DNA of 33,035 nt from Planctomycetota bacterium. Lineage in GTDB: Bacteria > Planctomycetota > UBA11346. The notes under the pieces are model-generated. The model saw only the letters and a program-made list of their open reading frames with translations, was not told the origin of the DNA and did no database searches. Location of the stretch: the NCBI GenBank assembly GCA_025055595.1, contig JANWWU010000006.1:1-33035 (forward strand), in the 5' to 3' direction. A program made the position numbers and the translations under genes. Positions within the stretch are counted from its first letter, which is position 1. Every line of letters begins with the position of its first letter. Shown here one piece after another: positions 1 through 33,035 of this stretch.

Positions 1-404
1 ACACCCTGCATGGACTGGGTGACCACGCCGTAGGTGAGCATCTGCCCCGAGAAGCGCACGATGGTCGTCTTGGCGGGAAGGCGCGCGGGCTTGCGGGCCT
101 TGCGGTCGATGGCCAACCACACCTGGTGCGGCGACTGGGTGCCGATCTCGTGGATGCGCAGGGCCGAGAGCAGGCAGACGATGGCGTGCGGCGCGGCCGA
201 GGCGACCATGGCGATCGTCTCCATTTCAGTGGTCTCGGCGTCGTTCAGTCGGTAGAGTCCAGGGCTTACGCGCTCGACGTGGCCATCGGCGACCATGCGC
301 TGGAGTCGATAGTGGGTGATCCCAAGCCGCGCGACGTCCCGCGGCCGAAAGAAAGCCCCTAAGCCCGCTCGTTGAAGGTCCGCCGATGTCAGCTCAGGCC
401 CCAT
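1..404 (-). CDS. AbiEi-family type IV toxin-antitoxin antitoxin-like protein (partial, C-terminus beyond window edge)
   Basis: Manual reverse-strand translation from ATG at 404: MGPELTSADLQRAGLGAFFRPRDVARLGITHYRLQRMVADGHVERVSPGLYRLNDAETTEMETIAMVASAAPHAIVCLLSALRIHEIGTQSPHQVWLAIDRKARKPARLPAKTTIVRFSGQMLTYGVVTQSMQG... Winged-HTH followed by the AbiEi-type 'CLLSAL.IHEIGTQ.P..VWLAI' region. Open at the window edge, so absent from the ORF track. Confidence 0.85.
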   Translation of the reverse strand, partial: MGPELTSADLQRAGLGAFFRPRDVARLGITHYRLQRMVADGHVERVSPGLYRLNDAETTEMETIAMVASAAPHAIVCLLSALRIHEIGTQSPHQVWLAIDRKARKPARLPAKTTIVRFSGQMLTYGVVTQSMQG

Positions 405-417
405 ACCGGGATTTAAT

Positions 418-494
418 GAACGTCGGCATTTCGATTCAAGTGCCGACATTTATTTCAATTAAACGTCGGCACTTACGCGCAACCACCGACATTT
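418..494. promoter_or_regulatory. Two inverted-repeat dyads (candidate operator) between hsdM and the AbiEi-like gene
   Basis: GAACGTCGGCATTT(418-431)-6 nt-AAGTGCCGACATTT(438-451)-9 nt-AAACGTCGGCACTT(461-474)-6 nt-AACCACCGACATTT(481-494); alternating orientation. Confidence 0.7.
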
Positions 495-501
495 TGCAAA
501 C

Positions 502-2661
502 CTACGCGCTGGCATGCCCGCCGGTCACCTCCGCCAGCATCCGCACAATGTCGGCCTCGATCGCGCGGATATCAGCCTCGATCTCCTCGAGCGGTCGAGG
601 AGGGGTGTACCGGTAGAAGTAGCGGTTGAAGTTGATCTCGTAGCCGATGATGCCGACGCGGCCGTCTTTGTGGTCGCGCTTGGTGGTGTCGATCCAGGCA
701 TCCGGCACGAACGGGGAGACTTCGCGCTCGAAGAAGGCCCGCACGCTGGCCGGCACGCCGTCGTCATCCACCGGGTCATCGCCGACAGGCAGCGGCACGG
801 TTTCGGTGTCGCGCAGTTCGGGGTCAGGCTCGGGTCGGTTGTCCGTGTCGCGGCAGATCGCCGCCGTCTCGTCGCGCTCGGCCAGCGCTGCGAGAATGGC
901 TCGACGCGCCGGTGCCGGCAGCTTGAGCCCGGCTCTGGCGGCAGCCGCGTCGAGCACGCGCTCGAACTCGGCGCGGTCCTTGAAAAGGGTCTGCGGCAGC
1001 CCGGCAAGCAGCGCGCGGATGGCTTCCTGCAGTTTGCGACCCTCTTCCTCCTCCTTCGCACCGGCCGCTCCTTTCTTTTTCGACTGCGTGAGCGCTTGAA
1101 AGCCCTTCTCCTCCTCGAGCCGCGCGATGCGCTCGGGACTAGCCTGGAAGTTGAGCTTGAGCGGCCGCTCGACCGTGATCTTGCGGTAGCCGAAGTGCGT
1201 GGTCGGGAAGATGCGGCTGACGACGACTTCCTCCTCCCGGCCGTCCTTCACGATGCGGCGCGTCTCGCCATCGCGGAAGTTGGCGAGCAGCCGCACGATG
1301 TCCAAGGCTTTCTCCGGCGGGATCTCGCGCCGCTTGTCCCCGAGGCTCTTTCTCATCGGCGCCCAGAACGAGCTGGCGTCGATCAGCTGCACCTTGCCCC
1401 GGCGCTCGGGCGCCTTGCGGTTGGTGAGCACCCAGACATAGGTCGCGATGCCGGTGTTGTAGAAGAGCTGCTCGGGCAGCGCGATCAGCGCTTCCAGCAG
1501 GTCGTGCTCGAGGATGTGGCGGCGAATTTCGCTTTCGCCGCTGCCGGCATCGCCGGTGAAGAGCGGCGAGCCGTTCATGATGATCGCGATGCGCGAACCG
1601 CCTTCCTTCGGGCTCTTGGCGTGCGCCAGCATGTGCAGCAGGAACAGCAGCTGCCCGTCGCTGATCCGCGGCAGGCCCGGTCCGAAGCGGCCGGCCGCGC
1701 CGCGCTCGTGCTCGGTGCGCACCGCTTCCTCGTCGCGCTTCCAGTCCTTGCCGTAGGGCGGATTGGCGATCAAGTAATCGAAAGCGCGTCCCGCGTGCTT
1801 GTCATTCGAGAGCGTGCTGCCGTAGGCGATATGGTCGGCATCGCGCCCGGTCGGATCCTTCATGAACAGATCCGACTTGGACACAGCCCACGTTTCGGGG
1901 TTGACCTCCTGGCCGAAGAGGTGTATCTCGGCCAGCGGATTGATCGGCCCGCGGATGACTTCGCCGTTGCGACGCCAACCCTTCGTGATGTGCTCTTTGG
2001 CGATCGTCAACATGCCCCCCGATCCGCAACAAGGGTCGTAGACGGTGCAGACGATGCCTTGGCGCCGGATGCGCTGCTCGTCGCCAGCGAGCATCAGCTC
2101 GACCATCAGGTGTACGACATCGCGCGGCGTGAAGTGCTCGCCGGGGTTCTCGTTCAACGCTTCGTTGAACTTGCGAATCAGCTCCTCGAAAATCGTGCCC
2201 ATCGTCGGATTATCGATCTTGTCGGGGTGGAGATCGACCTGCTTGAAGCGTTCGAGGACCTGGAACAGCAGGTTCGCCTCGTCGAGCTTGCTGATCGTGT
2301 TGTCGAAGTCGAAGCGCTCGAGCACCTCGCGCATGTTCGGGCTGAAGCCAGCGATGTAGTGGCGCAGGTTCGCCGCCAGGTTCTGGGGGTCGGCGAGCAG
2401 CCTCTCGAAGTCGAAGGGCGAGGTGTTGTAGAAGGCGAAGCCTGAGACGCGGCGCAGCTGGGCATCGGGATCCTGCAACCCCCTGGTCTTCAGCTCGGCA
2501 CATCGTGCGAGCACCGCGCTTTTCGTCGGCGCCAGGACGCAGTCGAGGCGCCGCAGGACGATCAGCGGCAGGATCACATCCTGATACTTGCCGCGCTTGA
2601 AAGTGTCGCGGATGAGGTCGGCGATACCCCAGAGGAAGCTGACGATCTCGCTGTGCTGCAT
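502..2661 (-). CDS. hsdM: Type I restriction-modification system DNA methyltransferase subunit (HsdM)
   Basis: N-terminal 'SFLWGIADLIRDTFKRGKYQDVILPLIVLRRLDCVL', GEHFTPRDVVHLMVEL, SAM motif 'YDPCCGSGGML' and catalytic 'IANPPYG'. Confidence 0.95.
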   Translation of the reverse strand: MQHSEIVSFLWGIADLIRDTFKRGKYQDVILPLIVLRRLDCVLAPTKSAVLARCAELKTRGLQDPDAQLRRVSGFAFYNTSPFDFERLLADPQNLAANLRHYIAGFSPNMREVLERFDFDNTISKLDEANLLFQVLERFKQVDLHPDKIDNPTMGTIFEELIRKFNEALNENPGEHFTPRDVVHLMVELMLAGDEQRIRRQGIVCTVYDPCCGSGGMLTIAKEHITKGWRRNGEVIRGPINPLAEIHLFGQEVNPETWAVSKSDLFMKDPTGRDADHIAYGSTLSNDKHAGRAFDYLIANPPYGKDWKRDEEAVRTEHERGAAGRFGPGLPRISDGQLLFLLHMLAHAKSPKEGGSRIAIIMNGSPLFTGDAGSGESEIRRHILEHDLLEALIALPEQLFYNTGIATYVWVLTNRKAPERRGKVQLIDASSFWAPMRKSLGDKRREIPPEKALDIVRLLANFRDGETRRIVKDGREEEVVVSRIFPTTHFGYRKITVERPLKLNFQASPERIARLEEEKGFQALTQSKKKGAAGAKEEEEGRKLQEAIRALLAGLPQTLFKDRAEFERVLDAAAARAGLKLPAPARRAILAALAERDETAAICRDTDNRPEPDPELRDTETVPLPVGDDPVDDDGVPASVRAFFEREVSPFVPDAWIDTTKRDHKDGRVGIIGYEINFNRYFYRYTPPRPLEEIEADIRAIEADIVRMLAEVTGGHASA

Positions 2662-2853
2662 GGTCGGCGCTCCGTTGCGGGACGGCGCAGGGCAGCGGCC
2701 GGGCGCTGCGGGGCGGCGGCGCGGCCGGGCCGGGCGGCGCTGTCGTTCGCCCGCGGTCGCGCGCGCTTGGCCATGCCTGCGACCCTGCTGGCGAGAGCGT
2801 ATCTGGCGACCGGCCGCGGCGAGGGCCAGCGCGGGCCGCTGACGCGCAGCGCC

Positions 2854-4104
2854 TCAGCGCGGCCCGAGGTCGAGGAGTTCGGCGAGCCAGCGCAGGCGCT
2901 CGGGGTCGTCGGCGTGACGGCGCGCGTAGCGGTAGAGCGGGTGCAGCAGCTTGTTGGCGACGCGCTCGAGGCTGTAGCGCAGCTCGTCGCGATCGATCCC
3001 CGGGCAGCGCGCGGCGAGGCGCGCTTCCTCGGCTGCGACCAGGTCGCGGAAGTAGCTCGCGAGCTCGGACAGCAGCTCCTGGCCGCTGCTGAGCGCGGCT
3101 TGGCGCCAGGCGGCGAGCGCGCTCTCGACGATGGCGCTGGCCGCTGCAACCTCCGCCTGGCGGTTGCCGAGGTGCTCGGCGACGATGCGCTCGAGGTGGT
3201 CGATGTTGAAGACGAAGAGGTCGTCGAGCTCCGCCGCCGCCGGTTCGACGTCGCGCGGCACGGCGAGGTCGAGGCAGACGAGGGGGGCGCGCCGCCGCGC
3301 CATCGCCTGCGCCAGCGCCGCGGCGCCGATCACCGGATGCGGGGCGGCGGTGCTGCTCAGCACGACATCGTGCTCGGCGAGCAGCGCCGGCAGCCGCTCC
3401 CAGGGGGCGACCTCGGCCGAGAACTGCGCGGCAAGGGCGGCGGCGCGCTCGGCGCTGCGGTTGACGATCGTCTGCACGCGCATCCCGGCGGCGACCGCGT
3501 AGCGCGCGGCGAGCTCGGCGTTCTCGCCGGCGCCGACAAGCAGCAGCCGCCGCCCGCCGAGGTCGCCGAGCACCTGCCGCGCAAGCTCGATGGCGACCGA
3601 GGCGATGCTCAGGCGGTGGCTGCCGATGCCGGTGGCGCTGCGCACCTCCTTGCCGCAGGCGATCGCGCGCTGGAACAGCGGATGCAGCGCCGGGCCGCAC
3701 AGCTGGGCGGCGCGCGCCGCTTCGTAGGCGCGGCGCACCTGGCCGAGGATCTCGGCTTCGCCGAGGACCAGGCTCTCGAGGCCGGCGGCGACGCGGAAGA
3801 GATGCCGCGCGCAGTCGGCGCCGACATGCCAGTAGGCGTGGGCGGCGAGGGCGCCGGCATCCCAGCCGCCGGCGGCGAGCCCGGCCTCCACCGCGGCGCG
3901 GGTCAGCGGTGCGCAGACATAGAGCTCCCAGCGGTTGCAGGTGGCGAGGAGCAGGACTTCCTCGGCGGCGAGGATGGCGCGCAGCGCGGAGGCCGCGGCC
4001 ACGGGATCCGGCGTCGCGGCGTGCAGCCGTTCGCGCAGGGGCAGCGCGCTGCGGTGATGATCGATGCCCCAGACGGCGATGGGGGGCAGCGCCGGCTCAG
4101 CCAT
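2854..4104 (-). CDS. hemA: Glutamyl-tRNA reductase
   Basis: 'GIDHHRSALPLRERL', 'LLLATCNRWELYV', 'LVLGEAEILGQVRRAYEAA', 'LLLVGAGENAELAARY'. Confidence 0.93.
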   Translation of the reverse strand: MAEPALPPIAVWGIDHHRSALPLRERLHAATPDPVAAASALRAILAAEEVLLLATCNRWELYVCAPLTRAAVEAGLAAGGWDAGALAAHAYWHVGADCARHLFRVAAGLESLVLGEAEILGQVRRAYEAARAAQLCGPALHPLFQRAIACGKEVRSATGIGSHRLSIASVAIELARQVLGDLGGRRLLLVGAGENAELAARYAVAAGMRVQTIVNRSAERAAALAAQFSAEVAPWERLPALLAEHDVVLSSTAAPHPVIGAAALAQAMARRRAPLVCLDLAVPRDVEPAAAELDDLFVFNIDHLERIVAEHLGNRQAEVAAASAIVESALAAWRQAALSSGQELLSELASYFRDLVAAEEARLAARCPGIDRDELRYSLERVANKLLHPLYRYARRHADDPERLRWLAELLDLGPR

Positions 4105-4879
4105 GGGCGAGCAGCACCTGCGAGAGGGAACCGGCGACCGCGATGGCGGCGCACAGCGCCGCGGCGAGGGCCAGCGAGCGCCGCGAGCAGCGCTGCAGAC
4201 GGTACCACGCCAGCGCGCCGGCAGCGCACAGCAGCTCGAGGATGCCGAGCAGCGCCGTCGGATGCAGGAGGCGGAAGGAGTCGGAGAGGCGCATCGCAGC
4301 GCCGCCGAGGGCGATGCCGGCGATCAGCAAGGCGGTGCCCCACACCAGGCCGCGCTCGATCAGGCGCTCGAGCGCCGGCAGCGCCGGCAAGCGCGTCGCC
4401 AGCGGATTTCCGGCCTTGAGCAGGCTGGCAGCGAGCAGGTAGAGGCCGGCGCTGGCGCCGGCGACGGTCATCGCCGCCAGCTGCGCCGCCATGCACGCGG
4501 CATGGACGAGCGGCAGCCAGTGCGCGCTGCGCTCGTCGGGAGCGACGGCGAGGCCGCCGGCGACGGCGGTGAGCAGGGCGAGGGCGCCGAGCGGGACCGC
4601 CAGCAGCAGGCGCACGGGCGCGGCGAGGAAGGTGCTGGCATAGAGCAGGGCCGCCATCGCTGCCCAGGCCGCGAGGGCGCCGTAGGCGAAGGAGCGATGG
4701 CCGTGATCGAGCAGACTGACGAGGAGGCCGGCGGTCTGCAACGCGAAGCCCAGCCACCACCAGCGAGCGTCGGCCGGCCCGCGCGCCAGCATCAGCCACT
4801 GCCGGCGCGCGGCCTGCAGATAGAGCAGGCCGGCGGCGGCGGTCGTCGCGACGGCGAGCGCATGCAGCCCGTCGTTCAC
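4097..4879 (-). CDS. Cytochrome c assembly (CcsA/HemX-like) integral membrane protein
   Basis: Multi-helix membrane protein directly upstream of and overlapping hemA; composition and position match HemX/YpjD-type proteins ('LLVSLLDHGHRSF', 'GLVWGTALLIAGIALGG'). Confidence 0.75.
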   Translation of the reverse strand: MNDGLHALAVATTAAAGLLYLQAARRQWLMLARGPADARWWWLGFALQTAGLLVSLLDHGHRSFAYGALAAWAAMAALLYASTFLAAPVRLLLAVPLGALALLTAVAGGLAVAPDERSAHWLPLVHAACMAAQLAAMTVAGASAGLYLLAASLLKAGNPLATRLPALPALERLIERGLVWGTALLIAGIALGGAAMRLSDSFRLLHPTALLGILELLCAAGALAWYRLQRCSRRSLALAAALCAAIAVAGSLSQVLLAHG

Positions 4880-4883
4880 GGCC

Positions 4884-6449
4884 TCACTGCGCGAAGCTCA
4901 TCGCGGTCAGCGCGTTGCGCAGGTCGGCATCGAGCAGCTCGCCGCGCAGCGCGAGGAAGACGCCCGGCCGGTCGACGAGGTCGTCGCCGCCGACGATCAG
5001 CCACCAGCGCTCGAAGACGCGCCACGACAGCGTCGCGCGGACGCGGACATCGCCCTCCTCGTAGCGGCGATCGTCGGGCTGCCGCTCGCTGTCCTTGAGG
5101 CGCGCGATGCCGCGCAGGTCGAAGCGCTCGCTGAGCGCGAGGTCGATCATCACTCCGAGCTTGCTGTCGATCAGGCCGCCGGCCAGGCTCAAGCGGTAGC
5201 GCTCGATGTCGTCGTCCGGCCACCAGCGCCAGCCGAACAAGGCGTTGATGTCGACCGGGATCTTGTCGGGGTCGTCCGAGCGCACCCGACGCTCCTCCTC
5301 GGCGGTGCGATAGCTGACGCCGAGGTGCCAGAACTTCCAGGGCTGCGGCTCGAGGCGGAGATAGGCCTCGCCGCGGCTGGCGCCGCTCGTCACATTGCTG
5401 CCGGCTTCGAGGCCGGCATAGAACTTGAGCTGCGAGATGCCCTGGGTGAACGGCTTCACTTCTTCCAGCCGCTCCTCGGCCTTGCTCAGCACGCTGCTCG
5501 CCTGCTGATGCAGGGTGTCTTCCATCACCAGCTTGCCGAGCGTGCCCTTGCCGGCGGCGATCTGCGCGGTGGCGGTCTCGAGGTGGTCGCCGATGCGGTC
5601 GAGCTTGGGCGAGAAGCTGGCGATGTTCTGCACCGCGGTGCGGATGTCGGCGCGGTTCTCGGCGACGGTGTCGCGGATCTCGGCCGCCGCCTGCGAGAAG
5701 TTCTCGATGGCGCGCGGCAGGCGCTCGATCGCGGCGCGGACATCGGCGCGGTTCTCCTCGACGAGGCGCGCGATCTGGTCGGCGGCGGCCTCGATGCGTG
5801 CGATCATCGCCCGCACCGCCGCGCGGTTCTCGGCGACGAGATCGCCGATCTCGCGCGTCATCCGCTCGGCGTTGGCGATCGCCGACTTGAGGTTCTCGCG
5901 GTTCTCGGCGACAGCGTCGCGCAGCTGCGCGCTCGCCTCGCCGAGGCGCTCGAGGGCGCCGCGCGCATTGGCGATCGCCGCCTTGAGCTCGGCGCGGTTC
6001 TCCTCGATGACGGTCTGGATCGCGCGCAGGACTTCATCGAGCGAGGCGGGATCGGAGATGCGGACCAGCTTTAGGCGCTCGTTGGACAGCGGCTCCCCGC
6101 CCTGCGCGACCAGCTCGAGCGCCGGGCCCCCGAGCAGGCCCTGGGTGATGCGCGCCTCGCTCTCCGGGCCGATCAGCACGGTGCTGCGCATCGGGCCGTC
6201 GACGGTGAAGCCGACGCGCACCCGCGGTTCGCCGTTGACGAGCACCGGCTGCACCGCCGCGATCTTGCCGACCTTGACACCATTGTAGAGCACGGGGTCT
6301 CCCGGCGCGAGCTTGGCGACGCGGCGGAAGTGCAGCGTGAAGTCGCCGCTGCCGTTGGCTGCCCGCGAAGTCTGCAGGGTGAACCACAGCGCCAGACCGA
6401 GGCCGACGAAGAACAGCGCCCCGACCTTGAGCTCGGTGGACAGCGCCAT
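4884..6449 (-). CDS. mlaD: MCE/MlaD-family lipid transport protein with long helical region and C-terminal beta-barrel-like domain
   Basis: N-terminal TM 'LKVGALFFVGLGLALWFTL' and MCE domain 'GDPVLYNGVKVGKIAAVQPVLVNGEPRVRVGFTVDG...ITQGLLGGPALELV'; then coiled-coil with five ENR motifs, then alternating strand-like region. Confidence 0.88.
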   Translation of the reverse strand: MALSTELKVGALFFVGLGLALWFTLQTSRAANGSGDFTLHFRRVAKLAPGDPVLYNGVKVGKIAAVQPVLVNGEPRVRVGFTVDGPMRSTVLIGPESEARITQGLLGGPALELVAQGGEPLSNERLKLVRISDPASLDEVLRAIQTVIEENRAELKAAIANARGALERLGEASAQLRDAVAENRENLKSAIANAERMTREIGDLVAENRAAVRAMIARIEAAADQIARLVEENRADVRAAIERLPRAIENFSQAAAEIRDTVAENRADIRTAVQNIASFSPKLDRIGDHLETATAQIAAGKGTLGKLVMEDTLHQQASSVLSKAEERLEEVKPFTQGISQLKFYAGLEAGSNVTSGASRGEAYLRLEPQPWKFWHLGVSYRTAEEERRVRSDDPDKIPVDINALFGWRWWPDDDIERYRLSLAGGLIDSKLGVMIDLALSERFDLRGIARLKDSERQPDDRRYEEGDVRVRATLSWRVFERWWLIVGGDDLVDRPGVFLALRGELLDADLRNALTAMSFAQ

Positions 6450-7321
6450 CAGCGGTACCCCTCGGTCAGCGGTCCGCGCGTCGAGCCGGTCAGCATCTGC
6501 TGCAGCACCGGATGCTGATTGGCGCGCGTCTGCTCCTTGTCCCCCAAAGCGACGATGCGGCCCTTGTAGAGCAGCGCGATGCGGTCGGCGATCATGAAGG
6601 CGGCGGCGATGTCGTGGGTGATCACCACCGAGGTGACGCCGAGCTGCCGCTGCAGATCGAGGATCAGCTCGTTGACCCCGTTGACGGTCACCGGATCGAG
6701 GCCGGTGGTCGGCTCATCGTAGAGGACGATGCGCGGACGCTGGATGATCGCGCGCGCGATGCCGACGCGCTTGCGCATGCCGCCGGAGAGCGCCGCCGGC
6801 TTCAGGGCGAGGATCTCCTCGGCCGGCAGGTAGACGCGGCGCAGGGCCTCGATGACCCGCGGCTGCACCTCGCTGGCCGGCAGGCGGTCGACCTCGAGCA
6901 GCGGCAGCCCGACATTCTCGTAGACGGTCAGCGAGTTGAGGAGGGCCGCGCCCTGGAAGACGACGCCGAGCCCGCGGCGATAACGCTCGATATCGGCCTC
7001 GCTGGCGTCCGCCAGCTCGAGGTCGCCGCCGTTGGCGGCGGCGCCGCGGACGACGATGCTGCCCTCCTCGGGGCGCAGCATCGCCATCAGATGCTTGAGC
7101 AGGGTGGTCTTGCCCGAACCCGAGCCGCCGAGGATCACCAGCGTCTCGCCCTCGTAGATGTCGAGCGAGACGCCGCGCAGGATGTGGCGATGGCCGAAGC
7201 GGCGGTGCAGGTCGCGGATGCGGATCAGCGGCTGTTTGCCCGGCGGCGGAGGCGCGATGTCGACGGGACGCTCCAGCGCATCGGGATCATAGCTGACTGC
7301 CGCAGAGTCGGCATCGTTCAT
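6449..7321 (-). CDS. mlaF: ABC transporter ATP-binding protein, MlaF type
   Basis: Walker A 'GGSGSGKTTLLKHLM', signature 'LSGGMRKRVGIARAI', Walker B 'IVLYDEPTTGLDPV'. Stop overlaps the mlaD start (TGATG). The listed 932-aa ORF starts far upstream; start placed at MNDADSAAVSYDPDAL. Confidence 0.92.
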   Translation of the reverse strand: MNDADSAAVSYDPDALERPVDIAPPPPGKQPLIRIRDLHRRFGHRHILRGVSLDIYEGETLVILGGSGSGKTTLLKHLMAMLRPEEGSIVVRGAAANGGDLELADASEADIERYRRGLGVVFQGAALLNSLTVYENVGLPLLEVDRLPASEVQPRVIEALRRVYLPAEEILALKPAALSGGMRKRVGIARAIIQRPRIVLYDEPTTGLDPVTVNGVNELILDLQRQLGVTSVVITHDIAAAFMIADRIALLYKGRIVALGDKEQTRANQHPVLQQMLTGSTRGPLTEGYR

Positions 7322-7426
7322 CCGGAGCGCAGTGTGCGGCGATCGCCTTCGATGCAAATCTGGCGGCGCTGCGGCCGAGCCGGCGACGCTTGGCGCTTCG
7401 GGGCAGCGCGGTACCCTGCCCCGCCT

Positions 7427-10400
7427 ATGCCTTTGTCGCCATCGCAGCGCTGGTCCAGCGCCGTGCATGATCTGTTGGCGTGCGCCCGCGGCCGCCTGCC
7501 GCCGTCGTTCCTCGAGCGGCGGCTGGCCGATCTCGGCCTGAGCGGGGTGCCGCCCCTGCCGGGAAGCGATATTGCGCGCCTCGAGCACGCCGTCGATCTC
7601 GTCAATGCCATCGCCGCCGGGCGGCCGATCCCCGGCGGCGTGCCGCCAGCGGCGGCGCTCGATGCTGCCTTCCCCGCCGACCACCCGACGCTGGCCGCGC
7701 TGCGGCGCTTGGCCGACGAATACCTGGCGGCGCTGCGGCCGAGCAAGCGCGACAAGCGCGAGGCCGCCAGCAGCGCGCCGCCGTTGGCCGCGCCGCCGCC
7801 GGCGTCCGCCGGCGAAGCGCGGCCGGCTTCCGCCCCCCCAGCGGCGCGCCACGAGCCCGCGGCGCAAGCCGCGCCCACCGAGGAGTCGCGCCGTGCCGAG
7901 GAGCCGCGCGCGGAGCGCGGCGCCCGCGAGACGCGGCCGGCGCGCGCCCCGCGCGCTCTGCGCTCCGAGCGCACGCCGCGCGTGAGCTGGGAGTCCTGGC
8001 TGGCGTATTGCTTCCCAGCGGTCAGCGAGCTGGCGACCGCGGCCCCGGCGCCGGCGGCCAGCGAGCTGCCGCCGGCCCTGGCTTCCTGGACGATCGACGA
8101 CGAGGCGCGACGCTGCCTGCTGCGCATCCGCGAGCGGATGGCGCACGTCGAACAGGCGCGGGAACGCGGCGAGGACCTGGCGCCGGCGCTGCGCGAGCTG
8201 GCCTTCGCCATCCTGCGCGCGCCCCTGGAGGCGCGCGATGAGCTGCGGACGATGATCGCCGATGCCTGGCGGCGGCGCGGGCTGGCCTGCGAGCGCTCGG
8301 CGCTCTATCCGCCGCCGTCGCTCAGCGTCATGAAGCGGCGCTGGGAGGCCCTGCTCGCCGAGCGCGGTCCCGAGGATCCGCAGGTGCAGGCGGCCTGGGA
8401 GCAGCTGCTCGCCGCCCACCCCGAGGCGCGCGCCAAGCTCGAGCAGGAGCGGCAGCGCGAGCTGCAGGGCCTGCTCGAGCGCCTGCGCGCGGTGGCCTGC
8501 GCCGAGGGCGCCGATGCCGCCGCCGTGCAGGAGCTGCGCGCGCGCCTCGTCGCGCGCTTCGCCGGCGTCGAGCCGCGCATCGCGGAGATCCTCGCCGCGG
8601 CGCGCGCGGCCGAAGCAGCGGTGGCGCACGCCGGCAAGCTGATCGCCGAGCGCCACTGGGAGGACCCCGAGGTGCAGGCGGCGCTGGCGGCGCTCGATGA
8701 GCGTCAGCAGCGGCGCTTCGCCGAGCAGCGGCAGCGCGAGCTCGCCGAGCTGACGCGCCGCTTCGCGACGGCGCTGCGCGAGCAGGGACCCGATGCCGAA
8801 GCGACGCAGGCCGCGCAGGCGCGCCTGGCGGCGCGCTTTCCCAGCGAGGCGGCGGCGGCCGAGCGCCAGTGCGCGCGCGCACGCCGCGAACGGGCGCTGG
8901 CCGAGCAGGAGCGGGCGCGCGAGGCCGCGGGGCGGGCGCTGTCGGGCGTGCATCTCGGCAGCCACGACCATCGCCTCTCGCGCCTCGCCCCGCACCCGCG
9001 CTGGCGCCTGCTCGCCGTCGTCGCCGAGCCGCTCGAGCAGGGCGGTCAGCGGCGGGGAGTCTGCGTCGTGCTGGCGCTGCCCGACGACGCCGCGCTGCCG
9101 CCGGCGGGGCTGCCCGCAGGGTGGCGGGCCGATGCCTGCGCCGATCTCGAGCAGCTCGACCGGGCGGTGCAGACCCTGCTCGATGCCCCGCAGCTCGGCA
9201 TCCTCGGCGTGACGATGGCCGAGGACGAGGCGCCGAGCGCCGCGCAACTGCAGGCGCTGCGCTGGGCCCTGCTCGTCCTCGAGCGTCGCGGGCCGCAGCG
9301 CCTCGTCATCGAGAGTCCGGCTTCCGCCGAGGAGCGCGCGGCCCTACTGTCGGCCTTGCGCAAGGCGGCGCCGAGCAGCGAGCTCGAGATCGTCGAGGCG
9401 GCGCGCACCGAACCACGCTGGGCGCTCGCCGAGGCCCTGGCGCTCAGCTGGCTCGGAGAGCGCGCCGCCGACCGCGCGCGCATCGCGCAGAGCGGCCTGC
9501 TGGACGGCTGCCTGCTGGCGCCGCCCGCCGCGCTGCGCGAGACGATCCAGCACCTCGGCGAGGGCCGGCTGCCGCCGACGGCGGCAATCCACGGTTTGCT
9601 CGACCTTGCGGCCGAGGACAGCGGCGGCGTGATCGAGGCCCTGCTCGCCGCGGTCGGCGATCGTCTCGGCGAGGACAGCGAGGCGCTGCTCGCCCTGCAT
9701 CGCCAGCTGCTGAGCCGCGGCCGTGGCGGCGATCCCGCGCACCGCGCGCGCGCCCTGGCCTGGCTCGACGGCATCGCCGAGCACCTGTGTCCGCGCGAGC
9801 GCCTGCGCCTGGGCGCTGCCGCCTTCGCCGCGCAGGCGGCGAACGAGGGCGTCGAGCGCGAGCGCGTCGCCCGCCTGCTGCAGCGCTTCGCCGAGCTGCG
9901 CGAGGACTATCCGGCCGAAGTGACGGAGGCGGCGCTGACGGCGGCCGCGGCCGCGCGCGAGGCCTGCGATCTCGAGCATGCCGAGCTGCTGATCGCGCCC
10001 TGGCAGCGCGCCGATGCGATCGCCTGCGGCGGCCGCCTGCTCGCGCTGCGGCTGGCCGAGGAGCGCGCGCGCCTCGCCGCCGCCACCGGGCGCTGGAAGG
10101 ATGCCTTGCGCCACCTCGAGCGCGCCGGCGAGCTGGCGCAGCGCCTGGCCGACGCCCGCGAGCGCGCCGCCGCCAGCCAGCGCCTGAGCGCGCTGCGCGC
10201 CGCGGTGCTCGCCGACGATCCGCACGCCAGCGACGCCGAGCGGCAGGCGGCGCTCGCCGAGGCTCTCGGCGCGGCGCCGAGCCCGGCCCTCGCCGGCGAG
10301 CTCGCCGAGCGCGGCAGCGACAACCGCCGCCTGGCGCATCTCGCGCTGCTCGCCGTCGCCGTTCGCCGCCAGGACGAGGTGCTGATCGGCGCCTACCTCG

Positions 10401-10747
10401 CGCGGCGCGAGCGCTGGTGCCAGCCGCGCGACGCCCAGGCCTGGGCGATCGCCGCCCTGCGCGCGGTGATCCTGGCCGCAAGCGACGCCGAGGCCGCGCG
10501 CGCGCAGCTGGCGCTGGCGCGCGAGCGCGCGGGGACGCTCGCCGAGCGCTTGGCGGTGCTGGCGGCGGCGACCAGCGCGCAGCTGCTCGGCGCCGCCCAG
10601 CGCGATCTGCGCGAGCAGCTGCACGCCCTGCGCCGGCAGTCGCCGCTGGCCGCCTCGACGATCAGCGCCCTCGAGCGGGCGCTCGCCCGCCACCCCGATA
10701 CCGCCGCCGCTCTCAAGGAAGCGTTGCCGCTGCTGCCCAGGCCTTGA
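7427..10747 (+). CDS. Large Ala/Arg/Glu-rich protein of unknown function with internal repeat and TPR-like C-terminal half
   Basis: In-frame ATG at 7427 (MPLSPSQRWSSAVHDLLACARGRLPPSFLERRLADLGL...) within the 6512-10747 ORF; the upstream part of that ORF lies antisense to mlaF. Confidence 0.8.
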   Translation: MPLSPSQRWSSAVHDLLACARGRLPPSFLERRLADLGLSGVPPLPGSDIARLEHAVDLVNAIAAGRPIPGGVPPAAALDAAFPADHPTLAALRRLADEYLAALRPSKRDKREAASSAPPLAAPPPASAGEARPASAPPAARHEPAAQAAPTEESRRAEEPRAERGARETRPARAPRALRSERTPRVSWESWLAYCFPAVSELATAAPAPAASELPPALASWTIDDEARRCLLRIRERMAHVEQARERGEDLAPALRELAFAILRAPLEARDELRTMIADAWRRRGLACERSALYPPPSLSVMKRRWEALLAERGPEDPQVQAAWEQLLAAHPEARAKLEQERQRELQGLLERLRAVACAEGADAAAVQELRARLVARFAGVEPRIAEILAAARAAEAAVAHAGKLIAERHWEDPEVQAALAALDERQQRRFAEQRQRELAELTRRFATALREQGPDAEATQAAQARLAARFPSEAAAAERQCARARRERALAEQERAREAAGRALSGVHLGSHDHRLSRLAPHPRWRLLAVVAEPLEQGGQRRGVCVVLALPDDAALPPAGLPAGWRADACADLEQLDRAVQTLLDAPQLGILGVTMAEDEAPSAAQLQALRWALLVLERRGPQRLVIESPASAEERAALLSALRKAAPSSELEIVEAARTEPRWALAEALALSWLGERAADRARIAQSGLLDGCLLAPPAALRETIQHLGEGRLPPTAAIHGLLDLAAEDSGGVIEALLAAVGDRLGEDSEALLALHRQLLSRGRGGDPAHRARALAWLDGIAEHLCPRERLRLGAAAFAAQAANEGVERERVARLLQRFAELREDYPAEVTEAALTAAAAAREACDLEHAELLIAPWQRADAIACGGRLLALRLAEERARLAAATGRWKDALRHLERAGELAQRLADARERAAASQRLSALRAAVLADDPHASDAERQAALAEALGAAPSPALAGELAERGSDNRRLAHLALLAVAVRRQDEVLIGAYLARRERWCQPRDAQAWAIAALRAVILAASDAEAARAQLALARERAGTLAERLAVLAAATSAQLLGAAQRDLREQLHALRRQSPLAASTISALERALARHPDTAAALKEALPLLPRP
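8360..8860 (+). repeat. Internal protein-level tandem duplication (two units, starts 288 bp apart)
   Basis: Unit 1: ERGPEDPQVQAAW...LEQERQRELQGLLERLRAVACAEGADAAAVQELRARLVARF. Unit 2: ERHWEDPEVQAAL...FAEQRQRELAELTRRFATALREQGPDAEATQAAQARLAARF. Confidence 0.7.
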
Positions 10748-11329
10748 TCAGGCGGCGCGGCGGCGCAGCCGCCAGCTCGCCCAGACGCCGCCGAGGAAGC
10801 CGCCGAGGTGCATCTGCCAGCTGATCATCTGCGCGCGGTTGCTGGCGCTCGGCAGCATGCCGGGGATCAGGCCGGAGAGCAGGACGGCGAAGGGCAGGGC
10901 GAGCAGGATCGCACCCCAGCTGCGCCGGAACAGCCCATTGGCGACGAGGAAGCCGACGAGGCCGAAGACGATGCCGCTGGCACCGACATGCGGCAGCCCG
11001 GGCCGCGCGATGAGCCAGGTGAAGAGACCGGCGATCAGCGCGCTGCTCAGCGCGGCGAGCGCGGTCAGGCGGCGGGAGTACCAGCACGCGACCGTGCCGA
11101 GGACGAGCAGCGCGATGCTGTTGGACAGCAGGTGCCAGAGATCGGCGTGCAGGACGTGGCAGGTCAGCACGCCGATCAGGCCGCGCGGCTCGCGCGGCCA
11201 CAGCCCGCCCCACTGCACGAGGTCGATGCCGACGACGCGCAGTCCGACATCGACGGCGAAGATCACCCACAGCAGCAGGACCCAGCGCGCGACGATCGCG
11301 AGCGCGCTCGCACGCGTGCGGCCCGGCAT
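10748..11329 (-). CDS. Rhomboid family intramembrane serine protease
   Basis: 'HVLHADLWHLLSNSIALLVLG', catalytic 'GASGIVFGLVGFLVANG', and 'QMHLGGFLGG'. Confidence 0.9.
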   Translation of the reverse strand: MPGRTRASALAIVARWVLLLWVIFAVDVGLRVVGIDLVQWGGLWPREPRGLIGVLTCHVLHADLWHLLSNSIALLVLGTVACWYSRRLTALAALSSALIAGLFTWLIARPGLPHVGASGIVFGLVGFLVANGLFRRSWGAILLALPFAVLLSGLIPGMLPSASNRAQMISWQMHLGGFLGGVWASWRLRRRAA

Positions 11330-11341
11330 GCGGCGCTCGCC

Positions 11342-11995
11342 TCAGGGGGCGGGCTGCGGGCGCGGAGCGTTCGGCGGGATGGCGATGATCTCGACCCGCC
11401 GATTGCGCTGGCGGTTCTGCTCGCTGGTGTTGGGCACCAGCGGCCGCTGATCGCCGTAGCCGGCGAGCCCGAGGCGGCTGGCCGGGATGCCGCGGCTCTC
11501 CAGATAGAGCAGGACCTCGCGCGCGCGCGCCGCGCTGAGGTCCCAGTTGTCCTGCCACAGGTGCTTGGTGCGGGTGATCTTCTGATCGTCGGTGTGGCCG
11601 ACGACGCGGATGTCGTGATTGGGGAAGCGCTCGCGGATCACCGCGACGACCTTGTTGAGCGAGCTCTTGGCGGCGGCGGTCAGCTGGGCCGAGCCGCTCT
11701 TGAAGAGAACCTCGCTCGGCACTTCGAAAGACACCTCGACCTCGCGCGTGCTGACGCGGGTATTCGGGTCGACCGCCGACTGGATGGTCGCGACCGACTC
11801 GTCCTTGCCGGAGAGCTGCTGCTGCACGGCGGCGGCGTCCTTGCGGTAGAGCTGCTCCTCGAGCTCGGCGATCTGGCGCTTGTACTCGTCGATCTCGACA
11901 TCCTTGTAAGTGAGTTCGCGCTTCTCGCTGCTCGCGCAGCCGGCGAGCAGAGCCAGAAGGGCGACGAGGGCGAGCAGGGGCAGGCGGTGCAGCAT
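11342..11995 (-). CDS. OmpA/MotB-domain lipoprotein (peptidoglycan-binding)
   Basis: Lipobox 'LLAGCASS'; OmpA C-terminal 'VLFKSGSAQLTAAAKSSLNKV...VVGHTDDQKI...LSAARAREVLLYLESRGIPASRLGLAGYGDQRPLVPN...NRRVEI'. Start set at MLHRLPLLALVALL. Confidence 0.9.
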   Translation of the reverse strand: MLHRLPLLALVALLALLAGCASSEKRELTYKDVEIDEYKRQIAELEEQLYRKDAAAVQQQLSGKDESVATIQSAVDPNTRVSTREVEVSFEVPSEVLFKSGSAQLTAAAKSSLNKVVAVIRERFPNHDIRVVGHTDDQKITRTKHLWQDNWDLSAARAREVLLYLESRGIPASRLGLAGYGDQRPLVPNTSEQNRQRNRRVEIIAIPPNAPRPQPAP

Positions 11996-12038
11996 GCGCG
12001 CTATCAGAACGGCAGCGGCGGCATTGACAAGCCGGTAC

Positions 12039-13121
12039 TCACGGCAGGCTGCGGATCTTCGCGGCGACGGCATCGCCCATCTCGCGGGTGCCGACGACCG
12101 CGCAGCCGGGCTGGGCGATGTCGCGGGTGCGCAGGCCCTCGGCGAGCACGGCGCGGATCGCGCGCTCGACGAGCTGGGCCTCGGCCTCGAGGCGCAGGCC
12201 GTGGCGCAGCAGCAGGGCGGCGGTCGCGATCGTCGCCAACGGGTTGGCGATGCCCTGGCCGGCGATGTCGGGGGCGCTGCCGTGGATCGGCTCGAAGAAG
12301 CCGACCGGTCCGCCGATGCTCGCCGAGGCCAGCATGCCGATCGAGCCGGTCAGCTGGCTGGCCTCGTCGGAGAGGATGTCGCCGAACATGTTGTTGGTGA
12401 CCACGACATCGAACTGGCGCGGGGCGCGGATCAGCTGCATCGCCGCGTTGTCGACATACATGTGGGTCAGGCGCACATCGGGGAACTCGCGCGCGACGCG
12501 GGTCGCGACCTCGCGCCACAGCTGCGAGGACTCCAGGACATTGGCCTTGTCGACCGAGCACACCTGACGGCGGCGCGCGCGCGCCAGGGTGCAGGCGAGG
12601 CGGACGATGCGCTCGACTTCACGCTCGCTGTAGACCTCGGTGTTGAAGCCGCGCCGCTCCGCGCCCTCGCCGCTGATCCCGCGTGGGGTGCCGAAGTAGA
12701 TGCCGCCGGTCAGCTCGCGGACCACCAGAATGTCGGTGCCGCGCACCACCTCGGGCTTCAGCGTCGAGGCTTCGACCAGCTCGTCGAAGACGATCGCCGG
12801 CCTGAGGTTGGCCCAGGCGTCGAGCTCGCGGCGCAGGCGCAGCAGGCCGGCCTCCGGCTTCAAGTGGTGCGGCAGGTTCTCCCACCGCGGGCCGCCGATC
12901 GCGCCGAACAGCAGGGCCTGCGAGTCCTTCACCCCGCGCACGGTATCTTCCGGCAGCGGCACCCCCGTCGCGTCGATCGCCGCCCCGCCGGCGAGGTACT
13001 CGCGGAACACGAACGCATGTCCGCAGCGCTCGCCGACCGCCAGCAGCGCCTTGCGCGCCTCCGCGATCACCTCCGGCCCGATCCCGTCGCCGCCGATCAC
13101 CGAGATGGTGTAGGTCGCCAT
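12039..13121 (-). CDS. leuB: 3-isopropylmalate dehydrogenase
   Basis: '[21 protein letters not shown]', '[15 protein letters not shown]', '[15 protein letters not shown]', '[11 protein letters not shown]', '[23 protein letters not shown]'. Confidence 0.97.
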
Positions 13122-13125
13122 AAAC

Positions 13126-13141
13126 TCCCCTGAAGAGGGGA
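13126..13141 (-). promoter_or_regulatory. Hairpin covering the candidate Shine-Dalgarno of leuB
   Basis: In leuB orientation TCCCCT-CTTC-AGGGGA followed by GTTTATG; the 3' stem strand is the purine-rich AGGGGA(G). Confidence 0.5.
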
Positions 13142-13186
13142 TTCTAGCCCTGGCCGCGCCCTGTCATGCCCGCCGGGCGGCCGATC

Positions 13187-13636
13187 CTAGGGAGGCTCGA
13201 GGGCCTTGGGCGCCTGCGGATCGGCGAGGTAGAGCCAGTAGAGCTGTCCCTCGTGGCGCAGGTCGTAGATCAGGCAGGCCCGCCAGCGCTCGGGGTCTTC
13301 GATGATCCCATAGCCGCCGAGCAACGCGATGTGCGCGCCCCAGGGCCGCGGTTGGCCGCTGAGCAGGTCGATGTCCTTCGGCGTCGGATGCAGCTCTTTG
13401 AGCTGCCGCACCGCGACCAGCGCGGGTTCGCGCAGCCGGCGCAGCTGCTCCGGGTCCCGCAGATGCTGGCGCACGCGGTCGATCAGCGCCGCATAGTGAT
13501 CCTCGATGCGCTCGGATGCGGCGCGTTCCGGAACATGCTGGAAGGCGCTGATCAAGATGCCGGCCGCGAGTCCGCCGACGACGAGCCCGGCGAGGGTTCC
13601 GCCGAGGCAGCCGAGCGCGGCGCTGAGACAGCCCAT
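13187..13636 (-). CDS. Conserved-looking hypothetical protein with N-terminal membrane segment
   Basis: ORF fits between cysH and leuB; Gly-rich hydrophobic N-terminus, soluble C-terminus. Confidence 0.65.
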   Translation of the reverse strand: MGCLSAALGCLGGTLAGLVVGGLAAGILISAFQHVPERAASERIEDHYAALIDRVRQHLRDPEQLRRLREPALVAVRQLKELHPTPKDIDLLSGQPRPWGAHIALLGGYGIIEDPERWRACLIYDLRHEGQLYWLYLADPQAPKALEPP

Positions 13637-13639
13637 GAC

Positions 13640-14350
13640 TCACTCCTTGGGGGGAGCAGGGCGGCGATGCAGGCCGCACTCCTTGCGCGTCGCCTCCTCC
13701 CACCACCAGCGGCCCTCCCGCTCGTGCTGTCCGGGCAGCACGGGGCGAGTGCAGGGCGCGCAGCCGATCGAGAGGTAGCCGCGCTCGTGCAGGGGGTTGT
13801 AGGGCAGCTCGAGCGCGCGGATCACCGTCCATACCTCGGCCAGCGTCATGTGGGCCAGCGGGTTGTACTTGATCAGCGGCGCCCCGTCGCGGCCTTGAAA
13901 GGCGCTGTCCGTCTCGACCTGCTCGAGGCTGCTGCGGGTCGGGCTCTGGTCGCGGCGCTGGCCGGTGATCCAGGCGCGCAGCCCGGCGAGGTAGCGGCGC
14001 AGCGGCGCGACCTTGCGGATGCGGCAGCACTCCTCGTGGCCGTCGACGCGGAACGAGAACAGCCCCTTGGCGCGGACCAGGGCCTCGACGGCGGCGGCGT
14101 CCGGAAACAGCACCTCGATGCGCAACGCGAAGTGCCGCTCGACGCGGTCGAGGAACTCGTAGGTCTCGGGGTGGAGGCGGCCGGTGTCGAGGGTGAAGAC
14201 GCGAAACGGCAGGCCGCTTTGGCGCGCGTATGCGAGCAGGACGACATCCTCGGCGCCGCTGAAGGCGATCGCGCAGTCGCGGCCGTGCTCGGCGAGGGCG
14301 CGCGCGATGAGGGCGGCCGGCTCCAGGGGCGGCGAAGGCATCAGCGCCAT
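13640..14350 (-). CDS. cysH: Phosphoadenylyl/adenylyl-sulfate reductase (Fe-S, APS-type)
   Basis: '[15 protein letters not shown]', '[15 protein letters not shown]', '[11 protein letters not shown]', 'RRDQSPTR', 'GCAPCTRPV'. The CC plus CxxC pair indicates the 4Fe-4S APS-reductase subtype. Start is MALMPSPP or MPSPP. Confidence 0.92.
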
Positions 14351-14462
14351 CCTCGCCGCCGGACTGTCGGCGCAATCGCGTTCTGCCTCCGGTCCGCGCC
14401 GGCGCCAGCGGTTGCGCGGTCGCCGCTGCGCACATACTACGCCACCCGCTTGAGGTGTACGC

Positions 14463-14918
14463 ATGGCCGTCCGCATCCGCCTCGCTCGTTTCGGTCGCTT
14501 GCATCGTCCCTTCTTCCGCATCGTCGCCATCGACGCCCGCGAGTCGCGCGATGGCAAGGCGCTCGAGGTCCTCGGCACCTATGATCCGCTGTTGCCCGAC
14601 GGGCAGGCGATCCAGGCCAAGCGCGAGCGGATCGAGGCCTGGCTCAAGCAGGGCGCGGTGATGGTCGATACCGTCCGCAACCTGCTCAAGCACCACGGCG
14701 TCGAGATCACCTACCCGGTGTCGGCGAAGATCGCGCGCCGCGCCAAGGACCGTCCGCCGCGCAAGGACGGCACGAAGTTCGTGCCGCCGACGCGGCGGGC
14801 GCTGCGCAAGCATGCCGCCCGCCTCAAGGCCCAGCGCAAGGCCGCGGCGCAGCAGGCGGCGGGCCAGGCCGCTGGCGCCCCGGCGGCGAGCGAGCCGGCG
14901 CCCGAAGCCAAGGCCTGA
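14463..14918 (+). CDS. rpsP: 30S ribosomal protein S16 with Ala-rich C-terminal extension
   Basis: '[43 protein letters not shown]...[10 protein letters not shown]...TVRNLLK'. Confidence 0.96.
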
Positions 14919-15350
14919 TCAGCGCGGCGGCAGGCCGTCGTCGGCGGCCAGCGCGGCGATCGTCGCCGCATCGTGGAGGGGGCCGCGGCCGATGCCGGGG
15001 CAGTCGCGCGCCGTCTCCTGCCAGGCCTCGGGGCTGACCAGGTTGCTGGCCCAGAACGGCCAGGTCCGGCACTGGCGGGGACGCAGCTCGTAGATCAGGC
15101 AGCCGTGCGCGCGCGACCAGAAGACGCAGGCGCCGTCGCCGCGCTCGCGCAGGCTGCGCCGCGGTTCGCCGCCGCGCCACACCAGCCGCGTATAGACTTC
15201 GCGGAAGCGGCCGCGCTCGAGGCCGAGGCGCTCGGCGATCGCGTCGGCCTCGGCCTCGCTCAGCCACACGTGGCCGGGGGCCCCGCTGCAGCAGCGCCCG
15301 CAGCGGGTGCAGGCGAAGCGCAGGCCAGCGGCGTACCAGGGCTCGGCCAT
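14919..15350 (-). CDS. YkgJ-family cysteine cluster protein
   Basis: 'FACTRCGRCCSGAPGHVWLSEAEADAIAERLGL', 'CVFWSRAHGCLIYELRPRQCRTWPFW'. Start at MAEPWYAAG. Confidence 0.88.
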   Translation of the reverse strand: MAEPWYAAGLRFACTRCGRCCSGAPGHVWLSEAEADAIAERLGLERGRFREVYTRLVWRGGEPRRSLRERGDGACVFWSRAHGCLIYELRPRQCRTWPFWASNLVSPEAWQETARDCPGIGRGPLHDAATIAALAADDGLPPR

Positions 15351-15351
15351 G

Positions 15352-16842
15352 TCAATCGATCGCCGCCTGTTCGCCGGTGCGCAGGACATCGACGATCGCC
15401 TGCGCGCTGTCGGCGTCGTGGAGCCGTTCGACGACGAAGGCGCTGTTCTCCAGCATCTCGGCGATGCGCGCCTGCAGCCGCTGATGGACGCGCGGCTGCC
15501 CGGCCGGGGTCAGCAGGATGAAGAACAGGCGCGCGCGCTCAGGGCTGCCATCGACCGGCACCCCCTGCTCGGCGCGCGCGAACACGAGCAGCGGCCGCTC
15601 CAGCCCGGCGAGGCGGGCGTGCGGCATCGCGATGCCGCGGCCGAGATAGGTGCAGGCCAGGCGCTCGCGCTCGATCACCGCCTGCGCGATGGTCTCGGCC
15701 GGCAGCGGCAGCTCCTCCGCCGGCACGCGGGTGAGCGCCAGCCGCGCCGCCTGGGCGATCGAGCCGGCGCTGAGCCCGAGCACCACCCGCCCGGGCGTGA
15801 TCGCATCGGCGACCGACAGCTGCAGCTCGGTCTCGAACTCGTCGGACACCGTGCCGATCAGCTCCTCGATGACGTCCTCGAAGCTGACCAGGCCGACCCA
15901 CTGCCCGGCGCCGTCGGTGAGCAGGGCGACCTGCTGGCGGCGCCGCTGCAGTTCGGCGAGCAGCTGCTCGAGCGGCGTGCTGTCGGCGGCGACGAAGGCC
16001 GGCCGCGCCAGCGCGCGGACCTCCGGCTCGCGGCCCTCGGCGAGCGCGAACAGCAGGTCCTTGACGTGGACGATGCCGCTGGGCATCGCGCCCTCGGCCT
16101 CGATCAGCGGGAAGCGCGACAGCCGCGACTCGCGGATCACCGCGAGGTTCTCGGCCCAGGAGCGGCGGGCGTCGAGCACCCGCACCTGCCGCGCCGGCCG
16201 CATCGCGTCGCGCGCCTTGAGCTCGCCGAGGTCGAAGACATTCTCGATGTAGAGCAAGCGACGGAACGACAGCAGGCCGCCGGCCTGCGAGCGGTCGAGG
16301 ATGATCCGCAGCTCGTCGACGCTGTGCCGCTCGTGCGGCTGGTACTCGGGGAAGCCGAGCAGGCGCACCAGCAGGTTGGCGAGGCGGTTGAGGACCCACA
16401 GCGGCAGGAAGAACAGGCGGCGGAAGACGAGCAGCGGCCGCGCGCACCACAGCGCGGCGCGGTCGGAGACCCGGATCGCCAGCGACTTCGGCACCAGCTC
16501 GCCGAGGACGATGTGCGCGCCGGCGACCAGCACATAGGAGACGAGCATCGCCGCGATCATGCGCGCGAGGGACGGCTGCTCGCCCTGCACCGCCAGCGTC
16601 GCCAGCTGTCCGACCATCCCGAGGGCGACGCTCGCCAGCGTGATGCCGACCTGGCATACCGCGAGGTAGTCATCGAGCCGCGCCTGGATGTCGGCGACCA
16701 GCCGCGCCCGCGGGTCGCCCCGCTCGATCAGCTCCTCGACGCGCGAAGAGCGCACGCGGACGATCGCGAACTCGGCGAGGACGAAGAAGCCATTGAGCGC
16801 CAGCAGGACGAGGATGGCGACGGCGTAGCCGACGAACTCCAT
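15352..16842 (-). CDS. CNNM (DUF21)-CBS pair transporter (HlyC/CorC-like) with C-terminal PTS EIIA type-2-like domain
   Basis: DUF21 'LLALNGFFVLAEFAIVRVRSSRVEELI'; CBS region 'FPLIEAEGAMPSGIVHVKDLLFAL...GLVSFEDVIEELIG'; C-terminal 'CTYLGRGIAMPHARLAGLERPLLVFARAEQGVPV...ARLFFILLTPAGQPRVHQRLQARIAEML'. Confidence 0.87.
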   Translation of the reverse strand: MEFVGYAVAILVLLALNGFFVLAEFAIVRVRSSRVEELIERGDPRARLVADIQARLDDYLAVCQVGITLASVALGMVGQLATLAVQGEQPSLARMIAAMLVSYVLVAGAHIVLGELVPKSLAIRVSDRAALWCARPLLVFRRLFFLPLWVLNRLANLLVRLLGFPEYQPHERHSVDELRIILDRSQAGGLLSFRRLLYIENVFDLGELKARDAMRPARQVRVLDARRSWAENLAVIRESRLSRFPLIEAEGAMPSGIVHVKDLLFALAEGREPEVRALARPAFVAADSTPLEQLLAELQRRRQQVALLTDGAGQWVGLVSFEDVIEELIGTVSDEFETELQLSVADAITPGRVVLGLSAGSIAQAARLALTRVPAEELPLPAETIAQAVIERERLACTYLGRGIAMPHARLAGLERPLLVFARAEQGVPVDGSPERARLFFILLTPAGQPRVHQRLQARIAEMLENSAFVVERLHDADSAQAIVDVLRTGEQAAID

Positions 16843-16929
16843 CGCCGGCGACCATAGGCGCGCCGCCGCCCACGGAATGCGCAGCGCAGCCGACGATGGA
16901 GCCGAGCTGCCGGCGACTAGGCTGCGCCC

Positions 16930-18120
16930 ATGCCGCAGCCGCTGCCGCCCTGCCCCCACCTCGCGCAGAACTATGCGCGCCAGCCCGTCCGCTTCGTCCG
17001 CGGCCAGGGCGTGTGGCTCTACGACGAGCAGGGCCGGGCCTACCTCGACGGCTTCGCTGGCGTCGCGGTCAGCTGCCTCGGCCACGCGCACCCGGCGCTG
17101 GTGCGCGCGATCAGCGAGCAGGCCGCCACCCTGCTGCACACCAGCAACCACTATCACCACCCGCTGCAGGAGCGGCTGGCCGAGCGCCTGGCCCGGCTCT
17201 CCGGCCTGCCGCGCGCCTTCTTCTGCAACAGCGGCACCGAGGCCAACGAGGCGGCGCTCAAGCTCGCCCGCCTGTGGAGCCGGGCCCAGGGCGGCAGCCG
17301 ACCGCGGCTGCTCGCCTGCGAGGGCTCGTTCCACGGCCGCACGCTCGGCTCGCTGGCGCTGACCCACACCCCGAAGTACCGCGAGCCCTTCGCACCGCTG
17401 CCCGCGGTCGACTTCGTGCCCTTCGGCGACGCCGAGGCCCTGGCGCGGGCGATCGACGCGCGCGTCGCCGCAGTGTTCGTCGAGCCGATCCAGGGCGAGG
17501 GCGGGGTGCGCGTGCCGCCGCCGGGATATCTGGCGCGGGTGCGCGAGCTGTGCACGCAGCACGGCGCGCTGCTCGTCGCCGACGAAGTGCAGACCGGCAT
17601 CGGCCGCACCGGCCGGATGTTCGCCTGCGAGCACGAGGGCGTGCGGCCCGATGTCCTGTGCCTGGCCAAGGGCCTCGGCGGCGGGGTGCCGATCGGCGCC
17701 GTCCTCATGCAGGAGGAGGTGGCGGCCCTGCTCGGCCCGGGTCTGCACGGCACGACCTTCGGCGGCAACCAGCTCGCCTGCGCGGCGGCGCTCGCCGTAC
17801 TCGCGGTCGTCGATGATCCGGCGCTGCTGGCGGCGGTGCGCGCGCACGGCGAGCGCTTGCGACGGCGCCTGGCCGAGATCTTCCCGGAGGCGCTGGCGGT
17901 GCGCGGCCAGGGCCTGCTGATCGGCGTGCAGCTGCCCTACGACCCGGCGCCGCTGATCGCTGCCGGCCTCGACCACGGCGTCGTCGTCGGACCGGCGGCC
18001 GGCCAGGTCCTGCGCCTGGCGCCGCCGCTGATCATCAGCGCCGCCGAGTGCGACGAGCTGTGCGCGCGGCTGGCGGCGGCGCGCGCCGCGCTCGACGGCG
18101 CGCGCGCTGCGGCCGGCTAG
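16930..18120 (+). CDS. argD: Acetylornithine aminotransferase
   Basis: Class-III aminotransferase: '[18 protein letters not shown]', '[14 protein letters not shown]', '[20 protein letters not shown]', '[14 protein letters not shown]', '[18 protein letters not shown]'. Confidence 0.92.
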
Positions 18121-18196
18121 CCGCCGGCCGCGGCGCATTCGCTGCTGGCGTCGGGTCAGGGGGGCTTATGTTCAGCCCTTTCATCGAAGGAACCGC

Positions 18197-18916
18197 ATGC
18201 CCCGCAGCCTGCTCGCCCTCGTTCTCGCCCTGCCGTTGTGCGCTGGCGACCCCGAACCGCTGACCCTGCCGCCGCCGGCGACGACCGAGGCGACGGCTGC
18301 AGCCCGCGACCTGCGGCAGCAGGTCAGCTACCTGATCGGCATCCGCATCAAGCAGATCATCGACGAGGCGGTCAACGAGGGCGACTTCGATCGTGCGGCG
18401 CTGCTTGCCGGCCTGCGCGACGCCGAGGCCGGCACCGCGGTCGTCCCGTCGGTCGAGGAGCAGCAGCGGCTCTTCGCCGCCTATGAGCAGGAGCTGGCGG
18501 CCCGCAAGCAGGCGGCCGCCGACGGACGGCAGGCCGATAACGCCGCCTACCTCGCCGAGCACGGCAAGCAGCCGGGCGTGATCACGACCGCGAGCGGCCT
18601 GCAGTACGAGGTGCTCAAGCGCGGCCCGGAGGGCGGAAAACGGCCGTCCGCGACCAGCACGGTGCGCGTGCACTACGTCGGCACCAAGCGCGACGGCACG
18701 GTGTTCGACAGCAGCCGGGCGCGCGGCAAGCCCGCGGAGTTCCCGCTCAACGGCGTGATCAAGGGCTGGACCGAGGGCCTGCAGCTGATGCGCGAGGGCG
18801 ATGTCTTCCGTTTCACCATCCCGAGCGACCTGGCCTACGGCGCGCATGCCCCGCCGAGCATCGGCCCCGATCAGATCCTGATCTTCGAGGTCGAGCTGCT
18901 CAAGGTGCTGAACTGA
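18197..18916 (+). CDS. FKBP-type peptidyl-prolyl cis-trans isomerase (Mip/FkpA-like, exported)
   Basis: Signal peptide; 'VRVHYVGTKRDGTVFDSS...GKPAEFPLNGVIKGWTEGLQLMREGDVFRFTIPSDLAYG'. Confidence 0.93.
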   Translation: MPRSLLALVLALPLCAGDPEPLTLPPPATTEATAAARDLRQQVSYLIGIRIKQIIDEAVNEGDFDRAALLAGLRDAEAGTAVVPSVEEQQRLFAAYEQELAARKQAAADGRQADNAAYLAEHGKQPGVITTASGLQYEVLKRGPEGGKRPSATSTVRVHYVGTKRDGTVFDSSRARGKPAEFPLNGVIKGWTEGLQLMREGDVFRFTIPSDLAYGAHAPPSIGPDQILIFEVELLKVLN

Positions 18917-18931
18917 GCCGACGGGTGCGCG

Positions 18932-20206
18932 GTGGCGGCCGCGGCGCGCGCGCGCTGGTGGTTCCTCGTCCTCGGTGCCGTGCAGGCCTTGGGCCTGCCG
19001 CTGCTGGCGCTGGCCCTGCTGCACCGCCTCTGGGTGCGCCGGCGCGCCCTGCTCGGCTGCGCCGCCAAGCTCCGCGGCGAGGCCCCGCCCTGCCGCGACC
19101 GCCCGCTCGTCGTCCACGGGGTCTCGCTCGGCGAGGTCGCGCTGCTGGGGCCCCTGCTGCCGCAGCTGCCGGCGCCGCGCCTGCTCACCACGACGACCGA
19201 GACCGGCTGGCAGGGTCTAGCGCGCTATGCCGGCGAGCGGCGCGCGTTCTGGCCCTTCGATCTGCCGTGGGCGGTCGCGCGCTTCCTGCGCCGCACGCGG
19301 CCGCGCGCGATCGTCCTGCTCGAGGCCGAGCTGTGGCCGCTGATGCTGCTGGCGGCGCGTGCTCGCGGCGTGCCGGTGATCGTGCTCAACGCCCGGCTCA
19401 GCGAGCGCAGCTTCCGGCGCTGGTCGCGCCTGCGTCCGCTGGCGAAGCGCCTGATCGGGTCGCTCTCCCTGGTCGTCGCCCAGGACGCAGCGTACGCCGC
19501 GCGCTTCGCCGCGCTCGGCGTGCCGCGCGCCCGCGTCGCGGTCGCCGGCTCGCTCAAGGCCGACATGGTGCGCGTCGCCGAGCCGGCGGCGGTGCGCGCC
19601 GAAGCCGAGCGCCTCGCCCTGGCCGAGGCTCCGCCCTTCCTCATCGCCTCGACCAGCGAACCAGAAGAGGAGCCGCTGATCGCCGCCTGGCGCGCCCATG
19701 CCCGCCACTGGCCGCTGCTCATCGTGCCGCGCCACCCCGAGCGCGGCGCGGCGCTGCTGCAGCTCTGCCAGCGCCTCGGGGTCGCGGCGCGCCGCTCGAG
19801 CCTCGCCGCGGCCGGCGCCGGCGACGCGATCATCGTCGACGAGATCGGACGCCTCGCCGCGCTCTACGGCTGGTGCGCGCTGCACAACGGGATCGCGATC
19901 GTCGGCGGCTCCCTCGGCAGCGGCCGCGGCGGGCAGAACATGCTCGAGGCCGCCGCCGCCGGCTGCTGCACGGTCGTCGGCTGGGACACCCGCGCCCAGC
20001 CCGAGCCGATGCGCCTGCTGCGCGCGGCGCAGGCCATCGTCGAGCTCGCGCCAGCGACCCTCGCCGAGCAGCTGGCGGCGCTGGTCGCGGACGGCGCGCG
20101 CCGCCGCGCCCTCGGTCGGGCGGCCTGCCGGGCCTGGCAGGAGGGCCGTGGCGCGCTGGCGCGCACCCTTAGGATCCTCCGGCGGAGATCCGATCTTTGC
20201 CGCTGA
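18932..20206 (+). CDS. kdtA: 3-deoxy-D-manno-octulosonic acid transferase
   Basis: 'VVHGVSLGEVALLGPLL', 'TTTTETGW', 'FWPFDLPWAVARFLRRTRPRAIVLLEAELWP', 'GGSLGSGRGGQNMLEAAAAG'. GTG start. Confidence 0.92.
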   Translation: MAAAARARWWFLVLGAVQALGLPLLALALLHRLWVRRRALLGCAAKLRGEAPPCRDRPLVVHGVSLGEVALLGPLLPQLPAPRLLTTTTETGWQGLARYAGERRAFWPFDLPWAVARFLRRTRPRAIVLLEAELWPLMLLAARARGVPVIVLNARLSERSFRRWSRLRPLAKRLIGSLSLVVAQDAAYAARFAALGVPRARVAVAGSLKADMVRVAEPAAVRAEAERLALAEAPPFLIASTSEPEEEPLIAAWRAHARHWPLLIVPRHPERGAALLQLCQRLGVAARRSSLAAAGAGDAIIVDEIGRLAALYGWCALHNGIAIVGGSLGSGRGGQNMLEAAAAGCCTVVGWDTRAQPEPMRLLRAAQAIVELAPATLAEQLAALVADGARRRALGRAACRAWQEGRGALARTLRILRRRSDLCR

Positions 20207-20508
20207 GCATCGAGCACGCGCTGGCAGCGCTCGCCGGCGTATCCGCCCTCGTCGTCCTCGCCAAGACCGCGGACCGCCTCAGCCGCATCCTCGCGGTCGT
20301 CCTCGTCCTCGCCTGCCTCGGCACCGCCCTCGGGCCGACGCTCAGCGGGCAGGGCTGGCGCGTCGACCTCGCCGCGGTCAGCTGGATCGTCGCCGCGATC
20401 CTCGGCCTCCTCGTCGCCTGGCGCTGCGGACGGCCGGCGCTCGCCGCGCTGATCATCGCCGGCAGCCTCCTCGGCTGCCTGCTCGAGCTCGGCGTCCTCG
20501 CCCGCTGA
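20197..20508 (+). CDS. Small integral membrane protein, unknown
   Basis: Overlaps kdtA end; ~3 hydrophobic segments; TTG start. Confidence 0.6.
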   Translation: MPLSIEHALAALAGVSALVVLAKTADRLSRILAVVLVLACLGTALGPTLSGQGWRVDLAAVSWIVAAILGLLVAWRCGRPALAALIIAGSLLGCLLELGVLAR

Positions 20509-20691
20509 TCAGGCCGCGGGCTGCCGCTCCCAGCGCGTCGGGATGCCGCGCTCGCGCCACACCTGGTTGTAGCGTTCGGCGTCGATCGCGCGCAGCAGGC
20601 GCGTCATCAGCACCTGGCCGTCGGCGAGGTGCACGAGGCGAAAGGGCATCGGCAGCAGCTGGGCATCGCCGGTACGGATGGTGTCGATCAT
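20509..20691 (-). CDS. Small hypothetical protein (60 aa)
   Basis: MIDTIRTGDAQLLPMPFRLVHLADGQVLMTRLLRAIDAERYNQVWRERGIPTRWERQPAA; abuts the convergent gene stop. Confidence 0.5.
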   Translation of the reverse strand: MIDTIRTGDAQLLPMPFRLVHLADGQVLMTRLLRAIDAERYNQVWRERGIPTRWERQPAA

Positions 20692-20756
20692 GTCGCAGTC
20701 CTCGACGGGCAGTGCCCGCTGCGCGGACTACGCCAACCCCATGCCAATCTCCGCGG

Positions 20757-23270
20757 CTAGCGTGGCCGCCCGGGCGGCGGGGGGCGGGCGTTGAGCGGGT
20801 CCTCCGGCCAGGCGTGCTTGGGGTAGCGGCCGCGCAGGTCCTTGCGCACCTGCGGGTAGGTGCGCTGCCAGAAGCCGGCGAGGTCGTCGGTGATCTGCTC
20901 GGGGCGGCCGTTGGGCGCCAGCAGGTGCAGCAGGACGCGGATCCGCCCGCCGGCGACGCACGGGGTCTCCCGGCAGCCGAACAGTTCCTGCAGGCGCACG
21001 GCGAGCACCGGCGGGCGCTGCGGGTCGCCGTAGTCGAGGCGGACGCGCGCCCCGCTCGGCACGGCGAGGCGGTCCGGGGCCAGCTCGTCGAGGGCCTGCA
21101 GCCCGGCGTGGCCGAGCAGGCCGCGCAGCCAGGCCTCCCAGGGCAGGGCTTCGAGTTCGGCGCGGCTGCGCTTGCCGGCCGCCGCCGTGCGCAGCAGCTG
21201 CGCGAGGTCGGGCAGCGGCGGCGCGCGCTCGGGACACTGGGCGGCGAGCCAGCGCCAGCGCGCGAGCAGGCGCGCGGCCTCCGGATCGCGGCCGATCACC
21301 GCCTCGGCCTGCGGCGCCAGGTGCTCGGCGAGGCAGTCGGCGACCGCTTGCGGATCGGCTTCGGCGCCGGGGTGGGCGGCGAGCAGCAGGTCGTCCCACC
21401 ACCAGCCGGCGAGGGACTCGACCCGCTGGCGGCCCTCGTCCCAGCTCAGCTGGTCGCGGCGCTGGCGCCGCCCGGGATGGACGGCATCGAGGTCCTGCTC
21501 GTCGACCGCGCAGGCCAGGCGCACCGCCACCGCCGCCCTGCCGGGGGCGCTGAGGCCCTGCACGGCGAGCGCGAGGAACAGCCGCTCGCGTTCCTGCCCG
21601 CGACGCGCGGCGAGCGCGCTGCCGGCGAGCTCGACGGCGATGCCGCCGACCATCTGTGCGCGGTCGCTGTCGGGCGCGCGGCGCACGCAGAGGCGGTCCG
21701 GCCAGGCGGAGAGGCAGAGCCTGGCGATCGTGCGGTGCTCGGTGGTCTCCGGCGGACCTTCGGTGCCGCCGGCCAGGCGCAGGAAGTCGGGCAGCAGGCG
21801 GCGCGCCTCCTGCACCGCGGCGTGGTCGACCCCGGGCTGGCGCGGGGCCCGGTCGAGCAGCTCGAGGCGGTCGAGGACATCGTTCGGCGCGGGGTCGGGC
21901 GGCGGCTCGCCGCGCTGCGGCGGGCGGCGCAGATCGCGGCCGGCGAGGACGGCGGCGAGCCGCGCCGCCAGCCGCGGCAGGCCGGCGTCGGCGCCGGCGA
22001 GCAGCAGGCGGGCGACCCGCGGATGCGCGGGCACCGCGCACAGGCGTTCGCCGAGCGCGGTCAGCGGGCCGTGGCGGCCGGAGCAGGCGCCGAGCAGGTC
22101 GAGCAGCCGCTCGCCGGCCTCCAGGCGCTCCGGCTCGGGGGCCTCGAACCAGGGGAAGCGGCGGGCATCGGCGCCGTGCAGGCGCTTGATCGCCAGCAGC
22201 AACGGCGCGAGATCGACGCGGCGCACCTCCGGCTCCAGCGTCTCCGGCATCCGCGCCTGGACGAGCGGCGACCACAGGCGCAGGCAGCGTCCCGGCGCGC
22301 TGCGGCCGGCGCGGCCGGCGCGCTGGGCAGCGGCGGCGCGCGAGCAGGGCTCGAGGCTGAGGTCGTCGATGCCGCGCGCGGGGTCGAAGCGGTTGACGCG
22401 CTGCAGGCCGCTGTCGATCACGGTGCGGATGCCGGGGATGGTCAGCGAGGTCTCGGCGACATTGGTCGCCAGCACCACCTTGCGGCGCGCCGCGGGGGCG
22501 AGCGCCGCCTCCTGGTCTTCTGGCGGCAGGCCGCCGTGCAGCGGCAGGACGGCGAGGTCGTCGCGGTCGGCGAGGGCGGCGGCGCAGGCCGCGATCTCGC
22601 CGGCTCCCGGCAGGAAGACGAGCAGGTCGCCGGCTTCCGGCCGCGCCGCCTCGCGCAGCACGGCGCTGCGCACGCGCTCCGGCAGGCTGCGCAGGTCGCC
22701 GGCCGGACCCTCGACGATCTGCACCGGGAAGCGCGGGGCGCTGACGCTGATCACCGCGCAGTCCTCGAGGTAGGCGGCGAGCGGCGCGGGGTCGAGGGTG
22801 GCGCTCATGACGACGAGGCGCAGCTCGGGGCGCAGGCCGCGCAGCACGCGCCCGCACCACGCCACGGCGAGATCGCTGTGCAGGCTGCGCTCGTGGAACT
22901 CGTCGAGGATCACGCAGCCGACGCCCGCCAGCAGCGGATCCTCGAGCAGGCGACGGGTGAGCAGGCCCTCGGTGATCACCCACAGGCGGGTGCGCGGGCC
23001 GCCGACCCGCTCGTGGCGCACGGCGTAGCCGACGCCCTCGCCGAGACGCTCGCCGAGCTCGGCGGCGAGCCGCGCCGCCAGGCTGCGCGCGGCGATGCGC
23101 CGCGGCTGCAACAGCAGGATGCTGCCCTCGACGAGCGGCAGCAGCGCCGGCGGCACGCGCGTGCTCTTGCCGGCCCCCGGGTCGGCGACGAGCACGGTCG
23201 CAGGGCGCTGGCGGACGGCCTCGACGATCGCCGGCAGATGGGCGTCGATCGGCAGCGGGTCGCGGCTCAC
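20757..23270 (-). CDS. hrpB: ATP-dependent RNA helicase HrpB
   Basis: DEAH-type: 'LVADPGAGKSTRVP', 'LLLQPRRIAARSLAARLAAELGE', 'ILDEFHERSLHSDLA', 'MSATLDP', 'VLATNVAETSLTIPGIRTVIDSGLQR', 'QRAGRAGRSAPGRCLRLWS'. GTG start at 23270 overlaps the purN stop by 4 nt. Confidence 0.94.
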   Translation of the reverse strand: MSRDPLPIDAHLPAIVEAVRQRPATVLVADPGAGKSTRVPPALLPLVEGSILLLQPRRIAARSLAARLAAELGERLGEGVGYAVRHERVGGPRTRLWVITEGLLTRRLLEDPLLAGVGCVILDEFHERSLHSDLAVAWCGRVLRGLRPELRLVVMSATLDPAPLAAYLEDCAVISVSAPRFPVQIVEGPAGDLRSLPERVRSAVLREAARPEAGDLLVFLPGAGEIAACAAALADRDDLAVLPLHGGLPPEDQEAALAPAARRKVVLATNVAETSLTIPGIRTVIDSGLQRVNRFDPARGIDDLSLEPCSRAAAAQRAGRAGRSAPGRCLRLWSPLVQARMPETLEPEVRRVDLAPLLLAIKRLHGADARRFPWFEAPEPERLEAGERLLDLLGACSGRHGPLTALGERLCAVPAHPRVARLLLAGADAGLPRLAARLAAVLAGRDLRRPPQRGEPPPDPAPNDVLDRLELLDRAPRQPGVDHAAVQEARRLLPDFLRLAGGTEGPPETTEHRTIARLCLSAWPDRLCVRRAPDSDRAQMVGGIAVELAGSALAARRGQERERLFLALAVQGLSAPGRAAVAVRLACAVDEQDLDAVHPGRRQRRDQLSWDEGRQRVESLAGWWWDDLLLAAHPGAEADPQAVADCLAEHLAPQAEAVIGRDPEAARLLARWRWLAAQCPERAPPLPDLAQLLRTAAAGKRSRAELEALPWEAWLRGLLGHAGLQALDELAPDRLAVPSGARVRLDYGDPQRPPVLAVRLQELFGCRETPCVAGGRIRVLLHLLAPNGRPEQITDDLAGFWQRTYPQVRKDLRGRYPKHAWPEDPLNARPPPPGRPR

Positions 23271-23818
23271 GGCTCGGCGAGCAAGCGGGCGAGGACGCGC
23301 GGGTAGAGCTCGCGCTCGGCGGCCTGCACGCGCGCCGCCAGCGTCTCCGGGGTGTCGCCGGGCTGCACGCGCACCGCCTCCTGATCGATGATCGGGCCGC
23401 TGTCGTAGGCGCCCTGTACGAAGTGCACGGTGCAGCCGGTGATCTTGCAGCCGGCGGCGAGCACCGCGCGGTGCACGCGCAGGCCGTACATCCCCTTGCC
23501 ACCGAAGGCCGGCAGCAGGCTCGGATGGATGTTGACGGTGCGCCCGGCCCAGGGCGGCGGCGGGTCCCAGTAGCGCAGCCAGCCGCACATCGCCACCCAC
23601 TCCGCGCCGTGCTCGGCCAGCGCCGGCGCGGGGTCGCCGGCGACGACGCAGGGATGGCCGAGGCGCGCGGCGCGGGCGATGCCGCCGGCGTCGGGGCGGC
23701 TGGCGACGACGACGCAGATCTCCGCGGGGATCGTGCCGTCGGCGCAGCGCTCAGCGAGGTTCTCGTAGGTCGAGCCGGAGCCCGAGAGCAGGATGCCGAG
23801 GCGGCGGCGGGCGGGCAT
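23267..23818 (-). CDS. purN: Phosphoribosylglycinamide formyltransferase
   Basis: 'LGILLSGSGSTYENL', 'VNIHPSLLPAFGGKGMYGLRVHRAVLAAG', 'TGCTVHFVQGAYDSGPIIDQEAV'. Alternative start at 23860. Confidence 0.93.
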   Translation of the reverse strand: MPARRRLGILLSGSGSTYENLAERCADGTIPAEICVVVASRPDAGGIARAARLGHPCVVAGDPAPALAEHGAEWVAMCGWLRYWDPPPPWAGRTVNIHPSLLPAFGGKGMYGLRVHRAVLAAGCKITGCTVHFVQGAYDSGPIIDQEAVRVQPGDTPETLAARVQAAERELYPRVLARLLAEP

Positions 23819-23856
23819 GGCGGCATGCTCGCGCGCTGCTGCGGGCGGCAAGGCGC

Positions 23857-25173
23857 TCACGAGCGGTAGTCGGCGTTCTCGGTGATGTATTCGTGGCTGC
23901 GGTCGGCGCCGAGCACCGTCGCCTCGGCCTCGCCGAGGCCGAGGTCGGCCGCGATCTCGACCGCGCGCTCATGCGGCGGCCAGGAGATCGGCGGGCGGAA
24001 GCGCAGGCCCTCGGCGGGCGGCGCGCTGGCATACAGCTCGGCCTGCCGCAGATGGGCATGCAGCGCCGCCTCCTTGTCGCGGTCGAGGCGGAAGGCGCCG
24101 TCGCGATAGACGACGATGCCGCCGATCTCCACGCTGAGCCGCGCGAGGTCGATCCCGAGCTGCGGCGCGACCTTGCCGAGGGCGGCGACGATGCGCCCGA
24201 CATTCGGATCGTTGCCGAGCATCGCGCACTGCACGAGCGGGCTGTTGGCGACCGCCTTGCCGAGCGCGACCGCGACGCCCTCGCTCGGCGCGCCGCGCAC
24301 GCGGATGCGCAGGACATGGTGCACGCCCTCGCCGTTGCGGACGATGTCCTCGGCGAGGTCGCCGCAGACCCGCAGCAGGGCGGTGCGGAAGGCCGCGCGC
24401 TCGGGCCTGCCGCCCAGGCCGCTGCTCCAGGCGACGACCATGTCGCTGGTCGAGGTGTCGCTGTCGATCGTCAGGCGGTTGAAGGAGCGCTCGACGGCCC
24501 AGGCGAGGTCGGCGCGCAGCGCCTCGCGCTCGATGGCGAGGTCGCTGAGCACGAAGACCAGCATGGTCGCGAGGTTCGGCTCGATCATGCCCGCGCCCTT
24601 GGCGATGCCGACGATGCTGCCCTCCGGCAGATCGGCGCGGCGGATCTTGGGGTAGAGATCGGTGGTGCAGATGCCCTCGGCGGCGGGCAGGATGCCCTGC
24701 GCCGCGCTCAGCGCGGCCACCGCCTCCGGCAGGGCGGCGAGCATCGCCGACAGCGGCAGCTTCCAGCCGATGACGCCGGTCGATGCCGGCAGCACCGCGC
24801 TCTCCGGGATGCCGAGCAGGCGCGCGGTCGCGGCGCACACCGCCTCGCAGTCGGCGACCCCGCCGGGGGCCCCGACATTGCTGACCTTGTTGTTGATCAC
24901 CAGGGCGCCGAGCGCCGGCGCGGCGAGGCGCTGGCGGCCGACGATGATCGGGGCCCCGGGGCAGGCGTTGCGCGTGAACAGGGCGGCGAAGGCCGGCGTC
25001 GGCTGGGCGGCGGCGATCAGGGTCAGCGTCATCTGCGCGCGCTTCGGGGCCTCCGCCGGCTCGAAGGCGAAGCGCGTGACGCCGACGCGGAAGCCGCGCG
25101 GCAGGGCGGCCTGCGCGGCGAGCCAGGCGCGGTGCTCGGCCTGGCTGCGGAAGACGAGGTCGGTGCTCGGCAT
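23857..25173 (-). CDS. argJ: Glutamate N-acetyltransferase / amino-acid acetyltransferase
   Basis: 'VINNKVSNVGAPGGVADCEAV', 'ASTGVIGWKLP', 'GMIEPNLATMLVFVLSDL', 'RLTIDSDTSTSDMV', 'NSPLVQCAMLGNDPNVGRI'. Confidence 0.95.
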   Translation of the reverse strand: MPSTDLVFRSQAEHRAWLAAQAALPRGFRVGVTRFAFEPAEAPKRAQMTLTLIAAAQPTPAFAALFTRNACPGAPIIVGRQRLAAPALGALVINNKVSNVGAPGGVADCEAVCAATARLLGIPESAVLPASTGVIGWKLPLSAMLAALPEAVAALSAAQGILPAAEGICTTDLYPKIRRADLPEGSIVGIAKGAGMIEPNLATMLVFVLSDLAIEREALRADLAWAVERSFNRLTIDSDTSTSDMVVAWSSGLGGRPERAAFRTALLRVCGDLAEDIVRNGEGVHHVLRIRVRGAPSEGVAVALGKAVANSPLVQCAMLGNDPNVGRIVAALGKVAPQLGIDLARLSVEIGGIVVYRDGAFRLDRDKEAALHAHLRQAELYASAPPAEGLRFRPPISWPPHERAVEIAADLGLGEAEATVLGADRSHEYITENADYRS

Positions 25174-25208
25174 GGCCGCATGCTCGCGACCCTGGTCGGC
25201 GCGGGAAG

Positions 25209-26471
25209 TCAGCGCTCTGGCGCCGTCTCGGCGAGCCAGCGCCAGAGCGCGCGGGCGTGGCCGTCATCGGGCTGCTCGGCGAGGTGGCGGTCGAGCAGGG
25301 CGCGGGCCTCGTCGCGCCGCTGCTGACGCAGGCAGAGCGCGATCAGGCGCAGGCGGGCGGCCGGCGCCGCCTGGCCGCCGCCGGCCAGCGTCTGGCGGTA
25401 CAGCGCTTCGGCCCGCGGCGCCTCGCCAGCCTCCTCGGCGAACTGCCCGGCCCAGACGAGGACGGCGGGATCGTCCTCGCCGAGCTCGAGCAGGGCCGCG
25501 ATCGCGGCCTGCGCCGCGGCGCGCTCGCCGGCGCGCAGCGCGGCCTGCGCCGCCAGGCGGTGATGGACCCGCCCGCGCTGCGCGCTCGGCACGGCCTCGA
25601 GCCACTGGCGCGCCAGCGGCACCTCGTCGCTCGCCAGCGCCAGCTCTGCGGCCCAGGCGAGCAGGGCGGGGTCGGCGGCGGCTGGCTCGCTGAGCAGGGG
25701 ACGGAGGGTGGCGAGGGCGGCGAGCGCCTGGCCGGCGGCCCACTGCCGGCTCGCCAGCTGCCGGCGCAGCTCGGCGTCGGCCGGCGCGCAGGCCAGCGCG
25801 GCTTCCAGAGCGGCGCGCGCCTCGGCATCGTTGCCGAGCCGCTCCGCAGCCCAGGCCAGGGCGCGCCACAGCTCGCTGTCATCGGGATCTGCGGCGAGCA
25901 GGGCGCGAGCGGCGCTCGCGGCCTCGGCCGCCTGCTCGGCGGCCAGCAGCAGCTGCAGCTCCAGGCGCCGCAGCCGGCGCTCGCTGGGGAAGCGCAGGAT
26001 GCCCTGCTGCACGGCCAGGGTCGCGAGCCGCCGGTCGCCGGCGCGCAGCGCGCATTCGGCGAGGAAGGCGAAGTGCTCGGCCTCCCCGTCGCCGCCGGCG
26101 AGCGCGGCGCTCGCTTCGGCGAGCGCGCTGCTCCAGGCGCCGCGCAGGGCCGCGCAGCGCGCCAGACCCCAGCGCGCCGCCCGCGCGGTGTGGGCGGCGG
26201 CGAGGGCGGCGCGAAAATCGCGCTCCGCCGCCGCCAGCGGCGCCGCCGGGTCCGCCGCCGCCAGCGCCAGCCGCCACTGCGCCTCGCCGCGGGCCAGCGC
26301 CAGCGCCGCCGGCAGCGGCGGCGGCCAGCGGTCGATCGCCTCCACGACCTCCTGCGGCGCGGCCTGGCGCAGGCGCGCGAGCAGGTCGCTGACCGCCGGT
26401 TCCTCGCCGGCGCGCAGGGCCAGGCAGACGGCAAGCGACAGCAGCCAGCGCCCGCTCACTGCAGCACCCAT
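25209..26471 (-). CDS. Exported TPR-repeat protein (TonB-cluster associated)
   Basis: Repeated TPR-like Ala/Leu helices ('ALLAADPDDSELWRALAWAAERLGNDAEARAALEAALACAPADAELRRQLA'); start ambiguous (ATG 26471 or GTG 26459). Confidence 0.8.
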   Translation of the reverse strand: MGAAVSGRWLLSLAVCLALRAGEEPAVSDLLARLRQAAPQEVVEAIDRWPPPLPAALALARGEAQWRLALAAADPAAPLAAAERDFRAALAAAHTARAARWGLARCAALRGAWSSALAEASAALAGGDGEAEHFAFLAECALRAGDRRLATLAVQQGILRFPSERRLRRLELQLLLAAEQAAEAASAARALLAADPDDSELWRALAWAAERLGNDAEARAALEAALACAPADAELRRQLASRQWAAGQALAALATLRPLLSEPAAADPALLAWAAELALASDEVPLARQWLEAVPSAQRGRVHHRLAAQAALRAGERAAAQAAIAALLELGEDDPAVLVWAGQFAEEAGEAPRAEALYRQTLAGGGQAAPAARLRLIALCLRQQRRDEARALLDRHLAEQPDDGHARALWRWLAETAPER

Positions 26472-27202
26472 CGGATCAGCACCTCTTCCACGCTGGGCAC
26501 CGGGCGGCCGGCGCGCTCCGCCGGCCGGTAGCGCAGCGCCCGGCCCAGCCTTGCGGCGGCGTCCTCGAAGACGCCGGGCGGTTCGCTGTCCAGCACCTCG
26601 ACCGCCGTCACCTGGCCGGCCTCGTCGATGTGGCAGCGCAGGCGCGTCGTCCCGCTGATCCCGCGCAGGCGCGCCAGGCGCGGGTAGAAGCGCGCGAGAT
26701 CGGGGTCGCCGAGCCGCTGCGCCGGCCGCTCGGTGAGCGCGCTGGCCGCCGGCAGGGCGTCGCGCGTGCCATCGACGCCCCACGTCGGCGCCAGCGGCGA
26801 CAGCTCGCGCAGCCACGCGCGGTCGCCGCCCTCGCCGGGCGCGGGCCAGGACCCGCGCTCCGCCAGCGGTGGCGCGACGCTGGCCGGCAGCGGCGGTAGG
26901 GGCGGCAGCGGCGGCAACGCCAGCGGCGGCGCCTGCTGCCAGGAGACGGCCGCGGGGCCGCGGGCTGCGGCGCTGTCGCCCGACTCGCTGCCGCGCGCGG
27001 CCGGAGCCGGGGTTGGCGTGGCGGGTGCGAGCTCGCGGTGCTGCCAGCGCAGCGTCGGCAGCGCGGGCGAGAAGGCGGGCGGCACTTGGCTGACCGCGGC
27101 CAGCGCGATGACCAGCGCGAGATTCAGCGCCATCGAGGCCAGCACCGCCCAGCTCCAGGCGCGCCAGCCCGTCCGCGCTCCGCTGGCGGAGCGCGCGCTC
27201 AT
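26456..27202 (-). CDS. tonB: TonB family energy transducer
   Basis: N-terminal TM, Pro-rich linker, C-terminal 'ISGTTRLRCHIDEAGQVTAVEVLDSEPPGVFEDAAARLGRALRYRPAERAGRPVPS'. Confidence 0.88.
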   Translation of the reverse strand: MSARSASGARTGWRAWSWAVLASMALNLALVIALAAVSQVPPAFSPALPTLRWQHRELAPATPTPAPAARGSESGDSAAARGPAAVSWQQAPPLALPPLPPLPPLPASVAPPLAERGSWPAPGEGGDRAWLRELSPLAPTWGVDGTRDALPAASALTERPAQRLGDPDLARFYPRLARLRGISGTTRLRCHIDEAGQVTAVEVLDSEPPGVFEDAAARLGRALRYRPAERAGRPVPSVEEVLIRWVLQ

Positions 27203-27615
27203 CGCGCCGCTCCGGCGACGGCGGCGACCTCGACCTCGGCGGCGCCGCCGGCGCTGCAGGCATCCATGACGGCCAGCAGGGTGCCGATCGGCACGCGCTG
27301 GTCGGGAATCACCACCACGGTGGCGGTGCGCCGCGCCGCCAGGGCGGCGGCGACGGCTGTCGGCAACTCCGCCAGCTCCAGGCTGCGCCCGGCCACCGCG
27401 ATCCGGCCATCGGCGGCGATCGCCACCGCCACGAAGTCGCTCGCCACCGCGCGCGCCTGCGCGCTGGCCGGTCGCTCCAGCGCCAGCGCCGTCTCGCGCT
27501 CGAACACCGTGCTCATGACGTAGAAGATCAGCAGGAAGAACACGACATCGACCAGCGGGATGACATTGAGCTCGAGCGGGCGCGCCTCGCCGCGCCGGCG
27601 CCGCCAGCGGCTCAT
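27199..27615 (-). CDS. exbD: ExbD/TolR biopolymer transport protein
   Basis: 'LELNVIPLVDVVFFLLIFYVMSTVF'. Start at MSRWRRRRGEARP. Confidence 0.93.
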   Translation of the reverse strand: MSRWRRRRGEARPLELNVIPLVDVVFFLLIFYVMSTVFERETALALERPASAQARAVASDFVAVAIAADGRIAVAGRSLELAELPTAVAAALAARRTATVVVIPDQRVPIGTLLAVMDACSAGGAAEVEVAAVAGAAR

Positions 27616-28074
27616 GGCGGCAGCGCGCGCGCGGTCGGCGCGCGCTGGTCGCTGGCGTTCTGCAGGATTCGCACGTGCCGCTCGAGCGCCCACAGCCACA
27701 GCCAGGCCGGCACGGCGAGGGCCAGCGCGTACTGCGTGCTGGCCAGCGCCAGGCCGACGCCGCGGCTGGCGCCCTGGACCGGCGGCGCCGACGAGGCCGC
27801 GAGCGCCGCGAAGGTATCGACCATGCCGCTCACGGTGCCATAGAGTCCGAGCAGCGGCAGCACCGCCGCCAGCGCGCGCGCCAGCGCCAGGCCGCGCGCC
27901 AGCGCGAGCCGCTCGGAAAGCGACGACGGGGGCGAGGCCGGCGCGGCCTCGTCGGCGGGGGGCGCCCGCCTGCGGGCGAGCGCCAGCGTGCGCTCGATCA
28001 GCACGCTGTAGAGCAGGCAGCCGACGACGAACAGCAGCGGCATGACGATGCCGCCGCTCCACCACGCGGCGAGC

Positions 28075-28085
<11 letters not shown>
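27612..28085 (-). CDS. exbB: MotA/TolQ/ExbB proton channel family protein (short)
   Basis: 'LFVVGCLLYSVLIERTLAL...LLGLYGTVSGMVDTFAAL...GVGLALASTQYALALAVPAWL'. Confidence 0.9.
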
Positions 28086-29360
<1,275 letters not shown>

Positions 29361-29364
<4 letters not shown>

Positions 29365-30089
29365 GGTCCCCCGTCCGGCAGCAGCAGCACCCGCGCCGGC
29401 GCCCGGCCCTCGGCCTGAGCGACGGCCTCGCGGATCGCCGGGTACCATTCCGGGTCGCAGTCCGTGAGCAGCACGCGGCCCTCGCGGATGCGTAGGCAGC
29501 CGGCTCGCGTGCCGTCGAGCGACAGCCACCAGCCGGCGGCGCCGCTGACCGAGAGCGCCTTCACGGCTTCCGGCTGCCCCGCGCGCTCGCCGACGACGAC
29601 GCAGACGCGCAGCGCGCTGGCGGCGCGCTCCGCCGCCGCCAGCGCCTCGAGCAGCCGCTCGAGGTCGGCGAGGCTGGCGCTGGCTGGCAGCGGCGGCAGG
29701 GTGCCCGGCAGCAGACGCCCGGCGAGGGTGCTGAGCGCGGCATGCAGCTGTGCGGCCGCTGCTTGCAGGCGGCGCTCGGCGTCGTCGAGCTGCTCGGCCG
29801 CGCTGCGATCGACGGCGCGGGCCAGCGCCGCAGCGTGCGCCTGGCGCGCCTCGGTCAGCGCGGCTGCCAGCCGCTCATTCTCGGCAGTCAGCGTCGCCAG
29901 CATGGCTTCCAGGCGCTGGCGCTCGCTCTGCCAGGCCGCGCGCTCGCGCGCCAGCTCGGCGCGCTGCTGATCGGCGATCCGCAGCTGGGCGAGCGCCCTC
30001 TCGGCAAGCGAGAGCTCGCCGGCGGGGAGGCCGACCGCGAGCGCTCCGATGACCGCAGCGCGCTGCAGCGCACGGCGCATGGCGCGCAC
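29361..30089 (-). CDS. Exported coiled-coil protein, DUF3450-like
   Basis: Signal peptide, coiled coil; position directly upstream of the TtpC-like gene matches DUF3450 genes in TonB/TtpC clusters. Confidence 0.65.
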
Positions 30090-30117
30090 CCTAGCGGCGA
30101 CGCGCGGGCGGCCAGCC

Positions 30118-31302
30118 TCACGCTGTGCCGCGGTCGCCGCTGCGTCCGAGCGTCAGCAGGACGCCAGCGAGGCAGCAGAGCGCGAGGACGGCGAACACGC
30201 CAGGACCCCCGTGGGCCAGGACCCAGCCGCAAGCGGCGTTGCCGAGCAGGCCGGCACCAGCGCCGACCAGCGCCAGCGCCGCGAATGCGAGGCCCCGTTC
30301 AGCCGCCGGCGCCAGCTCGGCCAGCCAGGTTTTCTCGGTGCCTTCCAGCGCGCCCTGGATGAGGCCCCACAGCAGACCGGCAAGCAGCAGCGCCGGCCCC
30401 TCACCGACCGCGAGCAGCGCGCAGTCGGCGGCCGCCAACGCCCACAGCGCCTGCAGGGCTCGGCGCGGCCCCACGCGCACGGTCAGCGCCCCGGCGGCGG
30501 CCGCGGCCAGGGCCTGGATCAGGCCGAGCGCCGCCCAGCCGAGGCAGAGCTGCCACAGCGGCCAGGCGGCCTGCGGCGCCGTTCCTGACCAGCCAGCGAC
30601 ATGCATGAGGATCAGCAGGGGGCTGAGGCGCAGGGCGAGGCTGGCTGCGGCGATCGCGAGCAGGGGCCGGCGCAGGATGGCGGCGCGCGGCCACCAGCCG
30701 AGGGGCCGGCCAGCGCCCGTGGCCGGCGCCTCGGGAAGCTGGCGGTCTTGCAGGCCGCCGGCGAGCCAGGGGACGAGCAGGGCGAGGGGAGCCAGCGCGA
30801 GCACGGCGACCCACAGGCCTTCGGTCGGCACAGCCCAGGCGACCGCGGCGGCAGCCAGGGCCCCGAGCATCGCGCCGCCGTGATCCATCCAGCGCAGGCG
30901 GGCGTAGGCGCGGGCGCGCTGCTCGCCCTCGGTCCAGTCGGCGACCAGCGCATCGGCGGCGCTGCTGCGCAGCCCCTTGCCGAGGCGATCGAGGACGCGG
31001 CAGGCGACGATCCACCACCACCAGGCGGCGAGCATGCCGACGGCAGTCAAGGGCCGAGCGACGGCATTGGTCAGGTAGCCGGCGCGCACCCAGGGCACCC
31101 GCCGCCGCTGAGCATCGCTCGCCCGCCCGCTGAACAGGCGCAGGCCTTGGCTCACCGCGTCGGCCAGGCCCTCCATCACCCCGATCCAGCCGACGGCGAC
31201 CCCGCTCGGCAAGAGCGGCGTCAGGAAATCGAGCGTGCAGTCATTGATGAAGTGCAGCCAGCCCAGGCGTCGCACCTGCGCCGCCGCCGCTACATCTGGC
31301 AT
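30118..31302 (-). CDS. MFS transporter
   Basis: 12-TM-like protein with 'HFINDCTLDFLTPLLP' start and 'ACRVLDRLGKGLRSSAADALVADWT'. Confidence 0.85.
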   Translation of the reverse strand: MPDVAAAAQVRRLGWLHFINDCTLDFLTPLLPSGVAVGWIGVMEGLADAVSQGLRLFSGRASDAQRRRVPWVRAGYLTNAVARPLTAVGMLAAWWWWIVACRVLDRLGKGLRSSAADALVADWTEGEQRARAYARLRWMDHGGAMLGALAAAAVAWAVPTEGLWVAVLALAPLALLVPWLAGGLQDRQLPEAPATGAGRPLGWWPRAAILRRPLLAIAAASLALRLSPLLILMHVAGWSGTAPQAAWPLWQLCLGWAALGLIQALAAAAAGALTVRVGPRRALQALWALAAADCALLAVGEGPALLLAGLLWGLIQGALEGTEKTWLAELAPAAERGLAFAALALVGAGAGLLGNAACGWVLAHGGPGVFAVLALCCLAGVLLTLGRSGDRGTA

Positions 31303-31506
31303 GAGCGGATCGTCATTGGCGTCGGTGAAGCACCAGTACCAAAACAGGTTTCATCGAAGTTCGAGGCTTCTCTTTTTTTATCTGCGCCTCGAGCAAGCCG
31401 TCGCCCAGATGCACGACGATATCTCGGGATTCTCGACAATCTCTCTGCTTCGAGTCTCTGACCTGCCGAAGCGAGGGATTTCGCTCTGGCAACGAGGAAA
31501 GTGCTC

Positions 31507-32628
31507 TCACTGATCAGAGGACGAAGACGAGGCGAAGTACTCGGCAAGACTCTGCAAAAAATCCGGGGACAATGATTTTTCGAGGCGCAGCTTGTAGATT
31601 CCTTCCACGTGTTGCCGCAGCGCTGAGAAAGAGAGATAGCCGCATACTTCGGGCAATGGTTTCTCGCGCAGTTTGAATGTTGGGCGCAGAATTTCCTGCG
31701 CGACTTTCTCGCGTCGCTCATCGGGGGCTACGAGGTACAGACGGATGTCTAGATTCGGCTGCAATGCCAGGAGATCGCTCATCCGTAACAGCCCCGAGTA
31801 GATGGAGGTGGTAGATTCCACCTCGAACGCCGCGACAATCGAGTTGTTCTTCAGCCACAAAACATCTATCAACTCGATGGTGCGCTGCGTCGCCTCATTG
31901 AATTGCAACGGAAGCTCTTCGAGCATGTGCGGCACAGACCCGTAATTGTGCACGCGGGAGCGATCGTTGCGCGCCACCCACACCTTGAGGCCCATGTCAG
32001 CGCCCAATTTTATTAGGAGATGCTGGATCTCGGTATGCTGTGACCGCTCTTCCTGTTGCTGAGGTCGAGCATCCTCGAGATCTGCCGTTTCCGGGACCGT
32101 CACCAAGGTTTTCACATGCATCTTGCCAGAATGCTGTTCGGCTTTGAACATCGGTTGGCGAGCGAGCTTTCGGGCATCAACCGGCCGGGTTATCGGCTCG
32201 CGATCGGCCTCTTGAAGCTTGCGCAGAATCAAATCGCCATCTTGGCGCCTTTTGAAGAGGTTCGGACTGCCACGGACAAAGCCTTTGAACTTACCTGCGT
32301 CGTGAGGACCGGTGTAAAAATCCACCTGTCCCTCCAACTGCTGCATTGGGACGCCGTGCTCAGCATTCAAGAGGATGAGAGGTTTGACGTCCAGGCAGAT
32401 GGGAAAGTCTCTTTGACACCAAAGAGAGTGAGTATTGCTGCTTTTTCCAAGGACCTCCAGCGCACCGACCCACCGCATCACGCCTGTTAGATAGCACAGC
32501 AAGATGTCACCAGGCTGGATCTTTTCGACGACTGGCTTTCTGCGTTGCCTAAACCCTGTCGTCGTCCCGCCGGCCTTGCGGAACTCATCCCATGTAGTTC
32601 CGGTGAAGAGCTGAAGCCAGTAGTTCAT
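31507..32628 (-). CDS. EVE (PUA-like) domain protein fused to C-terminal PD-(D/E)XK-like nuclease domain
   Basis: N-terminal 'MNYWLQLFTGTTWDEFRKAGGTTTGFRQRRKPVVEKIQPGDILLCYLTGVMRWVGALEVLG'; C-terminal 'HTEIQHLLIKLGADMGLKVWVA...IELIDVLWLKNNSIVAAFEVESTTSIYSGLLRMSDLLAL'. Confidence 0.8.
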   Translation of the reverse strand: MNYWLQLFTGTTWDEFRKAGGTTTGFRQRRKPVVEKIQPGDILLCYLTGVMRWVGALEVLGKSSNTHSLWCQRDFPICLDVKPLILLNAEHGVPMQQLEGQVDFYTGPHDAGKFKGFVRGSPNLFKRRQDGDLILRKLQEADREPITRPVDARKLARQPMFKAEQHSGKMHVKTLVTVPETADLEDARPQQQEERSQHTEIQHLLIKLGADMGLKVWVARNDRSRVHNYGSVPHMLEELPLQFNEATQRTIELIDVLWLKNNSIVAAFEVESTTSIYSGLLRMSDLLALQPNLDIRLYLVAPDERREKVAQEILRPTFKLREKPLPEVCGYLSFSALRQHVEGIYKLRLEKSLSPDFLQSLAEYFASSSSSDQ

Positions 32629-32995
32629 ACATCAACTTTCATGCTTGCGATCACGCGCAGCGCGCACCTTCGTTCGTGATCTGATCGTCTGTGAAGTCCG
32701 GGATTGCCCCCTGCGCAGCACTTCCACGGCCACATTTATTCACTTGAAGATTGCCAGAAACAGAGGCCTACACAAAGAGGGCAGGGCGCAGGGGGATCCA
32801 TCCACCGAACCCCCTCTTATACTTGTACGCCTTCGCTTGCAAGATCGGCGGCAGAGCGCTCAAAAGAAAGCTGCCAACCAACGTCCGGACAACCAACATC
32901 CCTGGCTAGCAGATCTTGCTCGCTGCTGGTTGTTGGCCCTGAAAGTGGCTGGCTGTTGGCTCGTTGGTGGCTGGATTCATAACCCCTTGTCAATC

Positions 32996-33035
32996 TGGCG
33001 GCCCCGGCAGGACTCGAACCTGCGACAATGCAGTT
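32996..33035 (-). tRNA. tRNA 3' part (T-arm, acceptor, encoded CCA); isotype undetermined, cut by window end
   Basis: Reverse complement AACTGCATTGTC GCAGG TTCGAGT CCTGC CGGGGCC G CCA: perfect 5-bp T stem, TTCGAGT loop, 7-nt acceptor strand, discriminator G. The anticodon lies just outside the window. Confidence 0.92.

What the first reader, a model, noticed from the sequence alone, without database searches (positions are those of the whole stretch)
31507..32628. EVE-domain / PD-(D/E)XK-like two-domain protein: candidate modification-dependent restriction factor
N-terminal EVE-like PUA fold (class associated with reading modified cytosines) joined to a domain with E...(IDVLW)...(FEVE) nuclease-like spacing. 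It stands alone beside a tRNA, in DNA with visibly lower GC than the core. A single-gene defence system cutting modified phage DNA, or modified RNA, is plausible; the domain combination deserves testing.
Basis: partly seen in the sequence, partly recalled or inferred. Interest (0 to 1): 0.72.

Follow-up and report, generated by a model that had tools for sequence, protein, structure and literature searches.

The report
Modified-base reader fused to nuclease
This is a stand-alone bacterial gene for a two-part protein, a domain of the type that recognises chemically modified DNA or RNA bases joined to a DNA-cutting domain of the restriction-enzyme type, so it is most likely a one-gene defence that cuts phage DNA carrying modified bases; the design was predicted in 2020, but I found no report of it being tested.

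Summary
ORF 31507-32628 (minus, 373 aa) is real: 11 other full-length relatives share its architecture (34-61% identity). An AlphaFold model (pLDDT 86.8) shows an N-terminal EVE/YTH-type PUA fold and a C-terminal domain in the PD-(D/E)XK strand order. D255 and E269-x-E271 are invariant in 36 of 36 homologues (a BamHI-like ExE site); the proposed leading Glu is not conserved. No neighbouring gene family recurs. The gene's GC is 55% against about 77% nearby, and it lies 369 bp downstream of a tRNA-Arg. Two relatives also follow a tRNA or tmRNA, one flanked by an 18/19-nt tRNA repeat, which suggests mobility. Three relatives lie in defence islands. The host assembly (90% complete) has no C5-cytosine methylase, so a 5mC/5hmC-dependent nuclease would be safe there. 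Most likely it is a single-gene, Type IV-like modification-dependent endonuclease. The class 'EVE-PD(D/E)XK' was already predicted (Bell 2020, PMC7641849), so this is a new member of a known kind that I found no test of. Substrate and activity are untested here. Unexpectedly, the same nuclease domain with another N-terminus recurs in copper-resistance clusters.

The parts
31507..32628 (-). CDS, 373 aa, EVE + PD-(D/E)XK-type nuclease
   Evidence: homologues
32194..32628 (-). EVE-type (PUA superfamily) domain, about residues 1-145
32068..32160 (-). low-confidence linker, about residues 157-187
   Evidence: pLDDT below 50 at 160-166 and 169-187
31591..32067 (-). PD-(D/E)XK-type nuclease domain, about residues 188-346
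31864..31866 (-). codon of D255, predicted metal ligand (IDVLW)
   Evidence: invariant in 36/36
31816..31824 (-). codons of E269-V270-E271, predicted catalytic ExE (FEVE)
   Evidence: E269 and E271 invariant in 36/36
32997..33035 (-). 3' part of tRNA-Arg(TCT), cut by the contig end
   Evidence: whole tRNA on contig C95 (L124 403-480)

Best explanation
A single-gene, modification-dependent (Type IV-like) DNA endonuclease. Shown here: the gene, its EVE-type fold, its PD-(D/E)XK-like topology with an invariant D...ExE site, and the absence of a recurrent partner gene. Inferred: the EVE domain flips a modified base (most likely 5mC, 5hmC or a similar cytosine) out of the helix, as VcaM4I does; the C-terminal domains dimerise and cut nearby DNA with Mg2+ held by D255, E269 and E271; host DNA lacks the mark, so no protecting methylase is needed. 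The gene spreads as cargo, sometimes at tRNA or tmRNA ends.
For: EVE fold with VcaM4I among the matches; nuclease profile, topology and invariant residues; no recurrent neighbour; defence neighbours in L024, L087 and L088; no C5-cytosine methylase in the host assembly; characterised precedent VcaM4I; EVE-PD(D/E)XK predicted as type IV by Bell et al.; tRNA/tmRNA-adjacent copies.
Against: No activity data. Nuclease fold matches in the PDB are weak. The query's own Pfam EVE score is below cut-off. Two of the three defence-island copies lie beside DNA methylases, which an orphan modification-dependent enzyme would not need. A sister family with the same nuclease domain lies in copper clusters, so the domain is not limited to defence. 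The host assembly is only 90% complete.
Confidence: 0.55

Rival explanations
1. It is the cutting subunit or companion of an ordinary or NTP-dependent restriction-modification system that reads unmodified sites; the EVE-like domain would be a sequence-reading or docking module and the window copy an orphan.
For: L024 places it between a Z1 ATPase and a DNA methylase, next to a HATPase_c_3 ATPase; L087 has a methylase and an AlwI-type REase beside it; Z1 ATPases work with R and M proteins in CglI (abstract of PMC4267653).
Against: Most copies, including the window's, have no adjacent methylase, and no neighbour family recurs. In L087 the methylase already has its own REase.
Confidence: 0.17
2. 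It is a DNA repair or genome-maintenance endonuclease that recognises damaged or unusual bases, not a phage defence.
For: The sister family with the same nuclease domain sits in copper/heavy-metal resistance clusters without a recurrent methylase; copper damages DNA (own knowledge).
Against: The EVE version itself is rare and patchy (about 12 in about 690 genomes), of foreign composition in the window, and in defence islands in three cases.
Confidence: 0.12
3. It cuts modified RNA (for example tRNA or phage RNA).
For: EVE and YTH folds also bind RNA, and many structural matches are YTH-RNA readers; three members lie beside tRNA or tmRNA genes.
Against: Restriction-type PD-(D/E)XK domains mostly cut DNA (own knowledge). 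The tRNA placement is better explained by integration, given the 18/19-nt tRNA-Met repeat after the gene in L025.
Confidence: 0.08

Closest known systems
EVE-PD(D/E)XK predicted type IV restriction enzymes (Bell, Wolf and Koonin 2020, PMC7641849)
   Same: Same two-domain architecture and a fast-evolving EVE domain in a single-gene setting.
   Different: The paper gives the class only as a core architecture; I could not check whether this family is in its tables. Here the family is defined by an ExE site and tested for conservation and context.
VcaM4I (EVE-HNH endonuclease, PMC7897488)
   Same: N-terminal EVE domain, C-terminal nuclease, one gene; the folds match.
   Different: VcaM4I has an HNH nuclease; here it is PD-(D/E)XK-type. 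The pocket residues were not mapped one to one.
SRA-PD-(D/E)XK enzymes such as PvuRts1I and AbaSI (described in PMC12707154)
   Same: PUA-superfamily reader plus PD-(D/E)XK cutter, no partner needed.
   Different: Reader is EVE, not SRA; the order is reader-nuclease (PvuRts1I has the nuclease first).
'Type II restriction endonuclease' plasmid family (for example WP_174839321.1; PADLOC PDLC03534)
   Same: Homologous nuclease domain, about 40% identity over about 160 aa, same invariant residues.
   Different: Another N-terminal domain without a Pfam match; recurs in copper-resistance clusters.

Membership tests
EVE domain (PF01878, PUA superfamily) | Sequence profile match | tested here: met
   Query sub-threshold, relative L005 above cut-off, family profile to solved EVE-type proteins about 1e-8
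EVE domain (PF01878, PUA superfamily) | PUA-like fold close to EVE/YTH | tested here: met
   Foldseek PH1033 6.5e-7, MJECL36 1.3e-6, YTH domains, VcaM4I 5.5e-4
EVE domain (PF01878, PUA superfamily) | Pocket for a flipped modified base | tested here: inconclusive
   T9, aromatic F75 and R119 are conserved in the 12 members, but were not superposed on the VcaM4I pocket
PD-(D/E)XK nuclease superfamily | Core order alpha-beta-beta-beta-alpha-beta | tested here: met
   Model secondary structure 188-301
PD-(D/E)XK nuclease superfamily | Conserved D and (D/E)xK or variant | tested here: met
   D255 and E269-x-E271 invariant in 36/36; variant ExE instead of ExK
PD-(D/E)XK nuclease superfamily | Clear match to a solved member | tested here: inconclusive
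   Only weak matches, EcoT38I 0.035 and BsaWI 0.07, with the poorer model; no sequence match
Type IV modification-dependent restriction enzyme | Modified-base reader fused to or working with a nuclease, no protecting methylase required | tested here: met
   Architecture and no recurrent methylase partner
Type IV modification-dependent restriction enzyme | Cuts modified but not unmodified DNA; restricts modified phages | not testable with these tools
   Needs experiment
Type II restriction-modification system | Cognate methylase next to the nuclease gene | tested here: not met
   Searches of the host for four DNA-methylase families place the only one on this contig (HsdM-like) about 29 kb away
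VcaM4I-type EVE-HNH | C-terminal HNH nuclease | tested here: not met
   C-terminal domain matches REase_II; no HNH family hit

The most novel reading that the evidence does not exclude
A general base-surveillance nuclease module (invariant Q, D, D...ExE and SGxxRxxD residues) exists with exchangeable reader heads: the EVE version is a mobile, tRNA-anchored single-gene anti-phage enzyme, while a sister with another head has been recruited into copper-resistance clusters, perhaps to act on copper-damaged DNA.
Probability: 0.2. Interest if true: 0.7.

Novelty: new member of a known kind. Interest (0 to 1): 0.42.

Why it matters
If true, it is a compact one-gene restriction of modified DNA that combines an EVE reader with a PD-(D/E)XK cutter, a predicted class for which I found no characterised member in the open papers searched. 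It could serve as a tool for mapping modified bases. The shared nuclease domain also poses a testable question: why a restriction-type nuclease recurs in copper-resistance clusters.

Tried and rejected
A PDB sequence search with the query alone returned only designed ankyrin proteins and similar helix matches; rejected. A PDB search with the sister family's N-terminal domain returned coronavirus spike helices (best E 1.3e-5), rejected as helical coincidence. That N-terminus has a motif resembling a helix-hairpin-helix (IKGLGPAVAN...PFNTAIV), but no Pfam family was found in its 15 members beyond weak single hits, so no claim is made. No relative was found in the phage collection or IMG/VR at the sensitivity used. 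Integration repeats around the window gene: none of 13 nt or more from tRNA-Arg, so integration rests on relative L025 only. The first AlphaFold model (5 sequences, pLDDT 66) was replaced by the second (36 sequences, pLDDT 86.8). An m6A (YTH-like) reader was considered because of the YTH matches and cannot be excluded.

Full report
WHAT IS THERE. The ORF at 31507-32628 (minus) is intact and 373 aa long. The window is a whole contig (G000:C67, 33,035 bp). The gene lies alone between an MFS transporter gene (30118-31302) and the 3' part of a tRNA (32997-33035) cut by the contig end. Contig C95 of the same assembly overlaps the last ~450 bp at 96% and carries the whole tRNA-Arg(TCT) followed by unrelated genes, so it is probably the continuation. 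GC falls from about 77% to 55% over the gene; its GC3 is 65.5% against 88.6% in the MFS gene.

RELATIVES. One full-length relative came from the GTDB contigs (L002, Chloracidobacterium, about 60%) and ten more from about 690 sampled genomes of what appear to be two phyla: L003-L005, L086-L088 and L090-L093. They align end to end with the query (alignment A7). Many further proteins share only the nuclease half. In a tree of the nuclease domain the family with the other N-terminus forms one side of a branch (support 99/98). The EVE proteins cluster far more than shuffled labels would, but with L089 among them, so the tree does not settle how many fusion or replacement events occurred.

N-TERMINAL DOMAIN. 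Pfam EVE is sub-threshold on the query and passes on L005. Family profiles find MJECL36 and PH1033 at about 1e-8 to 1e-6. The second AlphaFold model (36 sequences, pLDDT 86.8, pTM 0.57) matches PH1033 (6.5e-7), YTH domains and VcaM4I (5.5e-4). The moderate pTM leaves the arrangement of the two domains uncertain.

C-TERMINAL DOMAIN. PADLOC calls it REase_II (4.4e-15). The model gives helix 188-211, strand 215-218, strand 256-260, strand 263-270, helix 276-289 and strand 296-301. This is the PD-(D/E)XK order, with D255 at the start of one central strand and E269/E271 at the end of the next. D255, W258, E269, E271, S278, R282, D285, Q202 and D222 are invariant in all 36 sequences; E200, the candidate helix-1 acid, is not. 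ExE in place of ExK is known from BamHI (own knowledge). Structural matches to restriction enzymes (EcoT38I, BsaWI) are weak and come from the first, poorer model; in the second search the listed rows were filled by EVE/YTH matches.

CONTEXT. No Pfam family recurs among the neighbours of the EVE-nuclease genes, so the gene has no fixed partner. Three copies lie in defence surroundings. L024 has a Z1 ATPase, a HATPase_c_3 ATPase, a DNA methylase and, a few kilobases off, a phage-type integrase. L087 has a methylase, an AlwI-type REase and a TIR-NTPase. L088 has a KAP NTPase, an HNH nuclease, an Eco57I-type methylase and an HKD/Snf2-type helicase. A nuclease-only relative (L089) lies beside DrmA and DrmB of a DISARM-like cluster. 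Three of 12 EVE-nuclease genes follow a tRNA or tmRNA on the same strand within about 650 bp: the window, L025 (tRNA-Met) and L093 (tmRNA). A rough calculation made after the fact, with assumed genome size and tRNA number, gives 1e-5 by chance. In L025 an 18/19-nt copy of part of the tRNA-Met anticodon arm lies just after the gene, as an integration site would leave. No such repeat was found in the window.

HOST. The host assembly (90% complete) has no C5-cytosine methylase. It has N6/N4-type methylases, one an HsdM-like gene at the far end of this contig. This fits, without proving, a reader of 5-modified cytosine.

MECHANISM AND STATUS. Shown: architecture, conservation, solitary and island contexts. 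Inferred from VcaM4I and from Bell et al.: base flipping, cleavage near the modified base, anti-phage role. EVE-PD(D/E)XK is in the literature as a predicted class. Searches of the open library found no characterised member, but subscription papers were not searched and Bell's supplementary tables could not be read.

SIDE FINDING. Proteins with the same nuclease domain and another N-terminus lie within 5 kb of copper or heavy-metal genes in about 10 of 14 annotated plasmid loci. By blastp with proteins of those plasmid clusters, 9 of 20 genomic loci give a hit (some only to two-component or MerR regulators), against 0 of 11 EVE-nuclease loci (Pfam tally). Two 30-kb control stretches from two of those plasmids show no copper genes. 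The controls are small and some plasmids may be related, so this is a lead, not a result.

Noticed in passing
L021-L023, L030-L036, L128-L131 (plasmids); L027, L028, L094, L101, L103, L106, L114 (genomes): Proteins with the same nuclease domain but another N-terminus (RefSeq 'type II restriction endonuclease', about 420-430 aa) recur next to copper/heavy-metal resistance genes and have no recurrent methylase.
   Followed up: partly
L025:2434-2452 and 3792-3810: An 18/19-nt direct repeat of part of the tRNA-Met anticodon arm brackets the EVE-nuclease gene, like an integration site holding a single gene and no integrase.
   Followed up: partly
window 502-2661, minus: HsdM-like N6 methylase of a type I restriction-modification system at the other end of the contig, where GC is also lower than in the core.
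   Followed up: no
L089:8654-17434: A nuclease-only relative sits beside DrmA and DrmB (DISARM-like) and an HNH protein.
   Followed up: no
window 32585-33035 versus G000:C95:1-442 (L124): The ends of two contigs of the assembly overlap at 96% identity with small indels: strain variation at the contig break, or a second copy of the site.
   Followed up: partly
L013, L014 (residues before the nuclease domain): A third kind of N-terminal domain, about 140 aa, precedes the same nuclease domain in some relatives; its family is not known.
   Followed up: no
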